A stretch of DNA of 50,378 nt from NCBI GenBank assembly GCA_945882675.1, contig CAMCWU010000003.1, positions 1 through 50,378 on the forward strand. The letters are read 5' to 3'. The position numbers were made by a program, and so were the translations under genes. The DNA is from Klebsiella pneumoniae (lineage in GTDB: Bacteria; Myxococcota_A; UBA796; GCA-2862545). Positions 1 through 50,378 of the stretch are shown here, piece after piece (positions within the stretch are counted from its first letter, which is position 1; the number at the start of each line of letters is the position of its first letter). The notes under the pieces are model-generated. The model was given only the letters and a program-made list of their open reading frames with translations. It was not told where the DNA came from and did no database searches.

Positions 1-21
1 GCCACCGGCCACCGCGTCCGC

Positions 22-1554
22 GTGGACGCCGCGGAGACCCGCGGCCTGCGCCAGCTCGCGCCCCGCTCCGTCCAGTTCGCGTTGACGAACCACTGCAACC
101 TCGCGTGCGGGTTCTGCAGCCGGCCGCTGGAGCGCCGCAGCACGTGGACCGTCGCGTCCGCGCTGGAGGTGCTCGCCGACCTCGACCGCCTGGGCGTGGC
201 AGAGGTGGCGTTCGGCGGCGGCGAGCCGCTGGTGTTCAAGGGCTTCTTCGACCTGGTCGACCGGCTCGTGCGGGAGACGCGCCTCGCCGTGCACTTCACG
301 ACGAACGGCGTCCTGCTGACGGACGACGCGATCCTGCGGCTGCGCGGAAAGGTCGGTGAGATCCGGGTCTCGCTGTACGACGACAACGACTGGCGTACCA
401 CGCTGGCGCGCCTGGTCCGCCACGGCATGCGGTTCGGCGTGAACGTCCTCGCGACGCCGGAGCGCCTGCCCGGCCTGCCCGCGCTCCTCGACGAGCTGGG
501 CGCCCTCGGATGCCGCGACGTGCTGCTGCTCCCGGTCCTCGGCCACCGGGAGCTCGCGCTGGACGGTGAGCAGGCGCGGCGCTTGGGGGAGATCCTGGCG
601 CCCCGGCGCGGGATCAAGCTCGGCGTGTGCTGGGGCCCCGAGCTCGCGCACCTTCCGCGGCTCTTCGCGAGCGACGACTGCGGCGCCGGCCGCGAGTTCC
701 TCGAGATCACGTCCGACCGCCGGGTCCGCGCCTGCTCGTTCCACGCGGAGTCCCTGCCCTTCGACACGGCCGCCGACGTCATCGGGCTCTGGACGGCCGC
801 CCGCCCGGAGCTCACTTCACCCGCCGGCTGTGAGGGGTGCCCGCGCGGGTGCGCCATCCCACGAGTCACCGACGTCCGGCCCAGGATCCGCGTCTACACC
901 GCGTTCGCGAGCAACAACAGCGGGAGCTACACGCTGCTCGGGTCGTTCGCGACGTCCGAGCGCGCCGCGGAGATCACGGCGCTCCTCACCCGCCTCGCCG
1001 CCGACATGGACGCCGCGGGGGAGGGCAACCCGCTGCGCGAGCTCCTCGCCGCCGCCGGGATCCCCGCGCCCGAGGACATTGGCCGGACCGACGACTGGCC
1101 GGAGTCGTGGGGCGGCCCGCCCGAGGCGATCCAGGTGGACGCACAGGTCTGGTGGTACACCCACCAGACGATCACGATGCCGGAGCAAGTGGGCCAATGG
1201 ATCTACGCCCAGGGTGGGCGGGTGCAGGCCGAGATCGACCACGCACATCATCCGCTCCTGGCGCACCTCGACCTGTGGCCCGACAGCGAGTGGAGCGCGC
1301 GGAACGATGCGGCGCTGCAGCCGCTGATCGACGCGCTCTGGCTCGGAGCGTTCGCGGACGACGGGCTCGCCGTCCGGATCCGCGTGGGCGACCACCGCAC
1401 CATCGAGATCCTGTGGTTCGCCCCGACACCCGACCGCATGCGCGAGCTCACGCGGACCGCCGCGACGCTGGGATTGCGCTGCCGGCTGACGCTGACGGAG
1501 GCCCTCACGAAGAAGGTCGATCTCGACGCGCTCTGGCCTCCCCCCGGGCCGTAG
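22..1554 (+). CDS. Radical SAM protein with a C-terminal Cys cluster and an extra ~220-aa C-terminal region (frame is open to the window edge; may be 5' partial)
   Basis: CxxxCxxC motif in NHCNLACGFCS; FGGGEPL glycine-rich motif; later Cys cluster ACSFHAE...CEGCPRGC (SPASM-like). No in-frame stop between position 1 and the ORF start. Confidence 0.85.
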   Translation: MDAAETRGLRQLAPRSVQFALTNHCNLACGFCSRPLERRSTWTVASALEVLADLDRLGVAEVAFGGGEPLVFKGFFDLVDRLVRETRLAVHFTTNGVLLTDDAILRLRGKVGEIRVSLYDDNDWRTTLARLVRHGMRFGVNVLATPERLPGLPALLDELGALGCRDVLLLPVLGHRELALDGEQARRLGEILAPRRGIKLGVCWGPELAHLPRLFASDDCGAGREFLEITSDRRVRACSFHAESLPFDTAADVIGLWTAARPELTSPAGCEGCPRGCAIPRVTDVRPRIRVYTAFASNNSGSYTLLGSFATSERAAEITALLTRLAADMDAAGEGNPLRELLAAAGIPAPEDIGRTDDWPESWGGPPEAIQVDAQVWWYTHQTITMPEQVGQWIYAQGGRVQAEIDHAHHPLLAHLDLWPDSEWSARNDAALQPLIDALWLGAFADDGLAVRIRVGDHRTIEILWFAPTPDRMRELTRTAATLGLRCRLTLTEALTKKVDLDALWPPPGP

Positions 1555-1740
1555 CCACCTCGAACCGGACGGATTCGGACCGTAGCCCTCTCGAACCGGA
1601 CAGGTCCGCCCTCCCGACCCCCTCTCCGGAGACGCGGCCACGTTGGAACGCTGCACATTCACGCCCTTCGCGTGCGACGGTCCCCGCATTGTCCGGTTCA
1701 GGGTGGCTCTGCTCGAAAACAGTCCGGTTCGTGCCGGCTC
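1551..1740. repeat. Short direct/inverted repeat cluster around GAACCGGAC / GTCCGGTTC
   Basis: GTAGCCACCTCGAACCGGAC (1551-1570) and GTAGCCCTCTCGAACCGGAC (1582-1601) form a 31-bp-period repeat; GTCCGGTTC recurs twice in inverted orientation at about 1689-1730. Confidence 0.55.
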
Positions 1741-1909
1741 TGGTCCTCGATCCGACGGCAGGTCTCACGCGGACCGGAGGCCCCTCGCCGGAGCGTACGG
1801 CCCGAGCGGGTGTCGATGCCCCGCTGACACCCGCCAGCCCAGATTCGCCGCCCCGCTGACGCCGGCCCCCTGCGTGCCCCCCCGCGGGCCGCCGACGGCG
1901 AGATTCCCG

Positions 1910-1931
1910 ACAGTTCGCGCGGGCGAACTGT
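1910..1931 (-). terminator. Perfect inverted repeat / terminator-like hairpin 3' of the deacetylase gene
   Basis: ACAGTTCGC-GCGG-GCGAACTGT: perfect 9-bp arms, 4-nt loop, about 40 bp beyond the minus-strand stop at 1971. No clear U-tract. Confidence 0.5.
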
Positions 1932-1970
1932 GACCTCCCAGAACACCATCCGGGATCGGGGCCCTTCAGA

Positions 1971-3149
1971 TCAGAGCCACGGCTCCGGCGCGCACACGTC
2001 CGCCGCGGAGCCCAACCAGGTCGTCACGTCCGAGCGCACCGTGCCGAGGAGGTCGGCGCACTCGCCGTTCTCGGACGCGGCGGTCCCGACGCACTGGCCC
2101 GCGCCCGTGACGGTCTCCATGCACACCGTGGGCGCGGCGCCGTCGCGGTCGGGGCAGGTTCCGTCGCATTCGAGCGTGCAGATCCCCGCGCCGGGGCCGG
2201 TCTCTTCGCACCACGACAGGTACTCCGTCTGAAAGCACGGGTCGGATACGGGGTCGCAGGCCTCGCCGACGTAGGGCAGGTCGGCGGGGACGCCCGCGTT
2301 CAGGTTCGGGAACGTCGCGGCGTCTTCGAGGGACGTGAACGTGAAGCCCGCGGCGAGCAGCTCGAGGATCAGCGCCTCGAGGCCGTCCGCCGTGCTCTCG
2401 TGGATATCGTGCATGAGCACCACGCCGCCGTCGAACCGCCCGGCCTGCTCGAGCGTGAACCCGAGCATGTCGTCCTCGAACACCTCGGGGATCCGCCAGT
2501 AGTAGTCGGAGTCGCAGTGGCCCGACGCGCCGTAGCACCAGTCGACGGTGTCGACGTGCCAGCCGGACACGAGGTGCCCGCGCTCCGTCACGAGGTCGGC
2601 CGTCTCGCAGGTGGAGTCGCCGTACGGGAAACGGAAGAACTTGGGGGTGACGCCGAAGGTCGCGAGGAGCGCATTCGTGTCGTCCACCTGCCGCGCCGCG
2701 TCCGCGAGCGAGAGCGTGGCGAGGTCCGCGTGGTCCCACGAGTGGTTGCCGAGGTCGAACAGCGGGTCGGCCGCGATCTCCTCGACGAGGGGCCAGACCT
2801 CGGGTTCGGCGAGCATGGCGCCGACGACGAAGAAGGTCGCGGGGACGTCGTAGCGCCGCAGGATCTCGACGATCCGCGCGGTGTGCACGGGGTGCGGCCC
2901 GTCGTCGAAGGTGAGCGCGATCCGCCCGCCGAGCGGCGCCGGATCTGCCTGGGTGATCCCCGAGCAATCCCAGCGGCGCGCGTCAGCGCCGGGGTCGGTC
3001 GGGTCGGTCGGGTCGGTCGGATCGGTCGGGCCGGTGGAATCCGTGGGACCGTCCGTGCCGGTCGGGTCCGCGGGAGCGGGCGGTCGGCGGACGTCGCTCG
3101 AATCGGCGCCGCAGCCGGCGAGCGCGAGGATCATGGCGAGGGTGTGCAT
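1971..3149 (-). CDS. Polysaccharide deacetylase (NodB-fold) lipoprotein
   Basis: Lipobox-like N-terminus (ALAGC); RIALTFDDGPHPVHTARIVEILRRYDVPATFFVVGAML and GNHSWDH are classic NodB motifs; Cys-rich C-terminus; (TDP)n linker. Confidence 0.9.
   Translation of the reverse strand: MHTLAMILALAGCGADSSDVRRPPAPADPTGTDGPTDSTGPTDPTDPTDPTDPGADARRWDCSGITQADPAPLGGRIALTFDDGPHPVHTARIVEILRRYDVPATFFVVGAMLAEPEVWPLVEEIAADPLFDLGNHSWDHADLATLSLADAARQVDDTNALLATFGVTPKFFRFPYGDSTCETADLVTERGHLVSGWHVDTVDWCYGASGHCDSDYYWRIPEVFEDDMLGFTLEQAGRFDGGVVLMHDIHESTADGLEALILELLAAGFTFTSLEDAATFPNLNAGVPADLPYVGEACDPVSDPCFQTEYLSWCEETGPGAGICTLECDGTCPDRDGAAPTVCMETVTGAGQCVGTAASENGECADLLGTVRSDVTTWLGSAADVCAPEPWL
2990..3040. repeat. Tandem repeat encoding a Thr-Asp-Pro linker
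   Basis: GGTCGGTCG repeated in DNA, encoding GPTDPTDPTDPTDP. Confidence 0.8.
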
Positions 3150-3298
3150 GCCCCTGCCCTAACCGGTCCCGCGCGGGGCCGGCGCTCCGCCGCGAGCGGG
3201 CCAGCCGGCGCCCCTCCCGGGCGGCCGCGGCGCCAACAGGAGCCGGCACCACGACACCGGAGCAGGTATGATGAGCAGGGGCACACCTGGAGTTTCCG

Positions 3299-3832
3299 AT
3301 GCGATACGCGATCCTGTGGATGGCCTGGCTCGCCGCGTGCACGGACGGCGGGACCGTCGGGGGAAAGGACAGCGGCAGCGTCGGGGGAAAAGACAGCGGC
3401 ACCGCCACGATCGGCGCGTGCGCCACCCAGGAGGAGTGCCCGAGCGGCGAGTACTGCTTCGCGCCCGGCGAGCCGAACTGCCCGGTCGAGCAGTCGTGCC
3501 TGGGGTCGGGCTGCCCGACGGGCCAGTGGTGCGCGATCGCGGACCCGGCGTTCCCGGTGTGCGGGGACTCCGAGTGCCGGGACCTGTGCACGGACGACGC
3601 CGGCTGCCGCGCGGGCGCCGAGACGTGCGACCTCGCGAGCGGCAACTGCGTGGCGATCCGGTGCGACGCCGGCTTTGCCTGCGCACCCCACGAGTCCTGC
3701 GTCGCTGCGGCGCCGGTCCACGGCTGCGTGCGCGACACCTGCGCGGACGACGCTGCCTGCGCGGACGGTCGCTGCGTGAAGGGCGAGTGCCACGACACCC
3801 TCGGGTTCTGCTCGATGCAGGCCGAGAACTAG
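3299..3832 (+). CDS. Cys-rich putative lipoprotein
   Basis: Short hydrophobic leader ending LAAC; duplicated GGKDSG linker; many Cys pairs (CATQEECPSGEYC...). Confidence 0.75.
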   Translation: MRYAILWMAWLAACTDGGTVGGKDSGSVGGKDSGTATIGACATQEECPSGEYCFAPGEPNCPVEQSCLGSGCPTGQWCAIADPAFPVCGDSECRDLCTDDAGCRAGAETCDLASGNCVAIRCDAGFACAPHESCVAAAPVHGCVRDTCADDAACADGRCVKGECHDTLGFCSMQAEN

Positions 3833-3992
3833 CGCCGGGACAGGCGTGCCGATCGCGGGTGCCCCGTGTTGGGGGGGTGCTCGGCCATGCCATCGTCTCC
3901 GGCTCCGGTCCGTGCGCTCGCGGCAGGGCGACCGGATCGACCCGCGCCGACGCGGGAGTGGACCCGCGCCGAAAGCGTGGTTAGGACGTGGC

Positions 3993-4343
3993 ATGGCCAC
4001 TCTCCAGATCGACGGTGACTCCCTCGTGGTCGCGCTCTCCCCGCTCGAGCAGGTCGGGGGACTGTGCCTGGGCGTGCGCGTGCCCCTGTCGAGCGTGACG
4101 TCTGCCCGCACATCGGACACGCCGTACGCCGAGCTTCGCGGAATGCGCATCGGGACCGGGCTCCCGTGGGTCGTGGTGCTCGGGCGCATGTGGTGGGGCG
4201 GCGGCACGGACTTCGTGGCGGTGTACGGGCGGAGTCGGCGGGCGGTGGTCGTCGAGCTCACCGGCGAGCGGTTCGCGCGCCTGGTGCTCACCGACCAGGA
4301 CGACGTCATCGTGTCCAGCTTGAACGCGCCCCGGGGGGTTTGA
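3993..4343 (+). CDS. Hypothetical protein (116 aa)
   Basis: In-frame ATG at 3993 after a GTTAGGA-like upstream region; MATLQIDGDSLVVALSPLEQ...; coding-like composition. Confidence 0.65.
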   Translation: MATLQIDGDSLVVALSPLEQVGGLCLGVRVPLSSVTSARTSDTPYAELRGMRIGTGLPWVVVLGRMWWGGGTDFVAVYGRSRRAVVVELTGERFARLVLTDQDDVIVSSLNAPRGV

Positions 4344-4433
4344 GAGGGATACCGGTTAGGGGAAAACCGCGGGGCGTGATGCCCCCGTGATCAGCTGCGC
4401 CCCGAACCCCCAGCCCGAGCGGACACGCCTGCC

Positions 4434-4976
4434 ATGAACCTCGCCGCCCTCTCCATTGGTGAGCACACCCCCAACGACGTCAACGTCGTGATCGAGGTCC
4501 CCATCGGCGGCGAGCCGATCAAGTACGAGATGGACAAGGCGTCCGGTGCGCTGGTCGTCGACCGGTTCCTCTACACGTCCATGCGCTACCCCGGAAACTA
4601 CGGGTTCGTGCCGCACACCCTCTCGGGGGACGGCGACCCGTGCGACGTCATCGTCGCCAACACGCGCGCGCTGATGCCGGGCTCGGTGATCTCGGCCCGC
4701 GTCGTCGGCGTGCTGCTGATGGAGGACGAGGCCGGGCAGGACGAGAAGATCCTCGCCGTTCCTTCGTCGTGGCTGACGAAGCGCTACGACAACGTCAGGA
4801 CCTACAGCGATATGCCGGAGATCCTGCTCAAGCAGATCGAGCACTTCTTCGCCCACTACAAGGATCTCGAGTCCACGAAGTGGGTCAAGATCAACGGCTG
4901 GGGCGACGCCGACAAGGCGCGGGCCCTGATCCAGGAGGGCATCGATCGCCACCAGGCCCAGCTCGCCGGCCGGTAG
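4434..4976 (+). CDS. ppa: Inorganic pyrophosphatase
   Basis: [57 protein letters not shown] is the class I soluble PPase signature. Confidence 0.97.
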
Positions 4977-4984
4977 CGGCTCCG

Positions 4985-6538
4985 TCAGTCCGTGACCGGC
5001 GGGGCGGCCTCCTGGGTCCGCCGCAGCTTCAGGTCCGGGAGCAGCATCGTCAGCCCGAGCCCCGCGAGTGCTATCACCGCGCAGACCTGGTATACCCGGC
5101 GGATCGCCTGGGTCCACACCTCCCGGCCGGCGGCGTCCAGCGCGACTGCCACGGTCTCCGCGTGCTCGCCGACGTCGGGCGCCCCGTGCGCCCCCGCCGC
5201 CAGCGTCGCCGCGAATACGGCGCCCGCGAGCGCCATCCCGACCATCCCGCCCATCGAGCGGAAGAACGTCGCGGCGGACGTCGCCACGCCGATCCGGTCG
5301 GGCGGCGCCGAGTTCTGCACCGCGAGCGTGTACAGCGGGATCGTCGGCCCGAGCCCCAGGCCGATGAGGATCGTCTTGAGCGTGATCTCGAGCCGCGTCG
5401 AGTCCGACGTGAGCGTCAACCCCATCACCAGGAACCCGGTCGCGAGCGTCAACATCGCTGCCAGCATGATCGGCTTGTACCGCCCGATCCGCGACACGAG
5501 CTGCCCCGCGCCGATATTCCCCGCGACCACCCCGAGCGTCATCGGCGTCGTCGCGGTGCCCGCACCCGTCGCCGACGTGCCGACCACGTTCACCAGGAAC
5601 AGCGGGAGGAACGCCATCGACGCGAGAAACGACATGCCGATGACGAAGCTCGCCGACGTCCCGACCGCGAACGTGCGGTCGCGGAACAGCTTCAGATCCA
5701 GCAGGGGCTCGGCCACCCGCCGCTCCGTAAGCACGAACGCCGCGATCCCGACGAACCCGGTCGCGAGCAGCCCTGCGATCTGCCACGACATCCACGGCCA
5801 GCCGACCGGCGCAGCGACCCGCGCGTCGTGGCCCATCGTCATCGCGAGCAACAAAGGTACGACGCCGACGATCAGCGCAATGGCCCCGCCGACGTCGAGC
5901 TTCGCATCCGGCCGCCGCGTGCCGACCTGCGGCATCCGCAGCACCACGAACGCGATCGCGAGCGCGCCCACCGGGAGGTTCACGAAGAACGCCCAGTGCC
6001 AGCCGAAGTGGTCCGCGATGAACCCGCCGACGAGGGGGCCGATGACGCTGCAGACGCCGAAGATCGCGCCGAACAGGCCCTGGTATTTCCCGCGCTCGGA
6101 AGGGGGGAACAGGTCCGCGACGATCGCGAACGCCGTGGTGAAGAGCCCGGCCGCCCCCGCGCCCTGGAGCGCCCGCGCCAGGATGAGCTGCATGGCGTCC
6201 TGCGACACGCCGCACGCCGCCGAGCCGAGCAGGAAGATCGACATGGCCGCGAGCAGCACCGGCTTGCGCCCGAGGATGTCCGAGAGCTTCCCGTAGATCG
6301 GCACCAGCACCGCGGACGTGACCAGGTACGCCGTCGTGATCCACGCGTACAGCGAAGGGGCGATGTGCAGGTCGCGCTGGATGAGCGGACCGGCGGTCGC
6401 CACGATCGTCTGGTCCAACGCGGCGAGCAGCACGCCGAGCAGCGTCCCCGCGAGCGTGAACCCCTTCTGCGACCGGCTCAGCTCCCAGGGCACTCCCGCG
6501 CGCGCACGGAACCGTAAGCACGGCCCACGGGACGTCAC
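4985..6538 (-). CDS. MFS drug exporter, DHA2 (EmrB/QacA-like) family
   Basis: [44 protein letters not shown]; multiple TM segments. Confidence 0.93.
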
Positions 6539-6549
6539 CCGAGGGTGTC

Positions 6550-6594
6550 ACCTGCGGGCGCCACAGGTAACCTGCGTAGCGAGATCGCAGGTTA
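6550..6594. promoter_or_regulatory. Two adjacent inverted repeats in a divergent intergenic region (candidate operator)
   Basis: ACCTG-N9-CAGGT (6550-6568) followed by TAACCTGCG-TAGCGAGAT-CGCAGGTTA (6568-6594, perfect 9-bp arms). Confidence 0.5.
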
Positions 6595-6640
6595 GGGACG
6601 GCACGATCTCTGCACCTATGGAGGCAGAACCGGAGGCATC

Positions 6641-8212
6641 ATGCTCACCCTGCTCGCGCTCGCCGCCCACGCTTCCACCACCCTCACCGGCCATCCCGCC
6701 GACGGATTCGGCGCCGAGGTCTCCGCCGCCGGCGACGTCGACGGCGACGGTTACGACGACGTGCTGGTCGCCAAGCCCACGGGCGGTCCGGCCGGCGAAG
6801 GCCAGGTCCACCTGTACCGCGGATCCGCGGCGGGCCTCGAGACCACGCCCGCAGTGACCCTCACGGGCCCGGCTGCCGGGAGCGGGTTCGGCCACTCCGT
6901 GGACGCTGCCGGCGACGTGAACGGAGACGGTTACGGCGACGTGGTCGTCGGTGGCTGGACGTACGACGCGGACCGCGGGTACGCCGCGATCTATCTCGGC
7001 TCCGCGCTCGGGCTGGCCAGCGTGCCGTCCACCGTGATCGAGGGCCTGGTGTCCGACGACCGCCTCGGCGCGTCCGTCGCGGGCGTTGGGGACGTGGACC
7101 GGGACGGCTACGACGACGTCGCGATCGGCGCCCCCGGCAACCCGATGATCCCGGGCTTTCCCGGCCGGGTGGAGGTCTGGGCGGGCAACGCGGCCGGCGC
7201 CCCCACCCTCGCCCGCGAGCTCCCCGGCGAGGACGACGGCTCCTCGTTCGGCGGCTCGGTGTCCGCGGCGGACGTCAACACCGACGGCTACGCCGACGTG
7301 CTCGTCGGCGCGGAGGGCCAGGGCGGCTACACGGGCGCCGTGTACGTGTTCCCGGGCGGCCGCAGGGGCCCGCTCGCGACGAAGTTCCAGCGGATCGACG
7401 GGCGCTTCGCGAACGACTTCTTCGGCGCGGGCGTCGCGGGGGCCGGCGACATCGACGCCGACGGCTACGACGACATCGTCGTGATGGATCGCGCAGGGAC
7501 GGAGGCGCATTTCACCGTCCTGGCCGGGTCCGCGACGCGCGTGCGGGTGGCGCAGGAAGTCGCGACGGACGAGCTCGTCGACGCGATCGACGGCGTGGGC
7601 GACGCGAACCTCGACGGGCACGCGGACGTGGTGGTCGGCGCGATCGCGTGGGACGGCCTCGCGGGCCACGCGCTGCTCTACCCGGGCGGCAACAGCCTCC
7701 TGGGCGTGGGCGAGCCGACGCGCGCGGTCGTCGGCGAATCGGGCGGGGACTTCCTCGGCACGTCCGTCGCCGGGGCGGGCGACGTGGACGGAGACGGGTT
7801 GGCGGACATCGTCGCGGGCGCGTCCGGCGGCGGCGTGGACGGGCTCGCCAGCGCGCACGTGATCGAGGGCAACTACGCGCTCGACATCTCGGTCGGCTCG
7901 TCGCCCGGAACCTGCACGGTCTACCTCGGATACGCCGACCCGGGGGACACGTACCTCGTGTACTTCTCGCCCAGCCCCGGCGCGGGAGGCCCGTGCCCCG
8001 ACGCGCTGGGCGGCCTGTGCTTCGACCTGCGGAAGCCGCGCTATCTCGGCGCGGCCGTCGCGAACTACAGCGGCGGGGCGTCGATCACGAGCGCGGTCCC
8101 GGCGGGCGTGCTGCCCGGCACGCCGGTCACCTTCCAGACGGTCGTGGTCCGCGACCACGGCTGGCAGGAGATCGAGGTCTCCCGTACGATCACGGCGACG
8201 ATCACGCCGTGA
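6641..8212 (+). CDS. FG-GAP repeat (integrin-alpha-like beta-propeller) secreted protein
   Basis: Signal peptide; repeated GDVDGDGYDDV / GDIDADGYDDI / GDVDGDGLADI motifs. Confidence 0.92.
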   Translation: MLTLLALAAHASTTLTGHPADGFGAEVSAAGDVDGDGYDDVLVAKPTGGPAGEGQVHLYRGSAAGLETTPAVTLTGPAAGSGFGHSVDAAGDVNGDGYGDVVVGGWTYDADRGYAAIYLGSALGLASVPSTVIEGLVSDDRLGASVAGVGDVDRDGYDDVAIGAPGNPMIPGFPGRVEVWAGNAAGAPTLARELPGEDDGSSFGGSVSAADVNTDGYADVLVGAEGQGGYTGAVYVFPGGRRGPLATKFQRIDGRFANDFFGAGVAGAGDIDADGYDDIVVMDRAGTEAHFTVLAGSATRVRVAQEVATDELVDAIDGVGDANLDGHADVVVGAIAWDGLAGHALLYPGGNSLLGVGEPTRAVVGESGGDFLGTSVAGAGDVDGDGLADIVAGASGGGVDGLASAHVIEGNYALDISVGSSPGTCTVYLGYADPGDTYLVYFSPSPGAGGPCPDALGGLCFDLRKPRYLGAAVANYSGGASITSAVPAGVLPGTPVTFQTVVVRDHGWQEIEVSRTITATITP

Positions 8213-8350
8213 CCGCGGGGCGGAGCCCGGCGCCCTCGCGCGACGTGAGCACCACGGCTCTGGGCCCCAGACCTGGGTGGGCTTCGAGGCCGAGCTCGCG
8301 GCGGCGGCGCTCTCGCGGCTCGGACCGGCTCTCTCGGGCACTGTGAGGGG

Positions 8351-8440
8351 TTCCAGCCCGTGCCCGGGCTCGGGGCCTCCGGTCCGTGCGGTCGGGACGG
8401 CCACCCGGGGCGTCGTGGACCTCCGAGAGGCCCGCGGCGG
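8351..8440. repeat. Left copy of the flank repeat of the RAYT locus
   Basis: 8351-8381 and 8385-8440 match 10428-10458 and 10565-10620 in direct orientation. Confidence 0.75.
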
Positions 8441-8442
8441 CC

Positions 8443-8572
8443 GGGCCGTCGTTTGCCGGGGGATGGTCAACCATCCCGGGACTTTCGGCGGCCGCGACCG
8501 TCGTTTCCCGGTGCATGGTCAACCATCCCGGCACTTTCGGCAGCCGGGACCGTCGTTCCCCAGGGGGGTGTG
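8443..8572. repeat. REP-like array cluster 1 (two units, 51 and 52 bp, plus a partial third)
   Basis: Units at 8443-8493 and 8494-8545, partial at 8546-8572. Consensus GGGACCGTCGTTTCCCGG(N)3ATGGTCAACCATCCCGGCACTTTCGGCAGCC. Confidence 0.9.
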
Positions 8573-8696
8573 ATCCAAGTCGGTCGGTGGGTGGGTCGCG
8601 AGCGTCGCGGAAGTACGACGACGAGCGGGCGGTTCTCACCACGGCACGATGAGCACGACGTCGGGCTCATGCGACCAGCGCTCGTCCAGGTCGGCT

Positions 8697-8951
8697 CGAT
8701 CCCCGTGATCTTCGTGCCACCCCGTGTGAACTGCATGCTGGCGTGTGTCTCCCGGCGGCCCGCGCGCCCTGCTGCACCGGGAGTCGCGGCGAGGGCACTT
8801 ACAAGCTCCAGTATCAAGCTACGAACCGGATGAGTGCCGCCGCCGTAGGGCGCCAGGGTTTCATGGGTACCCTGGATCTCCGGGTAGAGCTTCCGCGGGA
8901 CGAGCGCCGCCCTGCAGGTTCACACGGAGAACACCAGGATCACGGGGATCG
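8697..8951 (+). mobile_element. MITE-like inverted-repeat element, copy 1 (interrupted by ~90 bp)
   Basis: Ends CGATCCCCGTGATCTTCGTG...GTGTGAACTGCA and TGCAGGTTCACACGGAGAACACCAGGATCACGGGGATCG are imperfect inverted repeats; matches 17507-17664 in inverted orientation. Confidence 0.7.
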
Positions 8952-9024
8952 GGCAGCACGACGAGCCAGGTCGTGCGGTGCCGACTCCTGGGTGGTCACG
9001 CCCTCCTGAAATGCAGGGCGTCCC

Positions 9025-9386
9025 GGGACCGTCGTTTCCCGGGGCATGGTCAACCATCCCCGCACTTTCGGCAGCCGGCAGCTCCCCGCGGCCGGCCGCG
9101 GCGGCGCCCCCGGCGGCCGCGACCGTCGTTTCCCGGGGCATGGTCAACCATCCTGGCACTTTCGGCAGCCGAAACCGTCGTTTCCCGGAGGATGGTCAAC
9201 CATCCCGGCACTTTCGGCAGCCGGGACCGTCGTTTCCCGGGGCATGGTCAACCATCCCGGCACTTTCAGCGGCCGGCCCCGTCGTCGCCGCCGGCGGGCC
9301 GTCGACCGGCACGGCGAGCTGGGCCCCCGGGAGGGCCGGCCCCCCGTGGCCGACAGGGCCGGCACCTTCGGCGGCCGGGACCGTCG
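9025..9386. repeat. REP-like array cluster 2 (four full 52-bp units plus degenerate units)
   Basis: Full units at 9025-9076, 9119-9170, 9171-9222 and 9223-9274. Core-less remnant at 9275-9376 (unit start plus unit end) and another unit start at 9377-9386. Confidence 0.9.
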
Positions 9387-9480
9387 CGGTCGGGCGGGTT
9401 GACAGGTCGAGAGATGCGAAAGGTACTGCGAACGCCCGTTCGAGCGCGCGGACCGGCGCCTCGGATCGCGGACCGGATCG

Positions 9481-9510
9481 CGCCCCCCACAAAAAACACC
9501 ACGGGGGGCG
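9481..9510 (+). promoter_or_regulatory. Hairpin with A-rich loop upstream of the transposase gene
   Basis: CGCCCCCC-ACAAAAAACACCAC-GGGGGGCG: perfect 8-bp arms, 14-nt loop, ending 55 bp before the ATG at 9566. Confidence 0.5.
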
Positions 9511-9565
9511 GAAATCTGGAGGCCGACCTCGGTCGCGCCGCGGGCCGGTGCGGTAACGGGCCTGC

Positions 9566-10390
9566 ATGATTTACCACATCGTGTTCGAGATCCGCGGCCG
9601 CCTCGCCTGGTTCACCACGCCCGAGCGCCTGCGCGCCGCCCTGCGCGTGCTCGCCGATGGGCTCGGCGAGGACCTCCTGCTGTTCGGCGTCGTGGACGAG
9701 CACGCCCATGCCGTGATCCAGGCGAGAGACCGTGCTGAAGCCGGCTATGTCGGCAGCGGTCTGAACCGTGCGCTGCGGCATCTCGGGGCGGACGTCGGCC
9801 CCACGCACGTGACGGAGGTGGAGGACGCGCGGCACCTCGCCAACCTGATCCCGTACATGATGCGCCAGCCGTGGAAGCACCCGATCGCGCCGGACCCGGC
9901 GGACTTCGAGGGCACGTGCTTCCCGGATCTGGTAGGTGCCAGGCGCGGGATCCTGGATCCGACCCGGATCGCCGACGCGCTGCCTCGGGTGGACGTGCCA
10001 GCCACGGCACTGGCTGCGCTGGGCCTCAAAGGTCCCGTGTGTGCGGCGTCGGACGCCGAGATCCTGGCACTCGGAGCGCGTGCGCTGTGGTCGGCGGCAC
10101 ATGCGGCGTTGGCCGCGCCGTCCAGCGGGAGGGTGCCGATCGCCGTCGCGGCCCGACGGGCGTACGCCACGATCGGGCGCGCCGTGGGGCTCCCGGTCGC
10201 GGAGCTCCGCCTCGCGGCGGGGGCTTCCGAGTCGGCCTGGCGGCACATGAGCAGCATCCCGGGCGCGCTGGAGGACCAGCTCGCGGTGCGGACGCTCCTC
10301 GGCTTGCGGGCGTTGATCGCCGCGAACCCGATCGCGACGCGGTATATCCCGCCGGGTTCCCCGCCACCCGTCATGCGCTGGGAGCGGTGA
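9566..10390 (+). CDS. REP-associated tyrosine transposase-like (HUH/Y1, IS200-related) protein with C-terminal extension
   Basis: HIVFEIRGR (Y1 N-terminal pattern); VVDEHAHAVIQ = HxH (HUH) motif at 9701-9709; LANLIPYMMRQPWKHPI = candidate catalytic Tyr helix at 9853-9855, equivalent to the YIxxNPVRA helix; ...DFEGTCFPDLVGAR. Flanked by hairpin repeats. Confidence 0.78.
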   Translation: MIYHIVFEIRGRLAWFTTPERLRAALRVLADGLGEDLLLFGVVDEHAHAVIQARDRAEAGYVGSGLNRALRHLGADVGPTHVTEVEDARHLANLIPYMMRQPWKHPIAPDPADFEGTCFPDLVGARRGILDPTRIADALPRVDVPATALAALGLKGPVCAASDAEILALGARALWSAAHAALAAPSSGRVPIAVAARRAYATIGRAVGLPVAELRLAAGASESAWRHMSSIPGALEDQLAVRTLLGLRALIAANPIATRYIPPGSPPPVMRWER

Positions 10391-10427
10391 CGGCGAGCCA
10401 GGGCCGTTCGCAGGTCTGTTTGGGGGG

Positions 10428-10620
10428 TTCCAGCCCGGGCCCGGGCTCTGGGCCTCCGACGAGGGCCGGGCTCCGAGCCACAAGGAGCGAGAGCCCGGAG
10501 GGGTCGACGAGCGACGACTGAGCAAGGACGCTCGTGCGGAGCGCGAAGGCCCGGCAACGTGAGCCGTGCGGTCGGGACGGCCACCCGGGGCGTCGTGGAC
10601 CACCGAGAGGCCTGCGACGG
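10428..10620. repeat. Right copy of the flank repeat of the RAYT locus, with ~106-bp insertion
   Basis: TTCCAGCCCGGGCCCGGGCTCTGGGCCTCCG (10428-10458) and CGTGCGGTCGGGACGGCCACCCGGGGCGTCGTGGAC... (10565-10620) match 8351-8381 and 8385-8440. Confidence 0.75.
10466..10498 (+). terminator. Hairpin 3' of the transposase gene
   Basis: CCGGGCTC-17 nt-GAGCCCGG, perfect 8-bp arms; preceded by a 16-bp perfect palindrome AGCCCGGGCCCGGGCT at 10432-10447. Confidence 0.4.
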
Positions 10621-10622
10621 CC

Positions 10623-10778
10623 CGCACCGTCGTTTCCCGGTGGATGGTCAACCATCCCGGCAGTTTCAGCGGCCGGGACCGTCGTTTCCCGGTGGATAGT
10701 CAACCATCCCGGCAGTTTCAGCCGCCGGGACCGTCGTTTCCTGGTGGATGGTAGACCATCCCGCTACTTTCGGCGGCC
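10623..10778. repeat. REP-like array cluster 3 (three 52-bp units)
   Basis: Units at 10623-10674, 10675-10726 and 10727-10778, same orientation as clusters 1 and 2. Confidence 0.9.
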
Positions 10779-10829
10779 GGGGGCGCTGACCGGGCGCGTG
10801 TCGATCGTGGGGGCGCCGTCGTCGTCCGA

Positions 10830-11462
10830 TCACGGAGAGCCGGTGTCCTCCCCGGACGGCGGGCACTCCGAGTACTCGAACGGGTCGGGCGCGATCACGA
10901 CCTCTACCGAGGTCTCGGCGACCCGGCCGTCGATCAGGTCCGTGACCGTCCAGGCGATGCGCGCAGACTGCCCGTAGATCGCGCAGATGTCGTCGATGGT
11001 CGCACGGCCCGAGTCGTACTGCTCGGTCGGCGCGAAGTCGTTCAGCTCGGCGCGCGCCCCCCACATCTCCCCGCGACACTCCCCGGTCGACACGAGTTGC
11101 ACGATCATGTTGTTGGCGTCCAAATCACCTTGCAAGCCGGAGATCACCTGGCCGGTCGCGAGCAGCGTCACCGTCGTGAGGATCCAGACCGTGCCCGAGC
11201 TGTTCGCCACGTCGAGCGCCGTGTGGATGCGCCAGCCGCCTGTGGGCCCGTGTTGGAGGGCGACGATGTCGCCCTCCGCGACCGGCGCGAACGCGTCTTC
11301 GCCCATGCCCCCGCGCACGAACATCAGCCCCACCCCGCACTCGGTCGGCGGCGTGACGTACGGCGTGTCCTCAGTCGGATCGTCAGGGACGACCTCTGCA
11401 TCCCCCGGGACGAGCGCCGGCGGCGAGCAGCCCGCCACCGCGAGCAGGAGCAGCACCCTCAC
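10830..11462 (-). CDS. Putative lipoprotein (210 aa)
   Basis: GTG start gives VRVLLLLAVAGC lipobox; start overlaps the upstream gene's stop by 4 bp. Confidence 0.75.
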   Translation of the reverse strand: MRVLLLLAVAGCSPPALVPGDAEVVPDDPTEDTPYVTPPTECGVGLMFVRGGMGEDAFAPVAEGDIVALQHGPTGGWRIHTALDVANSSGTVWILTTVTLLATGQVISGLQGDLDANNMIVQLVSTGECRGEMWGARAELNDFAPTEQYDSGRATIDDICAIYGQSARIAWTVTDLIDGRVAETSVEVVIAPDPFEYSECPPSGEDTGSP

Positions 11463-12514
11463 GGCGTCCAGCAGTAGTTGACCGACCCCACGCACTGATC
11501 GAGGGTCCACGCCGAGTACGAGCACTTCGGCGTCCCGCAGTCGTACCCCGGCATGGCCGGATCCTCCTTCGTGAAGTCCTCCGGCTTGCCGACGCTGCAG
11601 AACTTGATGTCTCCCCAGCCCGTCACGAAGCCGAGGTTGTCGATGGCGACGTTCGACGTGCTGCACTGGTAGTCCGCCGCCGTGCCGCCGAGGAGCAGGG
11701 CGCACGTGTCGAGGCACGACAGGACGGGCGGGTTGGTCATCCAGTCCGGGCCGTCGCCGACGTCGAAAAAGCCGAGGACCTTGCACTTCTTGTCGCCCGC
11801 CGCGCAGTCCTGGTCGACGCCGTCCGCGCACTTGTCGATGGCGCCCGGGTAGATGTCCGCCGCGCCGTCGTCGCAGTCGACGTCTCCGCCCGCTGCGACC
11901 TGGCCGACGCCCGGGCAGCCCACGCCGAGCGACACGCCATTGCCGACGCCATCCCCGTCCGCGTCCCGCCAGCGATCGGCGGCCACGCCGATGTCGGGGT
12001 TCGAATCGTCACAGTCGTCGCCGTTCCGGATCAGGCCGGCGGGCGCGCAGGTCAGCGTCTCCGTCGCCGCGTCGCCGAACCCGTCGCCGTCGGCGTCCGT
12101 GTAGACGGGCTTCTGGCCGCTGACGTCCACGTCGGCGTCCGCGTCGTCGATCTTGTCGTCGCAGTCCTCGTCGCCGCCGCCGCACACCTCCGCCGCGTCC
12201 GGGTTCACGGCGTCGTCTGTGTCGTCGCAGTCCCCGCCGTTCGCGACGCGGCCGGCCGGGATGCCGCAGGTCTCCTTGGCCTTCGCTTCGTCGCCGAAGC
12301 TGTCGGCGTCGGCGTCGGCGTCGGTGGTCCGGATGCCCTCGGGGCAGTCCTCCGTCGGGACGACGTCCGTGTCGGCGGTGACGTCGGTGTCGTCCGGGTC
12401 GACGGTGTCGTCGGGGACCTCCGTGTCGTCCGCGAACGGCACGTGCGGGTCGGGGAGGAGGGGCCAGCAGCCCCCGAGGAGGGCGAGCAGCGGGACGAGG
12501 AGGAGGTGGCGCAC
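11459..12514 (-). CDS. Lipoprotein with Asp/Cys-rich putative metal-binding repeats
   Basis: GTG start VRHLLLVPLLALLGGC lipobox; DDTEVPDDTVDPDDTDVTADTD linker; repeated GGDCDDTDDAVNPDAAEVCGGGDEDCDD and YTDADGDGFGD motifs. Confidence 0.85.
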   Translation of the reverse strand: MRHLLLVPLLALLGGCWPLLPDPHVPFADDTEVPDDTVDPDDTDVTADTDVVPTEDCPEGIRTTDADADADSFGDEAKAKETCGIPAGRVANGGDCDDTDDAVNPDAAEVCGGGDEDCDDKIDDADADVDVSGQKPVYTDADGDGFGDAATETLTCAPAGLIRNGDDCDDSNPDIGVAADRWRDADGDGVGNGVSLGVGCPGVGQVAAGGDVDCDDGAADIYPGAIDKCADGVDQDCAAGDKKCKVLGFFDVGDGPDWMTNPPVLSCLDTCALLLGGTAADYQCSTSNVAIDNLGFVTGWGDIKFCSVGKPEDFTKEDPAMPGYDCGTPKCSYSAWTLDQCVGSVNYCWTP

Positions 12515-12600
12515 GGTCGCTCCTGCCGGGCCGCACGAGGAGGAGCACCGATATCGCGCGGGATATCTGACGATTCGGCGACCCGCCACACCGATCGCGG

Positions 12601-15600
12601 TCAGCGCGCCCGGATCAGCCCCGCCAGCTCCTCCGCCGACAGGCCGGCCGCCATGTCCGCGCCTTCGAGCACCTTGTCCGCGAGGTCGCGCTTGGTGCGG
12701 TGCAGCGCCACGATGCGCTCCTCGATCGTCCCTTTCGCGACGAGGCGGTAGACCGTGACCGGGCGCGTCTGGCCGATCCGGTGGGCGCGATCGGAGGCTT
12801 GATCCTCGACCGCCGGGTTCCACCACGGGTCGAGGTGCACCACGTAGTCCGCCGCCGTCAGGTTCAGCCCGAAGCCGCCCGCGCGCAGGCTGATCAGGAA
12901 CAGCTCGCCCTGCCCCGCCTGGAACGCCGCGACGCGCTTGTCGCGCTCCGCCGCGGGCGTCTCCCCGTCGAGGTACTGGTAGGAGATCCCGCGCGCGTCG
13001 AGCCACTCCCGGATCAGCGTGAGGTGGCGTACGAACTGGCTGAACACGAGCGCGCGGTGATGGTTCTCGGCGAGCGCTTCGACGATGTGGGCGAACGCGT
13101 CGCGCTTGGCGCTCACGTCCGGGCCGTCCGGCAGGATCAGGCGCGCGTGGCACGCCGCGAGGCGCAGACGCGTGATCTCGGCCAGGAGCTCGATGTGCCC
13201 GGCCTTCCCGAGCGTCAGCGCGTCGAGGGCCCGCTGGCGCGTGGCGTCGTAGATCGCGGCCTGCTCGGGGCCGAGCTCGACGTCGAGCTGGATCTCGGTC
13301 CGCGGCGGCAGATCCTGCAGGACCTGGGCCTTGGTGCGCCGGAGGACGAACGGCGTGGCGACCCGACGCAGATGCTGCTGGACGTCGCGATTGCCGGCCT
13401 CGATCGGGCGCACGAAGCGGTCGCCGAACTGCCGCACGGTCCCGAGCATCCCGGGGTTCAGGAACGACGAGAGCGCCCAGAGCTCCTGCAGGCGGTTCTC
13501 GACGGGCGTACCGGTCAGGGCGACGCGGAACCTCGCGTTCAGCTGGAGCGCGGCCTTGTGCCGCTGGGTCTCGGGGTTCTTGATGGCGTGGGCCTCGTCG
13601 AGGACGACGGTCGCCCACTGGATCGCCGCGTACTTCGCCGGGTCCCGCGCGAGCATCCCGTAGGAGGTCACCACGACCGTCCCGGGCGCCGCGGCGTCGA
13701 GGTCCACGAACCGCAGCGACGGCGCGAACCGCCACGCCTCCGCTCGCCATACGCCGACGACCGAGGTCGGAGCGACCACGAGGGCCGGCCCCTCGTCCGC
13801 GCGCGCGAGGAGCGCCGCCAGCGTCGTCACGGTCTTGCCGAGCCCCATGTCGTCGGCGAGGCAGGCGCCTGCGCCGAGGGCCGCCATCCGCATGAGCCAG
13901 CGGTAGCCGTCCGCCTGGTAGGGGCGGAGCTCGGCCTGCAGCGAGGTGGGAATATCGGTCCGCGGCTCGATCTCGGGGATCGGGACGTCGGCGAGCGGGG
14001 CGAGCGCGCCCGCGACGAGGGGGTGGACCTCCACGCGCCCCTGGCGGACGCGGCCCACCCGCGCCAGGCCCGCGAGCTGCCGCGCGAGCTCGGCCGTCAA
14101 CGCCACGAACGAGCCGTCGTCGAGGCGCACGAACCGTCCCGTCGCCGTGCCCATCCGCTCGACCAGCTCGCCGAGCGACAGCGCCAGGTCCGCGTCGACC
14201 TGGAGCGAGCCCGATGCGGCCAGCCACTCGTCGGCGGTGCCCCGCACGGAGACCTGGATCTTCCCGCGCTTCGACGTGTTGCGCAGGCGGAGGGCCTGGC
14301 CCTCGGGCCACTCGAGGACCACGTCGTCGCCGAGCGCGCGCACGCCGTCGAGCAGCTCGAGGACCGCGACGGCGTCCGGGAGCGTCGTGTCCGTGCCATC
14401 CCAGCCCTCGAACCCGGGGATCTCGCCGATCCGCAGGAGGGCGGTGCGCTCGGCGTCCAGGTCCCGCTCGGCGCGCTGCGCCTGCTCGCCGACGCGCGAC
14501 AGCACGGACGCGGCGCCCAGGCCGGGAACCAGCGTCGGCCCCGCCGGCCCGAGCGGCCGCACGACCACCCGGACCCGCGCGCCCGATCCGGCAGGGCGGA
14601 GCTGCACGACCGCCCGGGGGTCGCCCACCGTGCGCTGCGCCTCGCCGGCCGTCACGTCGAACCGGGCCGCGAGGCCGTCGGCCAGCCGCGTGGCCCGGGA
14701 GGCGGGCGCGGCCAGCCCGTCCCCCAGCAGCCGCGCGATGCGGAGCTGCGCCTCGTCGAATACGCACACCTCGAACCCGCGGTCGCCGACGGCCTCGACG
14801 TGCACGCCGTTCGCGTCCGGCACGGGCACGCTGCGCAGCACGCGCCCGGCGCCCTCCACGTGGACCTCTACGCGAGGTCGTACGCCCACGATCGTGAGGT
14901 GGTTCCCCGCCGCGTCGTAGACCCGCGGGTGCCCGACGAGCGCCGGCCACGCGAGGTGCGGCGCCCACTCGAAGTCCGACTCCAGCGCGAAGTGGTGGCG
15001 CGCGCGCACCGCCGTCAGCAGCTTGCGGTCGTCCGCGTCGAGGGACTCCACCGGGCTCCCCGCCCCGCGCAGGCGCGAGAAGGGCACGCGCTTCCCGGCG
15101 GACCACCCCGTCTTCGTGCGGACCTGCTCGAGCGCTTCGAGCCGGAGCGGCGCCGTGCGGAGCACCCACGCGATCCGGGCCCGGGCCTGGGTCACGAGCG
15201 GCCCGAGGTCGAGGAGCGCCTCGATCGCGTCCAGCCGGCTCTCGCCGTCCGACGTCATCTTCCGGAGCTTAAGCAGGCTGCCGGCCCCGAGCTCGTGCTC
15301 GACCCACGCCCAGCCCGCCGCGCGCGCCAGCGCCTTCGCGTCGGCGAGCCGGTGCGCGGCGATCGGCTTCCCGAGCCAGCTCCCGACCAGGTGCTCCAGC
15401 AGCACGCCGAGCGGGTGCGTCGCGGCCGGCGGCACGTCCAGGTCGGGCTGGCGGAGCCGCGCGAGGTGCGCCCACGGCCGGAGCGCCACCGCCGCGATCA
15501 GGTCGTCCGCGGCCTTCGACATCTTGTCGGAGCCTTCGAGCACGTACGCGAGCGGCTGGAGCATCCCCTCCGGCATGGGCAGGCCCGACTTCCGCGACTT

Positions 15601-16365
15601 CGTGCGCTTCCGCTCGCCGGCCAGGGCCTTGTGGTAGGCGGCCGCCGCTTCTTTCGGCCGGCCGTCGATCAAGTGGAGGAGCCCCGTGAGCCCGCGGTCC
15701 GTCGCCGGGTCGAGGCCCTTCGCGAGCGATCGCGCGTCTTCGAGGTCGCCGGCCAGCAGGGCCTCCCGGGCCGCCACGCGCCGGAGCTCGGGCGTGGGGC
15801 CCGCCTTCACGAGCCGCGCGCTCAGCGCCCGCAGCCCGCCGCCCGGGGCCGCGTCCATCGCCACCGCGTCCGACGCCGCTGCCAGCGCGACCTCGGCCAG
15901 CTCCGGCGGCAGGCTGCGCCACAGGCCGTCGTCCGGCGGGCCGAGCGCGACGTCGGCGACCGCCCGCGCGACCAGATCGGCGTCGGCCGGGGGCATCCGC
16001 GTGAGGGTGAGCGTGTACAGCGCGCGCCGGACCTCGCGCCGGACGGTGCTGGACCGCGGCCCCTGGAGGCTCCAGGACCGCTCGAACAGGGGGATCTGCG
16101 CGGCGATCCGCGGGTAGAGCTCGGCGTAGCGGTCGGTCCCGCGCAGGGCGCGCAGGCGCGGCTCGCGCACGTCCCGCGGCAGGTCGGCGCGGTCCGCGCT
16201 CCAGGTGAGGCCGTGCTGCCGCAGGCCGTCCACCACCATCAGCATCGTCCCCCGCATGCGCCCGTCCACGGGCGACATCCCCGCGAGGGACAGGAGCTGG
16301 TACGTGGTGAGCGGCTCGTCCGCGATGGTGACGAGATCGAGGACGAGGGCTTCGAGGGGATTCAT
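12601..16365 (-). CDS. SNF2-family DEAD/DEAH-box helicase
   Basis: LRPYQADGYRWLMRMAALGAGACLADDMGLGKTVTTLAALL (Walker A), VVLDEAHAIKN (DEAH), ALTGTPVENRLQELWAL, SLRAGGFGLNLTAADYVVHLDPWWNPAVEDQASDRAHRIGQ. Confidence 0.97.
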   Translation of the reverse strand: MNPLEALVLDLVTIADEPLTTYQLLSLAGMSPVDGRMRGTMLMVVDGLRQHGLTWSADRADLPRDVREPRLRALRGTDRYAELYPRIAAQIPLFERSWSLQGPRSSTVRREVRRALYTLTLTRMPPADADLVARAVADVALGPPDDGLWRSLPPELAEVALAAASDAVAMDAAPGGGLRALSARLVKAGPTPELRRVAAREALLAGDLEDARSLAKGLDPATDRGLTGLLHLIDGRPKEAAAAYHKALAGERKRTKSRKSGLPMPEGMLQPLAYVLEGSDKMSKAADDLIAAVALRPWAHLARLRQPDLDVPPAATHPLGVLLEHLVGSWLGKPIAAHRLADAKALARAAGWAWVEHELGAGSLLKLRKMTSDGESRLDAIEALLDLGPLVTQARARIAWVLRTAPLRLEALEQVRTKTGWSAGKRVPFSRLRGAGSPVESLDADDRKLLTAVRARHHFALESDFEWAPHLAWPALVGHPRVYDAAGNHLTIVGVRPRVEVHVEGAGRVLRSVPVPDANGVHVEAVGDRGFEVCVFDEAQLRIARLLGDGLAAPASRATRLADGLAARFDVTAGEAQRTVGDPRAVVQLRPAGSGARVRVVVRPLGPAGPTLVPGLGAASVLSRVGEQAQRAERDLDAERTALLRIGEIPGFEGWDGTDTTLPDAVAVLELLDGVRALGDDVVLEWPEGQALRLRNTSKRGKIQVSVRGTADEWLAASGSLQVDADLALSLGELVERMGTATGRFVRLDDGSFVALTAELARQLAGLARVGRVRQGRVEVHPLVAGALAPLADVPIPEIEPRTDIPTSLQAELRPYQADGYRWLMRMAALGAGACLADDMGLGKTVTTLAALLARADEGPALVVAPTSVVGVWRAEAWRFAPSLRFVDLDAAAPGTVVVTSYGMLARDPAKYAAIQWATVVLDEAHAIKNPETQRHKAALQLNARFRVALTGTPVENRLQELWALSSFLNPGMLGTVRQFGDRFVRPIEAGNRDVQQHLRRVATPFVLRRTKAQVLQDLPPRTEIQLDVELGPEQAAIYDATRQRALDALTLGKAGHIELLAEITRLRLAACHARLILPDGPDVSAKRDAFAHIVEALAENHHRALVFSQFVRHLTLIREWLDARGISYQYLDGETPAAERDKRVAAFQAGQGELFLISLRAGGFGLNLTAADYVVHLDPWWNPAVEDQASDRAHRIGQTRPVTVYRLVAKGTIEERIVALHRTKRDLADKVLEGADMAAGLSAEELAGLIRAR

Positions 16366-16394
16366 GGCCCGACCCGCCTAACCCGACGGCCGGG

Positions 16395-17312
16395 CTAGCG
16401 CGCCAGCGCGACCACCGCGCCGCCCTCGAACGCGCCGAGGACCGCGCACCGGTCGGTCAGCGTGGTGACGTCGAGCTGCATGCCACGGATGGCCACGAGG
16501 ACCTGGCTCTCCGCCGCGCACCCCTCGCCGTGCCGGCGCTGGCGCGTCATCTCCGCCCCCGACGCGAGGACCGCGGCGCGCGTCCGCACCTCGTCCAGCT
16601 GAGCTTGCGCCTCCGACAGGATCCGGCCGCCGCCCTGGCGCGCGGCGAGGATCTCCCGCCACGCGAGCGGGCTGAACCCGGCCGGCGCGTGCGCCAGGTG
16701 GATCCACTCCCACGTCGCGCGCTCCTCCTGCACCGCGACGACGTCCCAGTCGACGTCGCTGGTCGCGATCCGCGTGAGACGCCGCTGGACGTCGGCGAGC
16801 TGCGCGTCGTCGAGCGCGTCCGAGTGGAGCAGCGCGCTATCGAGGATCATGCCCGCGCGCATCTCGACGCCCAGCCAGACCGCGGCCTGCCAGTGCGACC
16901 CGGCGCGCTGCATGTCGGCGCCGAGCTCCCACACCGCGAGGGCCCCCTCCACCGCTTCGGCGGGCCGGCCCACGGGGTCGAGCGTCTGGAGACCGTGGTC
17001 CACCGCGCGGAACGCGATGAACGTGTTGGTCGCGTCGAGCGCCGTGAGCGTGCCGCACTGCCCCGCCGCGACGACCGCCGCGAGGGCCGCGACGTCCACC
17101 GGGCCTCCGTCGGCGTCGTGCTTCGGGTGGGCTTTCCCGACGGCGTCGAGCACCGCCGCCGTCTCGCAGTCGGCGGGCGCCGCCGGCGCGAGCGCGCGCG
17201 GCACCGCCACGGCGTCCGGCATCGTCAGCCAGAGCGGCACGAACGGCAGGCTGTTCACGGCCAGCATCGACACCCCGAGCGCCCCCAGGATCCGTCCCCA
17301 CCGCAGTCGCAT
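16395..17312 (-). CDS. Hypothetical membrane-anchored/secreted protein
   Basis: In-frame ATG at 17312; N-terminal hydrophobic segment ILGALGVSMLAVNSLPFVPLWL. Confidence 0.65.
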   Translation of the reverse strand: MRLRWGRILGALGVSMLAVNSLPFVPLWLTMPDAVAVPRALAPAAPADCETAAVLDAVGKAHPKHDADGGPVDVAALAAVVAAGQCGTLTALDATNTFIAFRAVDHGLQTLDPVGRPAEAVEGALAVWELGADMQRAGSHWQAAVWLGVEMRAGMILDSALLHSDALDDAQLADVQRRLTRIATSDVDWDVVAVQEERATWEWIHLAHAPAGFSPLAWREILAARQGGGRILSEAQAQLDEVRTRAAVLASGAEMTRQRRHGEGCAAESQVLVAIRGMQLDVTTLTDRCAVLGAFEGGAVVALAR

Positions 17313-17506
17313 GTGCACCTCTGCGGGGTACGGATGCACGGAGCGTGCCAGCGGATCATGGAGGTTCCACGAGGCTCTCGCGCGAGCGTGCGACGGGCTG
17401 TCAATCGCGGGGGCCGGGTGACAATCGGCGACGACACATTGACGCAGCTCGTTTGATCCGTGCTTCACCCCGCACGTCGTAGCAGACGAGCGCTCGTCGT
17501 GGCGCC

Positions 17507-17664
17507 CGATCCCCGTGATCCTGGTGTTCTCCGTGTGAACCTGCACGGCGGCGCTCGTCCCACGGAAGCTCACCCGGAGATCCAGGGCACCCATGACGCG
17601 CGGGCCTCCGGGAGACGTGCACAGGCTGCAGTTCACACAGCGGGCACGAAGATCACGGGGGTCG
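17507..17664 (-). mobile_element. MITE-like inverted-repeat element, copy 2 (uninterrupted, 158 bp, inverted relative to copy 1)
   Basis: CGATCCCCGTGATCCTGGTGTTCTCCGTGTGAACCTGCAC...CTGCAGTTCACACAGCGGGCACGAAGATCACGGGGGTCG; imperfect ~38-bp terminal inverted repeats. Confidence 0.7.
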
Positions 17665-17796
17665 TGCGGCCCTGGGACGCGCGCGGACCGGCGCCCGGCC
17701 ACCGAGGGCGGGCTCGAGCAACCCCAACCCGAAGAACCCACAGAGCGCGCGGACGTTTGTCGGGGGCTCGTGCCCGAGGGTCCCCGGAATGTCCGG

Positions 17797-18423
17797 TCAG
17801 CTGATCCCGAGGACCGCGCGCGCGAACGCCTCGAGCTCGTCCTCGGCGATATCCTTGAACGTCAGGCGGTGCTTCCCGTCGGCGTCGCGGCGCACGGTGA
17901 CGCGCTCGCCCCTTGCTTTCGGGAGGGCGGCCTCGATGGCGCGGGCGCGCCCGATGATCGCCGGATCGGGCTGCTCTGGAGCCGGCCGGCGGGACGAGAG
18001 GACGAGGGCACGGGCTTCGTCGATGTCGCGGTAGGACGCCTGCTCGAACGGGATGCTCCGGAACCGGCCGTCGCGGCGGACCCTGAACACCAGCGCGGAG
18101 ACGTCCCCGGCCTCCTCGATCCGCTTCGTGGTCGCGAGGTAGGCCAACGTCGACGCGAGCTTCTGGCTGCCATACCGCTCTGCCATCTCCGCGCTGAAGT
18201 GCCGCGCCACCTCTACCGCCCTGCCGATCGTGCGCCGCGAGACGCCATGGCGATCCTCCACCCACGCCCACACATCCGGGTAGCCACCCTCGGCGTGCAG
18301 CTCGTCCCGCTCGACCTCGAGGCAGACGGCCCCGATGGCCCACCACTGGCGGGCGGCTTCGGCGAGGTGATGGGAGAGGCGCTGGTCGGCTTCGTCCAGG
18401 CGGGCGCGGCGGGTGATCTCCAT
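17797..18423 (-). CDS. Hypothetical protein with HTH-like segment
   Basis: In-frame ATG at 18423 (MEITRRARLDEADQRL...); WVEDRHGVSRRTIGRAVEVARHF resembles a helix-turn-helix. Confidence 0.65.
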   Translation of the reverse strand: MEITRRARLDEADQRLSHHLAEAARQWWAIGAVCLEVERDELHAEGGYPDVWAWVEDRHGVSRRTIGRAVEVARHFSAEMAERYGSQKLASTLAYLATTKRIEEAGDVSALVFRVRRDGRFRSIPFEQASYRDIDEARALVLSSRRPAPEQPDPAIIGRARAIEAALPKARGERVTVRRDADGKHRLTFKDIAEDELEAFARAVLGIS

Positions 18424-18483
18424 GGGTCCTCCTGTCCGCACGGTAGCAGGTGCGGCCGCAGCCGGCTCTGGTGGCGCCCAAAG

Positions 18484-18504
18484 ACATGCTTCAAACAAGC
18501 ATAT
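18484..18504. promoter_or_regulatory. Inverted repeat upstream of the HTH-like gene
   Basis: ATGCTT-CAAAC-AAGCAT (18486-18502), AT-rich island 63 bp upstream of the start codon. Confidence 0.45.
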
Positions 18505-18675
18505 CGCTCTCGGCAGCGGTGCCACGCCGCATGATCGGCGTCCAACGCCGCGGAGCGCGAGCACCAGACGCCCGTCGCTCGCTCGCCTATGCTGCCCCCG
18601 GAGGTGTCCGTGCCCTACCTCGTCATGGGCGGCGCGGAGCTGGTTTGCGTGCGGTTCCCGTCCGCCGGATAGGCG

Positions 18676-19497
18676 TCAGTGCCCCCGGTAGCCGAGGACG
18701 AGCGACGCGATCGCGAGCGACGGCAGCAGGATCAGCGGCGGGATCAGCCGCACGTCGCGCGGGCCGGGCACGCGGGCGCGCGCGTAGCTCCGGCCGGCGA
18801 CGAGGATCACGAACGTCGCCACCGCCGCCGTCGCCACCTGGACCGGCACGCCGATCAGCCCGCCGATGGCCCGCGCCGGATACCCCGCGAGCAACCCCGC
18901 GCTCAGCCCGAGCAGCACGAGGTCCAGGCCCGACCGCGCCTCCACCCGGTCCACCACGCGCAGCGGCCAGCGGGCGTTGGTCAGCGCCAGCGCGCCCGTG
19001 AACGCCAGCAGCGGCGGGACGAGCAGCGTCAGCCGGGCGAGGACGGCGGTGACCGGCACCCCACCCGCGGCCAGCGCGCCGCCCGCTTCGTGCAGCTGGC
19101 GCACGATGTCGATCCAGGCGAACATCGCGTACACCGACGCGCCCCCGTGCAGGCGCCCGGTCCGCGAGATCGCCTCCGACAGGCCCCACACGAGCGCCTG
19201 GACCGCCAGCAGCAGGGCCACCACCGGCAGGCGGCCGACGCCGACCGTCGCCAGCGCGTGGCACGCGGCGACCACCAGGAACGCAGCCGCGCCCAGGCCG
19301 TGGCGCCCCGACCAATGCCCGGCCGCGCGCAGCACGAGCAGGTACTCGCCCGTGCCGAGCAGGATCGACGCGGGCGGCTCGCCCCCGGGCGGCGCGACCC
19401 GGCTGAGCGCCGTGAGGACGAGGAACGAGCCCACGAACGTCGCCATCGTCCGCGGCCACGGGGCCACCTCGTCGGCCATCCTCCCTCCGGCAGCCAC
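18676..19497 (-). CDS. Hypothetical multi-pass membrane protein
   Basis: Long ORF with several hydrophobic stretches (FVGSFLVLTAL, VVALLLAVQALVWGL, ATAAVATFVILVAG). Confidence 0.65.
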   Translation of the reverse strand: MAAGGRMADEVAPWPRTMATFVGSFLVLTALSRVAPPGGEPPASILLGTGEYLLVLRAAGHWSGRHGLGAAAFLVVAACHALATVGVGRLPVVALLLAVQALVWGLSEAISRTGRLHGGASVYAMFAWIDIVRQLHEAGGALAAGGVPVTAVLARLTLLVPPLLAFTGALALTNARWPLRVVDRVEARSGLDLVLLGLSAGLLAGYPARAIGGLIGVPVQVATAAVATFVILVAGRSYARARVPGPRDVRLIPPLILLPSLAIASLVLGYRGH

Positions 19498-19509
19498 TCA
19501 TACCCCGGG

Positions 19510-20310
19510 TCAGCCGGAGAAGTGGATCGCCGAGACCAGCGTCCCCATGATCGTCGAGCGGAACGCGACCTCCCCCCTGGACGCTCCGGCGGCCCCGGCA
19601 GCCACCATCAGCGGCAGCAGGTGCTCCTCCCGCGGGTGACACGCGCGGGCCTCGGGCGCCCGATCCCACGCGGTCAAGGCCGCGTCCCGGGCGGCGGGCT
19701 CGAGCGCGACGGCGGCCCCCATCCAGTCGTCGAACGTCTTGCTGACGGCGAGCGACGCCGGGGATCCGAAGCCGCGCATATTGTGGTAGCTCATGCCGCT
19801 GCCGACGATGAACACGCCCTCCTCCCGCAGCGGCGCCAGCGCCCGCCCGATCGCCAGGTGCAGGGCCGGATCCAGGCCGCGGACGAGGCTGAGCTGCAGC
19901 GTCGGGACGTCGGCGTCGGGCCACGCGACCTTGAGCGGCACGAACGTCCCGTGGTCGAACCCGCGCGTCGGCGAGTCGGCGGTCGGGAGGCCGGCCGCGG
20001 CGAGCAGGCCCGCCACCTGCCGAGCGAGGTCGGGCGCGCCGGGGGCGTCCCAGCGGATCTGGTAGGTCTCCGGCGGGAAGCCGCCGTAGTCGTAGAGCAT
20101 GGGCGGGCGCGGCGACGTCATCAGCGTCGGGACATGCTCCTCCCAGTGGGCGGAGATCACCAGGATCGCCTTGGGCTTCTCGGGCAGCAGCGCCGGCAGC
20201 GACTCGAGGTACGCGCGCAGCGGCACCCAGTCCTCTTTCCGGCCCATCGGCCGCTCCATGAACGGCCAGGGGCCCCCGCCGTGGGGGATGTAGGCGACGG
20301 GCATCTGCAT
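19510..20310 (-). CDS. ygiD: Class III extradiol ring-cleavage (4,5-DOPA dioxygenase-like, YgiD) protein
   Basis: YIPHGGGPWPFME, AILVISAHWEEHVPTLM, GFDHGTFVPL, REEHLLPLMVAAGAA are family motifs. Confidence 0.9.
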   Translation of the reverse strand: MQMPVAYIPHGGGPWPFMERPMGRKEDWVPLRAYLESLPALLPEKPKAILVISAHWEEHVPTLMTSPRPPMLYDYGGFPPETYQIRWDAPGAPDLARQVAGLLAAAGLPTADSPTRGFDHGTFVPLKVAWPDADVPTLQLSLVRGLDPALHLAIGRALAPLREEGVFIVGSGMSYHNMRGFGSPASLAVSKTFDDWMGAAVALEPAARDAALTAWDRAPEARACHPREEHLLPLMVAAGAAGASRGEVAFRSTIMGTLVSAIHFSG

Positions 20311-20390
20311 GGTTGCTCCTTCGGATGCACGGAACATACACGCGGACTGCGCCGGGGGACAGGAAACCCAGGGTTGCGGTGGCGCAACAA

Positions 20391-20855
20391 TCAGTGGTGG
20401 TAGGGTACGCCCTGGAGGATCGTCATCGCGCGATAGAGCTGCTCGTACAGGACGACCCGCGCGATCTCGTGGTTCAGGACGAGGGTCGAGAGGCGCACGG
20501 TCCGCCACGCGCGCTGGCGCAGCTCGGGCCCGTGGCCGTACGGACCGCCGATGGCGAACACGAGCGTGCCGTCGCGCCGCCCCTCGTCGACGAGGGCGGT
20601 GAAAGCGGCGGTGTCCGGGTCCTCGCCCCGCTCGTCCAGCGCGACCAGCTTGTCCCGGGGGCCCACGCGCGCGAGCAGGCGCGTGGCCTCCGCCGCGCGG
20701 ACGGCGTCCACGTCCCCGCGGAAGGTCTCGGCCTTCACCGACTCCTCGACGACGCCGCCCATGCGAGCCAGGCGCTTCGCGTAGTCGGCGACGGCGTCAC
20801 CCGACCAGCCGGTCCCTGGCTTTCCCACGATCAGGACGCGGAAGCGCTCGGCCAC
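20391..20855 (-). CDS. rlmH: 23S rRNA (pseudouridine1915-N3)-methyltransferase
   Basis: LDERGEDPDTAAFTALV, FAIGGPYGHGPELRQRA, LSTLVLNHEIARVVLYEQLYRAMTILQGVPYHH. Confidence 0.95.
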   Translation of the reverse strand: MAERFRVLIVGKPGTGWSGDAVADYAKRLARMGGVVEESVKAETFRGDVDAVRAAEATRLLARVGPRDKLVALDERGEDPDTAAFTALVDEGRRDGTLVFAIGGPYGHGPELRQRAWRTVRLSTLVLNHEIARVVLYEQLYRAMTILQGVPYHH

Positions 20856-20861
20856 CGGAGA

Positions 20862-21323
20862 TCAGGTCCAGCTGCCTTCGTCACCCTCGTCTTCATCCTC
20901 GTCGGCCGCAGCGGCGGCTTCCGGAGCATCCGGGACGGGCAGGCGCGGGGCGTCCGCCCACATGCCCTCGAGGTTGTAGAACGGCCGGACGGGCTCGTCG
21001 AAGATGTGGACGACCACCGAGCCGTAGTCGACGAGCACCCAGCGCGCGCCCTCCGTCCCTTCGACGCCGATGGGCGTGATGGCCGCGGCCTTGGCGACGC
21101 GCCGGACTTCGTCCGCGATCGCCTGGACCTGGCGGCGGTTGCCGCCCGTGCAGATGACGATGACGTCCGAGTAGTCGATGAGCTCGCGCAGATCGAGGAT
21201 CACCACGTCCCGCGCCTTCTTCTCGAGAGCGGCCTTGGCCAGGGCGTTGGCGAGCACTTCCGGTTCGATGACTTCACCCTTAGTTACGACCGTGGTTCTA
21301 TCGAGGTCGGGGCCTCCGCGCAA
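20862..21323 (-). CDS. rsfS: Ribosome silencing factor (Iojap/RsfS)
   Basis: KKARDVVILDLRELIDYSDVIVICTGGNRRQVQAIADEV...GARWVLVDYGSVVVHIF; adjacent to rlmH, a common neighbour pair. Confidence 0.95.
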   Translation of the reverse strand: MRGGPDLDRTTVVTKGEVIEPEVLANALAKAALEKKARDVVILDLRELIDYSDVIVICTGGNRRQVQAIADEVRRVAKAAAITPIGVEGTEGARWVLVDYGSVVVHIFDEPVRPFYNLEGMWADAPRLPVPDAPEAAAAADEDEDEGDEGSWT

Positions 21324-21344
21324 CCGCTGCCCCGGCCCCGGCGC

Positions 21345-22793
21345 CTACCGCGGCTTCTCCGAGAACGGCAGGGCGGACCAGCGCGGGGTCCCGGGCCAGG
21401 TCGCCTTCGCGACGTCGTACCAGGCCGAGATCTCCGCGTGCACGGGCGACGACGCGGCCTCCACCGACGACGACAGCCACTCCCAGTCGTGGATCGCGGC
21501 CTCCCACTTCATCAGCTCGACGAACGCGACGATTCCGGTCACGGCCCGCAGATCCTTGGACGCGCCGTCCGACGCCGTCACGTCTTCGCGCTGCAGGACG
21601 ACGTCGCCCTCGGCCTCGCCCTCCCACCCCTTCTGATCTGCCTTCCAGTGGACGGTGGCGACGGGCTTGCCCGCGTTCGCGGCGGTCTCGGGGCGGAGCA
21701 TGACGTCGTACAGCAGGGTCCACTGCTCGCGGGTGGCGAGCGGGCCGCCCGTCGGATCTGCGCCGAGGAGATCCGCCCACGCGACCTGGCTCCGGTCGAA
21801 CGCGACGTCGAGGTCCACGGCCTGCGCGACGCGCCGCGGCGGCAGGATCGCGCGGTCCAGGGCCGCCCGGACCTCCCACGTGGTGTCGGCGTACCAGGCC
21901 ACGCCCCGGCCGGTCGTCGCGAGGCGCTCGTACTCCGGGGCGCGTCGCGGACCGTTCGGCAGGATCACCACCGAGAGGCGCGAGTACTTGAGGAGCCGGG
22001 CCGCGAACTGGTCGATCGGGTCCCCGACCGGCGTCTCCACCTGCGGGCCGTCCGTGAACACGACGACGCGGTGGTCCTCGCACGGGGCAGGGCGCTTCGC
22101 GGCGATCTCGATCGCGACGGGCAACGCGAACTTCCCGGGGATCGGGTCCTGCGGCGCGAGGCCGGTCCGGATCCGGCCGATCGCGGCCTCGATGGTCGCG
22201 CGGTCGCTCACGTCCGTCGGCGGGAGCAGGATCGCGGCCTGCTGGTCCCACACGACGATCTCGACGGTCCCGGGCCGATCCCACTCGGCGAACCACTCGG
22301 TCAGCGCGCGCTTGACGACGCGGATCCGCTCGGTCGGCGTGTACAGGCGGGTGGGCTCGGAAGGCGCGAGCGAGGTCTGATCCTGGATCGTGGACAGGTC
22401 GAGCGTGGTGGCGCTCGCGTTCGTGGTCGACGTCTCGACGACGAAGACGACGTGAACCGGGAGCTTCGCCTCCTCCGGGAGCTCGCGGCCGGACGCCGTG
22501 ACGCGCAGGACGACGTGGCCCGGCCGGAACGGGTCGAAGGTGGCGTCGACGCCCACGCCGATGGGCGCCTCCCCGTTCCCCGGCGGCTCGATCATCGGCA
22601 GCAGGTTCGCGAGCGCGCTCGCGTCCACGGTCTCGGGCTCCGGCGGGCCCTTCCGGTTGATCGCGTAGCGGATCGGGCGGCCAGCGTCCGCCCGCTGGCC
22701 GGGCATATCGGGCGGCCCGACGATCTCGGTCTCGACGCAGACCTCGTTGCTCTGGGCGAGGGCGAGGCGGGCGAGCAACATCAGCGCGTACAT
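21345..22793 (-). CDS. von Willebrand factor A-like domain protein, secreted
   Basis: Signal peptide MYALMLLARLALAQS; VHVVFVVETSTTNAS; RVVVFTDGPQ; LSVVILPNG arrangement typical of VWA folds. Confidence 0.7.
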   Translation of the reverse strand: MYALMLLARLALAQSNEVCVETEIVGPPDMPGQRADAGRPIRYAINRKGPPEPETVDASALANLLPMIEPPGNGEAPIGVGVDATFDPFRPGHVVLRVTASGRELPEEAKLPVHVVFVVETSTTNASATTLDLSTIQDQTSLAPSEPTRLYTPTERIRVVKRALTEWFAEWDRPGTVEIVVWDQQAAILLPPTDVSDRATIEAAIGRIRTGLAPQDPIPGKFALPVAIEIAAKRPAPCEDHRVVVFTDGPQVETPVGDPIDQFAARLLKYSRLSVVILPNGPRRAPEYERLATTGRGVAWYADTTWEVRAALDRAILPPRRVAQAVDLDVAFDRSQVAWADLLGADPTGGPLATREQWTLLYDVMLRPETAANAGKPVATVHWKADQKGWEGEAEGDVVLQREDVTASDGASKDLRAVTGIVAFVELMKWEAAIHDWEWLSSSVEAASSPVHAEISAWYDVAKATWPGTPRWSALPFSEKPR

Positions 22794-22859
22794 GCGGCTC
22801 CGGGTGCGCGGCGGGTATCTGGAGTTAACACGGGATGGGGGGGATCCTTGCGGCTGCCC

Positions 22860-24248
22860 ATGCACGTCTGGCTCGCCGGCAGCCACCTCGTCACGCTCGG
22901 CCTGCCGCTGGCGGCGCTGCTCGGGACGGGCGCGTTCGCCGCGGATCTGCACGCGCAGACGCTCCAGGACGCGGAGCACCAGGGTGTCGTGGTGGCCGAG
23001 CTCGCGGCGGAGCTGCTCGAGTCCGCGGGCACCGATGACGTGGGCGCGGTGGCAGGCCGGCTGGCGCCGCGGCTGGTCGCCGTGAAGGAGCGGACGCTCG
23101 CCGGGTTCCAGGTGGTGGACCGGAGCGGCCGGGTGGTCGCTGGGTCGGGCGCCGCGAGCGACGAGGATCTGCGGGAGACGCCGGAGGTCCGCGAGGCCCT
23201 GGCGGGCCGCACCGGCGTCGCGATCCGGCCGCGGCGGGTGGACCGGGCGACCCCGCTCGGCAGCGAGAGCCGGCGGAGCGGCTACCGGATCTTCGTGGCC
23301 GTCCCGATCGAGGTGGATGGCGCCATTCTCGGCGGCGTGGTGGTCTCGCGGACCCCGCGCGAGGAGCTGCAGACGCTGTGGCAGATGCTCCCGGCCGGCC
23401 TGCTGCTCGGCGGGCTCGGGGCGGCGGGCGGCGCGGTCGCGCTCGCGCTGGCGGCGGGGAACGTCGTGACGCGGTCGCTCCGACGGATCGCGGCCGAGTC
23501 CGCGCAGATCGCGGGCGGGACGGTGAGCCGGGCGCGGCTCGAGGGGCCGCGGGCGTCGCACGTCGCGGAGGTGGCGGACGTCGCGGCGGCGATCGGGGCT
23601 CTCGTGGATCGCCTGCAGGAGCGGATGAGGTATATCGCCGACTTCGCGGGGAATGTGTCGCACGAGTTCAAGACGCCGCTGACGACCTTGCGGGGCACGC
23701 TCGAGCTGCTCGAGGACGAGCCCGACATGGACGCCGCCCAGCGCGCGCGGTTCCTCGAGAACGCGAGGGCGGAGCTCGATCGGCTCGAGGCGATGGTCGG
23801 CGGGATCCTGGCGCTGGCGCGGATCGACGAGCGGGCCGCGCCGGCGGAGACGGTGGACCTGGACGCGCTCCTGGCGGAGATCGCGACCCGGCGGGACGTC
23901 GCGTTCGAGCCCGGGGCTGGCACCGTCGTGGGGCACCCGGCGCAGCTCGCGGCGGCGGCCGAGAACCTGGTGGCCAACGCGCTGCGGCACGGCGGACGGC
24001 CGGTCGTCGTGCGCGGCTGGCGGCGGGACGGGCGACCCGGCTTCGAGGTGCAGGACGCAGGACCGGGGATCTCCGCCGCGAACCAGGCGCTGGTGTTCGA
24101 GCGGTTCTTCACGACCGACCGCGAGCGCGGGACAGGGCTCGGGCTCGCCCTCGTCGCCGCCGTGGCCGAAGCGCACGGAGGAAGCGTAGCGCTCGAGAGC
24201 TCGGCGGGGCGGACGGTGTTCCGGGTGACGCTCGGGAGCGGTGCATGA
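22860..24248 (+). CDS. Membrane sensor histidine kinase (start could be TTG 22848)
   Basis: Periplasmic sensor between two TM segments; HisKA motif NVSHEFKTPLTTLRG; NLVANALRHGG (N box); DAGPGIS (G1), GTGLGLALV (G2). Confidence 0.93.
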   Translation: MHVWLAGSHLVTLGLPLAALLGTGAFAADLHAQTLQDAEHQGVVVAELAAELLESAGTDDVGAVAGRLAPRLVAVKERTLAGFQVVDRSGRVVAGSGAASDEDLRETPEVREALAGRTGVAIRPRRVDRATPLGSESRRSGYRIFVAVPIEVDGAILGGVVVSRTPREELQTLWQMLPAGLLLGGLGAAGGAVALALAAGNVVTRSLRRIAAESAQIAGGTVSRARLEGPRASHVAEVADVAAAIGALVDRLQERMRYIADFAGNVSHEFKTPLTTLRGTLELLEDEPDMDAAQRARFLENARAELDRLEAMVGGILALARIDERAAPAETVDLDALLAEIATRRDVAFEPGAGTVVGHPAQLAAAAENLVANALRHGGRPVVVRGWRRDGRPGFEVQDAGPGISAANQALVFERFFTTDRERGTGLGLALVAAVAEAHGGSVALESSAGRTVFRVTLGSGA

Positions 24249-24297
24249 GAACGCTGCGCACCCTCGCCTCCGCGCCGTGGGGGCGGTAGATCGAACC

Positions 24298-24768
24298 ATG
24301 AACGTCCGCTGCCCCACCTGCCATCGGCGCGAGACCTGGGACGGCCCGAGCCACACCGTCCAGGTCCCGGGCGGATCTCGTCGTCCGTCCGAGCACCCCG
24401 AGATCGCGGCCTGGAAGATCCTCCAGCGCTCGCGCGCTGGCACGCTCGGCCCCATGGTCGGGCCGTGTCCGGTGTGCGGGCTGCCCCTGGTCGCCGATGT
24501 GGGTTCTCCGACGCCGTCTCTCGCGTGGACGCTCAACCTGCCGGACGGCCCGGTCCGCGTGGAGCACGACGCCCTCCACGGCGCCCCGGACGAAGCGGCG
24601 CTGGACGCCCGGTTGCAGGCCGCCTACGGGTGGAAGCTCGAGATCAAGCCGGCCGCATTCCTGTTCCAGACCTTCGTCATCTCCGCGTCGGCCATCCCCA
24701 TCTTCCTGCTCTGGGTCTGGGCGTGCGTGTTCACGTTCTGGTTCCTCACCAACTTCTACAACAGCTGA
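24298..24768 (+). CDS. Zinc-ribbon protein with C-terminal TM segment
   Basis: CPTCHRR...CPVCG pairs; C-terminal FVISASAIPIFLLWVWACVFTFWFL. Confidence 0.65.
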   Translation: MNVRCPTCHRRETWDGPSHTVQVPGGSRRPSEHPEIAAWKILQRSRAGTLGPMVGPCPVCGLPLVADVGSPTPSLAWTLNLPDGPVRVEHDALHGAPDEAALDARLQAAYGWKLEIKPAAFLFQTFVISASAIPIFLLWVWACVFTFWFLTNFYNS

Positions 24769-26035
24769 CGAGCTCGCGGGTCGCCTCCACCAGCACGCCC
24801 GCGCCGAGCACCGTGACCACCGCCGCGCTGGCGATAGGGATCCAGGCCGTCTTCTCCTCGGTGAGGCCCAGGCGGCCGAGCCAGTCGCGCGCCCGCACGA
24901 CGGCGACGCCCACGGCGACCAGCACCCCCGCGAGCCCCAGCGAGAACGCGCCGACGAGCGCGGCGCCGAAGACCTCGCGGTGCAGGCCGATCGCGGCCAG
25001 GAGCACCACGAGCGCCGACGGGCAGGGCACCATCCCCCACGTCGCCCCGAGGACGAGGAGGCCCCGAAGCGAGGGGTCGGGCGGCGGGTGCGCGTGGGCG
25101 TGCGGGCGCCGTGAAGACAACAGGAGCCAGCATCCGACGCCCGTGATCGCCGCCCCGGACACCAGCGCCATCCACGGGTAGAGCGCGCCGGCGTCGACCA
25201 CCCGGCTCACCCCGAGCGTCAGCGCGCCGACCGCGAGCACGCTCGAGAGGTGCGCGCCCGTCACCGCGACGCCGAGGAGCACGGCGTGGCCCACCGTCCC
25301 GCGCGACCCGACGAGCCAGGCGGCGACCGCCGTCTTTCCGTGACCCGGCGCGAGCGCGTGCGCAGCCCCCAGCCCGACCGCCGACAGCAGCGCGAGGAGC
25401 ACGAACCCCGGCGAGAGGTCGCCCGTGAGCAGCGCGGCGAGCGCGTCGGGCGCCCGGGTGCGCAGCGCCGTGAGCGTCGAGAGCGGGCCGGGTACGCCGA
25501 CGGTCGCCTCCACCCGCTCCAGCGCCAGCAGCTCGGGCGGCGCCGAGAACGGGAGCATGACGTCCGCGACGACCGCGCCCGGCGGGGTGGCGTCGCCGAC
25601 AGCCACGCCGTCCGCGACGATCCGCATCTCCCTCCAGCCGGGGCTCCCTGGGAACGATGTGTCCGACAGGGATATCCGCCCCGACGGGATTGGATCCGCC
25701 TCCAACGTGCACAGCATCAGCAGCGTCGGCAGGTCGCCGTCGCCCGGGGTCCGCGACCCGAAGCACCGGGTGATCCCGAGCTCGAGGAGCCGCCCGTCGA
25801 CGGTCAGCGAGAGACTCGGGAGGAGGCCCGTCATCCGCGTCGTCGCCCACGCGTCGAGATCGTCGCCCGTGACCTCGGCCGCGCTCGTGACCTCCGCGAA
25901 GTCCACGGTGTACCGCACGATCGTCGCGTCCGGCCGCACCACCAGGAGCGCCGAGCGGTTCGTGGAGAGCGCGCCCATCGGGTGGGCGTGAGCGGCCGAG
26001 CCGATCAGCAGCGCCGCGATCAGCAAGGGTCGCAT
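24746..26035 (-). CDS. Nickel/cobalt transporter-like (NicO/HoxN/RcnA) membrane protein
   Basis: LGAAHALAPGHGKTAVAAWLVGSRG, HLSSVLAVG, His-rich loop HAHAHPPP, GATWGMVPCPSALVVLLAAIGLH. Confidence 0.87.
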   Translation of the reverse strand: MRPLLIAALLIGSAAHAHPMGALSTNRSALLVVRPDATIVRYTVDFAEVTSAAEVTGDDLDAWATTRMTGLLPSLSLTVDGRLLELGITRCFGSRTPGDGDLPTLLMLCTLEADPIPSGRISLSDTSFPGSPGWREMRIVADGVAVGDATPPGAVVADVMLPFSAPPELLALERVEATVGVPGPLSTLTALRTRAPDALAALLTGDLSPGFVLLALLSAVGLGAAHALAPGHGKTAVAAWLVGSRGTVGHAVLLGVAVTGAHLSSVLAVGALTLGVSRVVDAGALYPWMALVSGAAITGVGCWLLLSSRRPHAHAHPPPDPSLRGLLVLGATWGMVPCPSALVVLLAAIGLHREVFGAALVGAFSLGLAGVLVAVGVAVVRARDWLGRLGLTEEKTAWIPIASAAVVTVLGAGVLVEATRELVSCCRSW

Positions 26036-26114
26036 GGCCGAACGCTTATGCCGCCAGCCTCGGGCGGGCGCGTGGCGGGTTGTCGCGGGCGCCGGGAGGG
26101 CGTATCCTCCGAGC

Positions 26115-26936
26115 ATGTGGCTCCTCCTCGCCGCCTGCTCCGAACCCGTCGACAAAGAGCCGTCCATCGCCTGTAACGGCCACGCCGAGCTGTGCGACCG
26201 CCCGTTCGACGAGACCGCCCTCGCCTTCGCGCACAACGCCATGTCGAACGAGGACGACGGCTGGCTGTTCCCGAACCAGCACCACGGCCTGCAGCGCCAG
26301 CTCGACGACGGGATCCGTGGCTTCATGCTCGACACCCACGCCTGGGACGACGAGCACCCCGGCGTGTATCTGTGCCACGGCCTGTGCGAAATCGGCGCCA
26401 TCCCTGCCGAAGAGGCCTTCGGGATCCTCTCGTCCTTCCTGGACTCCCATCCGCATGACACGATCGCGCTGATCATCCAGCCGGGCGTCAGCGCGGAAGA
26501 GACGGAGGCCGCGGTGGCCGCGAGCGGGCTCCTCGATCACGCGCACGTGCAGGATCCGGGCGCTCCCTGGCCGACGATGGGCGAGCTGGGTGGCAGGGCC
26601 GTCATCTTCACGGAGGCCGACGGCGGCGCGTACCCCTGGTATATGGACGCCTACGCCCACTCGTGGGACACGAACTATGCGGCGAAGGAGGTCGCGGACT
26701 TCTCGTGCGACGTGCTCCGCGGGGACCCGGCGAACCCGCTGTACCTGGTCAACCACTTCCTCACGGACCCGCTCCCCCACGAGGACCTGGCCGCCGAAGC
26801 GAACCCGGCGTCCGTCCTGCGTCCGCGCATCGACCAGTGCGAGGCCGAGACGGGCGACTTCGTGAACTGGATCGCGGTCGACTTCTACGACGTCGGGGAC
26901 GTGCTCGCGGTCATCGACGAGCAGAACGGCTTCTGA
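26115..26936 (+). CDS. PI-PLC X-domain-like lipoprotein
   Basis: MWLLLAAC lipobox; ALAFAHNAMSNEDDGW, QLDDGIRGFMLDTHAWDD resemble the PI-PLC TIM-barrel start. Confidence 0.75.
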   Translation: MWLLLAACSEPVDKEPSIACNGHAELCDRPFDETALAFAHNAMSNEDDGWLFPNQHHGLQRQLDDGIRGFMLDTHAWDDEHPGVYLCHGLCEIGAIPAEEAFGILSSFLDSHPHDTIALIIQPGVSAEETEAAVAASGLLDHAHVQDPGAPWPTMGELGGRAVIFTEADGGAYPWYMDAYAHSWDTNYAAKEVADFSCDVLRGDPANPLYLVNHFLTDPLPHEDLAAEANPASVLRPRIDQCEAETGDFVNWIAVDFYDVGDVLAVIDEQNGF

Positions 26937-26940
26937 GCCC

Positions 26941-27585
26941 TCAGTCGACGTCCAGGCCCGGCAACCCGCCCCAGACCTCCCGCTCGATCGGCGCGTCGTC
27001 TACCGGCACGACCATCCGCCCGCCGAGGACCCGCTGCGCCGCCCGCGTCATCGCCAGGCGCCAGGTCGGAAGCTCTTCGAGGCCCTGCCCTTCCAGGCGG
27101 TCGACCTCGATCATCCCCGCCTCCTCGGCCAGCCAGGTGTCGAAGCCCGGCGACCACAGCCGCACCGACGCCGGCTCCGCGATGTCGGCCGCGAGGACCG
27201 GGTACTCGCCGTGGACGTCCGTTGCGCCAAGGTACAGGAACCGCGCGCACGTCTCGCCGTGGCCGGGGAGCAGCGCGCACGGCTCGGGGAGGAGGGACCG
27301 CTGCAGGTCGCGGAACGGATCGCCCGCGCCGTCCCCGAACGCGCGTTCGACCAGCGCAGCGAGCCGTACCGGCGTGTCGCCGAGCGTGTGGAGCCAACCC
27401 TGGTCGTGCTCGAGCCAGCGCGCGAGGCTCGGCGGGATCGGCCGCGTGCCGAGCCACGGGACGACGGGCGCCCGCTCCGCCCCGAGGATGGGCCGAACGT
27501 CCGGGAGGAACGTGTCTCCAGCGCGCCAGGCGCGCAGCACGGCGTCGACGAGGGGGACGCCGCGGAGCGAGGGGCCGATGTGCAT
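26941..27585 (-). CDS. Hypothetical protein (faint SMI1/KNR4-like features)
   Basis: Full-length ORF with coding-like composition; LGATDVHGEYPVLAADIAEPASVRLWSPGFDTWLAEEAG only loosely resembles SUKH proteins. Confidence 0.6.
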   Translation of the reverse strand: MHIGPSLRGVPLVDAVLRAWRAGDTFLPDVRPILGAERAPVVPWLGTRPIPPSLARWLEHDQGWLHTLGDTPVRLAALVERAFGDGAGDPFRDLQRSLLPEPCALLPGHGETCARFLYLGATDVHGEYPVLAADIAEPASVRLWSPGFDTWLAEEAGMIEVDRLEGQGLEELPTWRLAMTRAAQRVLGGRMVVPVDDAPIEREVWGGLPGLDVD

Positions 27586-27597
27586 ACCCCTACTGTA

Positions 27598-28998
27598 TCA
27601 GGGCGCGGCCCCATCCACATAGCCGAGGGCCTCGAGGGCCTCGCGCGTCGCCGCGTCGTCGAGCGGGACGGTCGCGAGCGGGCGCGGATCGGCCGCCCAC
27701 GCCGCGAGCCCGAGGTCGAGCGCGCGCACCTCCGGGCGATCGCGGTCGCTGGTCCAGCGGTCGACCAGCTCAGAAGGATCGGCGTCCGAGCGGTACAGGT
27801 TGCGCTCGTCCGTCGCCGGATCCCACACCAGGCGCAGCGTGGACGTGCGGGCCGACTTGCGCCGCGGCGCGTTGACCCAGCCGGCTGCCGGGTCGTCGTA
27901 CGGCTTGGTGGCCTCGCTGAAGACGACGGTGCGACGAGGCTGATCCGCGCCGCGCAAGGTCGGGGCGAAGCTCGTACCCTCCACGCCGTCAGGGATCGGG
28001 ACACCGACCAGGTCGAGGATCGTCGGCAGCACGTCGATGTTGGAGCCGAGCCGGTCGACCTCGCCCGTGCCCACCCCGGGACCCGCTATGATCAGCGGGA
28101 TCCGCGTCGTCTCGTCGAACACGGTGTAGCCGTGGCCCCAGATCTCGCCGTGCTCGTCGTAGGCCTCGCCGTGGTCGGCGGTGACGGCGAGCAGCGCGCG
28201 GTCGAGGATCCCCCGGCGCTGCAGGCCGCCAAGGAGCCGGCCCACCTGGTGGTCCAGGAACCCGACGCCCGCAGCGTACCGATGCCGAAGCGCCCGCCCC
28301 TCGGCGTCCAGCGCCGGATCCCGCGCCGCCGCGAGCCGCCGCACCGCCCCGATGTGCACGAGCGACCCGGGCTCTCCCGCGGTCGAGGGTGGCAGCGACC
28401 CCAGGCGTTCGAGGTAGCCGGCCGGCGCGCGGTAGGGGGCGTGGGCGTCGTAGAGGTGCACGAACAGCAGGCGGGGCGTCCCGTCCCCCGGATCTTCGGC
28501 GTCCACCCAGCCGAGCGCGTCGTCCACTACGTCGGCGCCCGGGCGCGCCGGGCCCTCCGGCTCCGCCCACACGTCGAACCCCTGGGAGATCCCGGTCTTC
28601 GCCGCGAGCGGCGCGGACGCCGCGAAACCGGCGGTGCGCCACCCGGCCCCTCCCAGGATCTCGGCGAGCGTTCGAGCTTCCCCGGAGACGACGAACCCGT
28701 TCCGCGGCACCCCGTGGGTGTGCGGGTGCGTCCCCGTGAACAGCGACGCGTGGCTCGCCAGCGTGGTCGGGGCAGCCGCGAAGTGCGCGTCGAACCGCGC
28801 CGATCGCGCCGCCAGCGCGTCGAGGTGCGGCGTGGTCGCCCGGCCCCCGTACGCGCCCAGCACGTCCGCGCGGACCGTGTCGAGCGACACCACCACCACC
28901 CACGGCCCAGCCGGGACATCCCGCGTGGCGACCCCCGCCACGGCCAGGAGAGCCACCGCGCCCGCGCCCGCGAGCTGGCGCATCAGAGCGGTGCGCAC
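27598..28998 (-). CDS. Sulfatase-superfamily (alkaline phosphatase fold) hydrolase
   Basis: VVVVSLDTVRADVLGAYGG, TTPHLDALA, TTLASHASLFTGTHPHTHGV, VTADHGEAYDEHG. Confidence 0.92.
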   Translation of the reverse strand: MRTALMRQLAGAGAVALLAVAGVATRDVPAGPWVVVVSLDTVRADVLGAYGGRATTPHLDALAARSARFDAHFAAAPTTLASHASLFTGTHPHTHGVPRNGFVVSGEARTLAEILGGAGWRTAGFAASAPLAAKTGISQGFDVWAEPEGPARPGADVVDDALGWVDAEDPGDGTPRLLFVHLYDAHAPYRAPAGYLERLGSLPPSTAGEPGSLVHIGAVRRLAAARDPALDAEGRALRHRYAAGVGFLDHQVGRLLGGLQRRGILDRALLAVTADHGEAYDEHGEIWGHGYTVFDETTRIPLIIAGPGVGTGEVDRLGSNIDVLPTILDLVGVPIPDGVEGTSFAPTLRGADQPRRTVVFSEATKPYDDPAAGWVNAPRRKSARTSTLRLVWDPATDERNLYRSDADPSELVDRWTSDRDRPEVRALDLGLAAWAADPRPLATVPLDDAATREALEALGYVDGAAP

Positions 28999-29088
28999 GA
29001 GGACCTCCGGACGGAGCTCCTATCCGACCGGCGGGGTTCACGCTGCCGGCCGCGGCCGCCCGCGTTAGCGCAACCCGGGGAGGCGCAG

Positions 29089-29400
29089 GTGACGTCCACC
29101 GCCATCGAGTGGCTGTCGCTCGCGCCGGAGCTCTTCGCCGTGATGGTGGGGATCGGCCTCGCGCTCGCGTGGCGGGAGCACGACCCGCGCGCCGCCGGGC
29201 TGCTCATCGCGGGGCTCGTGATACAATCGGCGGCCCCCCTCGCGACTGCCGCGCTGCAGTCGTTCTGGATGATCGGGTCCCCGACGGGGGTCGGCGCCGT
29301 GCTGTTCGGCCTCCGGCTGGTCGGGGCGGTCGGGACCTTGCTCGGGATCGCGGCCGCGGCTGTCGGGCGTCCCGCCCGCGACCCGGAGGACGAGCCGTGA
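29089..29400 (+). CDS. Small membrane protein (103 aa)
   Basis: GTG start after GGGGAGGCGCAG; hydrophobic segments; stop overlaps next start (GTGA). Confidence 0.55.
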   Translation: MTSTAIEWLSLAPELFAVMVGIGLALAWREHDPRAAGLLIAGLVIQSAAPLATAALQSFWMIGSPTGVGAVLFGLRLVGAVGTLLGIAAAAVGRPARDPEDEP

Positions 29401-29723
29401 TCTCCATGCTCCTTTCGATCGTGGGCGCGCTGCTCCCGTCCCTCGTGGCGAGCGCGGTCGCCGTCCTCACGGGGCTCTGGGTGCTGTCTCGCGGGTACCG
29501 CGGGCCGGGCATCGCGCTCGTACTGTGGGCGGTGATCCAGGCGTGCACCTCGTTCGCGATGCTGCTGCTGGTGTTCCTCGGATACCGGATTCCCGGGGGC
29601 TCCGCCCTGGCCATCCAGGCCGTCGCGGCGATCGCGCACGGCCTCTCGTCCACGCTGCTGGTGGCGCTCCTCGTGTACGCCGCGCTCGGCGACCGGATCA
29701 GTCCCAGCGAACGCCGTTCTTGA
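29397..29723 (+). CDS. Small membrane protein (108 aa)
   Basis: GTG start overlapping the preceding stop; three to four hydrophobic segments. Confidence 0.6.
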   Translation: MISMLLSIVGALLPSLVASAVAVLTGLWVLSRGYRGPGIALVLWAVIQACTSFAMLLLVFLGYRIPGGSALAIQAVAAIAHGLSSTLLVALLVYAALGDRISPSERRS

Positions 29724-32700
29724 GCACGAACGCGATGTCGGTGCTCTCGTGGATGTCGCGCAGCGGATCGCCGTCGAGCACCACGAGATCCGCGAGCTTC
29801 CCGGGCTCGATCGAGCCGATCAGCGCGTCCAGGCCCAGATAGCGGGCGCCGTCGAGCGTGCCCGCGCGCAGCGCTTCGTGCGGGGTCATCCCCCCCGGCC
29901 CGCCGAGCCCCCAGAGCTCCCAGTGCACGCCGATCCCCTGGATCTGGCCGTGCGCCCCGAGCGTCACCGGCACGCCGAGCTCCTGGAGCGCCGCGGCGTC
30001 ACGTGCGACCACCTCGTGCCGCCAGTCGCCGTCCTGCGCGACGAGCGGGCGCCGCCACGCCTGCGCGTCGAGCTCGCGCCGCGGGAAATGCCGGAGCAAC
30101 CTTGCGTCGTTGATGGGCGTGCGATGCTGGTAGAACCAGTTCTCGCCCATGATCCCGCCATAGGACACGACCAGCGTGGGCGTGTAGAAGGTGCCGGCGG
30201 TCGCGGACGTGTGACTTCCGGCCCAGAACTGGCGGACATCCGCATGGATCGGCGCGGTCGGCAGCGCGTGCTCGACCGCCTGGTACCCGTCTGCCACCAT
30301 GCCGAGATCCTGCCACATGTCGCCGCCGCCCTCGGGGACGCACACGATGCCGAGCTCGTTGCACGCCTGGATGTACCACTGGCGCCGCGCGCGCTGGCTC
30401 TGCTGGTAGACCTTCACGGAGATGGCGCCGTAGCTCGCCATCCGGCGGACAGCGTCGAGTGCGTCGTCGCGGGTCGGCGTGTCCGTGGCGTCGTTCCCCG
30501 CCGCGCCGTACAGGATGTACCCGGTCGAGTACACGCGGGGACCGGCCATCAACCCCGCTTCCACGCGCTCGGCCTGCGTGAACACCTCGTCCGTCGACGC
30601 GGATGGGTCGTGGAGCGTGGTGACGCCGAAGTCCAGGTTCGACTGGTACTGCCACGGCTGCTCCGGGAGCACGTCGCCCGAGTCGTAGTGCAGGTGGGCG
30701 TGGACGTCCACGAAGCCCGGGATCACGGTCTTCCCGGTGCAGTCGATCACCTGCGCGCCGGCCGGGACCGGGCCTCCCACGCTGGTGATCCGGTCCCCCT
30801 CGATCACGATGGTCGTGTCGGTGAGGATCTCGTCGCCCTTCATCGTGACCGCGCGGACGTGCGTGAGCGCTATCGTCCCCGTCGGCTTCGCCCGCGGGAG
30901 CGAGATGTCGATGGGAGCGCGCGTCAGACCCGGCGGATCGGCCCGCGGATCCGGCTCGGCGTCGGGGTCCACGGCGAGCAGGCCCGCCACCGGCACCCGC
31001 GCGAGCTGGCCGGCCTCCACCCAGGTGATCTCCTTCGAGTCCGGCGTCCAACCAATCCAATCGCCGACCACGTGTGTGAGCCGGCGCGTCGGGAGCTGGC
31101 CGTCCGGGATGCGCGCGGGCGACGCGAACGGCGGCATGGCCGTGAGCCAGAGCTGGTGGGACCGCTTGTAGGCGACCCAGCGGAAGTCCGGCGAGATCGA
31201 CACCTCCTGGCTGCCCGGGAGCAGCAGGTGGTCGCGCGGGTCCGTGCCGTCGAGCTGGACGCTACGGAGCACCGTATCCCCCGGCATCCTCTGGTCGTCG
31301 CCGGCGCGCTCCTCCGCCCACCACACGCGGTCCCCGTGCAGGTGCAGGTGCGGCGCGCGGGTCGCCGAGCCCGGGTTCGGGATGGTCGTGACCACCGGGT
31401 CGAGCGCCCAGCGGTCGCCCTTCCCGCGGGTGAGCGTCACCACGTCGAAGGCGGCGACGGCCGCCAGCTCCACGGCGACGGTCCCGCCCACGCCCCGCAG
31501 CGCCACGATCCGGTCCCCGTCCTCGGACCAGGCGGGGTTCACGAGCTGGCCCTCCACCGGCAGCGTCGCTGTGCGCTTCCCGGCGGTGATCTTCAGCGAT
31601 CCCCCGGTCTCGTCGTCCCAGGACGTCCACGCGAGCTCTTTGCCGTCGGGCGACCACGCCGGCGCATAGCCCGTGCCGTCCCCGACCCGGCTCACGGCAC
31701 CCCAGGCGTCCCGCACATAGAGCTGGCCGAACGCCGAGACCGCCAGCCGCCCGTCCGCCGCCACCGTCGGCCACCGTAGGACGCGGGCCTGCACCGTGTC
31801 CGGGATCGCGGGCTTCGGACGAGGCACGTCGTGGAGCGTCCACTCGCCCCGCACCCGGAACGGGATCTCCGTCCGCGCGCCGTCCAGGCCGAGCCGCCAC
31901 AGCTTCCCCTGCGCCCACAGCACCACGTCGCCGTCGTCGGTCCAGTCCATCCGCGGATACGTGCCGTGCAGCGCGAAGCCCTCGAGCTCGTCCGGCGAGA
32001 GCCAATCGGCGAGCACCCGGCGCTTCCCGGTGACGAGATCCATGGCTTCGAGAAGGGTCTTCAGGCGATCGCGGGACACGAGGAGCAGGGTGCGACCATC
32101 CGGCGCGACCATCGGGTGGGACGCCGACCCGGGACCCCACGCCACCGTGGAGATCAGCCCGGTACGCCGATCGTACCGCTCCACATCCCACAGTCCGGCC
32201 ACGGGATCGTGGTTGTACTCGAACCGCCCATGGCGGCTGCTGAAGTAGACGTACCGCGGATCCGTCGCGTCGATCTCGCCGGCGTGCGGCCGCTCGTCCT
32301 TCGAAGTCAGGGGGATGCCCGCGCCACCATCGAGGTGGTACGCCCAGATCTCCGTCACCCCGATCGACCGCGTGTCGACCGTGCGCCGTCGCCCGAACAG
32401 GTAGGGGCCCGTCGGGTCCCACGCCGGGTCGGTGATCCGCGCCACCTCCTCGTGCGTGACCTGCTTCGCCCCCGTGCCGTCGGCGTTCATCACCCAGATC
32501 TGCTCGTTGCCGCCCTTGTCAGAGACGTACGCCAGCTTCGAGCCGTCCGGCGAGAACGCGGGCTCCGTGTCCCAGGCCGCGCCGCTCGTGAGCCGGGTCG
32601 CGTCGCCGCCGGAGAGCGGCACGGACCACAGGTCCCCCAGAACGTCGAAGACCACCCGATCGCCCCGTACGGTGACGGAGGACCAGGTGGCTTCGGTGAC

Positions 32701-32805
32701 GTCCACCCCGACCGCGTGGGTCGGGCCGTGTGCCGCGTCGACATCCCATTTCTCGGATTCGTCGGCTTCTTTCGCGAGTGCAATCACGCAGCAGAGAGCG
32801 AGCAT
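29698..32805 (-). CDS. Amidohydrolase with N-terminal TolB-like/PD40 beta-propeller
   Basis: FSPDGSKLAYVSDKGGNEQIWVMNADG and similar repeats; VIDCTGKTVIPGFVDVHAHLHYDSG and GSIEPGKLADLVVLDGDPL. Confidence 0.95.
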   Translation of the reverse strand: MLALCCVIALAKEADESEKWDVDAAHGPTHAVGVDVTEATWSSVTVRGDRVVFDVLGDLWSVPLSGGDATRLTSGAAWDTEPAFSPDGSKLAYVSDKGGNEQIWVMNADGTGAKQVTHEEVARITDPAWDPTGPYLFGRRRTVDTRSIGVTEIWAYHLDGGAGIPLTSKDERPHAGEIDATDPRYVYFSSRHGRFEYNHDPVAGLWDVERYDRRTGLISTVAWGPGSASHPMVAPDGRTLLLVSRDRLKTLLEAMDLVTGKRRVLADWLSPDELEGFALHGTYPRMDWTDDGDVVLWAQGKLWRLGLDGARTEIPFRVRGEWTLHDVPRPKPAIPDTVQARVLRWPTVAADGRLAVSAFGQLYVRDAWGAVSRVGDGTGYAPAWSPDGKELAWTSWDDETGGSLKITAGKRTATLPVEGQLVNPAWSEDGDRIVALRGVGGTVAVELAAVAAFDVVTLTRGKGDRWALDPVVTTIPNPGSATRAPHLHLHGDRVWWAEERAGDDQRMPGDTVLRSVQLDGTDPRDHLLLPGSQEVSISPDFRWVAYKRSHQLWLTAMPPFASPARIPDGQLPTRRLTHVVGDWIGWTPDSKEITWVEAGQLARVPVAGLLAVDPDAEPDPRADPPGLTRAPIDISLPRAKPTGTIALTHVRAVTMKGDEILTDTTIVIEGDRITSVGGPVPAGAQVIDCTGKTVIPGFVDVHAHLHYDSGDVLPEQPWQYQSNLDFGVTTLHDPSASTDEVFTQAERVEAGLMAGPRVYSTGYILYGAAGNDATDTPTRDDALDAVRRMASYGAISVKVYQQSQRARRQWYIQACNELGIVCVPEGGGDMWQDLGMVADGYQAVEHALPTAPIHADVRQFWAGSHTSATAGTFYTPTLVVSYGGIMGENWFYQHRTPINDARLLRHFPRRELDAQAWRRPLVAQDGDWRHEVVARDAAALQELGVPVTLGAHGQIQGIGVHWELWGLGGPGGMTPHEALRAGTLDGARYLGLDALIGSIEPGKLADLVVLDGDPLRDIHESTDIAFVLKNGVRWD

Positions 32806-32836
32806 CGGGTCTCCCGGACCCGCCCTCTAACGCGAA

Positions 32837-34234
32837 CTACAGGTCGTGGACGTTCCGCGGGTGGTCGTCGCCGGCCCACGGGTCGCCGAGGAACGGGAAG
32901 ACGTCGAGGTAGGTCAGCCCGGTCGAGTCGACGCCGTCCGAGAGGGTCGCGCCGTTGATGAGCAGGCCCACCACGACCGACAGGCCGATGTCCATGACGT
33001 CGTCGCCGGGCAGGCGGCCGTTCGGGAAGCCGCTGGCGGGGTTCGTCAGGTCGAGGCGCAGGGCCTCGAACGCGGCGAACGACTTGGTCGGGTCGCTCGG
33101 GATCGGGCCGCCGAGCACGAAGCCCGGGAACTCGGTGCCGAAGGCCGGGCTGCCGGTGAGGAAGACCTGCACCAGGTCCTCACGGCAGCCGAGGCCGAAC
33201 CCTGCGCTGTAGCAACCCGGGTCCGGCACGCCGAGCACGGCGTTGAGGTACACCATCAGGATGGGGTCGAGGACGTAGCTGGCGAACTGGATGTCGTCCA
33301 CCGGCTTGGACGCGTTGAAGCGGTCCTTGTCCGCGATCGGGATGACGACTTCGTTGACGAGCGGCATGCCGAGGCGCGAGACCTGGACCCACTTGCCGGA
33401 GTGGATGTCGAGATCCTCACCCTCTTCGCTGCGCGTGAGGTTCTTCTGGCGGCTCACGGTCGCCCAGGCGGCGATGACCGCGTTGTCCGCGTCCGGATCC
33501 ATGCCATCGCTCGTCAGGAGCGAGGAGTCGACCTCGATCGCGATCGTGCTGACGTTGTGGCCGAGCAGGGTGTTGTGGTTCGCGCCGGGGTCGTTACCCG
33601 CGAGGTTCAGCAGGTCGAACGTGCGGGCGAGGTCGATGTAGAAGGGGTCCTGGCGGGGGCCGGCGAACGCCTTGAAGTCGCGGCCGCTCTTGCTGAAGAG
33701 CTTGATGTGGTCGACCGTGATCTGGCCGCCCGTCGGGTCGTACGGGTCGTAGCCCAGGCCCGGGTCGCTCTGCGTGCCGGGGTTCGCGGGCGCGGCGAGG
33801 CCGGCGTCCGTGGTGCCCTCGAGCAGCTTGAAGCGCTTGCCGGTGACGAGGTCGATCCGGGTCACGGCATAGGTCTGGATGATGTTCAGGTTCGACATCA
33901 CCGAGATGTCACCGACATTGTACAGGAAATCGCCCGGAAGCTGGTACTCCGTGCGGAACTCGAAGCGCATGACGACGTCGGCGACACCGTCGCCCTCGTT
34001 GTCGATATTGAAGTCGTAGGCCGCATCTTCGTCGAAGGTGTTGTAGTTCGGCCCGCCACCCGGGTTCGACTCGGGGTTCACGTTCATGATGAAGACGGTC
34101 TTCGTCGAGTCCTCGGGGGACACGAAAGCGTAGAAGTCCGTGAGGTCGGCCGACGGGTCCTGGGACATGGCCGGGGCCTCGCGATGCGACGACGCATTCG
34201 CCACGAGGCTGGAAAGGACGAGAGCGCTGAGCAT
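32837..34234 (-). CDS. DUF4331-type secreted protein
   Basis: SSHREAPAMSQDPSADLTDFYAFVSPED...VFIMNVNPESNPGGGPNY is the DUF4331 N-terminal signature. Confidence 0.9.
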   Translation of the reverse strand: MLSALVLSSLVANASSHREAPAMSQDPSADLTDFYAFVSPEDSTKTVFIMNVNPESNPGGGPNYNTFDEDAAYDFNIDNEGDGVADVVMRFEFRTEYQLPGDFLYNVGDISVMSNLNIIQTYAVTRIDLVTGKRFKLLEGTTDAGLAAPANPGTQSDPGLGYDPYDPTGGQITVDHIKLFSKSGRDFKAFAGPRQDPFYIDLARTFDLLNLAGNDPGANHNTLLGHNVSTIAIEVDSSLLTSDGMDPDADNAVIAAWATVSRQKNLTRSEEGEDLDIHSGKWVQVSRLGMPLVNEVVIPIADKDRFNASKPVDDIQFASYVLDPILMVYLNAVLGVPDPGCYSAGFGLGCREDLVQVFLTGSPAFGTEFPGFVLGGPIPSDPTKSFAAFEALRLDLTNPASGFPNGRLPGDDVMDIGLSVVVGLLINGATLSDGVDSTGLTYLDVFPFLGDPWAGDDHPRNVHDL

Positions 34235-34294
34235 GTTTTCCTCCGCAGAAGGGTGCGACACCGGGGCCGCACATCTCCTTCGCGGGCCACGCCG

Positions 34295-34326
34295 AATCGG
34301 ATCACCGATTGCATTGATTATTGTGC
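34295..34326 (-). promoter_or_regulatory. AT-rich putative promoter region with AATCGG-ATCA-CCGATT inverted repeat
   Basis: Perfect 6-bp arms at 34295-34310 beside GCATTGATTATTGTGCA, a rare AT-rich island about 60 bp upstream of the DUF4331 start. Confidence 0.4.
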
Positions 34327-34337
34327 ACAGGGGACGG

Positions 34338-34922
34338 TCAGGCCGGGTCGTCTTTGCCCCGGTACCACGCGGTTAGAGCGCGCCTGCGGCGGATAGCCGG
34401 GAGGACCTCGTGGCGTACCGCCTGGGACAGGAACACCACGGCACGATCGAGGATCGGCGCGATCTCGACGACCCCGCCGGGCTCCCAGGCACGCAGGGCG
34501 CCCCCATCTTCCAGGTTCCAGTTCGGATTTCCGTACCAGATCGCGGTCAGGCGACGGGTGGAGCGGCCGTGGAACGCGTCGACGTGGGGCGCGTAGCCGC
34601 CGCCCGGCTCGTAGCACGCGACCTGCAGCTCGTACCGCCCGAGCCCGAGCCAGGCGGCCTCATTCGCCGTCTCTCGCAGGGCGTCGAGCCACGCCAGGAG
34701 CGGGTGCAGCGCCGGCGCGGCGTCGACCGGGTCGAGCCAGGCGATCCGGTCGGTGCGGACGACGTCGCCGGTCCTGCCCCGGATCCGGCCGGGCCCGCTA
34801 GCGGCGTCCATGGCTTCGAGCGCCGCGGCGGCCGGCGCGGCGTGCGGACCGAGCACCCCGTCGTGCACGAGCACGCGCCCCTCCCCGAGCGCGGCGACGT
34901 CGGCATCCGACCAGGCGATCAC
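34338..34922 (-). CDS. 2OG-Fe(II) oxygenase (prolyl 4-hydroxylase-like)
   Basis: YEPGGGYAPHVDAFHG (HxD), LTAIWYGN, LDRAVVFLSQAVRHEVLPAIRRRRALTAWYRG. Confidence 0.88.
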   Translation of the reverse strand: MIAWSDADVAALGEGRVLVHDGVLGPHAAPAAAALEAMDAASGPGRIRGRTGDVVRTDRIAWLDPVDAAPALHPLLAWLDALRETANEAAWLGLGRYELQVACYEPGGGYAPHVDAFHGRSTRRLTAIWYGNPNWNLEDGGALRAWEPGGVVEIAPILDRAVVFLSQAVRHEVLPAIRRRRALTAWYRGKDDPA

Positions 34923-35926
34923 CGGCGGACGAGCCCCAATGCTCGCCGACCCGCCTCCGTCATCTCCCAATGCTCCAGGTGGCCGAGCTCCGCGACGCGC
35001 CGGACCATCGCCAGCCGCTGTTCGAGCTCCGCGGCCGAGATCGCGCCGTCTGCCCACGCGAGCAGCTCGTCGGGGTGCGGCACCTGACCCGGCCCATGCT
35101 CCGCGCGCGCCCCCGCCCGGTCTCCCGCCAGGCGCGACCACCCGTCCGCGCCGAGGAGATCCTTCACCGCCAGGATCCGCGCTGCGTCCGGGCCGACCGG
35201 AATCCGGAGGAACGGCGCGGGATCGGCTAGCGAACCGATGATCGCGGCGACCACGAGCGCCGGATCCTGCGGCGGCTCGAGCACCGACAGCTTGCGCTCG
35301 TCCCACGCGGGGTGCAGGTGCGCGTACGGCGAGCTCGGGTCCCGCGGCCGGCTCTCGCGCGCCGCGCGGGCGAGGAACCCCGTGTCGAATGACCCGGGCT
35401 GGACCAGGCGGAGCCGGATCCCGAACGTCGCGGTCTCCTGGTGCAGCGCCTCGGTCAGGGCCTCGATCGCGTGCTTGGAGGCTGCGTAGAACCCGGACTC
35501 CGTGAATACGGTGCGCCCGGCGACGCTCGAGAGCTGCACGATGGTCCCGCGGCTCGCCCGCAGCGACGGGAGCAGCGCCTGGGTCACGCGGGCCGGCCCG
35601 AGGACGTTGACGTCCAACATGTCGCGGACGGCCTCCAGGTCGGCCTCCTCCTGGCTGCCGAAAACGGCGTATCCCCCGTTGTTCACGAGGACGTCGACCG
35701 GCGCCCACGCGATCGCCTCCGCCGCGGCGTCCCGGACCTCTCCGGCGTCCCGCACATCCAGCGGCAGCACCAGGAGCTGGCTCCGATCCCGCGGATCCAG
35801 CCGTTCGACCCACCCTCCCTCCAGGCTCGGGGACGTAGCGACGACCCGGTGGCCGCAGTGGAGCAGCGTGCGCGCCAGGAGGAAACCGAACCCGCTGCTG
35901 CAGCCCGTCACGAACGCGGTGTACAC
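34919..35926 (-). CDS. SDR-family NAD(P)-dependent oxidoreductase with C-terminal extension
   Basis: VTGCSSGFG, DVLVNNGGYAVFG, YAASKHAIEALTEAL; GTG start overlaps nothing upstream; stop overlaps the 2OG oxygenase start. Confidence 0.93.
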   Translation of the reverse strand: MYTAFVTGCSSGFGFLLARTLLHCGHRVVATSPSLEGGWVERLDPRDRSQLLVLPLDVRDAGEVRDAAAEAIAWAPVDVLVNNGGYAVFGSQEEADLEAVRDMLDVNVLGPARVTQALLPSLRASRGTIVQLSSVAGRTVFTESGFYAASKHAIEALTEALHQETATFGIRLRLVQPGSFDTGFLARAARESRPRDPSSPYAHLHPAWDERKLSVLEPPQDPALVVAAIIGSLADPAPFLRIPVGPDAARILAVKDLLGADGWSRLAGDRAGARAEHGPGQVPHPDELLAWADGAISAAELEQRLAMVRRVAELGHLEHWEMTEAGRRALGLVRR

Positions 35927-35937
35927 CGGCTCTCCCC

Positions 35938-36741
35938 TCAATAGATGTTGAGCCGGTCCGGCCGGAGGAACGCCACGAGCGTGAGGTTCGCCGCGCGGGC
36001 GAGGTCGATCGCGAGCGACGACGCCGCCCCGATCGCCGCCACGCACGGGATCCGCGCCGCGAGCGCCTTCTGCACGATCTCGTAACCCGCGCGGCTGCTC
36101 ACGAGGAGGATCCGGTCGTCCACAGGCACGCGGTCCGCCCGGAGCCGCCAGCCGAGGACCTTGTCCACGGCGTTGTGCCGGCCGATGTCCTCGCGGACCA
36201 CGTCGAGCGTGCCGTCGGGCGCGAGCAGCCCGGCGGCGTGCAGCCCGCCGGTCCGCGCGAAGCCGGCCTGCGCCGCCCCCAGGCGTGCGATCCCGGCGGC
36301 GAGGTGCGCAGGGTCCGGCTCGAACCTCGCTTCCCGCCGCACGCCACCGACGAGCAGCCGGTCGATCGAAGCGGTCCCGCACACGCCGCACGCGCTCGAC
36401 GCGAACCGCTCACGCGTCGCGCGCTCGAGCTGCGCCCGGTGTCCCTCGACCCCGGCGGCGAGGAGCACGTCCACGGTGTTTCCGGCTAGATCACCGGGCG
36501 AATGCGCCATCGCGCGGATGTCGTCCGCGCCGTCGATCACGCCCTCCGTGTACAGGAACCCCGCCGCGAGATCGAGATCGTCGCCCGGCGTGCGCATGAG
36601 CACCACGAGGGGCCGGCCTTCGACGCGGATCTCGAGCGGCTCCTCGACGGCCACGTCGTCGTCGGTCGGGGCGTCGGGGGCGCTCCAGCCGCCCCCGCCG
36701 CCGCGCTGCCGGCGGACGGGACGCCGCGCGACGCCACTCAC
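35938..36741 (-). CDS. fdhD: Formate dehydrogenase accessory sulfurtransferase FdhD
   Basis: ACGVCGTASID Cys motif; FARTGGLHAAGL; REDIGRHNAVDKVLG; LVSSRAGYEIVQKALAA. Confidence 0.95.
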   Translation of the reverse strand: MSGVARRPVRRQRGGGGGWSAPDAPTDDDVAVEEPLEIRVEGRPLVVLMRTPGDDLDLAAGFLYTEGVIDGADDIRAMAHSPGDLAGNTVDVLLAAGVEGHRAQLERATRERFASSACGVCGTASIDRLLVGGVRREARFEPDPAHLAAGIARLGAAQAGFARTGGLHAAGLLAPDGTLDVVREDIGRHNAVDKVLGWRLRADRVPVDDRILLVSSRAGYEIVQKALAARIPCVAAIGAASSLAIDLARAANLTLVAFLRPDRLNIY

Positions 36742-38228
36742 CCGCGCACGGGCAGGCGGAGGTGGTCGCCGGGCGCGCGCAACCGGTCCACACCCGCATA
36801 GCCGTGGATCGTAGATGCGATCTCGCGCCGCACGTCCCAGCTCTCTGCCCAGGCGAGCCCGAGCTCGGGCTGCGTGGCTGCAGCGAGCAGCCCCGCGATC
36901 TCCCAGCCAGGCCGGGCGTCTCCCGCCGAGATCTGCGGGATCTCGGGCGTGAACCACACGTCGCCGTCCGCGCTCGTGGTGGTTCCCCCGCCCTTCTGCT
37001 CGAACCGCGTCTGCGCGGGGAGCACCAGCACGGCCTCGTCGGCGTCCGCGAGCATCCCCGGGTCGAGGTGGGTGCCGACGTGGATCCGGTATCGTGCGCG
37101 CTCTCGCCGCGGGCCGTCCCCGAGCTGGACCACCAGGTCCCCGTCCACGACGTTTCCCGCGTCCATTCCCAGGTCTCGCGCCCCACGCCAGGTTGCCTGT
37201 TCGTCCACGGGCAGGATCCCGCACCGGGGCCGATCCACCCAGCCCCGCGCGTCGTGGAGCGCCACGATCGCTTCCTCCGACGCCGAGGAGAGCCGGGTCG
37301 GCCACGCGCTCGCCCCAGTCCGCGCCCGCGCCACCAGCCGCGCCACCCACTCCACCACCGCGTACGGGACGCCCGCGGCGTCCAGGAGCGGATCGAGCGC
37401 CCCGCCGATCTCCGGCGTCACACCCCAGGTCCCGAGCAGGTGGTGGATCGCCCGGGCCAGCGCGCCCTCGCCGCCGGGGCGGATCCGTACCACGTCGTCC
37501 GCGTGGCTCGCGGAACCGTCCGCGTGGATAGCGACGATGCGGGTGCCGGCGCGGTTCGCCGCTCGAAGCGCGGGCCGGGCGCCCGGATGCTCCTCCCCGA
37601 GCCGGATCCCCCATTGGAGGAGGAGATCCGCCCCCACGATGTCTTCGAGGGCCACGGTCGCCCGCCGGGCGGTCCCGCGCCCCTCCGCGAGCCCCGGAGC
37701 GGCCCCGAGCGCCCGCGCGGCCTTCCCGAACGCGTACAGCGTCTCGTTCGTCGAGCCGTCCCGCCCGACGAGCCACGCCTGCCGCGGGCCCGGGATCGCG
37801 CGGAGCCAACCACCGGCCAGCTCGAGCGCCGCGGGCCACGCGATCCGCTCGAAGCCGCGGCTGCCCGCCCGCCGCGCGAACGGGTACGGCAGCCGCCCGA
37901 GCGCCCGCAGGTCCGCGGGGAGCAGCCGGCGCAAGCGGTGCACGTCCGCCACGTCGAACGGCGCGAGGCCGCCTGCCGTGTCGTCCCGCAGGCGCTCGAG
38001 CCGCGGCGCGCAGACGTGTCGCGGCGGCCCCAGGGCGCACCGATCGCATCCGGCATCGAGGATCGCCCGGGCGTATCCGAGACGGTCCCGGCACTGCCAG
38101 AGCGCCTGCACCAGCTTCACGAACCCTGGCAGCGGGGAGGCGCCCCGCCCCACCAGCGCGGACTCGCCGGGGATCGGCCCGCCCCGCGCGATCGTGGGCA
38201 GGTGCGGTGCGGCGTCGCGCGCGTCCAT
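36738..38228 (-). CDS. Molybdopterin-dependent oxidoreductase (formate-dehydrogenase-like), apparently short
   Basis: CDRCALG...HVC Cys cluster; SNETLYAFGKAARALG; TTTSADGDVWFTPEIPQIS; next to fdhD with 4-bp overlap. Confidence 0.82.
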   Translation of the reverse strand: MDARDAAPHLPTIARGGPIPGESALVGRGASPLPGFVKLVQALWQCRDRLGYARAILDAGCDRCALGPPRHVCAPRLERLRDDTAGGLAPFDVADVHRLRRLLPADLRALGRLPYPFARRAGSRGFERIAWPAALELAGGWLRAIPGPRQAWLVGRDGSTNETLYAFGKAARALGAAPGLAEGRGTARRATVALEDIVGADLLLQWGIRLGEEHPGARPALRAANRAGTRIVAIHADGSASHADDVVRIRPGGEGALARAIHHLLGTWGVTPEIGGALDPLLDAAGVPYAVVEWVARLVARARTGASAWPTRLSSASEEAIVALHDARGWVDRPRCGILPVDEQATWRGARDLGMDAGNVVDGDLVVQLGDGPRRERARYRIHVGTHLDPGMLADADEAVLVLPAQTRFEQKGGGTTTSADGDVWFTPEIPQISAGDARPGWEIAGLLAAATQPELGLAWAESWDVRREIASTIHGYAGVDRLRAPGDHLRLPVRG

Positions 38229-38383
38229 GGAGGCTCCCGTCCACGATCCTACCCCTCGCGCCCCGGCGTGGTAAGTGGGCCTGTCGCGAGTGACCTTCAT
38301 TGACGCGACTTCAGCAGACCGCCGCGCCAGCTCGACTTCAGATCGGTCGCGCCGGCACGACGGTCCCTCCAGAGGCTCCAGCC

Positions 38384-40429
38384 ATGACGTCCAGTTTCCC
38401 CCGCTTCGCAGACCGGATCGCGGAGGCAGGCGACCCCGACACCCGCAAGAGCCTGCTCCGGGAGCTCGCCCAGCACCGCGCCACCCACCTCGACGACCCG
38501 GCGACCACGCGGGATGCGACCTGGGCCATCAGCCAGCTCCTCGACCAGCTCGGCCGCAAGGACCAGGCCGTGAAGGAAGCGCGGGAGCTCCTCGCGCTGT
38601 CGGAAGGCGACGAGCGGCGGGAGGCCCAGCGGTGGGTCTCCTCGCTCACGGGAGAGGTTCTCCCGCGCGATCCGCGCGGTGAGCGCCCCCCGCGCCAGCC
38701 GCGCGAGGACCGTCCCCAGCGTGAGGCCCGCCCGCCCCGCGAGGACCGGGGGCCGCGCCAGGATCGCCCGATGGATCGCCAGCTCGATCCCCGCGGTCCC
38801 CGGCCCGACATGGGCCGCCCCCGGGGCATGGACGCGGACCTCGCGCTGTTGTGGGTGCACGTCAAGCGCGCGCTCGCGAGCGAAGATCCGGCCGTGCGCA
38901 CGGACGAGCTCCAGGCCATGGACCAGCTCCTCGGCGCGCGCCTCGTGGGCGGTGTCGGCGGGGACCGCCAGGCCGAGAACCGGCGGCCCGCCCGCGGCGA
39001 CGACCCGCTCGTCCGCCTGATCGGCGACATCCCGTCCGGCCGCGAAGGCCGGATCCACGCGATCGAGGCGTTCGCGGACGCCCACCCCGACCAGATCGAC
39101 GAGCTCGCGTTCACCGCGGTCCGCTCGCACCTCGGGTCGAGCCAGCCGGAGGGCCCGGCCCCCTGGCTCGCCGGGATCCTGGCCCGCGCGCTGGTCGCGT
39201 CGCCGGGCTCGCGCTCGCGGCAGGCGCTGGCCGAGCTCCGGCGTTCGCCCGGCCCGATCGCCACGGCGTTCGTGGACCCCATGTTCGATCGCCTCGTCCG
39301 CATCGCGAAGACGGGGGCTCGCTCGGGTCAGACCTACGCCGGCCTGCGCCGCGGCGTCCTGCCCCGCGCGGAGGCCCCCGATCGAAAGCTGTGGACCCTC
39401 CGCCTGGCATCCGACACCGGAGAGGTCATGGTCGCCGCCGCGGCGCCGGACGTGTCGCCCGGGCCGGAGCTGGCGGAGCAGCTCGTCCGCAAGCTCCTCG
39501 AGCTCAGCCAGAAGGTCGCGCTCCTCGCGCCGGGCGACGGCAACGCCGCGCTCCGCGAAGCCGCCACGGCCGCTGGCATCCCCGTGTTCGACGGGGACGC
39601 CCCCGACACCGCGGTCCTCGAAGCCTTCGGCGCGCTCCCCGAGCGCCCCGCCCGGGAGCCCCGCAAGCCCCGCGAGCCCCGCGAGCCCCGCGAGCCCGGC
39701 ACCGAAGCTGACCGCCCCCGCCGCGAAGACGGCGTCGCCGCGGTCCTCGCCCGCCTCTCGGCCGACGGCGCCCCGACGGAAGACGAGCTCGCCGCGCTCC
39801 TCCGCGACGGCCCCCGTGCCTGGAAGATCGTCCAGGGCGCCGACCGCGCGCTGGCCGGCCTCGCGGACGCGGACGCCCGCGCCGCGACGCTCCTCTCGGC
39901 CGTCGACGCCACCGCCCGCGACGACCAGCCCATGCCGGAGGGCACCACCCTCGGCGTGAAGATCGCCGCTTCGGGCGGCGCAACCACGCGCGCCATGCTC
40001 TCCCGCCCCCGCTTCGGCGGCCCCGGCATCGACGCTCTCGTGGACGTCGCGGCAGCGGCTGTCGGCGGCGGCTGGGAGATCTTCCGCGTCCTGCGCGGCC
40101 CCACCAAGCGCGAGCGCGACGCCCGCCCGGTCCTCGAGACCCTCAAGGCCGAGCTCGACGCCGTGTGGCGCCTGCTCCTCCGCAAGGGCGAGCAGCGCGG
40201 TGAGCTCTGGTACGTCGCCGGCCTCACGGCGGGCGGCCAGGCCGGCGTCGCGCAGCTCCTGGCAGAGGATCACCCGCGCGTGGTCGTCCTGCCGATCGAC
40301 CCGGAGCTCCTCGGCTGGTACGCCCAGCTCGGCGGCCCCCCGGCCATCGGCTGGACCGGCAGCGAGGCCGACGTGCTCCTCGGCGAGCTCGCCAAGCTCC
40401 CCGTGACCCAGGTCGCGGAGCGGGTGTGA
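38384..40429 (+). CDS. Large hypothetical protein with Arg/Pro/Asp/Glu-rich disordered segments
   Basis: In-frame ATG at 38384; PREDRPQREARPPREDRGPRQDRP and REPRKPREPREPREP low-complexity regions. Confidence 0.75.
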   Translation: MTSSFPRFADRIAEAGDPDTRKSLLRELAQHRATHLDDPATTRDATWAISQLLDQLGRKDQAVKEARELLALSEGDERREAQRWVSSLTGEVLPRDPRGERPPRQPREDRPQREARPPREDRGPRQDRPMDRQLDPRGPRPDMGRPRGMDADLALLWVHVKRALASEDPAVRTDELQAMDQLLGARLVGGVGGDRQAENRRPARGDDPLVRLIGDIPSGREGRIHAIEAFADAHPDQIDELAFTAVRSHLGSSQPEGPAPWLAGILARALVASPGSRSRQALAELRRSPGPIATAFVDPMFDRLVRIAKTGARSGQTYAGLRRGVLPRAEAPDRKLWTLRLASDTGEVMVAAAAPDVSPGPELAEQLVRKLLELSQKVALLAPGDGNAALREAATAAGIPVFDGDAPDTAVLEAFGALPERPAREPRKPREPREPREPGTEADRPRREDGVAAVLARLSADGAPTEDELAALLRDGPRAWKIVQGADRALAGLADADARAATLLSAVDATARDDQPMPEGTTLGVKIAASGGATTRAMLSRPRFGGPGIDALVDVAAAAVGGGWEIFRVLRGPTKRERDARPVLETLKAELDAVWRLLLRKGEQRGELWYVAGLTAGGQAGVAQLLAEDHPRVVVLPIDPELLGWYAQLGGPPAIGWTGSEADVLLGELAKLPVTQVAERV

Positions 40430-40821
40430 CCACGCTGCTCTGGTCGCTCGCGTTCGCCTGCATCATGCCCTACTTCGCGTCACTGGCGCAGAACGCGGGG
40501 AAGGTGCGGGAGCACGGGCGGTACGACAACGTGCCGCCCCGCGAGCAGACCGCGAAGCTCGTGGGGTGGGGCAAGCGCGCCGCATGGGCCCAGGCCAACA
40601 CCTGGGAGGCCCTGCCGATCTTCGTCGCCGCAGCGCTCACCTGCCACGTGACCGGCGCAGACGGCCCGGCCGCGGGCGGGATCGGGGTAACCTGGATCGT
40701 CGCGCGGGCGTTCTACATCGTGGCGTACCTGGCGGACGTGGCGCCGCTCCGGTCGCTCTTGTGGCTGCTGTCGCTGGCGTGCTCGCTCGCGTTGTTCGGG
40801 CTTGCTGCAGCGCACTCCTGA
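40426..40821 (+). CDS. MAPEG-family membrane protein
   Basis: ACIMPYFASLAQNAGK, AWAQANTWEALPIFVAAAL, RAFYIVAYLADVAPLRSLLWL; GTG start overlaps the preceding stop. Confidence 0.85.
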   Translation: MTTLLWSLAFACIMPYFASLAQNAGKVREHGRYDNVPPREQTAKLVGWGKRAAWAQANTWEALPIFVAAALTCHVTGADGPAAGGIGVTWIVARAFYIVAYLADVAPLRSLLWLLSLACSLALFGLAAAHS

Positions 40822-40843
40822 TCAACGAAGATGGGGCGTCAAC

Positions 40844-43189
40844 CTACGACTCGAAGCGCTTGATCGCCTCGATGAACGTCGCACCGAACCGCTCGAACTT
40901 CACGGGCCCCATCCCCGGCACCGCGAGCATTCCCTTCCGGTTCGTGGGCTTCATCCTCGCCATCTCCTCGAGGGTTCGGTTGCTCGCCACCACGTAGGCG
41001 GGCAGGTCCTGGGCCTCCGCCAGCTGCCGCCGCAGATCCCGCAGCGTCGCGAGCAGATCCGTCTGGATCCCCTTCCCCGACGGCGGCAGCGCCGCGACCG
41101 TCCCGCCGCGCACGAGCTTGCGCGGGTGCGGGAACGCCATCGACAGGTCGCCGGCTTCGCCCTTCAGCGCCGTCCAGCCCTTCGGCGTCAGCGTGACCTC
41201 GCGATAGGTCCGCTGCTTCCCCCCGATATCTCGTGTCGCGTACTCCTCGTTCAGGAACCCGGCGCCCGCGAGCGCGGTCACGACGTCCGCCGCCTCGCCG
41301 CTCGTCCAGACCGAAGCTCCCTTCTGCGCGAGCAGCCCGTACGTCGAGAGCTTGTCGAAGCCCCAGCGCGTGACCTTCTCCTCCTTGCTCCCGATCAGCA
41401 CCTTGGCGACGAGATCGACCCCCCAACCCGACTTCTTCGCGTGCCGATCCATGCGGGCCACGCACGAGAGGACCTGGAGGACCACGCGGTGCTCGTCCGG
41501 CGTGAGCTTGCGGACGATCTCGTGGTCGAGCGAGCCCCCCATCCGACAGGCGTCGCACGTCCCACAGGCCTCGAACGCCGCGACCTCGCCGAAGTACTCG
41601 ATGATGTACCGGCGGCGGCACGCGCACGTCGTGTAGCCCTCCATCTTGTCGAGCTTCTTGTACTCGCGGCCCCGGCGCGCCCGCATCGCCGCTTCGTCGA
41701 GCTTCAACACGCGCTTCGGGTCGACGAGCTCCACCCCGCCGATCCGGTCCGCTGCGCGGAACGTGACGAGCCCGCGATCGACCAGCCCCTCGATCGCCGC
41801 CATGAGCTGCGCGCGGCTGATCTGCGCCTCCGTGGCCCACCGATCGGGCTGGAACTCCGTGACGTCTCCGGGCCCGAGCTGCCGCACGTCGAGGAGCGCC
41901 CACACCGCCGCGCGGTGGCCCGTGAGGGGCGCCTTCGGCCGATCGTCGATGCGGATCCAGGCCGATCGGTCGGAAGGCGCGATGCGCCGCACCATACCTT
42001 CCCGCAACAGCACGTACAGGCAAGCGCTGGCGGCTCGGTCCCCGGCCTCCGGGGGGAGCGCCTGCGCGAGATCTTCCACCTTCACGAAGACCGGGTTCTC
42101 CCCTCGTGAAAGGAGCCAGCCCCACAGCCGATGGACCCAGTCGGCAGGCGGGTGCGCGCCGTCGACGAAGAACTCGTGCACGCGCCGGTCGATCGGGTGG
42201 TAGAGAAGGACGGCCCTGCTGATCCGGCCGTCACGGCCCGCGCGGCCGATCTCCTGGTAGTACGCCTCGATCGTGCCCGGCATGTCGTAGTGCACGATCG
42301 CGCGGATATCCCGCTTGTCGATCCCCATCCCGAACGCGTTCGTCGCGACCACCACCGGCACCTTCCCGCCGATGAAGTCGTCCTGGACACGCGTGCGCTC
42401 CTCCGGCGTCAGGCCGGCGTGGTACATGCCGGCACGGACGCCAGCTTCCCGCAGGGCGAGCGTCGCCTTCTCGACGTTCTTGCGCGTCGCGCAGTAGACG
42501 AGCGCCGGACCCGGCGTGACGAGCTCGGCGAGGTGGTCCTCCTTTTCCGACGGCGTGCCGACCTGCAGGACCTCCAGGATGAGGTTCTCCCGGTCGAACC
42601 CGCGGACGAACGTGCGCCCCTTCTCGATCGCGAGCGTCGAGACGATGTCGCGCTGGACCTCTGGCGTCGCCGTGGCCGTGAGCGCGATCGTCGGCGGACG
42701 ACCGAGCGCTTCCCGCACCTTCCCGAGACGCAGGTAATCCGGCCGGAAGTCGTGCCCCCACTGCGACAGGCAGTGCGCCTCGTCGATGGCGAGGAGGCGG
42801 ATGTCGACCTTCTTGAGGAAGTCGAGGAACGCCGGACTGAACCGCTCGGGGGCCACGTAGAGCAGCTCGATGTCGCCGCGCGCGAGCCGGTCCGAGCGAT
42901 CCCGGTACTCCGCGCCCGACAGGCTCGAGTTCAGGAAGGTCGCTCGCACCCCGAGCTCGACCAGGCGGTCGACCTGGTCCTTCATGAGCGCGATGAGCGG
43001 CGACACGACGATGCACGTCCCGCCGCGCGCCAGCGCCGGGATCTGAAAACACAGGGACTTCCCCGCTCCCGTCGGCATGACGACGAGGCCGTCACCCCCG
43101 TTGGCCACGTGCTCTACGATCTCTCGCTGGCCGGGGCGGAAGCCTGGGAAGCCGAACCGATCGCTGACGATCTTCTCGAGGGCGTCCAT
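40844..43189 (-). CDS. recQ: RecQ-family ATP-dependent DNA helicase with HRDC domain
   Basis: FRPGQREIVEHVANGGDGLVVMPTGAGKSLCFQIPAL, IDEAHCLSQWGHDFRPDY, ALTATATPEVQ, CACRRRYIIEYFGE...CGTCDAC zinc cluster, C-terminal HRDC-like segment. Confidence 0.97.
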   Translation of the reverse strand: MDALEKIVSDRFGFPGFRPGQREIVEHVANGGDGLVVMPTGAGKSLCFQIPALARGGTCIVVSPLIALMKDQVDRLVELGVRATFLNSSLSGAEYRDRSDRLARGDIELLYVAPERFSPAFLDFLKKVDIRLLAIDEAHCLSQWGHDFRPDYLRLGKVREALGRPPTIALTATATPEVQRDIVSTLAIEKGRTFVRGFDRENLILEVLQVGTPSEKEDHLAELVTPGPALVYCATRKNVEKATLALREAGVRAGMYHAGLTPEERTRVQDDFIGGKVPVVVATNAFGMGIDKRDIRAIVHYDMPGTIEAYYQEIGRAGRDGRISRAVLLYHPIDRRVHEFFVDGAHPPADWVHRLWGWLLSRGENPVFVKVEDLAQALPPEAGDRAASACLYVLLREGMVRRIAPSDRSAWIRIDDRPKAPLTGHRAAVWALLDVRQLGPGDVTEFQPDRWATEAQISRAQLMAAIEGLVDRGLVTFRAADRIGGVELVDPKRVLKLDEAAMRARRGREYKKLDKMEGYTTCACRRRYIIEYFGEVAAFEACGTCDACRMGGSLDHEIVRKLTPDEHRVVLQVLSCVARMDRHAKKSGWGVDLVAKVLIGSKEEKVTRWGFDKLSTYGLLAQKGASVWTSGEAADVVTALAGAGFLNEEYATRDIGGKQRTYREVTLTPKGWTALKGEAGDLSMAFPHPRKLVRGGTVAALPPSGKGIQTDLLATLRDLRRQLAEAQDLPAYVVASNRTLEEMARMKPTNRKGMLAVPGMGPVKFERFGATFIEAIKRFES

Positions 43190-43291
43190 CCCCCACCGGA
43201 TAACCGAATAGCGCCACGGCTGACGCGTCGGACTGGACGTGACGGCCCCGCCCGGGTGATGCTGCCAGGGTACCGTGCCGACGGAGGCTCC

Positions 43292-43810
43292 ATGTCCACG
43301 CTCCAGCGCCCCGCCCTCGCCCTCGCCCTCCACGCCGCGTCGCTCGGGCTCTGTCCGTCGGCGTTCGCGGCCGAGACCTGGGCTCCGACCCCGGCCGAGA
43401 CCGAGCTCGTCCGCGCCCTCTCGGCCCGTGATGGCGCCCCGTCTTGCGCCGAGCTGGAGGCCATGGTGCCCGCCCCGGTCGGCTCGCTCCAGTCGATCGT
43501 GGAGCACGTCACGATGCCACCGTGGGTGGGCATGCGCGCCGCGGACTGCATCCTCGCTGGCCACGCGGCGGAGAGCCGCACCCTCATCGAGTCCTGGGTG
43601 ACCCGCCCCGAGCTCAAGGGGCTCGGGATCCTGACTCTCGGCCGCCTGGACGCCATGCCCGCGGACATCGCGACCGCGATCGCCACGAAGGCAATCGAAG
43701 CCGGCCCGGACACCGCGGACGCCCGCAAGCGCGTCGCCCGCTCGAGCCGCCCCGAGATCGCCGCGCTCGCGACCACCATCCCCCTCCCGGTCGCGCCGGT
43801 GCCTCGTTGA
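43292..43810 (+). CDS. Hypothetical secreted protein (172 aa)
   Basis: Signal peptide ALALALHAASLGLCPSAFA; ATG at 43292; stop overlaps next start. Confidence 0.6.
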   Translation: MSTLQRPALALALHAASLGLCPSAFAAETWAPTPAETELVRALSARDGAPSCAELEAMVPAPVGSLQSIVEHVTMPPWVGMRAADCILAGHAAESRTLIESWVTRPELKGLGILTLGRLDAMPADIATAIATKAIEAGPDTADARKRVARSSRPEIAALATTIPLPVAPVPR

Positions 43811-44934
43811 TCCGCTCCGCGGCGCTGACAGTCCTCGCCGCAGTCGGGGGGTGCGGGGAGTTCCCCGCCATCGACTCGGGCGACTCCGCGGTTCCGGCCG
43901 GCGTCACCCTCGACACCCGCACGCTCGCCGCCACGTCCACGAAGCAGGGCTACCTCAACGTGGACGTCCAGATCGGCGGTGCCGAAACCGCGTTCCTCGT
44001 GACCGGCATCGGGCGGGACGCGTCCACGACCGTGGCGCTCGACTCGATCACCAGCCCTGACGGCACCGTGGTCCTCTCCGCCGGCGACTGGCTCGGCGGC
44101 ACCCAGTTCCTTTCGCAGGCGTTCTACGCGCTCCCCGTTGGGGTCGCCCAATGGCCGATCCGCGAGCAGGACGCCGCCCTCGAAGCCGGCACCTGGAAGG
44201 TCAAGTTCTCGACCTACAAGAACTACAGCGTCGGCGCGAGCCTCCCGGTGGACGTCACCACCCTCGTGAAGCGGGACGACGACTTCGCGAAGGCGGACGT
44301 CAGCGTGCGCATCGTGTGGGCGGACGACGTCGAGCTCGAGCCCGGCCTGCAGGAAGCCATGGCGGTCGCCGTGGAGCGGTGGCGCACCGTCTGGGCGAAC
44401 GAGGGGCTGACCCTCGTGGAGACCTACGACACGTCGAACATCGACGCCGACCTCGGCTTCGGCTGGGAGGGCGATCAGTCCATCGAGAACGCGGCGAACC
44501 GTGGGAGCGGCCACGATCTGCAGGTCATCGTGGGCGACTACGTGGAAGGCGACCGCGGCCTGTACGGCCTGTCTGCCGGGATCCCGGGCTCCGTCGTGCC
44601 GAGCGACCACACGTTCGTGCTGGTCTCCTGGCTGGTCCACGCCGGCAACGACGGCGAGTTCAGCGACGACGAGACGCGCATCCTCGGCGAGACCCTCGCG
44701 CACGAAACGGGGCACTTCCTCGGCCTCGCGCACCCGGTGGAAGCCGACTGGCAGCAGTGGGACGCGCTGACGGACACCACGAAGTGCACGTCCACGAACG
44801 AGTGCCAGGACGCGCTGGGGAACAACCTGATGTTCCCGTACCCGGTGTGCAGCTCCTGGACGGAATGCGACCCGCAGGGCCAGATGACGCCCATGCAGGG
44901 CGCCGTCATGAACCGCTACACCGGGGCGCTGTAG
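43807..44934 (+). CDS. Zinc metalloprotease-like lipoprotein
   Basis: HETGHFLGLAH = HExxHxxxxxH-type motif; TTG start at 43807 gives a lipobox (VLAAVGGC). Confidence 0.8.
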   Translation: MIRSAALTVLAAVGGCGEFPAIDSGDSAVPAGVTLDTRTLAATSTKQGYLNVDVQIGGAETAFLVTGIGRDASTTVALDSITSPDGTVVLSAGDWLGGTQFLSQAFYALPVGVAQWPIREQDAALEAGTWKVKFSTYKNYSVGASLPVDVTTLVKRDDDFAKADVSVRIVWADDVELEPGLQEAMAVAVERWRTVWANEGLTLVETYDTSNIDADLGFGWEGDQSIENAANRGSGHDLQVIVGDYVEGDRGLYGLSAGIPGSVVPSDHTFVLVSWLVHAGNDGEFSDDETRILGETLAHETGHFLGLAHPVEADWQQWDALTDTTKCTSTNECQDALGNNLMFPYPVCSSWTECDPQGQMTPMQGAVMNRYTGAL

Positions 44935-44938
44935 CGCC

Positions 44939-46021
44939 GTGTGGATAGCGGCGTTCCTGGCGGGCTGTGTCGCGCCCGTCGCGGAGCCGCTGGACACCTC
45001 CGTCTCGGTGGCGGACCTGTGGGCCGACCTGGTCGAAACGGGCAGCGTGCTGCTCGGACCGGTGGTGGTGACGTCGCCGCGTACCGCCACGGGATCGAGC
45101 TTCTACGTGCAAGATCCCGACGGCGGGCCGGGGCTCCGCGTGGACCTGGGCGGGTTCCTCCTCGCGCTGCCCCCGCCGGTCGGCACGGACGTGCTCCTCG
45201 ACGGGAGCTGGATCCGCGAGGTCGACGGTGCCCCCGTCCTCGCGCTGCAGGACGAGCTCGACCTGACGGATCTCGGGACGTCCACGGGCGCCGTGGCGCT
45301 GCCGTGGGCGGACGATCCCGCGCTTCAGGGCGCGCTGCTCTCGGCGTCGGACGTGGAGATCCGGTCGGCAGCGGACCCGGCGGGGCGCGCGGACACCGAC
45401 GGCGGCTTCGCGCTGAGCGGGCGGTTCGGCGTGGCGTCTCCCGGCCGCCTCGGGCGCGGTGACCTGGTGGGGATCCAGGTCGAAGCCGGGACCCTGGCGC
45501 TCCGCACGGACGCCGACTGGACCGGCACGCGGCCCGGAGACGTCGCGGAGGAGGCCGAGATCTCCCAGGTCCGCGAGATGCCGGAAGGCGCGTTCGTGCG
45601 CGTCGAGGGCACCCAGATCGCGCCGTGGAGCGACGACGGCCGGTGGACCGCGATCGGAGACGGCGACGCCGGGCTGTGGATCGACGCCGAGGGCTGGAGC
45701 GTCGGTGGATCCTCCCTCCCCAGCGATCAGCTGCTGGTCGAGGGCGAGGTGCGGACGGACGCCGACGGCCCGTACCTCCGCGTGTGGTCGGCGCCGATCG
45801 TGACGGGCACCGGCGCGGCGGTTCCGCAGATCGTGCCGGTAGATGGCGCGCTCTACACGCTCACCGTGGTCGATCCGGGCCCCGCGGACGCGTACGGCGA
45901 CCGCGCGACCGCCGACGGCTGGGTCCTCGACGATCGGCTCGGACCCGTCGATCTCGTGCAGGACGGCGACGTCGTCACCGGCGTGGTACGCGGCGACGAC
46001 CACCTGGCGGTCGTGCCCTGA
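44939..46021 (+). CDS. Hypothetical lipoprotein (360 aa)
   Basis: MWIAAFLAGC lipobox; coding-like composition; GTG start 5 bp after the preceding stop. Confidence 0.75.
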   Translation: MWIAAFLAGCVAPVAEPLDTSVSVADLWADLVETGSVLLGPVVVTSPRTATGSSFYVQDPDGGPGLRVDLGGFLLALPPPVGTDVLLDGSWIREVDGAPVLALQDELDLTDLGTSTGAVALPWADDPALQGALLSASDVEIRSAADPAGRADTDGGFALSGRFGVASPGRLGRGDLVGIQVEAGTLALRTDADWTGTRPGDVAEEAEISQVREMPEGAFVRVEGTQIAPWSDDGRWTAIGDGDAGLWIDAEGWSVGGSSLPSDQLLVEGEVRTDADGPYLRVWSAPIVTGTGAAVPQIVPVDGALYTLTVVDPGPADAYGDRATADGWVLDDRLGPVDLVQDGDVVTGVVRGDDHLAVVP

Positions 46022-46276
46022 TCAGGCGCCGCAGGTGACGCCGGCGGCCTCGTCCTCGTCCTCGAGCTGCTGAAGCGCGGAGGTGCACTCTGCGCCGACA
46101 TCCTCGTCCGCGTTCTCGTAGGTCGTCCGGACCTGCTCGCAGTCGTACTCGGGGTCGTCCGCGCGGCAATCGCACACGTAGTCGACGTAGTCCTGGCAGG
46201 GATCCTCGGTGACGCACGCGAGCCCCGCGCCGAGCGCCATCGTCATCCCGCCGATGCCGAGCCACCTGATGAACAT
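46022..46276 (-). CDS. Small Cys-rich acidic lipoprotein
   Basis: Hydrophobic leader ending GAGLAC; several Cys and acidic residues. Confidence 0.55.
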   Translation of the reverse strand: MFIRWLGIGGMTMALGAGLACVTEDPCQDYVDYVCDCRADDPEYDCEQVRTTYENADEDVGAECTSALQQLEDEDEAAGVTCGA

Positions 46277-46362
46277 CCATCCCCCTGCCGTGGTGCGCGA
46301 CGCCGGGGCGTCGAACGGTTAGCGGCCCAGCGGGCACGGCGTACGCCGTCACTGGGAGGCCC

Positions 46363-47286
46363 GTGTCAGAGACACCCGAGACAGCGCTCGAGGTCCGAGG
46401 GCTCACCCGAATGTACGGCCCGCGAGCCGCCGTGTCCAACCTGGATCTGACGGTCCGGGCGGGCGACGTCTACGGCTTTCTCGGTCCCAACGGCGCCGGC
46501 AAGACCACCGCCATGCGGTGCATCCTCGGTCTTATCCGCCGTACATCCGGCACGGTGAGCATCTTCGGGGACAGCGACGTCGTCCGCGCCCGCCGCCTCG
46601 TCGGCGCCATCGTCGAGACCCCGTCCTTCCACGACTGGCTCTCCGGGTACGACAACCTGCGGCTCGCCTGCGCGTACGCCGGCCTGGGAGGCGCGGCCGC
46701 GGACCGGGAGATGGGCCGGGTGCTCGAGCGCGTGGGCCTCACCGAGCGCGCGAAGGACCGCGCCGGCCAGTACTCGCTCGGAATGCGCCAGCGGCTCGCG
46801 ATCGCCCGGGCGCTCCTCGGCCAGCCGCGGCTGCTCATGCTCGACGAGCCGACCAACGGCCTCGATCCCCGCGGAATGAGCGAGATGCGCGAGCTCGTGC
46901 GGTCGCTCGCCCTGCACGACAAGATCACGGTGTTCGTCAGCTCGCACCTGCTCGCAGAGGTCCAAGCGATCTGCAACCGGATCGGGATCCTGCAGGACGG
47001 CCGCCTGCGGGCGGAGGGCCGGGTGGACGAGCTGCTCGCGGGCCGCGCCGACCCTCAGCGGATCTTCGAGGTCGGGGGGGCAGATCCCGCCGCCATCCGC
47101 ACCTTCCTCACCTCCCGCGACGACGTGGAGGTCATCGGGCACGGCGAGGGAGGCCGCACCCGCGTCGCGCTCCTGTCGGTCGAGCCCGCCGCGCTCCTGC
47201 GCGATCTGGTCGCCAGCGCCGCGATCGACGCGTTCGTCCCCGAGCAGCGCAGCCTGGAAGACGTCTTCCTCGAGGTCACGCGATGA
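46363..47286 (+). CDS. ABC transporter ATP-binding protein
   Basis: GPNGAGKTTAMRCILGL (Walker A), YSLGMRQRLAIARALLGQPRLLMLDEPTNGLDP (signature plus Walker B). Confidence 0.97.
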   Translation: MSETPETALEVRGLTRMYGPRAAVSNLDLTVRAGDVYGFLGPNGAGKTTAMRCILGLIRRTSGTVSIFGDSDVVRARRLVGAIVETPSFHDWLSGYDNLRLACAYAGLGGAAADREMGRVLERVGLTERAKDRAGQYSLGMRQRLAIARALLGQPRLLMLDEPTNGLDPRGMSEMRELVRSLALHDKITVFVSSHLLAEVQAICNRIGILQDGRLRAEGRVDELLAGRADPQRIFEVGGADPAAIRTFLTSRDDVEVIGHGEGGRTRVALLSVEPAALLRDLVASAAIDAFVPEQRSLEDVFLEVTR

Positions 47287-48143
47287 GCATCACGGCCGGA
47301 CATCTCGCTGCCCTCTGGCGCGCCGAGACGAGCAAGCTCTTCACGCGGGGAAGCGCGCGGGCGGGGCTGCTGATCGCCGGGCTCCTCGCGCTGGCGGCCC
47401 TCGTCGTCTTGTGGCGGGTAGAAGCGAGCGGCATGATCCTGAACGGGGCGCCCGTCGGCGAGCTCCTGACGGAGACGAGCAACGCTCCCGGCGCGCTGAG
47501 ATGGGGTTTGCTCGCGCGTAACTTCTTCGTGCTCCGCGCGTTCCTGATCCTCGTGGGCGCCCAGAGCGTCGCGGGCGAGCTCCAGGCGCGGACGCTGCGG
47601 GAGGACCTGCTCCGGCCGGTGCCGCGCTGGTCGGTGGTCGTGGCGAAGTGGGGCGCGCTCGCGACCTGGATCGCGGCGTCGCTCGGGATCGCCTGGGTGA
47701 TCGGCGCCCTCGGGGGCTCGCTGCTGCTCGGAACGGACGGCCCGTGGGGTGAGGTCGCGCTGGGATACGTGGCATCCTGGGCGTGCGACGTGGGCTTCGC
47801 GACGCTGGTGATGGCGATCTCGCTCGCGGTCCGCGGCGTCGCCGGGACGGTGATGGGCGTGTTCCTGTTCCTCGTCCTCGACACCTTCCTCGGCTGGGGG
47901 CTGACCATCCTGGCCTGGGCGGCCGGGATCGACGTGATCCGGCAATCCGCGGGCGCCATGGCCGGCCTCCTCGATCTCGTGGTCAAGGCGAACCCTTGGC
48001 TCCCGAGCTCCGCTTTCGCGGCCTGGCGTGGGGTCGCCCCGGACGCGCCGTGGGTATGGCAGAGCTTCGTGGCGCTGCTCCTGGTCACGCTCGTGGCGAT
48101 GGTGGCGACCGAACGCCAGCTCTCGCGGCTCGACGTCCCCTAG
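47283..48143 (+). CDS. ABC-2-type transporter permease
   Basis: Follows the ATPase with 4-bp overlap; multiple TM segments; GELQARTLREDLLRPVPRWSVVVAKW. Confidence 0.88.
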   Translation: MSITAGHLAALWRAETSKLFTRGSARAGLLIAGLLALAALVVLWRVEASGMILNGAPVGELLTETSNAPGALRWGLLARNFFVLRAFLILVGAQSVAGELQARTLREDLLRPVPRWSVVVAKWGALATWIAASLGIAWVIGALGGSLLLGTDGPWGEVALGYVASWACDVGFATLVMAISLAVRGVAGTVMGVFLFLVLDTFLGWGLTILAWAAGIDVIRQSAGAMAGLLDLVVKANPWLPSSAFAAWRGVAPDAPWVWQSFVALLLVTLVAMVATERQLSRLDVP

Positions 48144-48574
48144 CGGGAGCCCGCCCACAGCACCGCCGCGAACCAGAGGATCGAAGCCGGAAGCGACAGG
48201 GCGAGGGACTGGAACGCGGCCCGCGGCCGCTCCGCCCGCCACCAGCCCGCGAGCATCAGCCCGACGAGCGGCGTGACCAGCAGGCTGCACCCGAGCAGCG
48301 CCATCCGCTGGCGGGTCGTCAGCCCCGGATCGCTCGAAAAGTGCTGGCCGAGGGCTTTTCTCGCCTTGTCGACCTGCCGCGCGGACGGGCGGATGCTCTC
48401 CCCCGCCGCCACGCGCGCCGCCACGCGATCGAGCTCGTCTTTCGGCAGGTTCGCCGATGACAGCAGCCAGGCGACGAGGAGCCCCTCCCCGTCGGGCCGG
48501 AACCCGCACTTCGGGCAGATCTGGTCGAAGCCCTGCCGCAGGCTGCCGCAGCGCACGCAGACCGCCGTCACCAT
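48140..48574 (-). CDS. Zinc-ribbon membrane protein
   Basis: CVRCGSL...CPKCGFRPDG; two hydrophobic segments; shares a CTAG stop palindrome with the convergent permease gene. Confidence 0.65.
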   Translation of the reverse strand: MVTAVCVRCGSLRQGFDQICPKCGFRPDGEGLLVAWLLSSANLPKDELDRVAARVAAGESIRPSARQVDKARKALGQHFSSDPGLTTRQRMALLGCSLLVTPLVGLMLAGWWRAERPRAAFQSLALSLPASILWFAAVLWAGSR

Positions 48575-49488
48575 CCGTCCCCCACGAGCAGCGCCTGCTC
48601 GATCGTGGCGTCGTCCGCTTCGATCCGGGTGACGAGCCAGTCCCGCACCGCTCCCGGGACCGGGCGATCCACCACCAGGATGTCCGGGGCGCCGAGCCAC
48701 ATGGCCTCGACCAGCGCGACGACCGCCGCCGCGTCCGGCCCGCGCTGCCGCAGCGGTACCAGATCCGCGCCGAACGCGAGCTCCAACCCCGCGGTCCCGC
48801 GCACGAGCTCGAGCGCGCCCCACCCGAACGGCGCGTCCGCGAACGCCGCGGCCAGCGCGCGGAACCGGCCGCGAACGTCGCCCGACGGGGAGAGCGACGC
48901 GGCGTGGAGCCGCTCCGCGAGGCCTTCCGCGCCCCACGCCACGCGCCCGATCCGCGACGCCACGACCGCGAGGAACCCCGGCACCCAGGCCGGCCGGTCC
49001 GCGCCCGCCGCCGCGAGGTCCGAGTCGCCCACCCGGAGCTGGTGGATCGCCGCGCTCATGGCCGTCCGATCCTTCGAGAACAACCAGCCGACCTTGATCC
49101 GCACGAGCGAGCCCTCCGCCAGCGCCATGGCCAGCCGGGGGTCACGCGCCGCATGCTCGCGGAGCGACGCGTACGCCGGAGGATCAAGCTCGATCCCGAT
49201 CTCCACGCCGATCTTGCCGTCCACGTCCAGCCGCGGGGCGGGCGTGGTCCACGTCACCTGGTCGAGCGGCCCGCCGGCAAGCAGGACGTCGGGCGCAGCC
49301 GGCAGGCCGAGCCGCTCCCCTTCCGCCGCGAAGCGCGCCCCGTCCAGCGTCGCCACCAGCACCGAGAGCGCGTCACCCACGCCGATACCGATGGGCGGAG
49401 CCGGAAGATCCGCGATCGCGCCCAGATCGTCCGCGCGCCAGCCGTCGGCCCCGCGGAGACCCCGCACCTCGATGTGTCGTAGCAGCAT
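48568..49488 (-). CDS. Hypothetical protein with faint SMC/RecF-type ATPase layout but no Walker A
   Basis: MLLRHIEVRGLRG N-terminus and VVALVEAMWLGAPDILVVDRP near the C-terminus; start overlaps the following gene by 7 bp. Confidence 0.6.
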   Translation of the reverse strand: MLLRHIEVRGLRGADGWRADDLGAIADLPAPPIGIGVGDALSVLVATLDGARFAAEGERLGLPAAPDVLLAGGPLDQVTWTTPAPRLDVDGKIGVEIGIELDPPAYASLREHAARDPRLAMALAEGSLVRIKVGWLFSKDRTAMSAAIHQLRVGDSDLAAAGADRPAWVPGFLAVVASRIGRVAWGAEGLAERLHAASLSPSGDVRGRFRALAAAFADAPFGWGALELVRGTAGLELAFGADLVPLRQRGPDAAAVVALVEAMWLGAPDILVVDRPVPGAVRDWLVTRIEADDATIEQALLVGDGW

Positions 49489-49547
49489 ACCGACGTGCTA
49501 ATCACGTGGCGCTCGCGCGGCCCGCCCGGACCGGATACCGCGAGGAC

Positions 49548-50219
49548 ATGTGGTGGATGATCCCGACGGCCCTCGCCGGACAGACTGCGTTCGGCCTCGA
49601 GTGGCACCCGCTCGCGCGCGCCGACTTGAGCTGGGTGGACGACGGGCGCACGACCGGCCTGTCGGTCGGCGAGATGGACGGCGTGGTCCGGCCCTCGCTG
49701 TCGGCGTTCTTCGGCGGCTGGATCACGGATCGCTTCGGGCTGTTCGGCCACCTCGGCGTCGCGCGGCTGCAGAACACCACGTGGGTCGGGGATGTGTGGG
49801 AGCAGCGGCACTGGGGTGTGATCCGGCCCGGGCTGGACGCCCGCTTCGCGCTGGTAAAGCCGCGGACGGACGGTCGGCGGGTCCCTCACCCCTGGGTGCT
49901 CGCGGGGACCTACGCGGACATCCCGAGCGTCCGCGAGACCTCGAACGGCTACGACGAAGAGGAGCAGGACGTCGCGGACGACGCCGCCGCGTCGGATCGG
50001 GCCCGGCTCGCCGGCTTCGGCGGGCGTCTGGGCTTCGGCGCGGATCTCCAGCTCGTCCCCGGCCTCACGGTGGGGGCGCAGTACACCCTCGGAGTCCACC
50101 GGGGCCTGTTCCTCGGCGACGACGCGGAGGTCGTCAGCTCGTGGGTCGCGAGCGAAGCCGCGTTGCTCCTCACCTTCTGGTGGGGCGGCTCAGAGAGTGG
50201 ACCCGCCCCCGCACCATGA
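49548..50219 (+). CDS. Putative outer-membrane beta-barrel-like secreted protein
   Basis: ATG at 49548; alternating hydrophobic strands rich in G/aromatics (FGLFGHLGVARL, LGFGADLQLVPGLTVGAQYTLGV, ALLLTFWW). Confidence 0.6.
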   Translation: MWWMIPTALAGQTAFGLEWHPLARADLSWVDDGRTTGLSVGEMDGVVRPSLSAFFGGWITDRFGLFGHLGVARLQNTTWVGDVWEQRHWGVIRPGLDARFALVKPRTDGRRVPHPWVLAGTYADIPSVRETSNGYDEEEQDVADDAAASDRARLAGFGGRLGFGADLQLVPGLTVGAQYTLGVHRGLFLGDDAEVVSSWVASEAALLLTFWWGGSESGPAPAP

Positions 50220-50378
50220 AGCGGCAGCTGGGGTCACTTCACGTTGGCGAGCGCACCCACCCGTGATACCCGGCGCGCCTCTCGGGACGGACCGTTCGCG
50301 CTGCGATCGGACCGCCCCACCCCCTGCTCCACCCGGGGCGCAGGCAGGAACCGATGCAGATCATCCCCGAGCTCATCC

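Follow-up and report, generated by a model that had tools for sequence, protein, structure and literature searches.

The gene at positions 9566 to 10390 of the window (the whole stretch of DNA that was analyzed, 50,378 nucleotides) is a member of an undescribed and divergent HUH/Y1 family in Myxococcota-type bacteria, and it lies among tandem hairpin repeats of its own. We regard the gene and its repeats as a REP/RAYT-like system with a probability of about two in three, in which the HUH protein would multiply and spread its own hairpins, and in which the array is perhaps also bound as a duplex.

Tandem hairpin units around the gene

The features of the locus and the evidence for each are the following:

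8440..8548, plus strand: hairpin array 1, two units, with a partial third extending to 8565 (repeat search, TRF)
9023..9079, plus strand: first unit of hairpin array 2, 94 bp before the next (repeat search)
9117..9277, plus strand: three 52-bp units of hairpin array 2 (repeat search, TRF)
9359..9383, plus strand: solitary unit-junction fragment (sequence search)
9566..10390, plus strand: Y1/HUH transposase-like gene, 274 aa (ORF, homologs, predicted fold)
9701..9709, plus strand: HUH motif H46-A47-H48 (the two His do not vary among the 33 sequences of the alignment)
9854..9856, plus strand: putative catalytic Tyr97 in helix 88-104, motif Y---Q (alignment, model)
10136..10252, plus strand: C-terminal helices, residues 191-229, a putative helix-turn-helix (HTH) (model secondary structure; weak HTH_23 in homologs)
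10621..10781, plus strand: hairpin array 3, three units, 3' of the gene (repeat search, TRF)

Nine units are in register in three clusters, all on the plus strand, and flank the 274-aa ORF, which is intact and located between clusters 2 and 3. The units lie at 8440-8496 and 8492-8548 (array 1), at 9023-9079, 9117-9173, 9169-9225, and 9221-9277 (array 2), and at 10621-10677, 10673-10729, and 10725-10781 (array 3). A sequence-only reading of this DNA had described at least nine 52-bp units in one orientation and three clusters, all of which were recovered here, and the further copy that it gave as 51 bp is probably the first unit, which has a one-base deletion. The units are 82 to 95% identical to the reference copy and are spaced at 52 bp, with the sole exception of the 94 bp from the first to the second unit of the middle cluster; the TRF scores of the three clusters (188, 273, and 251) make them the top tandem arrays in the window. 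The window unit has CGTCG, and not AASTC, at the matching position. A search of the window against Rfam found no known RNA, and a CRISPR was excluded, as the linker recurs along with the rest of the unit and there are no unique spacers.

The core ATGGTCAACCATCC is present in 13 copies per strand in its own 3.7-Mb MAG (reversed control, 0), and the core GATGGTYDACCATC has 28 and 31 matches on the two strands of the same genome. In each of 59 relatives there are two or fewer matches to GATGGTYDACCATC per strand, similar to the reversed control.

The surroundings contain other repeats and genes. Between arrays 1 and 2 (window 8566-8966) is an apparently non-coding dispersed repeat of ~400 bp, with further copies on contigs C246 (two), C99, C201, and C18 and a partial copy at window 17492-17684; several copies adjoin 51/52-bp arrays. 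A dispersed repeat of ~155 bp is located at window 8344-8440 and 10412-10620 and is found at about 30 places in the genome; arrays 1 and 3, as well as an array on C150, start where this repeat ends. The neighboring gene at 6641-8212 codes for an FG-GAP repeat protein (Pfam), and transporter-like and helicase-like ORFs, named from their translations alone, are on the other strand at 4985-6538 and 12601-16365.

A predicted Y1/HUH protein with a helical C-terminus

The ORF was initially singled out for an HxH motif and a downstream tyrosine, and both are present in the 274-aa product, as H46-A-H48 and Y97. Among the 33 aligned sequences Y97 is almost invariant and Q101 is invariant, and the window protein reads Y97-MMR-Q-P. 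Pfam Y1_Tnp (PF01797) aligns with residues 1-56 of the window protein at 13.6 bits, such that the Pfam check proposed earlier falls below the gathering cutoff of 23; weak Y1_Tnp matches are present in 9 of 16 homologs at E values up to 0.1 (best, 2.5e-5), and HTH_23 matches weakly in 6 of the 16. Searches with the window protein returned nothing from NCBIfam and only chance matches from the PDB (phmmer), and the only PDB entries reached by a profile of the 16 homologs are transposases of the IS200/IS605 type (ISDra2-related 2fyx, E 0.0025).

An AlphaFold model (AF2, 33 sequences; pLDDT 92, pTM 0.88) has a predicted E-H-E-E-H-E-H Y1/HUH core followed by an all-helical C-terminus. The proposed structural comparison bore out a relationship to E. 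coli TnpA-REP, in that the top Foldseek match of the model in the PDB is 4er8 (E 4.7e-4, probability 1.00, TM 0.56 by target), which is the E. coli TnpA-REP/RAYT with a bound REP hairpin; the matches below it are weak and mixed, with IS200/ISDra2 TnpA prominent. Third codon positions are the most divergent between paralogs, an excess that points to purifying selection on the gene.

A family with a patchy distribution

The window's own genome, a MAG of 3.7 Mb that is 81% complete, has five divergent members of the family, on contigs C3, C99, C205, C76, and C220, and the paralogs are 38 to 56% identical to the window protein, with the most divergent at 27%. A sixth match, on C212, reads as a metallophosphoesterase-like frame and is spurious. 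The first profile search of the genome contigs, with a narrow alignment, gave no match, and no canonical Y1_Tnp was found in this genome at E 1e-5.

In a sample of 331 genomes of the phylum, the family is present in 28 at E values up to 1e-10, almost all of them in one order, and the maximum is 19 family matches in a genome. The distribution is patchy, and a genome of the same genus (G001) is without the family. We use two subfamilies, A and B, which are a working split by score and not by tree. Named relatives with the family are MAGs with titles that are mostly Deltaproteobacteria, Myxococcota, or Myxococcales, and the phylum name used here is deduced from these titles. The contigs with the members L155, L164, L170, L172, and L178 come from MAGs and bear the titles Klebsiella pneumoniae or Bifidobacterium breve, which look wrong for these sequences.

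Arrays accompany the gene across genomes

A tandem array is present within 600 bp of the gene in 55 of 105 cases, comprising 30 of the 49 subfamily A genes and 25 of the 56 in subfamily B, a count that took TRF periods of 30 to 130 and includes a few low-complexity runs that are not hairpin arrays. Most of the near-gene arrays are hairpin arrays private to that gene. The flank is cut by a contig end in 13 further genes, a kind of break that repeats would cause, and for 37 genes there is no array within 600 bp and the contig does not end nearby. Distal flanks totaling 557 kb contain only two 51-bp arrays. Random 20-kb pieces adding up to 600 kb from two genomes without the gene contain no 51/52-bp array, and pieces of the same total length from two genomes with the gene contain one; genome-wide array counts here come from searches and such sampled pieces. 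No arrays accompany four canonical Y1 loci elsewhere. For the arm motif GCAACCGAASTCG, 62 copies were counted in six of the nine f2 genomes with a subfamily A gene (reversed control, 0), and a single copy in the 13 f2 genomes without one (reversed control, 5). Repeat copies track the gene across genomes.

Upstream arrays mostly stop about 35 to 200 bp before the gene, many arrays are downstream of it, and arrays are also dispersed at unrelated loci, with the dispersed copies being modest in number, in the tens. The window gene, like that of several relatives, has arrays to its left and right. An array beside a gene of G053 is absent at the matching flank in G055, G057, and G062, which are without an A gene; one flank is conserved in this empty-site comparison and the other is not, and the difference appears consistent with either gain or loss of the array. 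We found no paper describing these arrays, which is not proof of absence. At L385 and L386 of G063, a genome of another family in the same class, 73-bp arrays flank the gene on both sides.

Hairpin anatomy and quantized array periods

Array sequences vary from gene to gene. Several well-defined arrays are organized as hairpin-linker-hairpin, with a left outer arm first and a right outer arm last, and hairpins are most often 46 nt long and joined by 5-nt linkers, as given by an automatic stem finder that is imprecise for some arrays. The periods of near-gene arrays cluster at 50-53, 62-65, 73, 82-84, and 95 bp, and are steps of one helical turn at near-whole numbers of turns. The 21 periods that lie outside the 51-53 mode follow a series rising from 51.4 in steps of 10.5 bp, with none of 200,000 uniform draws fitting as well, and step sizes from 10.4 to 11 fit these periods similarly. 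This family-wide pattern of a ~46-nt hairpin and periods quantized in helical turns goes beyond what was noted in the sequence-only reading. Covariation in 56 aligned units from related genomes is 0.153; shuffles give 0.121 (0 of 500), and slid controls are at or below 0.064.

In an unbiased 5-mer scan of the arrays AAGTC ranks first and AACTC is within the top three, and AA[CG]TC is enriched, in 23 of 49 arrays versus 5.8 in shuffles. GTAG is depleted (8 of 49 arrays versus 15.1), GT[AG]G is in 25 of 49 versus 33.1, and GGGGWSAS is at chance (2 of 49 array units versus 1.7). CGTC-tag REPs were considered and rejected, with CGTC at expectation in the arrays. A positional STCR motif, first noticed by eye, is significant in subfamily A but not in B alone (P 0.07), and the array families share ancestry. 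Protein and hairpin similarity are weakly correlated (Mantel r of 0.14 overall and 0.22 within A).

Comparison with known systems

RAYT-associated hairpins have a GT[AG]G foot, REPs typically number in the hundreds of copies, and the terminal repeats of TIRYTs have a GGGGWSAS motif. In a survey of TnpAY1 proteins, class 2 (RAYT) has a Y---NP signature, and its subclass 2.1 is HTH-bearing, has Y---NP, and is found without REP-like sequences (PMC6006769); subclass 2.1 corresponds to most of the TIRYTs of PMC3733652. Subclass 1.2 proteins have Y---Q--HH, are ~148 aa long and mostly cyanobacterial or from Bacteroidetes, and have no repeats (PMC6006769). The family matches none of the rows of this survey.

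Like RAYT/TnpA-REP (4er8), the window protein has a predicted Y1/HUH fold, an HUH motif, and one downstream Tyr, its gene is flanked by its own hairpin repeats with dispersed copies, and there are divergent paralogs, each with its own repeat. Unlike RAYT/TnpA-REP, the family has Y---Q and not Y---NP, is ~270 aa long with a helical C-terminus, and has units in which GTAG is depleted; its hairpins, of ~46 nt, follow one another as direct tandem repeats at helical-turn spacing and number in the tens rather than hundreds. Because Y---NP is absent and GTAG is depleted, we consider the locus a variant of the REP/RAYT kind and not a class 2 member. The earlier designation as a RAYT-REP locus therefore stands as to a Y1/HUH fold closest to TnpA-REP and to dispersed hairpins of its own that track the gene, but not as to membership of class 2, from which Y---Q, the long helical HTH-like C-terminus, and the GTAG-depleted units set it apart.

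The long Y1 protein resembles that of TIRYT/subclass 2.1 (Bertels group 1), as may its putative HTH-like C-terminal part, which is helical in the model, but the family is without Y---NP, has arrays, and has GGGGWSAS at chance level. It shares Y---Q with IS200/IS605 TnpA, which is the sole kind of protein matched by the family profile among PDB chains, although there are no near-identical copies in its own genome; many homologs have the Y---Q--HH of subclass 1.2, but the family is longer than ~148 aa and has repeats. Pseudomonas fluorescens SBW25 has tandem REP/REPIN arrays at alternating 72 and 112 bp (PMC3116915), and these resemble the present arrays in being regularly spaced in a RAYT-bearing genome, but the SBW25 spacing is longer, the RAYT class is another, and no helical series was reported.

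Proposed mechanism and alternatives

The family probably copies and spreads its hairpins through the genome. We infer a scheme of nicking, strand transfer, duplex binding, and mobility, together with a meaning for the helical phasing. The ORF product would act as an endonuclease/ligase on single strands, its Y1/HUH core being extended by a helical, HTH-like C-terminal part, and would recognize its own ~46-nt hairpin by an outer stem, a short internal loop (AA[CG]TC/[CG]TCG-type motif), and an inner hairpin. A nick would be made beside the hairpin in single-stranded DNA, for example at replication forks, and joining of the ends would copy hairpins both in tandem and to dispersed sites, with the gene-side arrays being cognate or founder copies. 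The protein or its HTH-like tail may also bind the array as a duplex on one face, with only in-phase arrays being kept; such a duplex-bound second state is suggested because helical phasing is not needed for single-strand hairpins. The fullest version, in which an undescribed HUH-plus-HTH class uses the array both as a duplex, whose unit spacing of 5, 6, 7, 8, or 9 helical turns would align bound protein molecules along one face, and as single-strand hairpins that the HUH site would cut and copy, is put forward tentatively, as we give it a rather low chance of being correct.

Alternatively, the arrays could serve as duplex operators or iterons, with the helical/HTH part autoregulating the gene or organizing DNA and the HUH core being secondary or used elsewhere. 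Near-integral helical-turn spacing is as in duplex-bound iterons, the homologs have an HTH signal, and upstream arrays mostly terminate about 35 to 200 bp ahead of the gene, but against it are the many downstream arrays and the dispersal at unrelated loci; moreover, covariation along the 20-bp imperfect hairpin favors folded single strands, and the HUH and Tyr residues are invariant or almost so. We consider this explanation unlikely.

A divergent IS200/IS605 insertion sequence, with the hairpins as transposon ends and the gene moving autonomously, would fit the Y---Q seen in class 1 (PMC6006769) and the two-sided arrays of the window and several relatives. It is nonetheless very unlikely, as the own-genome paralogs are 27 to 56% identical to the window protein and so differ from near-identical IS copies, the length of 274 aa exceeds the usual ~150, and the arrays are multi-unit direct repeats. 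Highly improbable is that tandem repeats unrelated to the gene, such as minisatellites or terminators, have gathered there by chance: these GC-rich genomes do have further tandem repeats, but the proximity enrichment is strong, the repeats track the gene across genomes, and hairpin size, quantized period, and motif are held in common. Chance clustering of repeats is rejected by the flank, gene-free-genome, and GCAACCGAASTCG counts.

Implications

A REP/RAYT-like system of this kind would widen the range of REP/RAYT systems to include a protein clade that differs in its Tyr motif and has an HTH-like tail, and a literature search found no such report for this bacterial group. The dozens of natural gene-hairpin pairs would enable study of hairpin recognition by these nucleases. 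An unexpected constraint is the fixed helical spacing, and we know of no existing REP model that predicts it. If the array does have two states, then selection would have acted on helical phase in a REP-like selfish element.
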